42,619 bases of DNA from Acidobacteriota bacterium (GTDB lineage: Bacteria; Acidobacteriota; Aminicenantia; Aminicenantales; Saccharicenantaceae). The stretch is taken from assembly GCA_029553365.1 (NCBI GenBank), contig JAKPCG010000144.1, positions 1-42,619 of the forward strand, read 5' to 3'. Positions 1 to 42,619 of this stretch are shown here, piece by piece. A program made the translations under genes and the position numbers. Below the pieces are notes generated by a model. That model did not search any database and had not been told where the DNA came from. It worked only from the letters and a program-made list of their open reading frames with translations. Positions within the stretch are counted from its first letter, which is position 1. The number at the start of each line of letters is the position of its first letter.

Positions 1-1167
1 GTTGGTTTTTTCAATATCCTTCTTCGGGGAAAAATCTTTCGACGGATATCAGATCTGCTGCGCTTTGGTCTCATCGTCGCTCATATTTTTGTTCTTTATT
101 TTTTCCTGATTGATACGCATTTTATTCAAAAGCAGTTTGAAAGCTTCAAAGCCCTCCAGGGGAGTCCAACTTCTTTTATGATGAATTTCCCCCCGCTCTG
201 GTTTACCGGACTCTATGAGGTTTTACAGGGAAACCGGCAGCCCTTTTTCCGGCAGCTGGCTTTTAGAGCAATTGTAGCCCTGGTCATAGCGGTGGCTGCT
301 TTCTTTCTGATTACTCTAATTTCATACAACCGGTATCTCAAAAAAATATCACCGGAAGGAGCCAAACATTACCGGCCGTCAATTTTACGGAGGCTGGCCG
401 AGCCAGTTTTGAACCTGACTATTTTAAGACAACCGGCAGAAAGGGCCGTTTTCTGGTTTTACGGCAGTGCCCTGAGCCGCAGCCGTCTTCACCGGACCAG
501 GATTCTGTCTTATTTAGGGATTGGTTTTGGGGTGAGCCTTATTATGTTTGTCTCGACTGGTAAATTTTTCTGGAAAGCTCAAGCTGGTAATATGCTTTCC
601 CTGCCGCTGGTTCTGAGCTTCTTCCTGGTTCTGGGAATAAGAGATGCCACTAACATCCCGCTCAACCTGGAAGCTAACTGGATTTTTGAAATAACAGAAA
701 CACCCCGGCGCTGGTCTTATTTTTCAGCTCTGCGGAAAAGCATTTTTATCTTTGCCCTTATTCCGCTCTACTTCCTGCTTTTTGTTTTTTATGGTTTTAT
801 CTGGAACTGGACCACTGCTGGTATTCATTGTCTTTATGACCTGGCTCTGGCTGTTTTGCTGGTGGAAGCCCTGTTTTTTCAGCACCGGAAATTTCCCTTT
901 GCCTGTTCTTATCTTCCCGGGAAAAGTAAGCTCTATATCTTCTGGCTGGTTTATGTCCTGTTATTTCTGGGTTATATCTTTATACCGCGCTGGATCGAAC
1001 CCTATTTTCTGGCCAGGCCCTCCCGATTAGTTGGCTTTTATGGGGTCATCATTTTGATCATAGCCGGGCTCTGGCTTTATCACCGCTACTTTTTCTATAA
1101 AAAGAACGAAATATTGTATGAGGACAACCCGGAGCCAGCTTTACTCGAACTCTTCCACGCTACCTGA
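1..1167 (+). CDS. Polytopic membrane protein of unknown function, 5' end outside window
   Basis: The reading frame is already open at base 1 and runs in phase into the listed ORF that begins at 178, so the gene probably starts before the window. The ATG pair at 178 has no clear ribosome site and lies inside hydrophobic coding sequence. The visible 388 residues are rich in Phe, Leu, Trp and Tyr and form roughly seven or eight hydrophobic segments separated by short basic loops. No catalytic motif or family signature was recognised. Its last 27 bases overlap the end of the convergent antiporter gene. It is probably an inner-membrane protein; a permease subunit of an export system is possible but not supported by any motif. 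Confidence 0.7.
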   Translation, partial: VGFFNILLRGKIFRRISDLLRFGLIVAHIFVLYFFLIDTHFIQKQFESFKALQGSPTSFMMNFPPLWFTGLYEVLQGNRQPFFRQLAFRAIVALVIAVAAFFLITLISYNRYLKKISPEGAKHYRPSILRRLAEPVLNLTILRQPAERAVFWFYGSALSRSRLHRTRILSYLGIGFGVSLIMFVSTGKFFWKAQAGNMLSLPLVLSFFLVLGIRDATNIPLNLEANWIFEITETPRRWSYFSALRKSIFIFALIPLYFLLFVFYGFIWNWTTAGIHCLYDLALAVLLVEALFFQHRKFPFACSYLPGKSKLYIFWLVYVLLFLGYIFIPRWIEPYFLARPSRLVGFYGVIILIIAGLWLYHRYFFYKKNEILYEDNPEPALLELFHAT

Positions 1168-2361
1168 TGGGTTTTCGGCCGCCCGGGTTTCGATTTTTTC
1201 TTCCTGCTTTTTCCCTGCCAGGTTTCCTATGACCATCACCAGACACGACAGAAAAACTACCTGGAAGACCATTCCCCTGGAGAGAAAAGGAGCAAGGCCC
1301 TTTTCTTGAAGGGTGACAAATAAAAGAATGGTAATCAGGCCACGCGGTGCAAAGTATAAGACCCGGTCCAGCTCGATTCTCATCAACTTCAATAATAGCC
1401 ATCTAAGTCCAAAAATAACGGCCACTATAACCAGAGCTTTAAAAAGATCGGGGAGATTCAGCACTTCGCGCCTACTGACAGCAAAACCAAAAACAAGGAA
1501 AAAGATCGATTTGATAAGGAAAGTAAACTCAACTACCAGATCCTTAAATCTGGTTACTTCCCCAGGATTTTCCTTGATAAACATTTTTTTCAGCCAGGGA
1601 AGTGACTGTACCCTGTCATAATTATTTAAAAACAAACCAAAAAATAAGATAAAAATAAGGCCCGGCAGATGCATAATTTCTGAAACTGAATAGATCAAAA
1701 TTACCAGGAGGATAATTGGAATAAATTTAATCTCATGTTCAATTCTTTGTATGAGAAAAAACAAAAAATAGATGGAGACAGCAGAAATGATAACCGTTAT
1801 AATTAATTGAGACAGAGCGATAAAAAATATATTTCCACTAAGAGTTTGATTCCATAAAAGAAAATTAAAAAACATGATGCTGAGGATATCAGAAAAGCTG
1901 CTTTCATAAACAACGAAATTCCTGCTGGTGGTGGGCAAATGTTTTGAACTGGAGATAGCCACAGCACTGCTACTGCCAGCAAAGACTGCGGCCATCAGAA
2001 GAAGTTCTCTGAAGCTGACTTCAGGATGGGTTGACCTGAGAGCCAGAGCCAGCAGAAATGACAGGATAATAATACTGGCCAGGGCCAGGCCCAGAGTCTG
2101 GAAAAGCAGTTTCCCATGCTCTCTGTTTAATTTAATGCTCAGGGTAGCTTCCAGAACAATCAACAGCAAGCCAAGATTGCCAAGGGCTGGCAATAAGAAA
2201 AATATATCCGGGAAGGGGATTTTGAAATAAGTAATTATTTCTCTCAGAAGAAAACCGACCAGAAGTAAGATCATAACTGTCGGTACATTTATCTTTTCTG
2301 AGTAAAACTCAAAAAGATAAGCAATAAGCAGTAGAAGGCATATAGCAATTACAACTGTCAT
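1141..2361 (-). CDS. Cation/proton antiporter, CPA family
   Basis: This 406-residue protein is almost entirely membrane-embedded, with about eleven or twelve hydrophobic helices. The order of segments matches the Na+/H+ exchanger fold: a first helix followed by a VPTVMILLLVGF stretch, a GNLGLLLIVLEATL segment where the family usually has its GL/LE motif, and a Ser-rich GSSSAVAIS stretch near residue 130. Such proteins exchange Na+ or K+ for protons across the inner membrane. No cytoplasmic TrkA-N or USP domain follows; the C-terminus is a short acidic tail. An AAGGG ribosome site precedes the ATG. It lies 59 bases downstream of the aldolase gene on the same strand and may belong to that transcript. 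Ion preference cannot be read from the sequence. Confidence 0.8.
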   Translation of the reverse strand: MTVVIAICLLLLIAYLFEFYSEKINVPTVMILLLVGFLLREIITYFKIPFPDIFFLLPALGNLGLLLIVLEATLSIKLNREHGKLLFQTLGLALASIIILSFLLALALRSTHPEVSFRELLLMAAVFAGSSSAVAISSSKHLPTTSRNFVVYESSFSDILSIMFFNFLLWNQTLSGNIFFIALSQLIITVIISAVSIYFLFFLIQRIEHEIKFIPIILLVILIYSVSEIMHLPGLIFILFFGLFLNNYDRVQSLPWLKKMFIKENPGEVTRFKDLVVEFTFLIKSIFFLVFGFAVSRREVLNLPDLFKALVIVAVIFGLRWLLLKLMRIELDRVLYFAPRGLITILLFVTLQEKGLAPFLSRGMVFQVVFLSCLVMVIGNLAGKKQEEKIETRAAENPSGSVEEFE

Positions 2362-2420
2362 CGGCCCTTAACTTGCAGGCCGTATTTTATATCAGGCCTG
2401 TCTGCTCATCTAAAATAAAT

Positions 2421-3311
2421 TCAGCTGATTAATCCCAGTTCCTGCAGAAGAGAGTCGATTATTTTTTTAGCTTTCTCTTCCAGTGGCAGCAGGGGAGAAC
2501 GGCAGGGGCCGCCAAAAAAGCCACGCCGGTCTAATGCGTATTTAACAGACGGTATACCATAGGTTTCAGTCACCGCCCGGTTAAGCGGAATAAGCCGGTA
2601 TTGAAGCTCACGCGCTTCATCTTTCCGACCAGCTCGAAACAGCTCGTAGAGTTTGACACATAATTCCGGTGCAACGTTGGCTAAAGCCAGAATAGCACCC
2701 GAAGCGCCCAGCTCCAGAGCTGAATAAAAAACACTGCCTGAGCCCGTAAAATAAAAGAACTCAGCCGGGACTTTCTTGATGACCTCCCCCAGAAAAGCAA
2801 TGTTGCCCCCGCTTTCTTTAAGGCCAATGATATTTTGATGGCTGGAAAGCTCCACCACCAGTTCGAGCGGCAGGGAAATCTGTGTGTTCTGGGGAATATT
2901 ATAGAGAATGACCGGAATCTTAACACCGTCAGCTACCCTGAGATAAAAATCCCGGAGGGCTTCATAATTCATTTTTGCCTTGTAATAAGAAGGCGGCCTG
3001 ACCAGAGCGGCCTCCGCCCCGACTTCCGCCAGGCGATTGGTGAATTTTATCGTCCACTCAGCCGATTCCCTGGCTGTCCCGGCAATAATAACTTTCCCGC
3101 TAGCTGCAGATTTTTTTGCTTCGCTTACCAGTGCTTCCGATTCTTCATCATCAAGAAAAGCTGCTTCGCCGGTTGAGCCGAGGATAACATAGCCCGTCAG
3201 ACCAGTTTTATTAAACTTTTCAATATTTTCCCTGAATATTTCCGTCGAAACCTTGCCATTAACATAAGGCGTGGTGAGTGCAGCGTAAACACCTTTTGAA
3301 ATATTACCCAT
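2421..3311 (-). CDS. DapA-superfamily class I aldolase, HOGA-like
   Basis: The 296-residue protein is a Schiff-base TIM-barrel aldolase. GSTGE (residues 45-49), the catalytic Tyr in LYNIP (Tyr137) and the Schiff-base Lys in GLKESGG (Lys165) are all in the expected places. In true dihydrodipicolinate synthase the motif after the tyrosine contains an Arg (E. coli Arg138) that binds the aspartate-semialdehyde carboxylate. Here the position is Asn142 (YNIPQNT), as in the human 4-hydroxy-2-oxoglutarate aldolase group. The substrate is therefore more likely a hydroxy-oxo acid or sugar acid than the lysine precursor. The start is fixed by AAGGAG eight bases upstream, inside the end of the metallopeptidase gene, so the two are translationally close. 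Confidence 0.85.
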   Translation of the reverse strand: MGNISKGVYAALTTPYVNGKVSTEIFRENIEKFNKTGLTGYVILGSTGEAAFLDDEESEALVSEAKKSAASGKVIIAGTARESAEWTIKFTNRLAEVGAEAALVRPPSYYKAKMNYEALRDFYLRVADGVKIPVILYNIPQNTQISLPLELVVELSSHQNIIGLKESGGNIAFLGEVIKKVPAEFFYFTGSGSVFYSALELGASGAILALANVAPELCVKLYELFRAGRKDEARELQYRLIPLNRAVTETYGIPSVKYALDRRGFFGGPCRSPLLPLEEKAKKIIDSLLQELGLIS

Positions 3312-3313
3312 GG

Positions 3314-3700
3314 TTAATTCTCCTTTTCAGACTTTTTAGCGATCATTTTCAATCTTCTCGCTTCAATTTCTCTTAATGTTTCTTCTCCCAGGCCAAAGTA
3401 ATGCCCGATTTCATGCAGGAGCACTTCTTCGATCTTTTCTCTGACTGCGTCTTCACTGGCACCGAGACTTTCAATAGGAACCTTATACAATACTATAACA
3501 TCGGGCGGTACATTGCCATAATAAGAACCGCGGTGATTCAGCGGAACACCGTGGTAGAGCCCCAGCAGATTCTGCCCCGGTGGGGGATAATCCTCAACCA
3601 GAATGGCCACATTTTTTATCTGCTTAAGATACTTTCTGGGTATAGCTTTCATCGCTTCCTGGACAAGTTGCTGAAATCTATCTCTGGTGAGCTTCATCAC
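3314..3700 (-). CDS. Small zincin-like metallopeptidase (PF06262 type)
   Basis: This 128-residue soluble protein carries the zinc motif HEIGHYFGLGEE near residue 95-106, giving the HExxH core plus a downstream acidic ligand region. That, the length, and the segment VLYKVPIE match the short conserved metallopeptidases annotated as PF06262 (formerly DUF1025). No signal peptide is seen, so it is cytoplasmic. The natural substrate of this family is not known. The gene is first in a unit with the aldolase, separated by two bases. A good promoter (TTGCCA-16-TATAAT) lies 38-65 bases upstream. The MM start is followed by Lys/Leu; either ATG could be used. Confidence 0.85.
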   Translation of the reverse strand: MMKLTRDRFQQLVQEAMKAIPRKYLKQIKNVAILVEDYPPPGQNLLGLYHGVPLNHRGSYYGNVPPDVIVLYKVPIESLGASEDAVREKIEEVLLHEIGHYFGLGEETLREIEARRLKMIAKKSEKEN

Positions 3701-3719
3701 GTCACTTTCTTTTGACCAC

Positions 3720-3741
3720 TAAACTATTAACTAAACTATTA
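3720..3741. repeat. Direct repeat TAAACTATTA x2 overlapping a -10 box
   Basis: TAAACTATTA occurs at 3720-3729 and again at 3732-3741, separated by two bases, so the period is 12. The second copy overlaps the TATAAT box of the promoter reading leftwards. The position at the transcription start suggests a possible protein-binding site, but the tract is AT-rich and chance is possible. Confidence 0.4.
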
Positions 3742-3765
3742 TAAATGCAAAAAATTAAATGGCAA
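3738..3765 (-). promoter_or_regulatory. Sigma70-type promoter for the metallopeptidase-aldolase unit
   Basis: Read on the minus strand, TTGCCA (3760-3765) is followed after 16 bases by a perfect TATAAT (3738-3743), 38 bases before the metallopeptidase start codon. The assignment rests on consensus similarity and position only. Confidence 0.6.
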
Positions 3766-4066
3766 TTACCAGCCGCCGCAAAAATTTTGATTGAACGCAG
3801 GTTGAAAAGTCGCACTCCCTTCCCAAGCACTCGTTTCCATCAGGCATAAAACAATGGAACTCCATCACCTGATCAGTGATAAGGGAGACTTCCCTGGCTG
3901 GATACTCCTTATTGCCATGTCAATTAAAGGGCTACCTGGCCGAATAGCCAAGGCGAAGGTTGAAAACACCGGATACTGATTCCATCTGGTTGAAAAGGTA
4001 GTGGTGAGCTTATGGCTAGCAGGCCTTTGCACCATCTCATTAACTATCTGGTTAAGAAGAAGGCCG
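3766..4066. other. Unexplained intergenic stretch between cobO and the metallopeptidase promoter
   Basis: About 300 bases have no convincing gene. A minus-strand ORF (3865-4107, 80 codons) overlaps the 3' end of cobO and has no recognisable domain. A plus-strand ORF from the ATG at 3853 encodes 41 residues (starting MELHHLISDKGDF) and stops at 3976-3978. Neither has a clear ribosome site. There is a small inverted repeat, GGGAGACTTCCC, near 3883. The stretch could be a decayed gene or a repeated element, but nothing in it identifies which. Confidence 0.3.
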
Positions 4067-4633
4067 TTATTTCTCAATACCCTTCCTGGCTCTAACTCCC
4101 TTATCATAATAGTGCTTCCGGCAAACCATTTCTGTCACCAGATCAGCCCGGTCTATAACTGACTGAGGAGCATATCTTCCGGTCAGAACGATTTCGACAC
4201 CTTCCGGTTTCCGGTCAAGAAACTTCTGTATTTCTTCTTCTTTGATTAACCCCAGATTCAGGGCCACGTTTATTTCGTCGAGGATGACAATTTGATACTC
4301 CCCGCCGAGCATTGCTTTCAGGCATTTTTTGAGGCCCTCTGCTGCCAGCCGATAATCTTCTTCCTCAAAATTCTCAGTCACCTTGATAAATTTCTTTCGG
4401 CCGAATTGTTCAATGGTGACCAGTGGCTGAAGTTTTCTGGCTGCCTGCAGTTCCCCGCTCGGCTGCCCCTTCAAAAATTGACCGATATAACTCCTGAAGC
4501 CATGGCCAGCTGCCCTGAAAGCCAGACCCAGGGCAGCCGTTGTCTTGCCCTTACCATCTCCCGTATAAACTTCAACCAGGCCTTTAAACTCGTCTGGCTT
4601 TTCTTTTGAGCTGTTTTGCTTTTGGTTAGTCAT
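4067..4633 (-). CDS. cobO: Cob(I)yrinic acid a,c-diamide adenosyltransferase (BtuR/CobO)
   Basis: The enzyme transfers the 5'-deoxyadenosyl group of ATP to reduced corrinoids, making adenosylcobalamin. This 188-residue protein has the usual size for the CobA/CobO/BtuR family. The P-loop TGDGKGKTTAALG (about residues 25-37) is the family signature. QFLKG follows near residue 53-57, the Walker-B-like IVILDEIN near 115-122, and ELVLTGR-like EIVLTGR near 148-154. A strong promoter lies just upstream. No other corrinoid genes are in the window, so it may serve a salvage pathway feeding a B12-dependent enzyme encoded elsewhere. No cobalamin riboswitch box was found in its leader. Confidence 0.92.
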   Translation of the reverse strand: MTNQKQNSSKEKPDEFKGLVEVYTGDGKGKTTAALGLAFRAAGHGFRSYIGQFLKGQPSGELQAARKLQPLVTIEQFGRKKFIKVTENFEEEDYRLAAEGLKKCLKAMLGGEYQIVILDEINVALNLGLIKEEEIQKFLDRKPEGVEIVLTGRYAPQSVIDRADLVTEMVCRKHYYDKGVRARKGIEK

Positions 4634-4677
4634 GGCTTTTTATCCTTATCTGGCAGATAGGCGTGGTATAGAGTTAA

Positions 4678-4706
4678 ACTATAGGCAAAGATTAGGCTTG
4701 AGTCAA
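4678..4706 (-). promoter_or_regulatory. Sigma70-type promoter for cobO
   Basis: On the minus strand, TTGACT (4701-4706) and TATAGT (4678-4683) are separated by exactly 17 bases, about 45 bases before the cobO start codon. This is one of the best consensus matches in the window. Confidence 0.65.
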
Positions 4707-4864
4707 ATTTTAATCGTATGTTATAAGTAAAAGATAAGCGTCGAGAGCAGCGTTCAAGAAGCTGGCTGGAAATTTTTGCCAGGCCTGAGAATCCGGTCTG
4801 AATAAAATGGCTAAAGTGAGGAAAGCCAAAACTGGATCTGATCAAAAAAATAAGTGGAGAATAG

Positions 4865-5851
4865 ATGAAAAAAATAGATAAATCCTTGATTGAAGAAGCC
4901 AGCCAGCGCCTCAGACCTTACGTGGTCCATACAGATCTGACTTTTTCTCCCCGTCTCTGGTCTGAACTGGGCTGCCAGCTTTATTTTAAGTGGGAAAACC
5001 ATCAGCCAACTGGTTCTTTTAAAATCAGGGGTGCGGCTTCTAAGATTCTGGCTAACCTTGAAGACTGCCGCCGGTGGGGTGTGGTAGCCGCCTCGACCGG
5101 CAATCATGGGGCGGCCACTGCCTATATTTGCCAGGAGGAAGGGCTGGAACTGACTCTTTTTGTCCCGGCCACTATTGCTCCCTTTAAGCGCCAGAAACTC
5201 GAGAGAACTGGAGCGAAGCTAATTTTAGTTGATGGTCCCTGTGAGCAGGCCGAGTTGGAAGCCCGTCAGACAGCAGAAGTTAATCATCAGGTCTTTGTTT
5301 CTCCTTACAATGACGAACTGGTCATTGCCGGACAGGGCACCTGTGGCCTGGAAATATTTGAGGACTGGCCAGAGGTGGAAGAGGTAGTTGTGCCCGTGGG
5401 GGGAGGCGGCCTTATTGCGGGCCTGGCCGTTTATTTAAAAGAGAGTAAACCCGCTATAAAGATAACTGGCGTTGAGCCTGAAAACTCAGCCTTTATAAAG
5501 CACTCCTTGAGCCTGGGTTACCTGAGTAATGATTTTCCGGAAAAACCGACTATCGCCGAGGCTGTGGCCGGCGGTCTGGAGCCAGGTTCTATGACCTTCG
5601 ATCTCGTCAGGCATTATGTTGATGGCTGGCTGACAGTTTTAGAAGAACATATTGTGCAGGCAATGAAAATTCTTTATGAGCATCATCAAGAAGTAGTGGA
5701 AGGAGCCGGAGCTTTGTCTCTGGCTGCCCTGCTGGCCTATCCTGAACTCTTTACCGGTAAAAGGGTTGTTGGCCTGGTATCGGGTGGAAATATCCAGCTT
5801 TCTCGCTGGCAGGAGTTGGTCGGTGCGAATAAGCCCTTATCTGAAAAATAA
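4865..5851 (+). CDS. PLP-dependent threonine/serine dehydratase family enzyme
   Basis: This 328-residue protein is a fold-type II PLP enzyme of the catabolic threonine dehydratase/serine racemase group. PTGSFKIRGA near residues 46-55 contains the PLP lysine. STGNHGAA (about 78-85) binds the substrate carboxylate, and VGGGGLIAG (about 177-185) is the glycine loop that holds the cofactor phosphate. It lacks the ACT regulatory domain of biosynthetic IlvA. The likely reaction is deamination of L-threonine or L-serine to a 2-oxo acid; ectoine-type or 3-hydroxyaspartate dehydratases are alternatives. GGAG lies seven bases before the ATG. The gene begins a three-gene cluster, 35 bases ahead of the binding lipoprotein. 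Confidence 0.85.
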   Translation: MKKIDKSLIEEASQRLRPYVVHTDLTFSPRLWSELGCQLYFKWENHQPTGSFKIRGAASKILANLEDCRRWGVVAASTGNHGAATAYICQEEGLELTLFVPATIAPFKRQKLERTGAKLILVDGPCEQAELEARQTAEVNHQVFVSPYNDELVIAGQGTCGLEIFEDWPEVEEVVVPVGGGGLIAGLAVYLKESKPAIKITGVEPENSAFIKHSLSLGYLSNDFPEKPTIAEAVAGGLEPGSMTFDLVRHYVDGWLTVLEEHIVQAMKILYEHHQEVVEGAGALSLAALLAYPELFTGKRVVGLVSGGNIQLSRWQELVGANKPLSEK

Positions 5852-5886
5852 CTGAATAAAAAATGTTTCAGATAAATAGGTATCTG

Positions 5887-6951
5887 ATGAGAAAAAATCT
5901 TAATCCTGAGCGTCATTCTTCTATGAAAATTATCCTGGTGCTGATCTGCTTGTTTCTGACTATGACCGGTTGTCAGAAAGAACAGTTAAAAGAAGGACAA
6001 TCCCTGGTCAGCTACCGCCTGGGTGTTCTTCTCGCCTATGATTCACCGTCAGCCAGGGAAGTCTTTCAGTCAATGAACAGAAAGCTTCTTGAATATCAGC
6101 AAGGAAGACAGGAAATAATCAGTATGGAATTGAAAGAGGCTCATGGCGATGTCTCCATTTTACCTGATCAAGCCAGAAAGCTGGCCCCGCAGGTTGATTT
6201 AATTGTGGCTATCTCCACTCCAGCTCTGCAAGCAGCGATGATTGAAACCAGGAATATACCAATTGTTTTTTCCTCGGTAGCTAATCCTTATATTATCAAG
6301 GCAGGAAGAACAGCTGTTGACCATGACCCACGGATTACCGGGGTTTGTTCCACCGCTCCTATCAAGCAGGTCATCGAACTTATCCACCAGGTAAAGCCGG
6401 AGGTCAGAAAGATTGGCACCATCTGGACACCTTCTGAGATAAACTCTGAATATTATCTGGAATTAATGGAAGAAGCCGCGGCCGAATATGGTCTGGAAGT
6501 GATGGTTCAACCAATTTCTGCTGCCCAGGACCTGGTTCAGGCTGTCCAGACCCTGGTCAGACAGCGGGTGGAAGTTTTATTTCCTGTTTCGGATAATACG
6601 ATTAATGCTAATTTTGATTTAATAGGTGAACTGGCTGAGGCCAATAGAATTCCGCTTTTTGCTGCCTTTTCGACTGGAGCTGAATTCGGGGCCTGCGCCT
6701 CCATGGGTTTTGATTTCAGCGATATCGGGATAAAGACAGCCGAACTGGTTATCAGGATTAAGGAAGGTGAAAGTCCGGCCCGCATTCCATTCCAGTATAT
6801 TGATCGGGTGAGATTCTTTATCAATGAAGAGGCTGCTCAAAAACAGGGGATAAAATTTCCCGAAAAAATTATTAAAAGAGCCGATCGTCTCGTATTAACC
6901 CAGCCCAGGCGAGAGATTCCATCCCTGGCGGGAATAGGAAGTGCAGAATGA
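5887..6951 (+). CDS. ABC-type substrate-binding lipoprotein (PF04392/TrpX type), orphan
   Basis: The mature part (LGVLLAYDSPSAREVFQSM onwards) matches periplasmic binding proteins of the ABC_sub_bind family, in which two alpha/beta lobes carry motifs such as DLIVAISTPALQAA, IPIVFSSVANP and GTIWTPSEINS. A signal peptide ends in LTMTGCQ, a fair lipobox, so it is probably lipid-anchored. The ORF track starts at 5863, but AGG six bases before the ATG at 5887 makes that start better; the ATG at 5923 gives a more typical signal peptide. No permease or ATPase gene follows, whereas relatives usually sit with both. Its last four bases overlap the acylase start (ATGA). Confidence 0.8.
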   Translation: MRKNLNPERHSSMKIILVLICLFLTMTGCQKEQLKEGQSLVSYRLGVLLAYDSPSAREVFQSMNRKLLEYQQGRQEIISMELKEAHGDVSILPDQARKLAPQVDLIVAISTPALQAAMIETRNIPIVFSSVANPYIIKAGRTAVDHDPRITGVCSTAPIKQVIELIHQVKPEVRKIGTIWTPSEINSEYYLELMEEAAAEYGLEVMVQPISAAQDLVQAVQTLVRQRVEVLFPVSDNTINANFDLIGELAEANRIPLFAAFSTGAEFGACASMGFDFSDIGIKTAELVIRIKEGESPARIPFQYIDRVRFFINEEAAQKQGIKFPEKIIKRADRLVLTQPRREIPSLAGIGSAE

Positions 6952-9293
6952 AAATAAAAAGAATTATAGGACAGGTCTTTCTCTCGTTTTTGTTTCTGGT
7001 TCTGGGTCTGGCGGCCGGACTTTATTTTATACTATCTTCTTCCCGGCCCAAAACTCGAGACAGCCTGGTCATTGAGGGGCTCCAGGCCGAAGTGTCGGTT
7101 ACCTGGGATCGGTGGGGCGGGCCTCACCTTAAAGCTCAAAGTGAGGAAGACCTCTTTCTGGCTGCCGGCTATATCCAGGCCAGAGAACGGCTGTGGCAGA
7201 TGGAGCTGTTCAGGCGTCTGGCTGAGGGCCGTCTGTCAGAAATCGTGGGGGAGGCGGGCCTGAATTATGACCTGCGGAGCCGGGTCCTGGGGCTGCCACT
7301 GGCTATTGATCGCGACCTGGAAAAACTGCCCGAAAAGATGAAGATGGTTTTTTCAGCTTATGCCAGGGGAGTCAATGCTTATATCCGCCAGAAAAAATGG
7401 GATTGGCCACCTGAGTTTATTTTGCTCCGCTTCAGGCCGGAGCCCTGGACGGTTAAAGACAGCCTGTCTATAAAACATCTTCTGGCTATGTACCTGGCAG
7501 CGGATTATACCTCAGAGCTGGCCAGAATAAACCTGATCAGAAAGGCCGGGCCGAAGGCGGTTGAACTGCTTGAACCTGGACTGGATTTTCTACCCGATCC
7601 AGAAGTCAAACTGGACGTTCTTAATTTCGGTCTGGCGGAACTTATAGATCAACCTGGGGCCGGTTCCAATAACTGGGTCATCGCTGGCAATCGCACTGCT
7701 ACCGGCCAGCCTTTTCTGGCTAATGACCCTCATCTTATGATCAATGTGCCGCCGATCTGGCTGGAAATGGAGCTGGAATGCCAGGAATTTAAAGTCAGTG
7801 GTCTGACTATCCCTGGCGTCCCGTTGGTGATTATCGGTCATAACCAGCATCTGGCCTGGGGTATAACTAATTCTTATGTTGATGTCCAGGACCTCTATAT
7901 TGAAAACATTAACTGGGAGAAAAAGTCCTACCTTCGGCTGAATGAATGGAGATCTCTAACTGAAAGAGATGAAATCATTAAAATCAGAGGGGAAAAGGAT
8001 CCAAAGATAATAACCGTTAGCTGGACAGAAGAAGGGCCGATTCTTAATCCTTTTCTCTTGAATTGCGAACTACCTATTTCTCTGCGCTGGACTCTATATG
8101 AAGGTGATCGGACAGCCGAGGGCTTGTATTTGATTAATACAGCCAGCGATTGGTCCGATTTTTCCCGGGGGGCAGAACTTTTTGATAATCCTTCTCAAAA
8201 TTTTGTTTATGCTGATACAGCCGGGAATATTGGCTATTATCTGTCCGGGAAGATTCCAATCAGATCTAAAGAAAGTGCGGTTTATCCTTATCCTGGCTGG
8301 CGGGAGGCCAGTAACTGGACCGGTTATTTAAGGCCTGAAGATAAGCCGAATATTTATAATCCACCATCGGGCCTGATTGTGACTGCTAATAACAATATTA
8401 TGCCTGAAAATTATTCTCATTATCTGGGTTTTGACTGGATATCACCTGATCGAAAAAATAGAATCGAAGAATTGCTTCAGGCTAAGAGCCAGAACTCACT
8501 CCAGGATATGACGATCATTCAAAATGATGTCTTCTCCAGGCGGGCAACCAGGCTAAAAAGGGTCCTGAGCGAGATTAAAATGAGTGATTTGGCGGCAGAA
8601 GAAGCCAGGCAAATCCTGCTCCAGTGGTCGGGTGAGGTAAAAGAGGGGCTGGCTTCGGCTATCTATGAAGTTTATTGGAAAAAACTGGAAGAACTGACTT
8701 TTAGCGATGATTTCAGCTTCTATTATCAGGATCTTATCAGATACCTGGAGAGTCGGCAGGCCGGGCTGGAAAGAATCCTTGACCAACCAGACTCCACCTG
8801 GTTTGATCGAAGTGAAACACCGGCCAAAGAAACCAGAGATGAAATAATGGAAAAAGCCATGCTGGAAACTTTAAAGGATTTGACCAGAATATTTGGTAAA
8901 AATAAGGAAAAGTGGGACTGGGCCAGACTTCATAGCCTGAGTTATAAACATGTTCTGGGACAAAAATGGTATTTAAGCTTTTTAAACATTGGCCGTTATC
9001 CGATGATTGGTGATGGCCAGACAGTCAGGGCCAGTCATAGTGGGCTTGACTATAAAACGGTGGCTGGAGTCTCCAGCCGGCTGGTTTTTGATTTAGGCAA
9101 TTTTGACCGTTCTCTCTCGGTTTTAACCTCAGGCGAAAATGGTCATTTTCTAAGTCCTCATTATAATGACCAGGTTTCTCTTTACCTTAATAGCCTTTAT
9201 CACCAGCTCTGCTTTTCTGACGGGGCCACAGATGAGGTTAAAGAAAGCCTGACCAGATTGGTTCCAAAAATCAACCGGACCAGGAAAACTTAG
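6948..9293 (+). CDS. Penicillin acylase family protein (N-terminal nucleophile hydrolase, S45)
   Basis: The 781-residue protein has an N-terminal hydrophobic signal or anchor segment (about residues 8-30), then an alpha-chain region with YIQARERLWQMELFRR. The self-cleavage site is GAGSNNW, and Ser240 would become the catalytic N-terminal Ser of the beta chain. FLANDPHL and the later GHNQHLAWGITN and VTANNN segments are typical of the family. Members cleave amide bonds of acyl-amino compounds, including acyl-homoserine lactones, lipopeptides and beta-lactams. The physiological substrate is open. It probably acts in the periplasm. The four-base overlap with the binding lipoprotein shows translational coupling and suggests a shared substrate. 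Confidence 0.9.
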   Translation: MKIKRIIGQVFLSFLFLVLGLAAGLYFILSSSRPKTRDSLVIEGLQAEVSVTWDRWGGPHLKAQSEEDLFLAAGYIQARERLWQMELFRRLAEGRLSEIVGEAGLNYDLRSRVLGLPLAIDRDLEKLPEKMKMVFSAYARGVNAYIRQKKWDWPPEFILLRFRPEPWTVKDSLSIKHLLAMYLAADYTSELARINLIRKAGPKAVELLEPGLDFLPDPEVKLDVLNFGLAELIDQPGAGSNNWVIAGNRTATGQPFLANDPHLMINVPPIWLEMELECQEFKVSGLTIPGVPLVIIGHNQHLAWGITNSYVDVQDLYIENINWEKKSYLRLNEWRSLTERDEIIKIRGEKDPKIITVSWTEEGPILNPFLLNCELPISLRWTLYEGDRTAEGLYLINTASDWSDFSRGAELFDNPSQNFVYADTAGNIGYYLSGKIPIRSKESAVYPYPGWREASNWTGYLRPEDKPNIYNPPSGLIVTANNNIMPENYSHYLGFDWISPDRKNRIEELLQAKSQNSLQDMTIIQNDVFSRRATRLKRVLSEIKMSDLAAEEARQILLQWSGEVKEGLASAIYEVYWKKLEELTFSDDFSFYYQDLIRYLESRQAGLERILDQPDSTWFDRSETPAKETRDEIMEKAMLETLKDLTRIFGKNKEKWDWARLHSLSYKHVLGQKWYLSFLNIGRYPMIGDGQTVRASHSGLDYKTVAGVSSRLVFDLGNFDRSLSVLTSGENGHFLSPHYNDQVSLYLNSLYHQLCFSDGATDEVKESLTRLVPKINRTRKT

Positions 9294-9371
9294 GTATATA
9301 AATCTTCGAACTGTTTTTAGCCGTAAATCATAATTAGTAAATAGAGGAAGCACTCTAACATCTTTCAGCTC

Positions 9372-9401
9372 TTATTTTTTATGGTTGTAGTATGTTAAAA
9401 T
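9372..9401 (+). promoter_or_regulatory. Possible promoter giving a leaderless acyP transcript
   Basis: TAAAAT at 9396-9401 is preceded by a weak TTATTT (9372-9377, 18-base spacing). The start codon at 9408 is where transcription would be expected to begin. There is no purine-rich ribosome site in between. Confidence 0.4.
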
Positions 9402-9407
9402 CTTGTC

Positions 9408-9692
9408 ATGAAAGCCAGGTTGCATGCTTATATTTCCGGTCGGGTCCAGGGAGTTGGGTTCCGTTTTTTGGCTCAGCATGTGGCCAGGATGCTGGGGTTA
9501 ACTGGCTGGGTACGAAACCTGTATGATGGCCGGGTGGAAGTCGTGGCAGAAGGTGAACGTGAACAGCTGGAACAATTCCTGGCCGAATTAAGGAAGGGGC
9601 CAAGAATGGCCAGGATAGAAAAGGTAGAGGTTTTCTGGGAAGAATACAGGGGAGAGTTTTCTGAGTTTTCAGTTGAATTCTCAGGTTATTGA
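9408..9692 (+). CDS. acyP: Acylphosphatase
   Basis: This 94-residue protein hydrolyses carboxyl-phosphate bonds such as acetyl phosphate or 1,3-bisphosphoglycerate. The signature [12 protein letters not shown], with its catalytic Arg, is at about residues 11-22, and [13 protein letters not shown], with the catalytic Asn, follows. Length and order match the small cytoplasmic AcyP family. A TAAAAT box ends six bases before the ATG and there is no Shine-Dalgarno sequence, so the mRNA may be leaderless. The gene stands alone and converges on the YHS-like mini-protein. Confidence 0.95.
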
Positions 9693-9705
9693 CCGTCGAT
9701 TTTTA

Positions 9706-9969
9706 TTATTTCTTTTTTCTTTCCTGAATAAATTTTTGACGGCAGGCTGATGAGCAAAAATAATAAGTACGCCCGTCTTTAACTTCCTTTAAGGCTTCGT
9801 CTTCCGGTATGTAAGTATTGCACATCTCGTCTTTGACCATGACTTTACTGCCGGGCTGAGTACGCTTCTGGTATTTCTGTGGGCTTGTTTCTCCCAGTCT
9901 TTGAAAAAACCTGACTATTCGGTAAATGATATAAAAAAGAATGCTTATCAGGATGATACGGCCAAGCAT
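9706..9969 (-). CDS. Small membrane-anchored YHS/TRASH-like cysteine protein
   Basis: This 87-residue protein has one N-terminal hydrophobic helix (LGRIILISILFYIIYRIV) and a soluble tail. The tail holds MVKDEMCNTYI, then GRTYYFCSSACRQKFI. One Cys in a D-x-x-C context followed by a C-x-x-x-C pair near the end is the layout of YHS/TRASH metal-binding modules and of the short PP0621-like proteins, which are thought to bind metal ions. The role is unknown. It stands alone, converges on acyP, and is read away from the NIF3-like gene. Confidence 0.7.
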   Translation of the reverse strand: MLGRIILISILFYIIYRIVRFFQRLGETSPQKYQKRTQPGSKVMVKDEMCNTYIPEDEALKEVKDGRTYYFCSSACRQKFIQERKKK

Positions 9970-10036
9970 TCTTCAAATTTATCTGATTGACTGAGTTCTG
10001 TCAAATAAGAGTCGAATCTGACTGATTTTGAATAAC

Positions 10037-10065
10037 TTGCTATAAGGGTCAATAGTTTGTATAGT
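10037..10065 (+). promoter_or_regulatory. Promoter upstream of the small ORF and NIF3-like gene
   Basis: TTGCTA (10037-10042) and TATAGT (10060-10065) have the optimal 17-base spacing. Transcription would begin near 10072, a few bases before the ATG of the 71-codon ORF and about 230 bases before the NIF3-like gene. Confidence 0.5.
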
Positions 10066-10076
10066 GGTAAAAACCT

Positions 10077-10292
10077 ATGAGCTACCTGCCTGCAGTCAGA
10101 TTTAAGGCCAGCTGTCCTGATCTTGAGCATGGCCCTGGCCAGGTAAAATTGGTCGTCTGCTATAACTTTCCAGTTCGACCAGGCCAGGGAAAGACCAGAG
10201 AACTGGTAAGAAAAGCAGGCGGTTGGAATCTGAAGATAGCCAGCCGCTCACTGTCAGGCCGGGTTTTAGCTATTAATGGCAATTTAGTCTAA
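10077..10292 (+). CDS. Possible small protein ORF (71 codons) ahead of the NIF3-like gene
   Basis: No domain is recognised in this 71-residue ORF (MSYLPAVRF...), which is mildly basic and has two cysteines. Three things argue that it is real. A consensus promoter ends eleven bases before its ATG. Its codons (GCC, CTG, GGC, CAG, AAG) look like those of its neighbours. Its stop codon overlaps the ribosome site of the next gene, as in an operon. Against it, there is no ribosome site and the next gene could simply have a long leader. Confidence 0.35.
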   Translation: MSYLPAVRFKASCPDLEHGPGQVKLVVCYNFPVRPGQGKTRELVRKAGGWNLKIASRSLSGRVLAINGNLV

Positions 10293-10302
10293 GGAGAAAA
10301 AA

Positions 10303-11268
10303 ATGAAACTGAGAGATTTTTATGAAAGGGCAGTAGCCACAGGCATCAAGAATGATTTACGGCCCCCTCAGGAGATTACCAGACTACTTGAGACTGAAAA
10401 GGAAAAATACCAGAAGTTAAGCGAGGAAGAAAAAGAAGAATTTGATGTTGATGCACTTTTTAATCCTTATGCTGACAGCCGGATACTGACTGGCGATCCC
10501 GAACTCGAAGTCAAACATCTGCTGGCTGGAATTGATATGGAGGTGGGGGAAGTGCTGCTGGCCCACGTCCTTAATAAAGAACGACCGGATAAATTCGATC
10601 TGATTCTGGCCCACCATCCAGAGGGTCGAGCCCTGGCCCAACTTTACCAGGTGATGGAACTTCAGGTTGACCTTTACATTCAGGCTGGCGTCACACCCAG
10701 TCTGGCCGAGCAGTTGATGGAGAAACGAAGAGCTGAGGTTGAGAGAAGGTTCTTACCGCTCAACCACCAGCGGACTGTAGATGTGGCCCGCCTCCTCCAG
10801 CTACCTATGATCTGCCTTCATACTGTCGCCGATAATTGTGTGGCCAGATATCTTACTGATCTTTTTGAGCAGAAACAGCCGGCCAGGCTCAAAGATGTCC
10901 TGACCATCTTAAAGGAAATTCCAGAATATAAAAAATCCAGCCGCCAGGCTGTCCCGCCACGGCTTCTTCATGGTTCAGAGAATAGCCGAGCAGGAAAAAT
11001 TTATGTCGATATGACCGGTGGAACAGAAGGACCAAAGGACATTTTCAGTCAACAGGTAGCAGCCGGTGTCAGCACCTTGGTCGGGATGCATTTCAGTGAA
11101 GAAGCACTGGACAAATGCAGGTCAGCCAGACTTAATGTAATTATCGCCGGGCACATGGCTTCTGATACCCTTGGTCTTAACCTGCTCCTGGATCAGATTG
11201 AAAGAGAAGCAAATGAGGAACTGAAGGTAACCGGCATTTCCGGTTTTGAGAGAATTAAACATCTCTGA
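10303..11268 (+). CDS. NIF3-like (DUF34) family protein
   Basis: The 321-residue cytoplasmic protein resembles NGG1-interacting factor 3 proteins, which form a toroidal hexamer and bind two metal ions. Metal-ligand candidates are LAHHPEG (about residues 103-109), LHTVADN (about 173-179) and the C-terminal IIAGHMASD, corresponding to the family HHP, HTxxD and HxxxE/D motifs. The biochemical function of the family is not settled; GTP cyclohydrolase-like activity has been proposed. An N-terminal segment rich in Glu/Lys (LSEEEKEEFD) precedes the core. TAAGGAG lies seven to eight bases before the ATG. It converges on the flavodoxin gene. Confidence 0.7.
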   Translation: MKLRDFYERAVATGIKNDLRPPQEITRLLETEKEKYQKLSEEEKEEFDVDALFNPYADSRILTGDPELEVKHLLAGIDMEVGEVLLAHVLNKERPDKFDLILAHHPEGRALAQLYQVMELQVDLYIQAGVTPSLAEQLMEKRRAEVERRFLPLNHQRTVDVARLLQLPMICLHTVADNCVARYLTDLFEQKQPARLKDVLTILKEIPEYKKSSRQAVPPRLLHGSENSRAGKIYVDMTGGTEGPKDIFSQQVAAGVSTLVGMHFSEEALDKCRSARLNVIIAGHMASDTLGLNLLLDQIEREANEELKVTGISGFERIKHL

Positions 11269-11316
11269 ATTCTGAACCTTATCTGTTTTGACTTTGAAGT
11301 CGGCTGATACCTGGCT

Positions 11317-11826
11317 TCACTCTGACTGAGCAGCCAGACTAAATATCCAGCGAGCAAAAGACCGGGCATCATCCAGGTCATTCTGGTCGGGATGGTGCCG
11401 GGCAGTGACCGCCATTTCTGTCCACAGCTCGTGTTCGGGAGAGCGGCTGAATATTTCCATCGCTTCCGGTGAAACCTGGCCGCGGGAGGTAAAAGTCCCC
11501 AGTACCCTGGCTTTTCCAGCCAGTATTAAAGCCTCTTCCAGTGCCTCGCGTGATAATCTGGTCCCTGGAATAGAGCCATGAGTCATAAAAATAGCAATTT
11601 TCTGGCCGGGGGGTAGCTGCCGAAGAAAATTTTCTACCCGATAAGGAACACTATGAGAATGAACCGGAAAACCAATAAAAACCAGGTCATAATCTGCAAC
11701 GGATTTTGCTTCTTTTATTTCATCCAGTTTTTTTAATTCCTTGGGCTGGGGTAAAGCCTCATAGATGGCTTCGGCTACCTTTTTGGTATTGCCGGTCTGG
11801 CTGAAGTAGATGACCAAGCTTTTCAT
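11317..11826 (-). CDS. Flavodoxin family protein
   Basis: This 169-residue soluble protein begins with the FMN phosphate-binding loop YFSQTGNTKKVAEAI (residues 7-21). It continues with DYDLVFIGFPVHSHSVP (about 46-62) and IAIFMTHGSIPG, which line the flavin in the flavodoxin fold. It probably binds FMN and acts as an electron carrier or NAD(P)H-quinone-type reductase. The partner is not evident nearby. GGAG sits about eight bases before the ATG and a good promoter precedes it. The gene is transcribed alone. Confidence 0.88.
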   Translation of the reverse strand: MKSLVIYFSQTGNTKKVAEAIYEALPQPKELKKLDEIKEAKSVADYDLVFIGFPVHSHSVPYRVENFLRQLPPGQKIAIFMTHGSIPGTRLSREALEEALILAGKARVLGTFTSRGQVSPEAMEIFSRSPEHELWTEMAVTARHHPDQNDLDDARSFARWIFSLAAQSE

Positions 11827-11855
11827 TTAATATCTCCATACTGACCGAATTTCAA

Positions 11856-11884
11856 ATTATACCATTTTGTCTGATTAGTCATAA
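11856..11884 (-). promoter_or_regulatory. Sigma70-type promoter for the flavodoxin gene
   Basis: On the minus strand TTATGA (11879-11884) and a perfect TATAAT (11856-11861) are 17 bases apart, about 30 bases before the start codon. Confidence 0.6.
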
Positions 11885-11955
11885 ATTTTTATTTAACCGG
11901 TGCCCGATTATAATAATTTGAAGGCCGGAAAAAGCCAGTTGATACCGGACGATCA

Positions 11956-14900
11956 TCAACCAGGCTGATGATCAGCTACTCGCGGGAAAGTTAGCCTGAC
12001 CTTTGTCCCCAGCCCTGGCTGGCTTTCAATTTTAATTGCTCCTCCATTCTCTTCCACGATTCTCTTGCAGATGGCCAGCCCAAGTCCGGTGCCTTTTTCC
12101 TTGGTTGAGAAATAGGGATCGAAAACGCGCTCGAGGATATCGGCTGGAATTCCGTTCCCGTTGTCTTTAATTTCCAGTCTGATGACCTCTGGTTCTGCTT
12201 CCAGCGTAAATTCGATCTGTCCTTTGCCTTTAATAGCTTCAATCGAGTTAATTAATAAGTTGCGAATAGCTACCTTGATTTTTTCCCGGTCGGCATTCAG
12301 CCTGAAATCTTCTCCAGACTTCTTAAGAATGATGCTGATCCGCCCTTCCAGAGTGCTTCGGTAAGGCTCAAGCAATTCCACCACCAGCTCGGCCAGATCA
12401 AACTTTTCACAATGTGAATCTGATTCCCTGGCGATCGTCATGAATTCCTGGGCTATTCTCCGCAGATTTTCCACTTCTGAAATTATGTATGAAATCGATT
12501 CTTTAAGGATACGATCAAATTCCGGATGCTGATCTTCATGAACCTTGAGGATGTGTTCAGCTGACAGCTGGATAGGGGTCAGTGGATTTTTAATTTCATG
12601 AGCTACCCGCCTGGCCATTTCAGCCCAGGCTACTTTCTGACTTAGTTCAGCCAGTTCTTTCTCATGTGCTTGCAGGTTTTCCACCATGCTGTTAAAACCA
12701 TCAATCAGGCTTTTCAATTCGTCCTGAGCTTGATGATCAACTTTGATGTCAAGATTGCCCAGGCTAACCTCCTGGGTAGCCCGAATTAATTTATTAATCG
12801 GAATGATAATCATCCTTTTGATAGTCGTGGCAAAAAAGGCAATAAGACCAATAAAGAATATGGAAGAAAAGATAAAAAACTCCAGCAGTTCGCCTGTGGC
12901 CTGCGATATTTCCTGTCTTTCAAAGGGGAAGGGGAGGCTCAAAAGATAAATATCCTGCTGATATTTATAGGGGATGGTGAGGGTCTGGTAAGAAAACTGC
13001 CCGAATGATTTTCGGCTGATGGCCAGAGGCTGATTGCTGATAATAATCTGATGGTAAACTTCACCGTCAATCAGGTCTGATAAAATACCAGTCTCAAAAA
13101 ACTCCCGGCGACTGGAGGAGACAAATACTCCCTTCCGATAAAGGTTGACATCATTGTTGATGGTTGAACTGATCCAGAAAACCAGATCCTCGGGCAATTC
13201 GGCCGGTTGCTGTTCGGCTGACTCGGGCAGACTGGTAAAATCATACAGGATACTGCGAGCAAAGTAGGCTCGGCTGGTAGCTTCGTTGACAAAACGATCG
13301 GCGAATATTCTTTCGACCATCGCCTGGGTAAAAAAGATAAAGAAAAAGAGAGGGACAATGGCTACGGTAAAAAAGGCTACATATGCCCTGGCTGAAAAAG
13401 AATGGAAATCAGGCCTCCATTCTTTTTTTCTGGCGGCAATCGGGATGAAAAGCAAAAAAGAAAAAATCATAAAGAGAAAGAAAAGCTTAAGAAAACCAGT
13501 AACCAGCTGCCGACTTGATTCTGATGGTTGATAGAAAGCATAAAAATGGTCATCGTCGAGAGTCAGACAATAAGCGTGATAATTTCTGCCGTTAATGTTG
13601 AGAAGAGTCCATAGACCAGCCCCTTGCCCTTTTATCTTTTGTCTGAGCTCAGGAGTAAGAGAGAAAACTGGCTGCGATTGATGAAAGAGAGGCTGACCTT
13701 CTGCATCAAAAATGGCCAGAGAAACAGGAAAATGCTGAAGGGAAGGAAGGGTATTCAATCGCAAAAGCTCAAAATAAGGATTGGCAGTATTTATAAAGGG
13801 CAAGAGGGTTGGGTCCAGACTGACCCAGATAACCAGGCGTCCAGATATTTCAGTCTCAACGGCGAAATCCTGGTAGCCGATTAAAAAATGACGCTCCTGG
13901 CCGAGAATTTCCAGATATTGCTCGGTGTAAACAGGCTCGACTGACACTTCCAGATCGTCAGTCTGGTCAGCAAAAATGGGCATATTCAGGGCGAATGATG
14001 ATAATACCTTTCGATCATTGGACTGCAGATAAAGACAGGAATTCCAGTTGAGTCTGGCCAGATATGTTTTGTTCCAGAGTGAACGGGCGAAATCCCGGTC
14101 AGCTGGATAACGGAAAAAAGAATCTATATCCCTGCTCTCTCTTTGTAGCTCCAGAAGCGACTGTTTCAGGGCCATTTCTGCCCAGGTTTTCTGGGAAGAA
14201 ACCAGATGGACAAGAATATCCTGAGTAAGCTGCTTGGTTCTTTTAGCGGTAAAGTTTCGAGCGAAAGTGAACTGAATAAGAGCAATAAGAAACAAACCCA
14301 GTACCAGATAGGTTGCTGGTTTCCTGACTAAAACCGCCAGACAGTAAAGCATCAGCAAGAACAATACTGCCTGAAGCGATCCCCATCCTGCCGGTCGAAT
14401 AACCAGCTCTGCCAGCCACCCGAACAATAAAACTGAGGCCAAACCGACTGCCCGGAAAGTTGTCCCCGGCCAGCCGGTCGAAAAGATCCTTCTTAAAATA
14501 AGAAGGGGAAAGAAAATAAAACTCAATCCAGCCAGGAACAGGCTAAGATAGATCAAAAGGGGTGCCAAACCAAAATTATACTGGATCAAATTGAAACTGG
14601 CGCTGGCCACTATTTTTTTCAGACTCCAGATAAAGGCCTGAAAGCCCAGGACTAAAAGAACAGTCCCGGCTATGACAGTCAGGACTTTATTTCTGTTTCT
14701 GGCTAAGGTCAGGCGTTTTTGCCAGGAATTAAGCCTTGCCAGGTTTTTAAGGTTTTTAAGGCTGGTGACTCCCAAAAAGAAAATCAAAAGGCTGGTCAAA
14801 ATAATATCACCAGGAGAACTGGTTAGATTGCCAAGAGTTTTAAAACCAACTTCCTGTGGAGAAAAAATGGGCCAATATATAAACGGCTTGAGCGCTGTCA

Positions 14901-15873
14901 AAAGCAACAGCAGATATCTTATAACGATAAGCCCAGTTATGGCTAATAGCCAGTCGACTGGTTTCGCAGTCCAGAAAGAGCGGGTCCGGTCCTGGCCAAG
15001 CCAGGATAAAAAGAAAATCAAGGCTAATATAGCCAGAATGATAGCCAGGATTTTGATTAACTGGTCTGGGTTTAACCTCTGGCCCTCTAACCGGTAAGAA
15101 TTTAAGGTTACGGTGGCCACAATTTTGTCTTTTTCGTTTCTCAGCGGGAAGTAAAGTGTCCGGCTTTCCCTTTCTTCTCTTTGTTGACTCAGATAAGTAT
15201 CCTGATTTCGTTCAAACAGGCGGTCGAGGGCTTCTGTTTCATGATAATATTCCCAGAAATCAATATCAGCCCCGGTCTTTTTGAGCGATTTTAACCTGAC
15301 ATATGGACGTAAATAGGATGATTCGAACTGGGGTTGAAAAGCCAGCAACTCAAAAATGGCCAGATAGCTATTTTTGCCAGCAGTATTTAAACTAACCAGA
15401 TAAGTGGAAGCTTTATCCTTAATAACAAAGCTCCCGGCCAGAAGATCCGCTAAAAATTTCTCCTGATTTACCAACAAAGCTTTTAAATTAGCCACGCTTC
15501 CATACCAGACCTCAGGATTCAGCTTCTCATCAAAGCTGGCGACTCCTTCCAGGGCTGGATTAAGCTTTTTATCCCTGAAAAATTCAAATCTTGCTCCCGG
15601 ATCAGAGGGCAAAGCCTGAGCTGCAAATTGGGCCTGCCTTTTTTCCAGGCGATCAAGAAGGCGGGAAAAATCATGCTGAATGCCCTCTCTGGCCCGGCTT
15701 AAATTAGAAAGGGTAGCTTTTTCAGAAATAGAGCCCGGCCGGTTAACCAAGAAAGCAGAAATTAAAGCCAGGATGATGGACAAAATAACTAAAATAATTG
15801 TCAGGCGCAGCAGGCGCTGTTCATGGCCTTTTAAGGCTTCAGGCCAGAACCGTAAGCTTGACCGGCGGCTCAT
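11956..15873 (-). CDS. Giant NtrY-like membrane sensor histidine kinase
   Basis: The 1305-residue protein starts with a transmembrane helix (about residues 22-43) and an extracytoplasmic domain of about 230 residues. A block of about eight to ten helices (about 270-540) follows, then a second extracytoplasmic region with further helices, a last helix near 990-1012, HAMP (about 1020-1068) and the kinase core. The phospho-acceptor box is VAHEIKNPLTPIQ (His near 1091). NSIEAI, DNGNGIP and GTGLGLAI are the N, G1 and G2 boxes. NtrY proteins usually have a PAS domain before the kinase and an ntrX neighbour; here neither is visible. Its ATG directly follows the stop of the upstream small gene, so they are co-translated. 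Confidence 0.92.
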   Translation of the reverse strand: MSRRSSLRFWPEALKGHEQRLLRLTIILVILSIILALISAFLVNRPGSISEKATLSNLSRAREGIQHDFSRLLDRLEKRQAQFAAQALPSDPGARFEFFRDKKLNPALEGVASFDEKLNPEVWYGSVANLKALLVNQEKFLADLLAGSFVIKDKASTYLVSLNTAGKNSYLAIFELLAFQPQFESSYLRPYVRLKSLKKTGADIDFWEYYHETEALDRLFERNQDTYLSQQREERESRTLYFPLRNEKDKIVATVTLNSYRLEGQRLNPDQLIKILAIILAILALIFFLSWLGQDRTRSFWTAKPVDWLLAITGLIVIRYLLLLLTALKPFIYWPIFSPQEVGFKTLGNLTSSPGDIILTSLLIFFLGVTSLKNLKNLARLNSWQKRLTLARNRNKVLTVIAGTVLLVLGFQAFIWSLKKIVASASFNLIQYNFGLAPLLIYLSLFLAGLSFIFFPLLILRRIFSTGWPGTTFRAVGLASVLLFGWLAELVIRPAGWGSLQAVLFLLMLYCLAVLVRKPATYLVLGLFLIALIQFTFARNFTAKRTKQLTQDILVHLVSSQKTWAEMALKQSLLELQRESRDIDSFFRYPADRDFARSLWNKTYLARLNWNSCLYLQSNDRKVLSSFALNMPIFADQTDDLEVSVEPVYTEQYLEILGQERHFLIGYQDFAVETEISGRLVIWVSLDPTLLPFINTANPYFELLRLNTLPSLQHFPVSLAIFDAEGQPLFHQSQPVFSLTPELRQKIKGQGAGLWTLLNINGRNYHAYCLTLDDDHFYAFYQPSESSRQLVTGFLKLFFLFMIFSFLLFIPIAARKKEWRPDFHSFSARAYVAFFTVAIVPLFFFIFFTQAMVERIFADRFVNEATSRAYFARSILYDFTSLPESAEQQPAELPEDLVFWISSTINNDVNLYRKGVFVSSSRREFFETGILSDLIDGEVYHQIIISNQPLAISRKSFGQFSYQTLTIPYKYQQDIYLLSLPFPFERQEISQATGELLEFFIFSSIFFIGLIAFFATTIKRMIIIPINKLIRATQEVSLGNLDIKVDHQAQDELKSLIDGFNSMVENLQAHEKELAELSQKVAWAEMARRVAHEIKNPLTPIQLSAEHILKVHEDQHPEFDRILKESISYIISEVENLRRIAQEFMTIARESDSHCEKFDLAELVVELLEPYRSTLEGRISIILKKSGEDFRLNADREKIKVAIRNLLINSIEAIKGKGQIEFTLEAEPEVIRLEIKDNGNGIPADILERVFDPYFSTKEKGTGLGLAICKRIVEENGGAIKIESQPGLGTKVRLTFPRVADHQPG

Positions 15874-16308
15874 TTAACGCCTCTCCGCCCTAATTTCTTT
15901 TATGATAAATTTGGTAGCCTGGTTTCCCGGTTGCTCGTTGACCGGTGTCAGATAAAAATAAAGCCAGAAAAGATATTTGCGCCCGGTAGCTTTATCAATA
16001 AAAGACCAGCGGGCCTGAATAATCATTCCCCGGCGATCGGGCACAATTTGATTGGTCGGGTCAAGGATAAATTCGACAGTTGAGGTTCTGTCCAGGACGC
16101 CTGTCAGCAGGAGCAAACTTTGAGCAGGAGAAAAGCAATCAGAAATCTGGATTGGTTCCGGTAAAGTAATCAGCGTTGGTGAATCCGAGGAAATCAAAAC
16201 AGGTAGCAAGGCAGGATTATTCTGCAAAAAGCACCTGTCCAGTGTCACCGTGAACTGGGATAGAACAGCCAGAATAAAACTTACAACACCGGTCAGAACA
16301 TAACTCAC
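15874..16308 (-). CDS. Exported or membrane-anchored protein of unknown function, upstream of the kinase
   Basis: This 144-residue protein starts at GTG, chosen because AGGA lies five bases upstream. It has a hydrophobic N-terminus (VLTGVVSFILAVLSQFTV), then a probably periplasmic, mainly beta region with FILDPTNQIVP and GRKYLFWLYFYLTP. No family is recognised. The stop codon abuts the kinase start (TAA then ATG), so it is likely a co-expressed accessory protein, for instance a periplasmic partner of the sensor. That role is inferred from position only. Confidence 0.7.
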   Translation of the reverse strand: MSYVLTGVVSFILAVLSQFTVTLDRCFLQNNPALLPVLISSDSPTLITLPEPIQISDCFSPAQSLLLLTGVLDRTSTVEFILDPTNQIVPDRRGMIIQARWSFIDKATGRKYLFWLYFYLTPVNEQPGNQATKFIIKEIRAERR

Positions 16309-16382
16309 TTTTTCCTGGCTTTTTTGATATTAACTATATCTATGTCGCGCTGGGAGTGAGGCCTGATAAAGATTTTTATAGC

Positions 16383-16649
16383 CTATTGAGCCTTTTCTTC
16401 TGTTTTTTGTTCTTCCTGTTTTTGTTCTTCCTGCAAGGCGCTCGTTTCAGCTTCCAGCTTTTTCTGCCTGATAGAATCTTTAATGCTCGAGACTCCAGCT
16501 ACTATAGCTATCAAGCCGCCGAAAAATAGAATGGGCGGAATGAAGCCAAAAACCAGCTGGCAGAATTCACGCCACCAGACAAAAATTACCAGATAGAGAC
16601 CAGCCACCATGGCCACTATGCCGAAAAAGATGGCAAGATACTTACCCAT
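16383..16649 (-). CDS. Small membrane protein with a charged coiled-coil tail
   Basis: The 88-residue protein has two strong hydrophobic helices (about residues 4-26 and 33-54). A highly charged C-terminal tail, rich in Glu, Gln and Lys (ALQEEQKQEEQKTEEK), is predicted by eye to be helical. No family is recognised. GGGAGGA about six bases before the ATG is the strongest ribosome site nearby. It lies 74 bases upstream of the kinase operon on the same strand, so it may share its transcript. A promoter with a palindrome between its two boxes precedes it. Confidence 0.7.
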   Translation of the reverse strand: MGKYLAIFFGIVAMVAGLYLVIFVWWREFCQLVFGFIPPILFFGGLIAIVAGVSSIKDSIRQKKLEAETSALQEEQKQEEQKTEEKAQ

Positions 16650-16695
16650 GTAGTTCCTCCCTTCTCTTAAACATTGGCTTGTACTTTCGCTCTAA

Positions 16696-16724
16696 ATTTT
16701 ATCAAGTATTCTAATACTAATCAA
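16696..16724 (-). promoter_or_regulatory. Promoter with internal palindrome, upstream of small membrane protein
   Basis: On the minus strand TTGATT (16719-16724) and TAAAAT (16696-16701) are 17 bases apart. The spacer contains AGTATT-2-AATACT (16705-16718), a perfect inverted repeat on the face between the boxes, where repressors often bind. Confidence 0.5.
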
Positions 16725-16855
16725 CAGATTTTATATTCTACTATTTTCTTGAACTGTCTGGTCAGAATAATAATCAATATGGACATGAGCTACTGAGTTT
16801 GATTGACGGCAAGTATTAGTCTTCTGACCTCTCTCCCGAAGTTTCAGACTGACGA

Positions 16856-16884
16856 TTGCAATCTGGCCGCTTGCTAATTAATAT
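16856..16884 (+). promoter_or_regulatory. Sigma70-type promoter for the HAD phosphatase gene
   Basis: TTGCAA (16856-16861) and TAATAT (16879-16884) are 17 bases apart, 24 bases before the start codon at 16908. Confidence 0.5.
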
Positions 16885-16907
16885 AAATCCAGTGGTAGAA
16901 AGAAAAA

Positions 16908-17483
16908 ATGAAGACTAAATTGGTTATTTTTGACCTGGATGGAACCCTGGTTGAAAATAATTACGATTGGGCTGCTATCAGACAAGAACTGGGCTTGAAC
17001 AGCGGATCAATTCTGGCTTATCTTGATAGCTTACCTGAACCAGACAGATCTCAAAAATATGCTATCCTCGAAGCTCATGAACATCGGCAGACAGAACTGG
17101 CCAGGCTCAGGCCGGGGACTGAAGCCTTCCTTGAGTGGCTGACCAGTCGCGGGATCAAGACGGCTCTTGTTACCAATAATAATCTGGAAAATACCAGGCG
17201 CCTGCTGGAGCGTTTCCAGTTGACCTTTGATCTCACTTTGACCAGGGAAAGCGGGCTCTATAAGCCCGGTGCGGCTCCATTTCTCAGAGTTATGGAGCAG
17301 CTTAAGGTCAAACCAGATGAAACTGTGGCTGTTGGCGATACTCATTATGACTTACAGGCAGCCAGGGAAGCCGGTCTGGCCAGAGTTTTTATTCTAAAGG
17401 GTCCTATGACACCGCCTAATCTGGATGGGGCAACCTTTGTTTCTTCCTATGAAGAAATAAAGCCTTATCTTGAAGAAAGATGA
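16908..17483 (+). CDS. HAD-superfamily phosphatase
   Basis: The 191-residue cytoplasmic protein has all four HAD motifs. VIFDLDGTLVE near the N-terminus carries the nucleophilic Asp, ALVTNN holds the phosphate-binding Thr, a Lys sits in GLYKPGAAPF, and VAVGDTHYDLQAA holds the acidic metal ligands. A short helical cap lies between motifs 1 and 2, as in phosphoglycolate phosphatase-like subfamily I enzymes. The natural substrate cannot be predicted. A purine-rich AGAAAGAA precedes the ATG. The gene converges on the amidohydrolase with a 50-base gap. Confidence 0.9.
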   Translation: MKTKLVIFDLDGTLVENNYDWAAIRQELGLNSGSILAYLDSLPEPDRSQKYAILEAHEHRQTELARLRPGTEAFLEWLTSRGIKTALVTNNNLENTRRLLERFQLTFDLTLTRESGLYKPGAAPFLRVMEQLKVKPDETVAVGDTHYDLQAAREAGLARVFILKGPMTPPNLDGATFVSSYEEIKPYLEER

Positions 17484-17533
17484 CCACAGGCCAGAATATA
17501 AAATGATAGCCAGTAAAATCTCCCTGCGGTAAC

Positions 17534-19225
17534 TCAATTATTTTCAGCCTGATAGACGATATTTCCACCGACTATCGTATAAATGACAGGTACAGTTAAA
17601 ATAGCTTTTGGCTCAAGGCTGAAAATATCCAGACCAAAAACAGTCAGGTCGGCCAGTTTACCGGGCTCGAGTGTCCCTTTTAAATTTTCCTCAAACGAGG
17701 CGTAGGCTGAGCCAGAGGTGAAACATTCGATGGCTTCGGCCAGAGTGAGTGTTTGCTCTGGAAACCAACCGCCCTCCGGGAAGTCATGTTCAATATTCTT
17801 ACGGGTCACAGCTGAATACAGCCCGCGGCGCGGATCAAGGGGCTCTACTGGCCAATCAGAGCCAAAGGCCAGTCTGGCTCCGCTCTCCAGAAGAGATTTC
17901 CAGGCATAAGCATACTTTGATCTCTCCTGGCCTATTCTCTGCTCGCAGAAACGCATGTCGGTCGTGCAGTGAGTTGGTTGCATGGAGGCAATTACCCCGA
18001 GTTCCTTAAATTTCTTAATGTCTTCAGGCTTAATGATTTGAGCATGTTCTATCCGATAACGCAGGTTTTTCTGACCATACTTTTTCTCCGCCTTTTCTAT
18101 CGCCTTGAGGACCCAGTTAACTCCCTTGTCTCCGATAGCGTGAGTGCCGACCTGAAAGCCATTGGCATAAGCCCGATCTATCAATTCATCAAATTCTTGC
18201 TCTGAATACTGCGCCAGTCCTGATTGCTCTGGAGCATCGGCATAAGGTTCAAACATCAAGGCTGTACCCGAACCAAGGGTTCCATCAATAAAGGCTTTGA
18301 GAAAACCTATTTTTAAAAACTCATCGCCCTGTCCCGGCCTGAGGCCCAGTTTCAGACATTGGTCTATTTCTTCAACAGGCAACCAGGCATAGATTCTAAG
18401 GGTTAGCCGGCCTTCTTCTTTAAGCTTTTTATAAATTTCCAGTTCTTTAAGATCAGTTGAAGCGTGAACCCCGGTCAAGCCCAGCCGGCGGGCATGATCC
18501 AGCGCCCTCAGGATGTCTTCTTCCGGGGAAGATTTGATCGACGGCTCGATCTTGATCAGATTCATCGCTGATTCTTTTAAAATGCCAGTTGGCTCGCCAC
18601 TGGCCTTATCTCTGACGATTTCTCCTCCAAAGGGGTCCGGTGTGCGGCTATCAATGCCCGATAACTTCAGGGCCAGGGTGTTAAGCCAGGCTGAATGCCC
18701 ATCGACGCGACGGATGATGACCGGATTGTCAGGAGAGACTTTATCGAGCTCTGACCGATCAGGCCATTTCTGGCCTGGAAACAGGGTGTGATCGTAGTCG
18801 CGACCAAAAATCGGTGTTCCTGGTGGCAGTTCTTTAATTCTGGCTGCTATCATTTGCTGAACTTTTTCAACCGAATCAACGCCTCGGAAACTCAGCTCGA
18901 TGAGTGATTGGCCGCCAGAAGAGAAGTGGGTATGGGCATCGATTAAACCCGGAATAGCCACTCCTCCTGCCAGCTCAATTATCCTGGTCTCGGGCTCAGC
19001 ATAGCGGTTAATTTCTTCCCGGCTGCCTATAGCCAGAATTTTGTCACCGCCGACAGCCAGGGCCTCGACGAAAGGTTGTGAATTACGGCCGGTGAAAATT
19101 TTCCCGGTTATTATCAGGTCAGCTTTTCCAGACGGGGCCGGCCGGCAGGTTAGACTGGCCAGAGTCAGAATGCTAATTAGCAGAGCAGGCAGTAACAGCC
19201 CTTTTAAAACCCTCTTTGAGGTCAT
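17534..19225 (-). CDS. Exported YtcJ-type metal-dependent amidohydrolase
   Basis: The start at 19225 is preferred over the ORF-track start at 19285 because AAAGGAG lies about eight bases upstream and a signal peptide follows directly (LLLPALLISILTLASLTC). The 563-residue protein is an amidohydrolase-3/YtcJ-like TIM barrel. LIDAHTHFSSGG gives the HxH metal ligands, RVDGHSAWLN follows, then GTHAIGDKG, RIEHAQII and FGSDWPVEPLDP with the catalytic Asp. Such enzymes hydrolyse amide or cyclic amide bonds of unknown natural substrates. The lipobox is weak (Thr at -1), so lipid anchoring is uncertain. It is transcribed divergently from the aminotransferase gene. Confidence 0.88.
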   Translation of the reverse strand: MTSKRVLKGLLLPALLISILTLASLTCRPAPSGKADLIITGKIFTGRNSQPFVEALAVGGDKILAIGSREEINRYAEPETRIIELAGGVAIPGLIDAHTHFSSGGQSLIELSFRGVDSVEKVQQMIAARIKELPPGTPIFGRDYDHTLFPGQKWPDRSELDKVSPDNPVIIRRVDGHSAWLNTLALKLSGIDSRTPDPFGGEIVRDKASGEPTGILKESAMNLIKIEPSIKSSPEEDILRALDHARRLGLTGVHASTDLKELEIYKKLKEEGRLTLRIYAWLPVEEIDQCLKLGLRPGQGDEFLKIGFLKAFIDGTLGSGTALMFEPYADAPEQSGLAQYSEQEFDELIDRAYANGFQVGTHAIGDKGVNWVLKAIEKAEKKYGQKNLRYRIEHAQIIKPEDIKKFKELGVIASMQPTHCTTDMRFCEQRIGQERSKYAYAWKSLLESGARLAFGSDWPVEPLDPRRGLYSAVTRKNIEHDFPEGGWFPEQTLTLAEAIECFTSGSAYASFEENLKGTLEPGKLADLTVFGLDIFSLEPKAILTVPVIYTIVGGNIVYQAENN

Positions 19226-19253
19226 TATATTTCTCCTTTTGAAAACTGCCTCA

Positions 19254-19281
19254 ATTATACTACCGATGTTTATTATTGCAA
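19254..19281 (-). promoter_or_regulatory. Sigma70-type promoter for the amidohydrolase gene
   Basis: On the minus strand TTGCAA (19276-19281) and TATAAT (19254-19259) are 16 bases apart. This places the start site close to the ribosome site of the 19225 start and supports that start over 19285. Confidence 0.6.
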
Positions 19282-19369
19282 TCAATTGTCCGGTTAGCTA
19301 TTGATTTTCGCGGGCAGTTGGAGAAAAATAAAAGGCAAACAGGATCAAATTTTCAGAAGGAAGATAAAA

Positions 19370-20521
19370 ATGAAAGAAAGTAAACTTCTTTTAATCCCGG
19401 GGCCAACGCCGGTTGATAGCCGGATTCTGGAAGTTTTATCCAGGCCCACTGTCTCTCATCTCAGTCCGGAAACAGTAGGAGCGTTGAGCGGGGCGGTAGA
19501 GAATATGAAGAAAATCGTCAGGACTAAGGATGGTCAACCCTTTATCCTGGCCGGGGCTGGAACACTGGCTATGGAGATAGCTTTATTGAACATCACCGCT
19601 GACTCTGATCACCTGCTGATTCTATCTCAGGGATTCTTCGGTCAGCGAATGGCAGAAATTGCGGAGGCGTTTGATCTGAAATATCGCTTACTCCAGAGTC
19701 CCTGGGGGAAGGTGGTTGGTGCCGATGAGCTGAGGAGTGAACTCAAAAAACACAAATATGAGGTGGTGGTTTGTACCCATGTTGACACAGCCACCGGTAG
19801 CTGTGCCCCGGTTGAGCTCTATGCTGAGGTTATAAGAGAGGAGGCGCCTGACGCCCTGCTGGTGGTGGATGGGGTTTGCGCCACGGGAGGAATTGAAGAG
19901 AATCTTGACAGCTGGGGGATTGATGTTATTTTAACCGCCGCTCAGAAATGTCTGGGTGCTCCTCCAGGACTGGCCATAGATGTTTTCTCAACAAGGGCGC
20001 TGGAAAAGAGGAAGAAACTGCCGAAGGTTAAGGCTTATTATGCTGATATCCTGCGCTGGCTGCCGGTGATGGAAAATCCGAAAAAATATTTTTCCACCCC
20101 GGCCGTCAATGAAATCAGAGCGTTTTATGAAGCTACCCATCTTGTCCTGGAAGAAGGACTGGAAAAGCGTTTCGAAAGGCACGAACGTTATGCCTCGGCC
20201 ATCAGAAGCGGCCTCAGATCGCTTGGGTTTTCAATCTACACGGACGAAACCTGCCTGGCCTCGACCCTATCTGTAGTGAGTTATCCGGAAGGAATAGAAG
20301 ATCAGAGTTTCAGACAGAAGCTGGATGAATTTGGAGTGGTGGTGGCCGGTGGACTCGGGCCAACTGCTGGACAGGTTTTCCGGCTGGGTCATATGGGTAA
20401 TTTAACCAGGGCAGATATTATTTTTGCCTTCGATGCTCTGGAGAAAACGTTGCTGGCCCTGGGCGGGGAGGTTTCTCTGGGGGATGGTGTGGAAACAGTC
20501 AGATCTCTTCTGATAAAATAA
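19370..20521 (+). CDS. Class V aminotransferase, serine-pyruvate/alanine-glyoxylate type
   Basis: The start at 19370 is chosen over 19301 because AAGGAAG precedes it and the family N-terminus LLLIPGPTPV follows at once. The 383-residue protein has the features of the AGT/SPT group of fold-type I PLP enzymes. These are SHLSPE near residue 30, the active-site lysine in TAAQKCLGAPPGLA, and the C-terminal FRLGHMGN. The reaction would be transamination between alanine or serine and glyoxylate, pyruvate or hydroxypyruvate. The DUF362 protein follows after 66 bases. Phosphonate aminotransferases are close relatives, but no phosphonate genes are near. Confidence 0.88.
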   Translation: MKESKLLLIPGPTPVDSRILEVLSRPTVSHLSPETVGALSGAVENMKKIVRTKDGQPFILAGAGTLAMEIALLNITADSDHLLILSQGFFGQRMAEIAEAFDLKYRLLQSPWGKVVGADELRSELKKHKYEVVVCTHVDTATGSCAPVELYAEVIREEAPDALLVVDGVCATGGIEENLDSWGIDVILTAAQKCLGAPPGLAIDVFSTRALEKRKKLPKVKAYYADILRWLPVMENPKKYFSTPAVNEIRAFYEATHLVLEEGLEKRFERHERYASAIRSGLRSLGFSIYTDETCLASTLSVVSYPEGIEDQSFRQKLDEFGVVVAGGLGPTAGQVFRLGHMGNLTRADIIFAFDALEKTLLALGGEVSLGDGVETVRSLLIK

Positions 20522-20587
20522 ACTGCCGTGATTTAGGATTCTTTATCTGCTCAGACTCAGTCCAAATCTAATGTAAAGAGGCAACAG

Positions 20588-21664
20588 ATGAAAAAAGAAG
20601 TGTATTTTATAGAAGCCAGCCGGGAAGAGGGACCAGAAGTTATTGCCAGGAAAGCTCTGGCGATTTATCGCGCCCTCGGTTTTAACGAAAGAATAGAAGC
20701 GGAAGATTTCGTCGCTTTAAAAATTCATTTTGGTGAAAAAAATAATACCGGTCATATTAAACCTCAATGGCTGACCGGGATTATTAATGATGTTTTGAAG
20801 AAGAGTGAGCGGGCGTTTTTGTCCGACAGCAACACTCTTTATGTTGGTCGTCGGTCAAATTCGGTTGATCACCTTCGGCTGGCCTGGGAACACGGCTTCC
20901 GACAGGAAATAGTCAAAATTCCGGTAATTATTGCTGATGGTCTGGTTGGCCGGGAAAAAGTAGAACTTAAAGTCGATGGGAGCCGGGTTCAAAGCTCACG
21001 GATTGCCAGTGCTTTTCTCAGTTCACAGGTCATGATTTGCTTATCTCATGTTACCGGGCATGTTCAAACCGGGGTGGGGGCGGCCATTAAAAATCTCGGG
21101 ATGGGCTGTGCTTCGAGAGCCGGCAAACTGGATCAGCATTCGGTTGTCCACCCCCGGGTTAGTGCCAGACAGTGCCGGAATTGTGGAGTCTGTCTTGATT
21201 ATTGTCCGGCTGAAGCCATCAGGCAAACAAGAGATCAGGCTATCATTGATGATGAAAAATGCATTGGCTGCGGCGAGTGCCTGGTTGTCTGCCGCTTTGG
21301 AGCCATCAAGATGAAATGGGATGAGGATTCCCGGCGTCTGCAAGAAAAAATGGCTGAATATGCACTGGCGGTCAAAAGTCATTTCGGGGACAAAATATCT
21401 TTTATCAATTTTATCCTCCAGGTTACCAAGGATTGTGATTGTATGGCCAGGAACCAGGCCGGAGTGGTTCGCGATATCGGGATAGCCGGTTCATTGGATC
21501 CAGTAGCTTTAGATCGGGCTTCTATTGACCTGGTCAATCAGGCTGCTGGTAAAGATGCTTTCCGTCAGGGTTATAACCTTGACTGGTCAATTCAGCTGGC
21601 CCACGGGGAAAAAATAGGACTTGGTTCACAGGATTATCAACTGGTTGAGATTAAAGAGCGTTGA
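20588..21664 (+). CDS. DUF362 protein with two [4Fe-4S] ferredoxin clusters
   Basis: The 358-residue protein has an N-terminal DUF362 region (ALKIHFGEKNNTGHI, SDSNTLYVG, CLSHVTGHVQTGVGAAIKNLGMG). A ferredoxin insert near residues 195-240 has CRNCGVCLDYCP and CIGCGECLVVC, two complete CxxCxxCxxxC motifs able to bind two [4Fe-4S] clusters. No signal peptide is seen. The biochemical role of this DUF362 group is unknown; a redox function is likely. It follows the aminotransferase on the same strand and may be cotranscribed. The ribosome site is weak (AGAGG about seven bases upstream). Confidence 0.88.
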   Translation: MKKEVYFIEASREEGPEVIARKALAIYRALGFNERIEAEDFVALKIHFGEKNNTGHIKPQWLTGIINDVLKKSERAFLSDSNTLYVGRRSNSVDHLRLAWEHGFRQEIVKIPVIIADGLVGREKVELKVDGSRVQSSRIASAFLSSQVMICLSHVTGHVQTGVGAAIKNLGMGCASRAGKLDQHSVVHPRVSARQCRNCGVCLDYCPAEAIRQTRDQAIIDDEKCIGCGECLVVCRFGAIKMKWDEDSRRLQEKMAEYALAVKSHFGDKISFINFILQVTKDCDCMARNQAGVVRDIGIAGSLDPVALDRASIDLVNQAAGKDAFRQGYNLDWSIQLAHGEKIGLGSQDYQLVEIKER

Positions 21665-21783
21665 TTTCGGCAGCTGTCACCCTGTGAGCTGGTCAGTGGG
21701 GCTAAATTATAATTGTAGGGGCCCAACAGGGAAGTTCCTCTCTATTGTTGATTTTTCTTCGACGGGCAACGTCCACTAAAGAA
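21665..21783. other. Convergent gap with fragments of short inverted repeats
   Basis: The 119 bases between the convergent DUF362 and macro-domain genes hold a TTATAATTGTAGGGGC tract and the imperfect hairpin CGACGGGCAACGTC. The first resembles the edge of dispersed intergenic repeats found in many bacteria, but only one arm is present. No clear terminator was seen. Confidence 0.25.
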
Positions 21784-22320
21784 TTAACTGGCAGTTAAAC
21801 GTAATAGAGTTGCCTCATAGACGTCCAGATCTGAGTCTGTATATAGAACGAAGCGGATTCTTTTGACCCATTTAAGCCGGGGCACCATCTCCAGCACAGT
21901 TTTCAGAGCAATGCTGGTAGCTTTTTCCAGAGGGAAACGGAAGAAACCGGTGGATATAGCCGGAAAGGCGATAGATTCAATCTGGTGTTCTTCAGCCAGC
22001 TCCAGAGCACGGCGATAACAGCTGGCCAGAAGTTCATTGGCCGGTTCATCGACTCCATAAACAGGGCCAAGGCAATGGATGACATATTTATTGGGGAGGT
22101 TATGTCCGCCGGTAATAACCGCCTCGCCTGGTTCAATCGGGGCTAATGGTCGGCATTCTTCTTCCAGACCAGGGCCGGCGGCTTCATGGATAGCTCCAGC
22201 TGCCCCACCGCCGGGCTGCAAATGAGCATTAGCCGGGTTAACAACGGCCATAACATCTGGCTGGTTGGCAATATTGCCCTTAACACACTCTATAATGACA
22301 CCGGAAATTTCTTTTTGCAT
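21784..22320 (-). CDS. Macro-domain O-acetyl-ADP-ribose deacetylase
   Basis: The 178-residue protein is a single macro domain of the YmdB/MacroD type. AVVNPANAHLQPGGGAAGAI (about residues 26-45) binds the ADP-ribose and supplies the catalytic Asn region, and AFPAISTGFFRFPLEKAT (about 120-137) closes over the phosphate and distal ribose. Such enzymes remove acetyl or ADP-ribosyl groups from ADP-ribose adducts in the cytoplasm. AAGGAGGG lies about nine bases before the ATG. The gene is single, has its own promoter, and is divergent from the esterase gene. Confidence 0.92.
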   Translation of the reverse strand: MQKEISGVIIECVKGNIANQPDVMAVVNPANAHLQPGGGAAGAIHEAAGPGLEEECRPLAPIEPGEAVITGGHNLPNKYVIHCLGPVYGVDEPANELLASCYRRALELAEEHQIESIAFPAISTGFFRFPLEKATSIALKTVLEMVPRLKWVKRIRFVLYTDSDLDVYEATLLRLTAS

Positions 22321-22376
22321 CTTTCCATTCCCTCCTTAAGATTAAAACGTTTTACCCTTCTGGAAGTTACAGCCAG

Positions 22377-22405
22377 AATATAAATTTATCCATTTAAAAA
22401 TTCAA
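22377..22405 (-). promoter_or_regulatory. Sigma70-type promoter for the macro-domain gene
   Basis: On the minus strand TTGAAT (22400-22405) and TATATT (22377-22382) are 17 bases apart, about 57 bases before the start codon. Confidence 0.5.
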
Positions 22406-22588
22406 GATAAATTTAACCAGCTTCAGGTGCTACCGGCTAATAGCAAAAGTGAGACTGACCCCACTCTGAGGTAACGGGATTTAGTATTCTCTGGCACTTT
22501 ATAGAAGAACCGCTGAAAATATAATATAATGCTGAAAAAATGAGTGCCGAATAATAACAAGAATGGCCTGGAAACAGGAGGGAAAATC

Positions 22589-23503
22589 ATGGAAAGAATA
22601 TTAAATCGGACAAAAGGACAGGGAATTATACTTCTGGCTTTGATAGTTTTGTGTTTGCTTTTACCTGAAAACGGGCAGGCTCAGCCCGCCGGAAAAGTGC
22701 AGGAAGGGCTGAAATTTTCGAGTCAGATCCTCGGCCAGGAAGTCAGATATACCGTTTATCTTCCCCCTGATTATGACACCTCTAACCGACGCTATCCCGT
22801 TGTCTATCTTCTTCATGGCTATACAGATAACGATATGGCCTGGGTTCAGTTTGGCCAGGTAAATCTGATCGTGGATAGAGCTATTGCTTCCGGTGAGCTA
22901 CCGCCGATAATAATTGTCATGCCGGATGGGGGAGTTAGCTGGTACATCAATGATTATCAGGGCAAGGTGCGTTATGAAGACATGTTCTGTCAGGAACTCA
23001 TACCTTATATTGATTCTAATTATCGTACCAGAGCAGCCAGAGAGTTTCGAGGAGTGGCCGGTTTATCAATGGGCGGGTGGGGAACCTTAATTTACGGTTT
23101 GCGCCATCCCGATCTGTTCGCGGCCGCGGCTGCCTTCAGCGCAGCTGTCTGGACAGATGAAGAAATAATCGCTACCGATGACAAGACTTATGAGCAAATC
23201 TTTGCCCGGCTTTATGGTCCTGGACTTAAAGGCCGGGAGCGGCTGACCCCTCATTTCCAGAGTTACAATCCCCTTCAGCTGGTTAAAATGTTACCAGTTG
23301 ATAAAATAAAACAGGTCAGGTTTTATTTAGATTGCGGTGATGATGATTTTCTTTATAAAGGCAACGCTGCTCTTCATGTGGCTATGCGCGATCGTAAGAT
23401 TCCTCATGAAGCCAGGATGAGGGATGGCGGTCATACCTGGAGCTACTGGCGAACAGGCATTCTGGATGGTTTGAAGTTTATCAGTGCCAGCTTTAGCCGG
23501 TAA
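22589..23503 (+). CDS. Secreted esterase, esterase-D/feruloyl esterase type (PF00756)
   Basis: The ATG at 22589 is preferred over the GTG at 22544 because GGAGGG lies about seven bases upstream and a classical signal peptide follows (GIILLALIVLCLLLP...GQAQ). The remaining alpha/beta-hydrolase domain has YPVVYLLHGYTDND, the oxyanion segment, IIIVMPDGG, and the nucleophile elbow GLSMGGWGT. An Asp in LDCGDDDF and the His in MRDGGHTWSYW complete the triad. It probably hydrolyses ester bonds of carbohydrate or phenolic substrates outside the inner membrane. The neighbours do not show which ester is attacked. Confidence 0.9.
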   Translation: MERILNRTKGQGIILLALIVLCLLLPENGQAQPAGKVQEGLKFSSQILGQEVRYTVYLPPDYDTSNRRYPVVYLLHGYTDNDMAWVQFGQVNLIVDRAIASGELPPIIIVMPDGGVSWYINDYQGKVRYEDMFCQELIPYIDSNYRTRAAREFRGVAGLSMGGWGTLIYGLRHPDLFAAAAAFSAAVWTDEEIIATDDKTYEQIFARLYGPGLKGRERLTPHFQSYNPLQLVKMLPVDKIKQVRFYLDCGDDDFLYKGNAALHVAMRDRKIPHEARMRDGGHTWSYWRTGILDGLKFISASFSR

Positions 23504-23596
23504 ACCGTTCCCCGCTGGCCTTCGTTGTGTCAGAGCTGGCCCGGGGCTTTTAAAATCAAAAACTTTTTTCTTAACCACGGAGAAGATATAGCCCGG

Positions 23597-23628
23597 GGAA
23601 GCCAATAATTTTAAAAAAAATTTTGCTT
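23597..23628 (+). repeat. Long AT-rich stem-loop between esterase and transporter
   Basis: GAAGC and GCTTC flank a second inverted repeat, AATTTT-AAAA-AAAATT, giving a two-step stem. It lies 55 bases before the transporter start. It is followed by no T-run, so a terminator role is doubtful; an mRNA-stability or regulatory role is possible. Confidence 0.3.
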
Positions 23629-23682
23629 CTCTGGCTTTCAATCAGGTAAAATGAGATAACTTTTTGACCGGTATGGAAACAG

Positions 23683-25092
23683 ATGGAAAAACGAAGTTTT
23701 AAACTGCCTCATACGCTGGTTTTAATTTACTGGTTGGTCATCCTGGTTTATGTCCTGGCTTTAATTCTGCCATCAGGCGAGTTCCAGCGGACTGAAAAAA
23801 CCGTTCAGGGTCAGACCAGGCTGATGACGGTCCCCGGGACCTACCACCAGGTCGAAAAGAAATGGCTGGGACCGGAATGGCTGCTGATTGCCCCTATTCG
23901 GGGCTTTGAGGATGCTTCTTTAATTATTATTTTGATTTTTATTTTTGGTGGGACCTTTGGCATTCTAACCAGATCCGGTGCGATTGATGCGGGCATTCGT
24001 CGCCTGGCCGATTTTTTTGGTCGGAACCCCAGACTAAGAATTATGGTCATACCTGTCTTAATGTTAGTCTTCTCCCTGGCAGGCAGTGTTTATGGTATGG
24101 CTGAAGAGTCCATTCCTTTTGTCCTGATTTTTATTCCTTTTGCTCTTTCTCTTGGCTATGATTCAATTGTCGGAGTGGCTATTCCTTTTTTAGGCTCGGC
24201 TGTTGGCTTTGCTGCCGCTTTTTTTAATCCCTTTACGGTTGGTATCGCTCAGGGACTGGCTGAACTGCCTCTCTACTCGGGGCTCGCTTACCGGCTTATC
24301 CTGTGGTTTATCATGACGGCGGTGGGAATTGCCTTTGTGATGGTTTATGCTGAGAAAATCAGGAAAAATCCAGAGCTCAGCCCGGTCTATGATCTTGACC
24401 GGGAGCGTCTTCTACAGCAGGCGAATTCGACCCAGAAATCAGAGTGGGGGACCGCTGAGAAATTGATTATCGCCACCCTTTTCGGGGGAATTGGCTTTCT
24501 AATTTATGGTATTCTGGCTAAAGGCTGGTATATGGAGGAAATTGCTGCCCTTTTTCTGGCTATTGGTCTCGTCTCAGGTTTTCTGGCCAGAATGAAGGCC
24601 TCAACCATAGCTATAAATTTCCTGGATGGGGCCAAAGACATGATGAATGTGTCGCTTATTATTGCCTGCGGGAGGGCTGTCCTGATTATCTTAAGAGAAG
24701 CAGCTGTCCTTGATACCATGCTCCAGGGAGCAGCTAATCTCATTGCTGGAGTCCCTTCGATTTTGACTGCCCAGGTGATATTCCTCGTTCAGGCTGTCAT
24801 CAATTTCTTCGTTCACTCTGGCACAGCTCAGGCTGCCCTGACCATGCCCATCATAGCGCCACTCAGTGATCTGATAGGTATCACCCGGCAAACCTCGGTT
24901 CTGGCTTTCCAGCTGTGTGAAGTCATCAATCCAGTTCTGCCAACATCAGCTGTCACCATGGGAGTGCTGGGTGTAGCCAGGATACCCTGGGAAAAATGGG
25001 CAAAATGGTTCCTCCCGCTGATGCTGATTCTATCGGTATTAAGTCTGCTGGCTTTAATCCCGCCGGTTCTGTTTAAGTGGGGTCCGTTTTGA
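23683..25092 (+). CDS. YfcC/ArcD-like C4-dicarboxylate or amino-acid transporter (PF03606)
   Basis: The 469-residue protein has about twelve hydrophobic helices. After the first helix comes the soluble segment IL PSGEFQRTEK, typical of the DcuC/YfcC (C4-dicarboxylate anaerobic carrier) family. FGGTFGILTRSGAIDAGI and VINFFVHSGTAQAALTMPI are family landmarks, the latter near residue 385. Characterised relatives carry arginine, ornithine, short-chain acids or dicarboxylates, so the cargo is uncertain. A TAAAAT box lies about 33 bases upstream; the ribosome site is weak. The next gene, on the other strand, is an asparaginase. Confidence 0.85.
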   Translation: MEKRSFKLPHTLVLIYWLVILVYVLALILPSGEFQRTEKTVQGQTRLMTVPGTYHQVEKKWLGPEWLLIAPIRGFEDASLIIILIFIFGGTFGILTRSGAIDAGIRRLADFFGRNPRLRIMVIPVLMLVFSLAGSVYGMAEESIPFVLIFIPFALSLGYDSIVGVAIPFLGSAVGFAAAFFNPFTVGIAQGLAELPLYSGLAYRLILWFIMTAVGIAFVMVYAEKIRKNPELSPVYDLDRERLLQQANSTQKSEWGTAEKLIIATLFGGIGFLIYGILAKGWYMEEIAALFLAIGLVSGFLARMKASTIAINFLDGAKDMMNVSLIIACGRAVLIILREAAVLDTMLQGAANLIAGVPSILTAQVIFLVQAVINFFVHSGTAQAALTMPIIAPLSDLIGITRQTSVLAFQLCEVINPVLPTSAVTMGVLGVARIPWEKWAKWFLPLMLILSVLSLLALIPPVLFKWGPF

Positions 25093-25211
25093 ACCAAATT
25101 CTGAATTAAGACCGGGCTGGCCCAGCTCCTTTTGTCAGCGGTGTCAATTCAGAGAAAGAGTAGAACATTCAGATTGGATATATCTGACCCAAGCAGCGCC
25201 TGATAATATGG

Positions 25212-26189
25212 TCAGATCAGACTTTCGATCTGATCAGGGAAATGCCGCAAACCCCACATCAATTTGACACACAGAGACTCCAGGCTTTCTTCGTGGCCCT
25301 CAATTGCTCCCAGTTCTAAAGCCTTTCGGCCAACTTCGTATAAAGGCATCAGCGTCCTGCCATGAAGACACTGGGAGGTAACGATAACCGGAAGATTTCT
25401 TTCTCTGGCTTTCCGGAAAAAATTCTCAAAGCCATAAGGAATATTGCCGGTACCGTAAGCTCTGATGATCAAACCCTTTAACTTCTGATCAGCAAGAAGA
25501 AGTTCCAGACCATGGGGGTCACAGCCCGGACTCAGGGTATAAACAAAAATGTTGGGCTCAAAGCCAGGCCTGATTTCGACTTGATGGGGTTCCCTGTTTC
25601 TCTTCTTAACCCAGTCTTTTATTTTAATATCTATGGCAATCTCACCAGCATCTTCGCTGTTGACACTCAAAAAGGCATCCAGTTTCGATTCAGAAGCCTT
25701 GCTGGCCCTTGAGCCCAGAATTATTCTTTCATCGAAGACAATAAATACTCCTGAAATATCCATAATGGCCACCCGGAAGGCATTGACCAGATTGCGGCGA
25801 GCATCGCTTTCGATTTTTTCACCGGGAATCTGACTGCCGGTGAGGACAACCGGCTTTCCCAGCCCAATAATCGCCAGGCTGAGGGCAGAAGCGGTGTAGG
25901 CCATAGTATCCGTCCCGTGAGTGATAACAAACCCATCATAATCCTGGTATTTAGCCTTTATTTGGTAAAGCATTTTGTCCCAGTCAGCAGGGGTGATATT
26001 GGTGCTGTCGATATTAGCGATGAATTCAATATCATAGTCAGCGATAGTGCTGAGTCTTGGCTCAACATTCTGGAGAATACTAATGGCCGAATCCTGGCTA
26101 TCAGGGACAGCCAGCGATCCGTCTTCTTTTTCTTCCATGACGATTGTCCCCCCACAAAATAGAATTAATACTTTCTTTTTATCTTCCAT
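25212..26189 (-). CDS. L-asparaginase, type I-like (cytoplasmic)
   Basis: The enzyme hydrolyses L-asparagine to aspartate and ammonia. The start at 26189 (MEDKKKVLI) is chosen because GGGGAG lies seven bases upstream; the ORF-track ATG at 26204 has none. The 325-residue protein contains FCGGTIVM, where the first catalytic Thr is in GGTI, and VITHGTDTMAYTASAL, with the second Thr-Asp pair. VVLTGSQIP follows. No signal peptide is present, which fits the cytoplasmic type. The C-terminal GTGNIPYG and SQCLHGR segments match the AnsA group. It faces the YfcC-type transporter. Confidence 0.92.
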   Translation of the reverse strand: MEDKKKVLILFCGGTIVMEEKEDGSLAVPDSQDSAISILQNVEPRLSTIADYDIEFIANIDSTNITPADWDKMLYQIKAKYQDYDGFVITHGTDTMAYTASALSLAIIGLGKPVVLTGSQIPGEKIESDARRNLVNAFRVAIMDISGVFIVFDERIILGSRASKASESKLDAFLSVNSEDAGEIAIDIKIKDWVKKRNREPHQVEIRPGFEPNIFVYTLSPGCDPHGLELLLADQKLKGLIIRAYGTGNIPYGFENFFRKARERNLPVIVTSQCLHGRTLMPLYEVGRKALELGAIEGHEESLESLCVKLMWGLRHFPDQIESLI

Positions 26190-26238
26190 CTTAATTCTCC
26201 CCATGAACAGCCATGATTGGTGATTTTAGCATTTTTTC

Positions 26239-26270
26239 GGCTAAGGAAGTTAAAAACTCTTAGGCTAAGG
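26239..26270. repeat. Direct repeat GGCTAAGG x2 upstream of the asparaginase gene
   Basis: GGCTAAGG occurs at 26239-26246 and 26263-26270, 24 bases apart, about 50-80 bases upstream of the asparaginase start. This is a plausible upstream region for a regulator, but the repeat is short. Confidence 0.3.
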
Positions 26271-26292
26271 TCATTTTGAGAACAGGTGGGAG

Positions 26293-26321
26293 TTGAATAA
26301 ATTAGAAATTTTGCCTATTAT
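26293..26321 (+). promoter_or_regulatory. Sigma70-type promoter for the S46 peptidase gene
   Basis: TTGAAT (26293-26298) and TATTAT (26316-26321) are 17 bases apart. Transcription would start near 26328, leaving a leader of about 165 bases before the start codon at 26495. Confidence 0.55.
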
Positions 26322-26330
26322 CATTTTGAT

Positions 26331-26366
26331 AAAAGCCTGACTGAGTTTGGGCTTTTTTGAGTCAGG
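26331..26366 (+). terminator. Candidate attenuator: two competing hairpins in the S46 leader
   Basis: AAAAGCC (26331-26337) pairs with GGCTTTT (26350-26356), and the run of T continues to 26358, giving a small intrinsic-terminator shape. CCTGACT (26336-26342) pairs with AGTCAGG (26360-26366). The two stems share bases, so they cannot form together. The element starts at the predicted transcription start. The remaining leader, 26367-26494, holds no recognised riboswitch, only a 21-codon ORF from 26440 that overlaps the peptidase start. Confidence 0.4.
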
Positions 26367-26494
26367 GACATAAAGAGGAAGATCTTTAACCTGGCTCTGG
26401 TCTCCAAAAAGAAGCGATCTGCCCGGTTAACAGGGATAAATGAACAGAGCAATAAAGAACATAATTATAAAAAGATTAAGGTCAGGAGGTCAGG

Positions 26495-28657
26495 ATGAAA
26501 TTTAAAACCAGGCTTATCATTTCTGTCTTGCTTATCGGACTGGTAATCTGGCCGCTGGCGGCTCTGGCCGATGAAGGGATGTGGATGCCGCATCAAATGA
26601 AGATGCTTAACCTTGAACAGCTCGGGCTGAAAATGAATCCTGATGACCTCTACCGGCTGGATGGCACAGGTCTAATGAGCGCGGTGGTCAACCTGGGAGG
26701 AGGAACAGGTGAGTTTGTCAGCCCCGAGGGGCTAATTCTTACCAATCATCATGTTGCTTTTGGGGCTGTACAGAGGGCAGCCAGCAAAGAGAACGATTAT
26801 ATTACTTATGGTTTTCTGGCTCGCAAGCGAAGCGAGGAAATCCCGGCTCAGGGTTATACCGCTGACATTCTCCTCGGCTATGAAGAAGTGACTGGCCGGG
26901 TTTTAGCTAAAGTCAAACCGAAAATGACCCCGGCCCAAAAATACGAAGCAATAGAAAAAGCGGTCAATCAAATTATAGCTGAAGCAGAAAAACAGGGACC
27001 TGATATCCGGGCCAGCGTGGCCTCCATGTACAGTGGCAACCAGTATTTTTTATTTCGCTTTAAAAGGATCAAAGATATCCGGATAGTTTATGTTCCGCCT
27101 CTCGATCTGGGCAATTTTGGCGGGGAAGTTGACAACTGGATCTGGCCACGCCATACCTGCGATTTTTCTTTCTTGCGGGCCTATGTTTCGAAGGAAGGAG
27201 TAGGTGTTGACTATAGCCCGGATAATGTTCCCTACCAACCGAAAGTCTTCTTAAAGCTGTCGCCAGAAGGGGTTAAGGAAGGCGACTTTACTTTTGTGAT
27301 GGGTTATCCTGGCCGGACTTACCGGAATTATACGGCCGCTGAAATTGAGTCTGATTTAAATTCCATGGTCAAGAGGATTGACGAATATAAAGATATTATT
27401 AAATTCATTGAGACAGCCAGCAAAGGTAATAAAGAAACTGAAATTCGCTACGCCAGTATGCTCAAAGGTCTTTATAATTCACTTAAAAATATGGAAGGTA
27501 AAGTCGAGGGTATGAAGAAGATTGATTTAATCGTCAGGAAGAAAGAACAGGAAAAGGAATTTATCAACTGGGTCAATTCTTCACCTGACAGGCAGAAAAA
27601 ATATGGCCAGGTTCTGGATCAGATGGCTGAATTTATGAAACGCTATGAAAATTATGCAGCCAAAAATGAACTTCTAAGCAGTATAATGAGCCCTTATTTT
27701 GGCTCGACCCTTTTATCTCAAGCCTACACGATTTACCGGACTGTTCTGGAGAGACAGAAACCCGATAAAGATCGGGAACTTGCCTATCAGGATAGGAATC
27801 TTCCCTATATCAAGCAGCGGATTCAACTGGCTGAACGTGGTTACGTTTTTGATACCGACCGAGAATTCTTCAAACATCAGCTGAAAAAAATGATGGGCCT
27901 GCCGCCTGAAAAAATTCCGGCCGTTTTCCGGCCATTAATTGCTCAAGGTTCGGAAAAAGCAATTGAAGAATATGTCGATAATCTCTATCAAAAAACCCAG
28001 CTTGGATCGTCCGAAAAGAGACTGGCCTTACTTGAGCTTAAGCCAGCTGAACTGCTTAAGACTAATGATCCTTTTATCCTGCTCGCAGCTGAACTGGAAA
28101 AGGAGCTAAAGGTGGTTCGCGAAGAAAGCAAAGCCTGGAATCAGCAAAGGCAGGACCTGAAGAAGGCTTATGAGGCTGCCCTGCTCGAAATGAAGGGTGG
28201 TAAGCTCGCACCTGACGCCAACAGTACTATTCGCTTTACTTATGGCCTGGTCGAAGGCTATATCCCGCGAGATGCGGTTGTTTATAAACCGATTACGACT
28301 TTAAAGGGAGTCATGGAAAAAGAGACCGGAGTCGAACCCTTCCGTGTTCCTGACAGGTTAAAACAGCTCTACCAGCAACGTGATTTCGGCCGTTATGAAG
28401 ATCCGATCCTGAAGGATGTTCCAGCCTGCTTTCTTAATACCACCAATGTGACCGGCGGTAATTCCGGTTCGCCCACACTTAATGCAAAAGGAGAGCAGGT
28501 GGGGATTATCTTTGATATGACTTATGAGAGTGTGATCGGTGATTATTTTATTATTCCGGAATGGCAACGATCGATCAGTGTTGATATCAGATATGTTCTT
28601 TTTATTACGGAAAAATTTTCCGGTGCTACCAATGTCATGAAGGAGCTCGGTTTTTAG
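26495..28657 (+). CDS. S46 family dipeptidyl-peptidase (DPP7/DPP11-like)
   Basis: The enzyme would remove dipeptides from peptide N-termini in the periplasm. A signal peptide (LIISVLLIGLVIWPLAALA) leads a 720-residue protein, the usual S46 length. The triad is visible: ILTNHHVAFG (His85/86), the Asp in EVDNWIWPRHTCDF (near residue 213), and GGNSGSP (Ser657). The helical lid domain lies between about residues 290 and 560. Eighteen residues after the Ser, DPP7 has Gly and DPP11 has Arg (PgDPP11 Ser655/Arg673); here it is Met675 (IIFDMTYE), so specificity is open. GGAGG precedes the ATG. A hairpin terminator follows the gene. Confidence 0.93.
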   Translation: MKFKTRLIISVLLIGLVIWPLAALADEGMWMPHQMKMLNLEQLGLKMNPDDLYRLDGTGLMSAVVNLGGGTGEFVSPEGLILTNHHVAFGAVQRAASKENDYITYGFLARKRSEEIPAQGYTADILLGYEEVTGRVLAKVKPKMTPAQKYEAIEKAVNQIIAEAEKQGPDIRASVASMYSGNQYFLFRFKRIKDIRIVYVPPLDLGNFGGEVDNWIWPRHTCDFSFLRAYVSKEGVGVDYSPDNVPYQPKVFLKLSPEGVKEGDFTFVMGYPGRTYRNYTAAEIESDLNSMVKRIDEYKDIIKFIETASKGNKETEIRYASMLKGLYNSLKNMEGKVEGMKKIDLIVRKKEQEKEFINWVNSSPDRQKKYGQVLDQMAEFMKRYENYAAKNELLSSIMSPYFGSTLLSQAYTIYRTVLERQKPDKDRELAYQDRNLPYIKQRIQLAERGYVFDTDREFFKHQLKKMMGLPPEKIPAVFRPLIAQGSEKAIEEYVDNLYQKTQLGSSEKRLALLELKPAELLKTNDPFILLAAELEKELKVVREESKAWNQQRQDLKKAYEAALLEMKGGKLAPDANSTIRFTYGLVEGYIPRDAVVYKPITTLKGVMEKETGVEPFRVPDRLKQLYQQRDFGRYEDPILKDVPACFLNTTNVTGGNSGSPTLNAKGEQVGIIFDMTYESVIGDYFIIPEWQRSISVDIRYVLFITEKFSGATNVMKELGF

Positions 28658-28700
28658 CAGCCCAAAAGACGTTCATCTGGCTAAAAAGATGCTATTATTT

Positions 28701-28742
28701 AAGCCCGGGGCCCGGGTTGAACCGGGTCCCAGGCTTATTTTT
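28701..28742 (+). terminator. Intrinsic terminator after the S46 peptidase gene
   Basis: AAGCCCGGGGCCCGG pairs with CCGGGTCCCAGGCTT around a short loop (one mismatch and one G-T pair), followed by ATTTTTC. It lies 44 bases after the stop codon and separates the peptidase from the ABC-F gene. Confidence 0.8.
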
Positions 28743-28777
28743 CAGCTTGCCTGAAACAGGTGGAGATTAAAATATTC

Positions 28778-30730
28778 ATGCTGGCAGTTGAAGGTTTGTC
28801 TAAAAGTTATGGCCGGCAAATTTTGCTGGATAAAGTCAGTTTTCGTCTCAATCGTGGTGAGCGGCTGGGAGTAGTGGGCCGAAATGGTCACGGCAAAACA
28901 ACCCTTTTTCGTCTCCTGGCTGGCCTGGAAGAGCCAGATGAGGGCCGGATCATAATTCCTAAGAATTACCGGATTGGTTATTTACAGCAGGAACCTGACT
29001 TTAAAAATTCCACAGTTTTAGAGGAAGCCAGCCGCGGCCTGACCAGCCCGGGGCCCGATCAGATGTGGCGCGTAGAAAAAGTGCTGAGCGGCCTGGGCTT
29101 TTCATCTTCTGAATTTCAGCTGAATCCTTTTCAGTTATCTGGCGGTTATCAGGTCAGGTTAAATCTGGCCAGGCTTCTTTTGACTGACTATGACCTGCTG
29201 CTTCTGGATGAACCAAACAATTATCTGGATATTACTTCCATTCGCTGGCTGGAAAAGTTCCTGCTCAGCTGGCCGGGAGAATTGATGCTCATCACTCATG
29301 ATCGGAGTTTTATGGACAGGATAGCCACTCATATTCTTGGCCTTCATCGTCATAAGGTCAGAAAAATCGAAGGAAATACTGAAAAGTACTATAACCAGAT
29401 TGCTCAAGAAGAAGAGGTTTATGAAAAGACACGGGTTAATGATGAGCGGAAACGCAAGGAAATGGAGATTTTCATTAACCGCTTCCGGGCCAAAGCCCGT
29501 CTGGCCGGCCTGGTCCAGTCCCGCTTGAAGTACATAGAAAAAATGGGTAAAAGAGAAAAACTCGAAAAGATAAAAAATATGGAATTTGCTTTTCAGGAAA
29601 AACCCTTTCACCATAAATATGCTCTTAGTCTGGAGGGAGTGAGCTTTGCTTATCGTCCCGAAAAACCAATCATTGAGAAACTTAGTTTTCAGATTGGAGC
29701 TCGAGATCGGGTTATGGTCGTCGGGCGTAATGGACGCGGTAAGACGACCCTGCTTAAAGTGATGGCCGGACTTCTTAAGCCTCAGGCCGGCCAGGTAACT
29801 TACGCCAGGTCGGTGGAGGTTGGCTATTATGAGCAGGGATATGCAGAGGAAATGAATAATGAGAATACAGTTCTCGAAGAGATCTCTCTGGCCAATCCTC
29901 GGCTTGAACCAGCCCGTGTTAGGCAGATTGCTGCTACCTTGATGTTTGAAGGTGATGAGGCTTTGAAACCAATCAAAGTACTGTCGGGAGGCGAGAAGAG
30001 CCGCCTGCTTCTGGGCAAAATACTGGCCAGACCGGTCAATTTGCTGTTGCTGGATGAGCCCACCAACCATCTTGATCTGGAGTCGAGCGATGCCTTACTG
30101 GCTGCCCTGGATAATTTTGAGGGGGCGGTGGTTATGGTTACTCATAATGAGATGTATCTGCGGGCTCTGGCCGAGCGGCTGGTTGTTTTTCAGGACAATA
30201 AAATAGAGGTTTTTGAAGGCGACTATGAGAGTTTCTTACAAAAAGTTGGCTGGAGCGAAGAACAAGTCGAAACAGACGCTGACCGTGAAGCCGGGCGGCG
30301 AAACAGCCAGAATGGTTCAGCAATTGCTGACCTGGCCAGCCAGCTTTCAGGGGAAGCAATGAAGGCCGAGCTGATCATAGAGGGATCTCCTTTCCGCTTT
30401 AAGCTCTCTCCCCGTGAGCTGAGAAAACTTCGGTCAGAAGTCATTATCGAAAAATCGCGCAGCTTAAAACCACTGGAAGAAAGAGTCAATGAGCTTGAAG
30501 GCAACATTGAAGAAACTGAAGGGAAAATCGGCCAGCTAACTCAGAAGATAATCGAGGCTTCGGTTGAGGGCAGCGGTCAGGAGATAGTCCGCCTCTCCCG
30601 AGACCTTGATCTCCATCGCCACCACCTTGATTCACTTTATGAGGAGTATATTCAGGTTTATCAGGAGTATGAAGAGAAAAGACAGATATTTGAGAGAAGG
30701 CTGGATGAACTGGAAAAAATGTCATCCTGA
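28778..30730 (+). CDS. ABC-F family ATPase (ribosome-associated type)
   Basis: The protein has two ATP-binding cassettes and no membrane domain. Walker A motifs are GRNGHGKTTL and GRNGRGKTTL, signatures are LSGGYQVRL and LSGGEKSRL, and Walker B/D-loop motifs are LDEPNNYLD and LDEPTNHLD. A basic linker (about residues 225-275, FINRFRAKARLAGLVQSRL) matches the P-site tRNA interaction motif region of translation factors such as EttA and Uup. The C-terminus (about 520-650) is a coiled coil, as in Uup/YdiF-type members. The ATG at 28778 is preferred over the GTG at 28760 although the ribosome site GGAG is 12 bases away. A translational role is inferred from the family. Confidence 0.88.
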   Translation: MLAVEGLSKSYGRQILLDKVSFRLNRGERLGVVGRNGHGKTTLFRLLAGLEEPDEGRIIIPKNYRIGYLQQEPDFKNSTVLEEASRGLTSPGPDQMWRVEKVLSGLGFSSSEFQLNPFQLSGGYQVRLNLARLLLTDYDLLLLDEPNNYLDITSIRWLEKFLLSWPGELMLITHDRSFMDRIATHILGLHRHKVRKIEGNTEKYYNQIAQEEEVYEKTRVNDERKRKEMEIFINRFRAKARLAGLVQSRLKYIEKMGKREKLEKIKNMEFAFQEKPFHHKYALSLEGVSFAYRPEKPIIEKLSFQIGARDRVMVVGRNGRGKTTLLKVMAGLLKPQAGQVTYARSVEVGYYEQGYAEEMNNENTVLEEISLANPRLEPARVRQIAATLMFEGDEALKPIKVLSGGEKSRLLLGKILARPVNLLLLDEPTNHLDLESSDALLAALDNFEGAVVMVTHNEMYLRALAERLVVFQDNKIEVFEGDYESFLQKVGWSEEQVETDADREAGRRNSQNGSAIADLASQLSGEAMKAELIIEGSPFRFKLSPRELRKLRSEVIIEKSRSLKPLEERVNELEGNIEETEGKIGQLTQKIIEASVEGSGQEIVRLSRDLDLHRHHLDSLYEEYIQVYQEYEEKRQIFERRLDELEKMSS

Positions 30731-30792
30731 AAACAGCTGGATGCTCTTCTGAGCGGAGATAACTTCTTATTTTCCTTTTAATTTAACTCAGG

Positions 30793-30843
30793 TATAATAT
30801 TGCCTTAAAGAAGAATCCCTTATGCAGAAATCTTAATTTCTGC
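30793..30843 (+). promoter_or_regulatory. pst operon leader: TATAAT box and perfect stem-loop
   Basis: A perfect TATAAT at 30793-30798 lacks a good -35 box, as often seen at activator-dependent promoters. Downstream, GCAGAAAT (30824-30831) and ATTTCTGC (30836-30843) form a perfect eight-pair hairpin with a four-base loop, inside the predicted leader and 60 bases before pstS. No recognised PHO box was found. Confidence 0.45.
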
Positions 30844-30902
30844 CCAGAAGTATCCGATTTTTAACGGCGGAGATAAAGGTTTAAGGATTGGAATAGCTGA
30901 GT

Positions 30903-31841
30903 ATGAATTCTGAGTCAAAAGAGTCTGGAGAGAAATATCGTCAGACGGGTTTTCAATCTTTTTTCCAGGGCAGACCTGATTTCCACTTAAACTGTAGAAC
31001 CGTAACTGGAATTTTATATTTAGCTTTCTTTTTGATTCTGGCCACTTTTTGCTTAATGAGCTTCTCAGCTTGTAAATCCGGTTCTAAGCAAAACGAGATT
31101 GTCATTGCTGGCTCAACCAGTATCCAGCCTTTCGCTGATGAATGGGCTGAGCTTTTCATGAAAAAAAATTCAAAGGTGACAATTAATGTTCAAGGGGGTG
31201 GTTCAAGCGGTGGCATCATGGCGGTCAAAGAGGGAACAGCTCAGATCGGAATGTCGTCGAGGGAGCTAAAAGAGGATGAAAAGGATTTGATTGAAATCAC
31301 GGTAGCTTATGACGGCCTGGCCATTATTGTCCATCCTGCCAATCCTGTTGATAATCTGAGCCTGGAGCAGGTTAGAAGCATTTTTGCCGGGGAAATAACC
31401 AACTGGAAAGTTCTTAATGGTAACGATAAGGCCATAACGGTAGTGGTCAGGGAAGAAGGATCAGGCACACGTGGAGCTTTTCAGGAAATGGTCATGGGCT
31501 CAAGGAGAATCACTAAAAAGGCTATTGTAGAAGATTCCAATGGAGTGGTCAGGGAAATTGTTAGCCGTGACAGCAATTCAATAGGCTTCATATCTCTTGG
31601 TCTGGTAGATCATAGGGTAAAGGCAATTGCCCTCGACGGCCTTCAGCCATCAGAAGAAGCCATTATTCAGGGGCATTACCATCTTCGACGGCCGTTTTTA
31701 TTTTTGGTCAGGGAAGAACCACAAGGTCTTATTAAAGAATTTATAGACTTTGTGTTATCAGCTGACATACAGTCTATGTTACCGCAGGAGGGACTTATTC
31801 CTGTTAAAACGATTGCGACTGAAGAAAGTTTCCAGGACTAA
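30903..31841 (+). CDS. pstS: Phosphate ABC transporter substrate-binding lipoprotein PstS
   Basis: PstS captures inorganic phosphate in the periplasm and hands it to PstCA. This 312-residue protein has an unusually long polar N-region (about 36 residues) before the hydrophobic signal segment, and a lipobox-like SFSAC (Cys57). The phosphate-binding loops IAGSTSIQPFADEW, NVQGGGSSGGI, GMSSRELK and REEGSGTRGAF are typical of PstS. The long N-region may mean a later start, but no better codon with a ribosome site is visible. It opens the operon pstSCAB1B2-phoU, with pstC nine bases downstream. Confidence 0.92.
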   Translation: MNSESKESGEKYRQTGFQSFFQGRPDFHLNCRTVTGILYLAFFLILATFCLMSFSACKSGSKQNEIVIAGSTSIQPFADEWAELFMKKNSKVTINVQGGGSSGGIMAVKEGTAQIGMSSRELKEDEKDLIEITVAYDGLAIIVHPANPVDNLSLEQVRSIFAGEITNWKVLNGNDKAITVVVREEGSGTRGAFQEMVMGSRRITKKAIVEDSNGVVREIVSRDSNSIGFISLGLVDHRVKAIALDGLQPSEEAIIQGHYHLRRPFLFLVREEPQGLIKEFIDFVLSADIQSMLPQEGLIPVKTIATEESFQD

Positions 31842-31850
31842 GGGAATAAG

Positions 31851-32714
31851 ATGATGAGCAAGTCCAAACCCGATGACCGGTTAATTAAGCTCAGTCTGCT
31901 GATGGTAGCTCTTACTGCCATCACAGTTCTGGCTGTCATTACGATTTTTATTTTTGAGCAGGGTTTGCCCATCATGCTGAAATATGGTCTGAAAAACTTT
32001 CTTTTTGGCCAGGACTGGTATCCATCTGAAAAAAGCTTCGGTCTGCTGCCCATGATTGTGGGCTCGCTTCTGGTCACCCTGGGAGCTCTGTTGATCGGTG
32101 TTCCTTTAGGGCTGGCCAGTGCTATTTTTTTGACAGAGTTTTCGAGCCGCCGGCTCTCGCGTTTTTTAAAACCAGTCATTGAATTGCTGGCCGGCATTCC
32201 TTCTGTTGTTTATGGCTTTCTGGGTCTGATGTTTCTGGTGCCTTTTATCCGGGAAAATCTGGGCGGTCCGGGCCTATCGGTTCTGGCCGCTTCAATTATT
32301 CTCGGTATTATGATTTTGCCCACAATTATCAGCATTTCCATTGACTCCATCAGGGCTGTTCCTGACTCTTACCGGGAAGGCTCGATCGCCCTGGGAGCGA
32401 CTAAGTGGCAGACGGTCAGGATGGTGGTGTTACCAGCTGCCCGTTCTGGTCTGGTAGCGGGGATTATTCTGGGCATGGGAAGGGCCATTGGCGAAACCAT
32501 GGCAGTTATTATGGTTGCTGGCAATGCGGCCGATCTACCTGCCTCCTGGCTGGCTCCGGTCAGAACCCTAACTTCAAACATTGCTCTGGAAATGGCCTAT
32601 GCCAGCGGTGAGCACCGTCAGGCGTTGTTTGCGACCGGAGTTGTTCTTTTTGTTATTATAATGATCCTGAATTTCCTGGCCAATCTGGCCGCCAGAAAAC
32701 AATCTGGAAGATAA
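31851..32714 (+). CDS. pstC: Phosphate ABC transporter permease PstC
   Basis: PstC is one of the two inner-membrane subunits of the phosphate importer. This 287-residue protein has six hydrophobic helices. The cytoplasmic coupling loop is YREGSIALGATKWQTVRMVVLPAARSG, and GMGRAIGETMAV is the conserved PstC/PstA motif. EQGLPIMLKYGLKNFLFG after the first helix is usual for PstC. It lies nine bases after pstS and eleven before pstA. The start ATG ATG has a GGAATAAG sequence upstream; either Met is possible. Confidence 0.95.
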   Translation: MMSKSKPDDRLIKLSLLMVALTAITVLAVITIFIFEQGLPIMLKYGLKNFLFGQDWYPSEKSFGLLPMIVGSLLVTLGALLIGVPLGLASAIFLTEFSSRRLSRFLKPVIELLAGIPSVVYGFLGLMFLVPFIRENLGGPGLSVLAASIILGIMILPTIISISIDSIRAVPDSYREGSIALGATKWQTVRMVVLPAARSGLVAGIILGMGRAIGETMAVIMVAGNAADLPASWLAPVRTLTSNIALEMAYASGEHRQALFATGVVLFVIIMILNFLANLAARKQSGR

Positions 32715-32725
32715 TAGGGGGAAAA

Positions 32726-33580
32726 GTGACGAGAAAATTCAGGCTAAGACCGAGAGCCGAACAAAAAGTTGTCCAATTTTTTCTCTATTTGTTGACCTCT
32801 CTGGCCATTCTGGTCCTGGTGTTTATTCTGGTTGTTATCCTGAAAAATGGTTTGCCTCAACTCAGCCTGGAATTCCTGACCAAAAATCCTGTTCATATGG
32901 GGAAAGAGGGCGGCATCTTCTCAACCATTGTCGCTACTATTTATCTTACTTTTATTGCTTTGCTGGTCGCCACACCCCTGGGAGTAGGCACGGCTATTTA
33001 TCTGACCGAATATACCTTTGAAGGGAAAATCACCAGGATTATCAGGTTTGGAGCTGAATGTCTGGCCGGCATTCCTTCCATCATCTTTGGCCTTTTTGGC
33101 TTTATTCTTTTTGTCAACAAGCTAAAATTTGGCTGGTCAATTTTGAGCGGTGGTTTGACCCTGGCTTTTATGGTCCTTCCAACCATTATCAGGACCAGCG
33201 AGGAGGCGATTAAGAGTGTCCCGGCTGCTTATCGTCTGGTCAGCTATTCTCTCGGTAGCACCAGGTGGCAAACCGTGACCAGGGTTGTCCTGCCCTCGGC
33301 AGCTCCAGGCATTGTCACCGGCGTGATTTTGAGTATAGGCCGGAGCATCGGAGAAACGGCGGCGGTAATCTTTACAGCTGGTAGCGCTCTCCATCTTCCC
33401 TCATCTATTTTTTCTTCAGCCAGAACCATGTCTGTTCATTTTTACATTCTGGCCAGGGAAGGTATTTCTATGTCCAAAGCTTATGGAACAGCGGCAGTTC
33501 TGGTTATTTCGATTCTTTTGATTAATATCGTGACTTACTATTTAATGGGCAAATATATAAGACAGTCATCGTCGGAATAA
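32726..33580 (+). CDS. pstA: Phosphate ABC transporter permease PstA
   Basis: This is the partner permease of PstC. The 284-residue protein starts at GTG, supported by AGGGGG five bases upstream. It has six hydrophobic helices, the coupling loop YRLVSYSLGSTRWQTVTRVVLP, and SIGRSIGETAAV. The loop FLTKNPVHMGKEGGI after the first helix is typical of PstA. The C-terminus is cytoplasmic and short. The gap to pstB1 is 49 bases. Confidence 0.95.
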   Translation: MTRKFRLRPRAEQKVVQFFLYLLTSLAILVLVFILVVILKNGLPQLSLEFLTKNPVHMGKEGGIFSTIVATIYLTFIALLVATPLGVGTAIYLTEYTFEGKITRIIRFGAECLAGIPSIIFGLFGFILFVNKLKFGWSILSGGLTLAFMVLPTIIRTSEEAIKSVPAAYRLVSYSLGSTRWQTVTRVVLPSAAPGIVTGVILSIGRSIGETAAVIFTAGSALHLPSSIFSSARTMSVHFYILAREGISMSKAYGTAAVLVISILLINIVTYYLMGKYIRQSSSE

Positions 33581-33629
33581 ACAAAACTAATATAGCTCAG
33601 TAGTAACTGGAAAGTCAGGTAGGTAGAAG

Positions 33630-34388
33630 ATGAAAGACATTGCTATCCAGGTCATAAATTTCAGCCATTTCTATGGCCAGCAGCCGAGTTTGAAGAATCT
33701 CAACCTGGACATTTACCGGAAAGAAATACTGGGCATTATCGGGCCAGCCAGGAGCGGTAAATCAACTTTTTTAACCTGCCTCAACCGATTAAATGATCTT
33801 GTTCCAGGCTCCAGGGTTTCGGGTAAGATCCTGGTTGATGGACTTGACATTTATCAGCCAGAGGTGGAAGTAGCCGCCCTGCGGCGGCGGCTGGGAATGG
33901 TTTTTGCCACGCCGGTTCCGCTGCCCATGAGCATTTACGATAACATCGCCTTTGGCCCCAGACTCCAGGGTCAAACTGATCGCCAGGAACTTGACCACCT
34001 AGTCGAGGATTGTCTGGAAAAAGCTGGCTTATGGGCAGAGGTTAAGGACCGCTTGAAAACCAGCGCTTTAAAGCTCTCCGGTGGGCAGCAACAGCGGCTG
34101 TGCCTGGCTCGTGTCCTGGCTCTTAAACCAGAGTATATTCTGCTGGACGAACCGACCTCAGGCCTTGATCCTATTTCCACCATGAAAATTGAGGATACAC
34201 TGCTGCTGCTCAAAAAGGACTATACAATTGTTCTGGTGACTAACAATACCAAACAGGCTGCAAGGGTAGCCGATCGGACGGCTTTTTTCCTGATGGGCGA
34301 ACTGGTAGAAGTGAATGAAACGGATATTATTTTTACCAGGCCCTCTGATAAACGGACGGAAAATTATATTGAGGGAAAATTCGGCTAA
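33630..34388 (+). CDS. pstB: PstB paralogue 1: phosphate ABC ATPase lacking Q-loop Gln and H-loop His
   Basis: The 252-residue protein is PstB by overall sequence and operon position. Walker A is complete though unusual (GPARSGKST, residues 38-46), the signature is perfect (LSGGQQQRL, 149-157), and Walker B with its catalytic Glu is intact (ILLDEP, 170-175). However, the Q-loop glutamine is Ala93 (MVFATPVPLP instead of VFQxPNPFP) and the switch histidine is Asn205 (LVTNNTKQAAR instead of VTHNMQQA). Such a subunit could bind ATP and complete a partner's site, but would probably not hydrolyse ATP well itself. The gene is followed by a 177-base gap and pstB2. Confidence 0.93.
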   Translation: MKDIAIQVINFSHFYGQQPSLKNLNLDIYRKEILGIIGPARSGKSTFLTCLNRLNDLVPGSRVSGKILVDGLDIYQPEVEVAALRRRLGMVFATPVPLPMSIYDNIAFGPRLQGQTDRQELDHLVEDCLEKAGLWAEVKDRLKTSALKLSGGQQQRLCLARVLALKPEYILLDEPTSGLDPISTMKIEDTLLLLKKDYTIVLVTNNTKQAARVADRTAFFLMGELVEVNETDIIFTRPSDKRTENYIEGKFG

Positions 34389-34410
34389 AAGTTAGAAAGG
34401 AGAAAATTAA

Positions 34411-34448
34411 CTGCTACCAGGTAGCAGCAACGTTTAAATTATTTAAAC
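34411..34448. repeat. Two adjacent palindromes between pstB1 and pstB2
   Basis: CTGCTACC-A-GGTAGCAG (34411-34427) is followed four bases later by GTTTAAAT-T-ATTTAAAC (34432-34448). Both are perfect inverted repeats with single-base centres. Such tight centres suit protein dimers better than RNA hairpins. They lie 22 bases after pstB1 and about 118 before pstB2, next to an AAAGGAG that has no start codon. Confidence 0.5.
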
Positions 34449-34565
34449 CAAAATTAACCAAAAGCAAAAAAATGATTAATGCCACGGAGATAAAATAATA
34501 GAGCTAAGTGGTTAGAAAAATGAGAAGAGTCACAGGAAAGAATGAAGACCCGGAGGAAATAGAAA

Positions 34566-35339
34566 ATGTCTGAACTGGTTACCTCTGAAAATATAATTGA
34601 GGTCAGGTCGCTTCAGGTTTTTTACGGTCTGTTTCAGGCGTTAAAGAACGTGAATATTGATATCCAGGCCAGAAAAATTACAGCTCTGATAGGTCCCTCT
34701 GGCTGCGGCAAATCAACTTTTCTCAGGACACTGAACCGCATGAATGACCTGATTGAAGGAAGTAGAACTGAAGGCCGGGTCATTTTTGACGGAAAAAATA
34801 TTTTTGATGGAGATACGGATTTGCTGGAACTGAGGAGAAGAATCGGCATGGTTTTTCAGCGTCCTAATCCTTTTCCTCTTAGCATCTTTGATAATGTCAC
34901 CTATGGACTCAGAGTTCACGGTCAGACGGATCGAACCTTAATGGAAGAAAGGCTTTTCCATAGCTTGCAGGCTGTCAATCTCTGGGATGAAATCAAAGAC
35001 CGCCTGGAAGCCAATGCCTTGAGTTTGACTGGAGAACAACAGCAACGATTATGCATCGCCAGGGTTCTGGCGCTAGGACCCGAGGTGGTCTTGATGGACG
35101 AACCCTGTTCTGCTCTTGATCCTACCGCCACGGCTAAAATCGAAGATTTAATGTATCAGCTGAAACAAAAGTATACTATAATTATCGTCACTCATAATAT
35201 GCAGCAGGCAGCCCGGGTCTCTGATTATACCGGTTATTTTTTACTGGGTGAGCTGGTTGAATTTGGCCAGACCGATCAAATTTTTACCAGTCCCAGGGAT
35301 AGACGAACTGAAGATTATATCACCGGGAGGTTTGGCTGA
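34566..35339 (+). CDS. pstB: PstB paralogue 2: phosphate ABC ATPase with degenerate signature motif
   Basis: The 257-residue protein is canonical PstB at Walker A (GPSGCGKST, residues 43-51), Q-loop (Gln98 in [10 protein letters not shown]), Walker B/D-loop ([12 protein letters not shown], Glu179) and H-loop (His210 in VTHNMQQA). Its ABC signature is altered: LTGEQQQRL (154-162) in place of LSGGQQQRL, putting an acidic residue where the second glycine should touch ATP. The changes complement those in PstB1. GGAGG lies nine bases before the ATG. phoU follows after 42 bases. The family role is to power phosphate import through PstCA. Confidence 0.93.
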
Positions 35340-35381
35340 AGAAGAGACAGGTGGTGTTAAAAGAAAATTGAGGAGAAATAA

Positions 35382-36050
35382 ATGACCAGATATTTTGATG
35401 AGGAATTGTTAGAACTTAATAAAAAGATTCTGGAGATGAGTGGGGAAGTTGAAGACTCTATCGGGCTGTCGGTTCGAGCCCTCAGAGAGCTGAGTAGAAA
35501 ACTGGCAGAAGCAGTTATTCAAGGAGATAGGCGCATAGATGATATGGAACTGGAAATAGAGGAGAAGTGCTTGAATATAATTGCGCTCTACCAGCCGGCG
35601 GCGGCTGACCTGCGGTTTGTGGTCATGTCGCTGAAAATAACAACCGATCTGGAAAGAATAGCTGACCTGGCTGTTGATATTGCCGAGCGAGTGCTAGAAC
35701 TTGCTGACCAGCCGCTGCTCAAACCTTTAATTGACATTCCCAAGCTGGCTACTCTGGCTCAGGGCATGGTCCGGGATGTCATCAATTCCTTCGTCAATAA
35801 AGATACAGATCTGGCCCGCTCAGTCATTTTGAGAGATAATGAGGCTGATGAATTAAGGAATCTGGTTCAATCAGAACTGATAAATGATTATATGAAAAAA
35901 GACGCCACTACTGTTCCTCGGGCTATTCCTCTCCTGCTGGTGGCCAGGCATTTGGAGCGGATCTGCGATCACGCTACCAACATTGCTGAGGATGTCATCT
36001 ACATGGTCAAAGCAGAAGTGGTCAAACATCGGCCAGAAAGTCTAAAATAA
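35382..36050 (+). CDS. phoU: Phosphate transport regulator PhoU
   Basis: PhoU links the state of the Pst transporter to phosphate signalling. This 222-residue all-helical protein has the two three-helix repeats of the family. It starts with RYFDEELLELNKKILEMSG, and its metal-binding segments include ERIADLAVDIAERV and ERICDHATNIAEDVIYM, each with the E/D-x-x-x-D pattern. GAGGAG lies about six bases before the ATG. It is the last gene of the pst operon. No phoR/phoB pair is in the window. Confidence 0.95.
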   Translation: MTRYFDEELLELNKKILEMSGEVEDSIGLSVRALRELSRKLAEAVIQGDRRIDDMELEIEEKCLNIIALYQPAAADLRFVVMSLKITTDLERIADLAVDIAERVLELADQPLLKPLIDIPKLATLAQGMVRDVINSFVNKDTDLARSVILRDNEADELRNLVQSELINDYMKKDATTVPRAIPLLLVARHLERICDHATNIAEDVIYMVKAEVVKHRPESLK

Positions 36051-36099
36051 TTCAGCCTGAAAACTGCTGTATTAATTGCGATGAGAGAAAAACTTAAAA

Positions 36100-37062
36100 A
36101 TGATCATATCAAGGAATTCTCTGCTCTGGCCAGCCAAGCTGGCCCTGATTTTTATTCTTTTTTCCCCTTTCACCGCTATCACTCAGGAAAAGACCGACCA
36201 GGTACGGGTGGAAAAACCAGCTTATAAAGTGACCGTTAATGCAGTGACTCTGGCGGTAACAGTTCAGGATAATCGTGGGCGTTATATTAATAACCTGCAA
36301 GAAGAACATTTTATCATCTATGAGAATGGCGAAAAAAAGACTATCAGCTATTTTCAGCATGATGAGAAAGCTCCTCTGAGTCTGACCGTCCTGCTGGACG
36401 TCAGCGGGAGCATGGCTCTGGATAATAAATTTGAAGAATGTCGGCAAGCTTTAAAAATACTGGCTGAGAAAGTCCTGTCTCCCCGGGATGAAGTGGCTCT
36501 TCTGGTGTTTGCTGATGGTCAGGTGGAAGTAGCGGCCGGTCATTCGACAGATAAGACGGCTTTTCTGGCTGCTCTGGACAAAGAAGAGGCCTATGGCAAA
36601 ACAGCTTTAAATGATGCAGTGGCTGCTTCTCCTCAGTATGCGATCAGAGCTAAAAATGAAAAAAGGGCACTTCTCTTAATTACTGATGGCCTGGAGAATG
36701 ACAGTCAAGCTTCAGCTGAAGAGGCTCTGGACATTGCCCGACGGGTGGAGGTGCCAATTTATGTTATAGGTTATAAGATACCAAAAGCCGAGGAAATACT
36801 GGCCAGGCATAAAAAATCGGCCAGCCAGACACCGGCTGGAATAATTCAAACTCTGGATTTATTTGCCGCTGCCACCGGTGGACGGGCTTTTTTCCTGGAT
36901 AATATGGAAGAATTACTGGCTTCAATTTATGACATAAAGAAGGAGCAGAGCCATCAATATATCATTGGTTATACCTCTTATCGCGAGGATGACCGTTATC
37001 GGCGACTCCTGGTTATAACCAGCAAGGGGAATTACCGGATCAGAACCCGTCAGGGCTACTAA
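36100..37062 (+). CDS. VWFA-domain exported protein of the acidobacterial type (TIGR03436-like)
   Basis: The 320-residue protein has a signal-like N-terminus (LLWPAKLALIFILFSPFTAITQ). A short beta region with VTVQDNRGRYINNLQEEHFIIYENG follows, then a von Willebrand A domain with the metal site DVSGSM (about residue 103) and ALLLITDGLENDS. That two-part layout is the VWFA-related family defined first in Acidobacteria. The proteins probably act in the periplasm in protein contacts; their precise role is unknown. The C-terminus YRRLLVITSKGNYRIRTRQGY is typical. It lies 49 bases after phoU but probably forms its own unit. Confidence 0.88.
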   Translation: MIISRNSLLWPAKLALIFILFSPFTAITQEKTDQVRVEKPAYKVTVNAVTLAVTVQDNRGRYINNLQEEHFIIYENGEKKTISYFQHDEKAPLSLTVLLDVSGSMALDNKFEECRQALKILAEKVLSPRDEVALLVFADGQVEVAAGHSTDKTAFLAALDKEEAYGKTALNDAVAASPQYAIRAKNEKRALLLITDGLENDSQASAEEALDIARRVEVPIYVIGYKIPKAEEILARHKKSASQTPAGIIQTLDLFAAATGGRAFFLDNMEELLASIYDIKKEQSHQYIIGYTSYREDDRYRRLLVITSKGNYRIRTRQGY

Positions 37063-37129
37063 GGTAGCAGAGAATAATTTTTTTGAATCGGGCTGAAAAA
37101 CTTCACTCAGGCGACTATAATAAGAACAG

Positions 37130-37160
37130 GCCAAAGCGATCAGGCTTCGGTTTTATTCTT
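37130..37160 (+). terminator. Possible hairpin terminator before the OmpA gene
   Basis: CCAAAGC and GCTTCGG (one mismatch) form a stem around GATCAG, followed by TTTTATTCTT. It could end the VWFA transcript. An ACTATAAT box at 37114-37121 just upstream could instead start the ompA transcript through it. Confidence 0.4.
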
Positions 37161-37185
37161 AAATCAAAAAAAAGGAGTAAATCGA

Positions 37186-37815
37186 ATGAAAAAAAGTCTT
37201 AGCTGGTCAATTGTCCTGGTGCTGGCGGCTTTCCTGCTGGTCCAGGGCTGTGCTTCTAAAAAATTTGTCAATACTGAGGTCTCGTCGGTGGATAAAAAGG
37301 TAGCCAGTCTCTCCACCGAGGTCGAAGAGACGCAGAAGAGAATAAGAGAGCATGATGAAAAACTGGCTACCATTGGCGAGCTGATTAACCAGCAGAATGG
37401 TCAGATTAAACAGGTTGATGGCAAGATTGAAGAAGTCAAAACCATGATTAAAGGCAATCTGGTGATGAAAGCCACTCTCAGCAACAATGAAGCTAAATTT
37501 GCCTTTAACAGTGCCGAGCTCAGCCAGGAAGCCAGAGCTGCTCTGGACAGATTTGTCCAGCAGTTGATTGAGGAAAACAGGGGAGTCTATATAGAGATTC
37601 AGGGTCACACTGATAATGTTGGCCCGGAAGAGGTGAATCTGGCTCTTGGTCGGAAGAGAGCTGAAGCAGTCATGATGTATCTGTATAAAACCTATCAGAT
37701 CCCGCTTTATCGCATGTCGGTAGTCAGCCTGGGAAGTTCGGTACCGGTAGCTGATAATTCGACCCGGGAAGGCCGGGCCCAGAATAGAAGAGTCGAAATA
37801 CTGGTCTATGAATAA
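37186..37815 (+). CDS. OmpA-family lipoprotein with coiled-coil spacer
   Basis: This 209-residue protein has a signal peptide with the lipobox LVQGC (Cys near residue 22). A heptad-rich coiled coil (about residues 30-90, VDKKVASLSTEVEETQKRI) follows, then an OmpA C-terminal peptidoglycan-binding domain. That domain shows IEIQGHTDNVG with the Asp that binds diaminopimelate, and ALGRKRAEAVMMYL. It probably tethers the outer membrane to the cell wall, as Pal or Lpp-OmpA proteins do. AAAGGAG lies eight bases before the ATG. A weak GGGAA/TTCCC hairpin follows the stop. Confidence 0.92.
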   Translation: MKKSLSWSIVLVLAAFLLVQGCASKKFVNTEVSSVDKKVASLSTEVEETQKRIREHDEKLATIGELINQQNGQIKQVDGKIEEVKTMIKGNLVMKATLSNNEAKFAFNSAELSQEARAALDRFVQQLIEENRGVYIEIQGHTDNVGPEEVNLALGRKRAEAVMMYLYKTYQIPLYRMSVVSLGSSVPVADNSTREGRAQNRRVEILVYE

Positions 37816-37916
37816 AAAACAGGGAACGCCGGCTTAACTTCCCGTTTGATCGGGCTTGATAGCCAATCTTAGTTTTTTAATCTAGATAGTTGGGGTCTAT
37901 CTCGCAGGAGGTCTGC

Positions 37917-38903
37917 TTATTTCCAGCGGAAAGGTGTCCGCTGGCCAAAATCAGGTAGAAGATGCTCTTCAGACTGGAATGGTTCAGGCTGGAGAAAAAG
38001 ATAACTGAAGTTATAACTGGCAGCGCGAGACATGACCTTTTGGTATTCCTGACGGCTAACTTCACGCTGCAGCTCGGCTGGGGCTCGGAAGCAAGGATGG
38101 TATTGACTCATCAAGCTTAGCCCGATCGTCGTGGACAGGTTTTTAGCTATCCAATCGACGATCTCCAGAGAATCCTCCGAATGGCCGGGCAGAACCAGGT
38201 GGCGGATGATTAAGCCCCGGGTGGCAATATCTTCATTATTAAGAATGAGCTCGGGCTGCTGACAATACATCTCCTCAATAGCCAGATGAGCCTGCTCGAA
38301 ATAATCAGGTGCCGCCGAATATTTTTTTGATAATTCCGAGGACATATATTTCAGATCAGGCAGGTAGATATCAACAATCCCTCTTAGTTCCTCAATGACC
38401 TCAATTGAGTCATAGCCATTGGAATTATAAACAATGGGAATCGTCAACCCACGGCTATAAGCAATCCTCAGGGCCCTGAGCACAGGCAAAATGACGTGGG
38501 TTGGTGAGACCAGATTGATATTGAGTGCACCCTGAGCCTGAAGGTTAAGCATAAACCCGGCCAGCTGTTCATCGCTAACCAGTTCGCCTTGATTCAGCCA
38601 GCTCAGCTGGTAATTCTGGCAGAACAGGCATTTCAGGTTACAGCCGGCAAAAAAAATGGTCCCGGAGCCAGGAGCGCTGCCCTGTCCACCCTGGCCACTA
38701 AGGACAGGCTCTTCACCATAATGAAGCAAACTGGTTGAAACTCGAGCCTGATCTCCCGTCTGACAGACACCTGTCTGTCTGTTGAGGCGATTAACCTGGC
38801 AACGGCGCGGACAGAGGCAGCAGCTGGAAGCCCGGGGATAAAGTCTGGTCAGAGCCCTCTCTATTGCTGCCAGTTTTCTCTCAATAAAAAACTCTTTATT
38901 CAT
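37917..38903 (-). CDS. Radical SAM protein, PflA-like
   Basis: The radical SAM cluster motif is AGCNLKCLFCQNYQLS (CxxxCxxC) about 100 residues into the protein. An additional N-terminal Cys set, CCLCPRRCQVNR plus CQTG, may hold another cluster. Relatives are annotated as putative pyruvate formate-lyase activating enzyme homologues (PflX-like) of unknown target. STHVILPV-like and NSNGYDS segments follow the barrel order. The ORF track starts at a GTG (38918) with AGGAG only two bases away; the ATG at 38903 has it 17 bases away, so the start is uncertain. No glycyl radical enzyme gene is nearby. Confidence 0.85.
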   Translation of the reverse strand: MNKEFFIERKLAAIERALTRLYPRASSCCLCPRRCQVNRLNRQTGVCQTGDQARVSTSLLHYGEEPVLSGQGGQGSAPGSGTIFFAGCNLKCLFCQNYQLSWLNQGELVSDEQLAGFMLNLQAQGALNINLVSPTHVILPVLRALRIAYSRGLTIPIVYNSNGYDSIEVIEELRGIVDIYLPDLKYMSSELSKKYSAAPDYFEQAHLAIEEMYCQQPELILNNEDIATRGLIIRHLVLPGHSEDSLEIVDWIAKNLSTTIGLSLMSQYHPCFRAPAELQREVSRQEYQKVMSRAASYNFSYLFLQPEPFQSEEHLLPDFGQRTPFRWK

Positions 38904-39074
38904 AGTATTTGTTAACACCGCTCCTGCCCGGAGCTTGAGCTGGCCTTTAAAGTGTTCATTTCAAATTATAGCAGAGATTCCAGGCCTTTAATAAGGATAG
39001 AGGTCACAGTTTGGAGGCAATCCTTCCGGGTCAGTAGAGAATCAGTTCAGAAAATGAATAATAATTCTGCCTCC

Positions 39075-39114
39075 TTGTTAGTTTTGCCCAAAATGTGTAT
39101 AGTTAATCATAACT
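39075..39114 (+). promoter_or_regulatory. Promoter with overlapping palindrome for the DedA gene
   Basis: TTGTTA (39075-39080) and TATAGT (39098-39103) are 17 bases apart. AGTTA-ATCA-TAACT (39101-39114) overlaps the -10 box and the start site and could be an operator. Confidence 0.5.
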
Positions 39115-39164
39115 GTGGACAGAATTGAGGCCACAGGGTTAGACAAAATCGGGACAAAAAACAA

Positions 39165-39845
39165 TTGATAGACTTTATAGAAAAGTTTATTGATATCCTC
39201 ATCCACGTTGATCGCTATATTAGCCAGTTCATCGATCAATTTGGAATCTGGACCTACCTTGTACTCTTTTTGGTCATTTTTGCCGAGACCGGCCTGGTGA
39301 TAACTCCTTTTTTCCCGGGTGATTCTCTCCTGTTTGCGGCTGGGGCGATTGCTGCCATCGGTGACCTGAATATTATCAACCTTTTCCTGTTACTCAGTCT
39401 GGCCGCTTTTCTGGGCAACCTGAGTAACTACTGGATAGGCTATAAAATTGGCCCAGAAATTTTTAAGAAAGAAAGGAGCCGTCTTTTTAATAAGAATTAT
39501 CTTAACCGCACCCATGAATTTTATGAAAAGCACGGTTCTATAACCATAGTCATCGCTCGCTTTATGCCTTTTATCCGGACTTTTGCTCCCTTTGTAGCTG
39601 GAATAGGAAAAATGACCTATTTTAAGTTTTTGATTTACAGTCTGGTTGGCAGTGTCATGTGGGTTGCTCTATTTTTATTCGGCGGGTACTATTTTGGCAA
39701 TATCTCGGTAGTTAAAGAAAATTTTTCCCTGGTGATTATAGCCATCATTGTCATCTCGCTGATCCCCGCAGCCATCAGCTATATTCATAGCCGGAAAGGC
39801 AGCAAAGCATCAGCAACCGGAGAACCTGACAGGCCGGAAGGCTGA
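39165..39845 (+). CDS. DedA/SNARE-associated family membrane protein
   Basis: The 226-residue protein begins at TTG with GGGA ten bases upstream; no better start is in frame before the first helix. The re-entrant loop motif FAETGLVITPFFPGDSLLF (about residues 39-57) and ARFMPFIRTFAPFVAGIGKM (about 125-144) are DedA hallmarks, with four or five other hydrophobic segments. DedA proteins move lipids such as undecaprenyl phosphate or phosphatidylethanolamine across the inner membrane. The tail is basic and cytoplasmic. It converges on surE with 28 bases between. Confidence 0.92.
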   Translation: MIDFIEKFIDILIHVDRYISQFIDQFGIWTYLVLFLVIFAETGLVITPFFPGDSLLFAAGAIAAIGDLNIINLFLLLSLAAFLGNLSNYWIGYKIGPEIFKKERSRLFNKNYLNRTHEFYEKHGSITIVIARFMPFIRTFAPFVAGIGKMTYFKFLIYSLVGSVMWVALFLFGGYYFGNISVVKENFSLVIIAIIVISLIPAAISYIHSRKGSKASATGEPDRPEG

Positions 39846-39873
39846 TCAGCTAACAGGTAGCGGTTCTTATCGC

Positions 39874-40668
39874 TTATTCCAGACTGATATTCAGCAGTTC
39901 AGAAAGAAATCCACTATCAAGGACCGTCTTAGCTGTTCGATCAATGTGCAGGGGAGTGACTGAGACCCAGCCCTCGTCCACCAGATGGACATCTGAGTTC
40001 TTTGGACCAACGGCCTGGGGGTGACCTACACCAATCCAGAAATAAGTTTTCCCTCGTGGATCTTTCTTTTTAATAAGCTCCGGGGCATAACGCCTTTCGC
40101 CCAGCCTCGAGATTTTTAACCCTTTGACCGGAAAGGGAGGAATATTGATATTAAGATAAACCCGTGGTGGAAACTTTTTTCCCTGAAGAGCCTCTACTAT
40201 TTTTTTGACCAGAGCAGCTGACTGCTCAAAATCGTATTGCCGGTGGTTGCGGCTCAAAAGAGATACAGCCAGGGAAGGAAGGCCCATAAAAGTTCCCTGA
40301 AGAGCTGCAGCTACCGTACCGGAGTAAGAAACATCCTGACAGCCAAGATTGGCTCCCAGGTTCATGCCAGAAATAAGAAAATCTGGTTTTTCAGGCAGGA
40401 CATATTTTAAAGCGATATAGACACAATCAGCCGGGGTACCATCAACGGTAAAAACATTGTCTCCTACTTTTTCAGCTCGAAGAGGTTGTCTCAGAGTCAG
40501 GGCGAGTGATATGGAGCTTCTTTCCCGGTCGGGCGCAACTATATATACCCGGGCATAAGGTTTCAATTCTTCCGCCAGGGCAATTATCCCCGGAGAATTA
40601 TAGCCATCATCATTGGTCAGGAGAATTAGTTTCTTTTTGTTAGCTGATATACTGGAAGACTTATTCAT
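39874..40668 (-). CDS. surE: 5'/3'-nucleotidase SurE
   Basis: SurE is a metal-dependent phosphatase acting on nucleoside monophosphates. This 264-residue protein has the metal site ILLTNDDGYNSPGI-like LLTNDDGYNSPG near residue 16-27. APDRERSSIS and DGTPADCVYIAL come next, then SGMNLGANLGCQDVSYSGTVAAA. The C-terminal WVSVTPLHIDRT is usual. It lies immediately downstream of tRNA-Pro on the same strand, with a T-run between them. The MerR-tRNA-Pro-SurE order resembles an arrangement I recall from some deltaproteobacterial genomes. Confidence 0.95.
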   Translation of the reverse strand: MNKSSSISANKKKLILLTNDDGYNSPGIIALAEELKPYARVYIVAPDRERSSISLALTLRQPLRAEKVGDNVFTVDGTPADCVYIALKYVLPEKPDFLISGMNLGANLGCQDVSYSGTVAAALQGTFMGLPSLAVSLLSRNHRQYDFEQSAALVKKIVEALQGKKFPPRVYLNINIPPFPVKGLKISRLGERRYAPELIKKKDPRGKTYFWIGVGHPQAVGPKNSDVHLVDEGWVSVTPLHIDRTAKTVLDSGFLSELLNISLE

Positions 40669-40693
40669 TTGTTTTGATTATCTTATAAAAAAA

Positions 40694-40767
40694 TCGGGAC
40701 GAGCGGATTTGAACCGCTGACCCCATGCACCCCAAGCATGTGCGCTACCAGGCTGCGCCACGTCCCG
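40694..40767 (-). tRNA. tRNA-Pro (anticodon GGG)
   Basis: On the minus strand a 74-base cloverleaf is complete. The acceptor stem CGGGACG pairs with CGTCCCG with discriminator A. The D stem is GCGC with loop AGCCTGGTA, the anticodon stem is CATGC/GCATG with loop TTGGGGT, and the T arm is AGCGG/CCGCT with loop TTCAAAT. The anticodon GGG reads proline codons CCC and CCU. CCA is not encoded; a run of T follows the 3' end. The 5' end is 24 bases downstream of the MerR-like gene, so the two are probably cotranscribed. Confidence 0.96.
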
Positions 40768-40791
40768 ATATTTCAAAAAGTGAAAATTACT

Positions 40792-41178
40792 TTAACCTTT
40801 TTTTTGCTTTTTTTCAAGAGCCCTCAAAATTTCAATTAATTCTTCTTTTATCTGACTGATGGTGGCCAGTGCTTTTTCCGGGGGAATACGGTCTGTCTTT
40901 AAACCGAATTCTTCTTCAATTTTTCTTTTTATTCCGGCATTGGTTAGTGTGCCTTCTCCCAGCAGTTCTTTAATCCTGGAGATGATAAGAACATCCTTCT
41001 GGCGGTAGATAGCCTGACCACTGGCTGTCTGGCCGGCAAAAAAGACCGGAAACTCTTTTTCCCAGGCCTGCAGGGTGGCCTGGTCGATTTGAAGCAGCCG
41101 GCAGACTTCAGCTGCCGAAAAAACAAGTTTTTTGCTGATGGCTGGATTTATGTCCCGGACTTTTGAGTCTTGATTCAT
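40792..41178 (-). CDS. MerR-like helix-turn-helix regulator
   Basis: The 128-residue protein has a winged helix-turn-helix of the MerR type: FSAAEVCRLLQIDQATLQAWEKEFP (about residues 20-44), then YRQKDVLIISRIKELLGEGTLTNAGIKRKI. The C-terminus is a short coiled coil (ISQIKEELIEILRALEKKQ), as in small MerR proteins without an effector domain. Its targets are unknown. A near-consensus promoter precedes it. It lies directly upstream of tRNA-Pro and divergent from pyruvate kinase. Confidence 0.85.
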   Translation of the reverse strand: MNQDSKVRDINPAISKKLVFSAAEVCRLLQIDQATLQAWEKEFPVFFAGQTASGQAIYRQKDVLIISRIKELLGEGTLTNAGIKRKIEEEFGLKTDRIPPEKALATISQIKEELIEILRALEKKQKKG

Positions 41179-41195
41179 GAGCTAACTTCATCAAA

Positions 41196-41224
41196 ACTCT
41201 AACATTTAACTGGTGAGCCGTCAA
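41196..41224 (-). promoter_or_regulatory. Sigma70-type promoter for the MerR-like gene and tRNA-Pro
   Basis: On the minus strand TTGACG (41219-41224) and TAGAGT (41196-41201) are 17 bases apart, 17 bases before the start codon. Confidence 0.6.
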
Positions 41225-41309
41225 GAATGTCTGGCTACTACCAGTGGTTTCCATTCAGCCTGATTTATGCTAAAAATAACTTAAAAGAAAGTTTCTTGAG
41301 GTAGATAAA

Positions 41310-42619
41310 ATGTCCGGCTTAGTCAAAACCAAGATCATAGTCACCATCGGGCCAAAATGTCAGGCGGCAGAAACTATCAGAGAATTAATTGAAGCTGGGA
41401 CTGATATTTTTCGCCTGAACTTTTCCTACGGAACTTATCAGGAGCATAAAAAGAATATAGAAAATATAAGGCTTATGTCTAAGGAGACAGCAAAAAATGT
41501 TTCTATTCTGCAAGATCTGCAGGGTCCCAAAATCCGCCTGAAAGAAATTGAAGGGGGACGGGCCTGGTTAAAGGAAGGGGACGAATTTATCCTGACCGAG
41601 AGGGAAGTAAAGGGCAACAGCCACCAGGCCAGCATCAGCTATGGTGAAATCATAAGAGATGTTAAGCCGGGGGAGGTTCTGTATATCAATGATGGCTTGA
41701 TTAAATTAGAAGTCAGAGAAGTTACAGCTCAGGAGATAATCACCAGGGTGATCGAAGGTGGAGAAATAGGCAGTTATAATGGTATTAATTTTCCTCAAAG
41801 CCAGCTATCTATCCCGGCCATGACTGACAAAGACAAGCAGGATCTGTCTTTTGGCCTTGAGAATGGTGTTGATCTGGTAGCTTTGTCTTTCGTTAAAACC
41901 AGGGATGATCTGAGGCTGATCAAATCATTAATGGAGCAGGTAGGGACAACTATTCCGGTTATCGCTAAAATTGAAAAGTGGGAAGCAGTTCATCACCTGG
42001 AAGAAATTATGGCCGAGGCGGAGGGGGTGATGGTGGCCCGGGGTGATCTGGGTGTCGAGTTGCCGCTGGAAAAAATTCCAATCATTCAAAAAAAGATCAT
42101 TTCGCTGGCCAGAAATTGCGGCAAACCGGTTATTACTGCTACCCAGATGCTAAATTCGATGATCGAAAATCCGGTGCCAACCAGAGCTGAGGTCAATGAT
42201 GTGGCTAATGCTGTTTTTGATGGAACCGATGCCCTGATGCTCTCCAACGAAACGGCGGCCGGCAAATACCCGGTGGAAGCTGTCAAGATGATGAGAAAAA
42301 TTGTTCTGGAAACTGAAAATTCCGACCTTTTTGTCCATCAGATTGAAACCAGCCCGGAACCAGATGAACTGGTGGTCCCGGAGGCGATTGCTATTTCTGT
42401 CAAAAAAATTGCAGAGAGAGTGGGAGCCAGAGTCATCATTACTGCTACCGAAAGCGGGAAAACCGCCTGCCTTATTTCCAAATATCAACCAGCTCAGCCT
42501 GTACTGGCTCTGACCCCCTCCCTTAAAACCCTGCGGTTTTTAAATCTCAAATGGGGAGTTTATCCCTGCCAGGTTGAAAGGTTTAAATCAGTAGATGAAA
42601 TATTAAAGGAAGGACCGGC
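41310..42619 (+). CDS. pyk: Pyruvate kinase, 3' end outside window
   Basis: The gene is missing from the ORF track because no stop is reached; 436 codons are visible. It converts phosphoenolpyruvate and ADP to pyruvate and ATP. KTKIIVTIGP, LNFSYG, DLQGPKIRL, AKIEKWEA (catalytic Lys), VMVARGDLGVE and TATQMLNSMI follow in the usual order, with the B domain (about residues 70-165) present. Two family positions differ: NFSYG where most have NFSHG, and LSNETAAG where most have LSGETA. The visible C-terminal domain (from about residue 345) has normal alpha/beta content. GAGG lies eight bases before the ATG. Confidence 0.95.
   Translation, partial: MSGLVKTKIIVTIGPKCQAAETIRELIEAGTDIFRLNFSYGTYQEHKKNIENIRLMSKETAKNVSILQDLQGPKIRLKEIEGGRAWLKEGDEFILTEREVKGNSHQASISYGEIIRDVKPGEVLYINDGLIKLEVREVTAQEIITRVIEGGEIGSYNGINFPQSQLSIPAMTDKDKQDLSFGLENGVDLVALSFVKTRDDLRLIKSLMEQVGTTIPVIAKIEKWEAVHHLEEIMAEAEGVMVARGDLGVELPLEKIPIIQKKIISLARNCGKPVITATQMLNSMIENPVPTRAEVNDVANAVFDGTDALMLSNETAAGKYPVEAVKMMRKIVLETENSDLFVHQIETSPEPDELVVPEAIAISVKKIAERVGARVIITATESGKTACLISKYQPAQPVLALTPSLKTLRFLNLKWGVYPCQVERFKSVDEILKEGP

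Follow-up and report, generated by a model that had tools for sequence, protein, structure and literature searches.

Adjacent PstB proteins with reciprocal motif losses suggest a phosphate importer with a single working ATP site

Why should one phosphate importer operon encode two unlike ATPase subunits, each lacking motifs that the other retains? The question is raised by the window, the whole 42,619-nucleotide stretch of DNA analysed here, which is a contig of a draft Acidobacteriota genome (74.5% complete). Each ATP site of an ABC dimer combines the Walker A and B motifs, Q-loop and H-loop of one subunit with the signature of the other (PMC7756269). A sequence-only reading of the window had proposed that its two PstB proteins pair so that one such composite site is complete and the other lacks the Q-loop Gln, the H-loop His and a good signature.

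Motif states of two PstB proteins in one pst operon

The operon consists of six consecutive genes on one strand:

30903-31841, plus strand: pstS, phosphate-binding protein (TIGR02136, 253 bits; cut-off 206.6)
31851-32714, plus strand: pstC, permease with the canonical coupling helix YREGSIALGATKWQ (TIGR02138, 317.7 bits, above cut-off)
32726-33580, plus strand: pstA, permease with an altered coupling helix YRLVSYSLGSTRWQ (TIGR00974, 279.4 bits, above cut-off)
33630-34388, plus strand: pstB1, ATPase subunit of 252 aa; degenerate Walker A, Q-loop and H-loop, intact signature
34566-35339, plus strand: pstB2, ATPase subunit of 257 aa; intact Walker A/B, Gln98 and His210, degenerate signature
35382-36050, plus strand: phoU, phosphate signalling protein (TIGR02135, 214.1 bits, above cut-off)

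PstS, PstC, PstA and PhoU thus all score above their NCBI family cut-offs. For the NCBI PstB family (cut-off 343.2 bits), PstB2 scores well above the cut-off at 395 bits and PstB1 just below it at 341.7 bits, a point absent from the sequence-only reading. Both proteins are members of the family, each without some of the canonical ABC motifs. Codon reading gave the following states:

33741-33767, plus strand: PstB1 Walker A, GPARSGKST, with Arg41 in place of the second Gly
33906-33908, plus strand: PstB1 Ala93, codon GCC (within MVFAT, which starts at 33897), replacing the Q-loop Gln
34074-34088, plus strand: PstB1 LSGGQ signature, intact; proposed partner of the PstB2 core
34242-34244, plus strand: PstB1 Asn205, codon AAC (within LVTNN, which starts at 34233), replacing the H-loop His
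35025-35039, plus strand: PstB2 LTGEQ signature, TTG ACT GGA GAA CAA, with an acid at the fourth position

PstB2 retains Gln98 (CAG) and His210 (CAT), and the other PstB1 motifs read LLDEP and SGLDP. The Walker A Lys and Walker B Glu are present in both proteins. The earlier description of PstB1 (Ala93 and Asn205 with a perfect LSGGQ) and of PstB2 (Gln98 and His210 intact, LTGEQ for LSGGQ) was confirmed codon by codon. Its account of the degenerate site is correct as far as it goes; the Walker A of that site is also changed, Arg41 having gone unmentioned, yet the catalytic Glu is retained. A Gly-to-acid change at the fourth signature position is known from CFTR (G551D) as a classic loss-of-function lesion and may act likewise in PstB2.

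Conservation and strict pairing of the two types

The search took in every one of the 34 genomes of the window's family. Profile searches covered 297 and 396 genomes of its phylum (overlapping draws), 245 from the class to which a Melioribacter record belongs, 346 from that record's phylum, and 246 of a third phylum, that of a record titled Thermoguttaceae (Planctomycetota by record title). Most of the genomes are MAGs, and motifs were read in the loci that the profile searches returned. Every tandem pstB pair read in the window's family showed the same reciprocal split, and the same states were found far beyond it. Read errors, which had been named as a way for the proposal to fail, and a local oddity are ruled out by these identical motif states in all relatives.

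PstB1-type proteins were found as 151 ORFs (91 distinct) and PstB2-type proteins as 153 (93 distinct). They occur in Acidobacteriota (Aminicenantes and others), in the Melioribacter class (Ignavibacteria) and in the phylum reached via the Planctomycetota-titled record. At the thresholds used, carriers of PstB1-type genes numbered 28 among the 396 genomes drawn from the window's phylum and 9 among the 246 from the third. Co-occurrence of the Ala/Asn type with the acid-signature type, a check that the sequence-only reading had suggested, was followed in both search directions: the two were adjacent in 150 loci, and the four unpaired cases all lay at contig ends. In the reverse search, 127 genomes of the window's class were screened with a PstB2 profile and 40 further loci were then read; a PstB2-type gene lacking PstB1 was seen at contig ends and nowhere else. 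PstB1 preceded PstB2 in 100 of the 100 loci where order was tallied, and the gene order PstC-PstA-B1-B2(-PhoU) is conserved.

Ala at the Q-loop position, Asn at the H-loop position and an [LI]SGGQ signature are invariant among the 91 distinct PstB1-type sequences, with SGLDP nearly always present. The 93 distinct PstB2-type sequences invariably have Gln, His (one copy ends with its contig before this residue) and an acid as the fourth signature residue. Their signatures read LTGEQ, LSLEQ, LSGEQ, LPLDQ, LSAEQ, LTLEQ, LSLEE, LALDQ, LLPDE, LSPEQ, LSGEA or LSSEQ. By sequence, the arrangement first described for the window, with one full composite site and several losses in the other, holds in all paired loci.

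As a control, the motifs of other PstB ORFs were read, and 159 of 162 had all of them. The exceptions were a PstB1 cut short by the end of its contig (L285), a protein with Asn for His (L161) and a divergent paralogue (L146). The L161 protein (1501-2286, minus strand) reads IVTNN at the H-loop and is otherwise a canonical PstB with Gln and LSGGQ intact. Locus L146 (contig C5 of genome G016, 6026-9627), from a relative, is a third pst-like cluster with pstS-, pstC- and pstA-like genes, and its divergent PstB has the motifs LLSQK, LSIGQ and VVTHI.

Four control tandem pairs (L114, L167, L171 and L174) had every motif intact in both copies. The last three come from Melioribacter's class, which holds two kinds of tandem pair. 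Among relatives of the window's own pair in these lineages, none kept all motifs in both copies, a pattern that had been listed as contrary evidence. The best-scoring matches read among 170 Bacillota genomes, and among 130 genomes from the phylum of Methanosarcina record L111, were all canonical, so neither type was found there at the one threshold applied, which weaker members could escape.

Selection, ancestry and a change in PstA

Synonymous codons vary freely at the odd PstB1 residues (GCC, GCG, GCT and GCA for Ala93; AAC and AAT for Asn205), indicating that the residues themselves are held by selection. In the window's genus, median dN/dS was approximately 0.05 for pstB1 and pstB2 alike, a value to be read as strongly constrained and not as precise, synonymous sites being near saturation in many pairs. 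These results bear on the idea that PstB1 is a decaying duplicate whose changes are neutral. The loss of several PstB1 motifs is what decay would produce, but purifying selection equal to that on PstB2 already refutes it, and Ala and Asn are invariant across at least three phyla despite their free synonymous codons. We regard neutral decay as scarcely credible.

In a quick tree of 97 rows, built with the motif columns masked and midpoint-rooted for drawing only, PstB1-type proteins formed one clade (SH-aLRT 97) and PstB2-type proteins another (92). Two different NBD subunits are thus inherited as a pair, in 150 loci and in parallel clades. Joining both types as one clade was not rejected (p-AU 0.67), which is compatible with their origin in one old duplication. 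PstB1 and PstB2 distances were correlated (Mantel r 0.83, 0 of 5000 permutations). In both halves of the tree, Acidobacteriota family f6 stands beside one set of Melioribacter-class genomes, a placement suggesting that the pair was transferred as a unit.

A second asymmetry was found in the permeases. The PstA coupling helix of these systems, and of these only, has RxVSFSLG in place of REG[AS]xxLG. Val follows the EAA Glu in 44 of 48 distinct PstA helices of these systems. Among 83 helices from other PstA none has it, and among 31 from the accompanying PstC one does. These figures describe an association and not independent events; Fisher values overstate independence because descent is shared. 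The EAA acidic residue (Glu or Asp) is lost in 28 of 48 PstA and kept in 28 of 31 PstC of the same systems. The single PstC with Val (L020, contig C37 of genome G017, upstream of PstB1) has a PstA-like coupling helix in the PstC slot; the frame may be a second PstA-like frame, from a split or duplicated pstA.

In this transporter class the Q-loop segment contacts the coupling helix. That segment reads FAxPxPLP in PstB1, against FQxPNPFP in PstB2 and other PstB. From these changes we infer contacts of PstA with PstB1 and of PstC with PstB2. A further candidate, an Arg or Lys in the PstB1 Walker A facing the PstB2 signature acid, was rejected; it occurs only with xxGEQ signatures and nowhere outside the window's family, which leaves it confounded by descent.

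A predicted one-site importer and its known counterparts

PstB1 keeps [LI]SGGQ without Q and H, and PstB2 keeps Q and H without the signature, as would be expected were selection acting on a single composite site. As all losses fall in one composite site whilst the other is complete and invariant, the simplest reading is an obligate heterodimer that hydrolyses ATP at one site. We put the probability at roughly 85% that PstB1 and PstB2 form such a heterodimer within a PstSCAB importer, with one ATP site working, the other degenerate, and docking fixed.

The working site would consist of the PstB2 Walker A/B, Gln98 and His210 with the PstB1 LSGGQ. The degenerate site would place the PstB1 core, which lacks Q and H and often has an altered Walker A, against the PstB2 signature with its fourth-residue acid, and would probably bind ATP without hydrolysis, acting as a clamp like that of heterodimeric exporters. 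PstB1 would sit under PstA, with its co-diverged coupling helix, and PstB2 under the canonical PstC, fixing the orientation. One ATP would be hydrolysed per closure. On this model both genes would be essential and their stoichiometry obligately 1:1. Dimerisation, docking, nucleotide behaviour, ATPase activity and transport are all predictions from sequence here. AlphaFold2 modelled a stop-read-through PstB1-PstB2 fusion as two well-folded domains (mean pLDDT 83), but with a pTM of 0.48 it yielded no dimer of good confidence.

PstB sequences of the PstSCAB importer with solved entries 9k3s, 9k3x and 9k3y align end to end with these proteins. That importer has a single PstB gene, whereas two unlike PstB with one degenerate composite site are encoded here. 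The Firmicutes tandems of E. faecalis and B. subtilis (PstBA/PstBB) are likewise adjacent pairs in one pst-phoU operon. B. subtilis PstBA/PstBB have been modelled as a heterodimer (PMC11466899), and the E. faecalis authors report no other published study of tandem pstB paralogues (PMC12096839). The sequence-only reading was right that Firmicutes tandems exist, but they are of a different kind. Both E. faecalis genes encode every motif (PMC12096839), as do those of L114, whereas motifs are reciprocally lost here, so identity with the Firmicutes pairs was rejected.

In E. faecalis, excess PstB2 alone can restore import in place of PstB1 (PMC12096839), a replacement that the motifs of the present pair would not be expected to allow. 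That result, together with the phoU gene adjoining the pair, lends something to the view that PstB1 is a non-catalytic regulatory subunit, signalling for example to PhoU or a kinase. No composite site would then form, and PstB2 homodimers with a tolerated odd signature would drive transport. However, every motif is intact in the E. faecalis pair, and a regulatory role leaves unexplained both the [LI]SGGQ retained in 91 of 91 distinct PstB1 despite Q and H loss and the confinement of the signature acid to PstB proteins beside PstB1. We consider a purely regulatory PstB1 unlikely.

In its split the one-site heterodimer resembles the exporters TM287/288, TAP, ABCC1 and Pdr5, in which Walker and H-loop losses oppose signature losses to leave one consensus site; the degenerate Pdr5 signature is LNVEQ (PMC7756269). 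Those exporters usually alter the Walker B Glu, whereas here the Glu is kept, the Q-loop Gln is lost and the genes are those of an importer. Asymmetric pairs had earlier been cited from exporters, correctly, but importers provide examples too: RbsA and NupO likewise have one degenerate ATP site (PMC11466899). In these the NBDs are fused in one chain of another importer fold class with Walker A Lys lesions, whereas separate Pst subunits carry the split here. One-site importers are thus already known, and the split-subunit PstB version seems to be undescribed. The sequence-only reading had known of no described phosphate importer with a reciprocal split, and we likewise found no description of such a PstB pair in the open-access papers that the search covered.

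The same genome encodes a second Pst system, a canonical pstS-pstC-pstA-pstB-phoU operon (contig C90, 1523-6575, minus strand; L144). An OmpR/PhoB-like response regulator follows its phoU, and its PstB has every motif intact. The cell's phosphate import therefore need not rest on the PstB1-PstB2 pair. This third, canonical PstB could in principle pair with either subunit, and PstB1 retains its Walker B Glu and Walker A Lys, so an asymmetric heterodimer whose degenerate site hydrolyses slowly, or whose partnership is flexible, can be envisaged. Against this variant, which we judge very unlikely, stands the fact that in every pair a single composite site has lost the Q, the H and the signature Gly together.

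If the obligate heterodimer is correct, a single ATP site built jointly by two separately encoded, oppositely broken subunits can suffice for a binding-protein-dependent importer of a basic nutrient, and a two-gene, one-site arrangement has been stable across phyla. As a natural system, the pair would lend itself to studying what maintains degenerate sites and what number of ATPs an importer requires. It would also be a caution for annotation, since two 'pstB' genes need not be redundant copies. A broader picture, to which we give even odds, is of a widespread subclass with a fixed division into a catalytic PstC/PstB2 half and a non-catalytic PstA/PstB1 half, the latter marked by the changed coupling helix and Q-loop. 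It would use one ATP per cycle at the shared site, its acid-signature site would act as a permanent clamp or sensor, and the pair would move between phyla as a unit.

One minor feature of the operon is the 177-base gap between pstB1 and pstB2 (34389-34565), which is long for an operon; in the sister genus pstB1 and pstB2 are almost contiguous. A search for structured RNA in this gap gave a fold no more stable than those of shuffled sequences (z -0.89) and no Rfam match. The sole Rfam match of the window is a tRNA gene at 40694-40767 on the minus strand.
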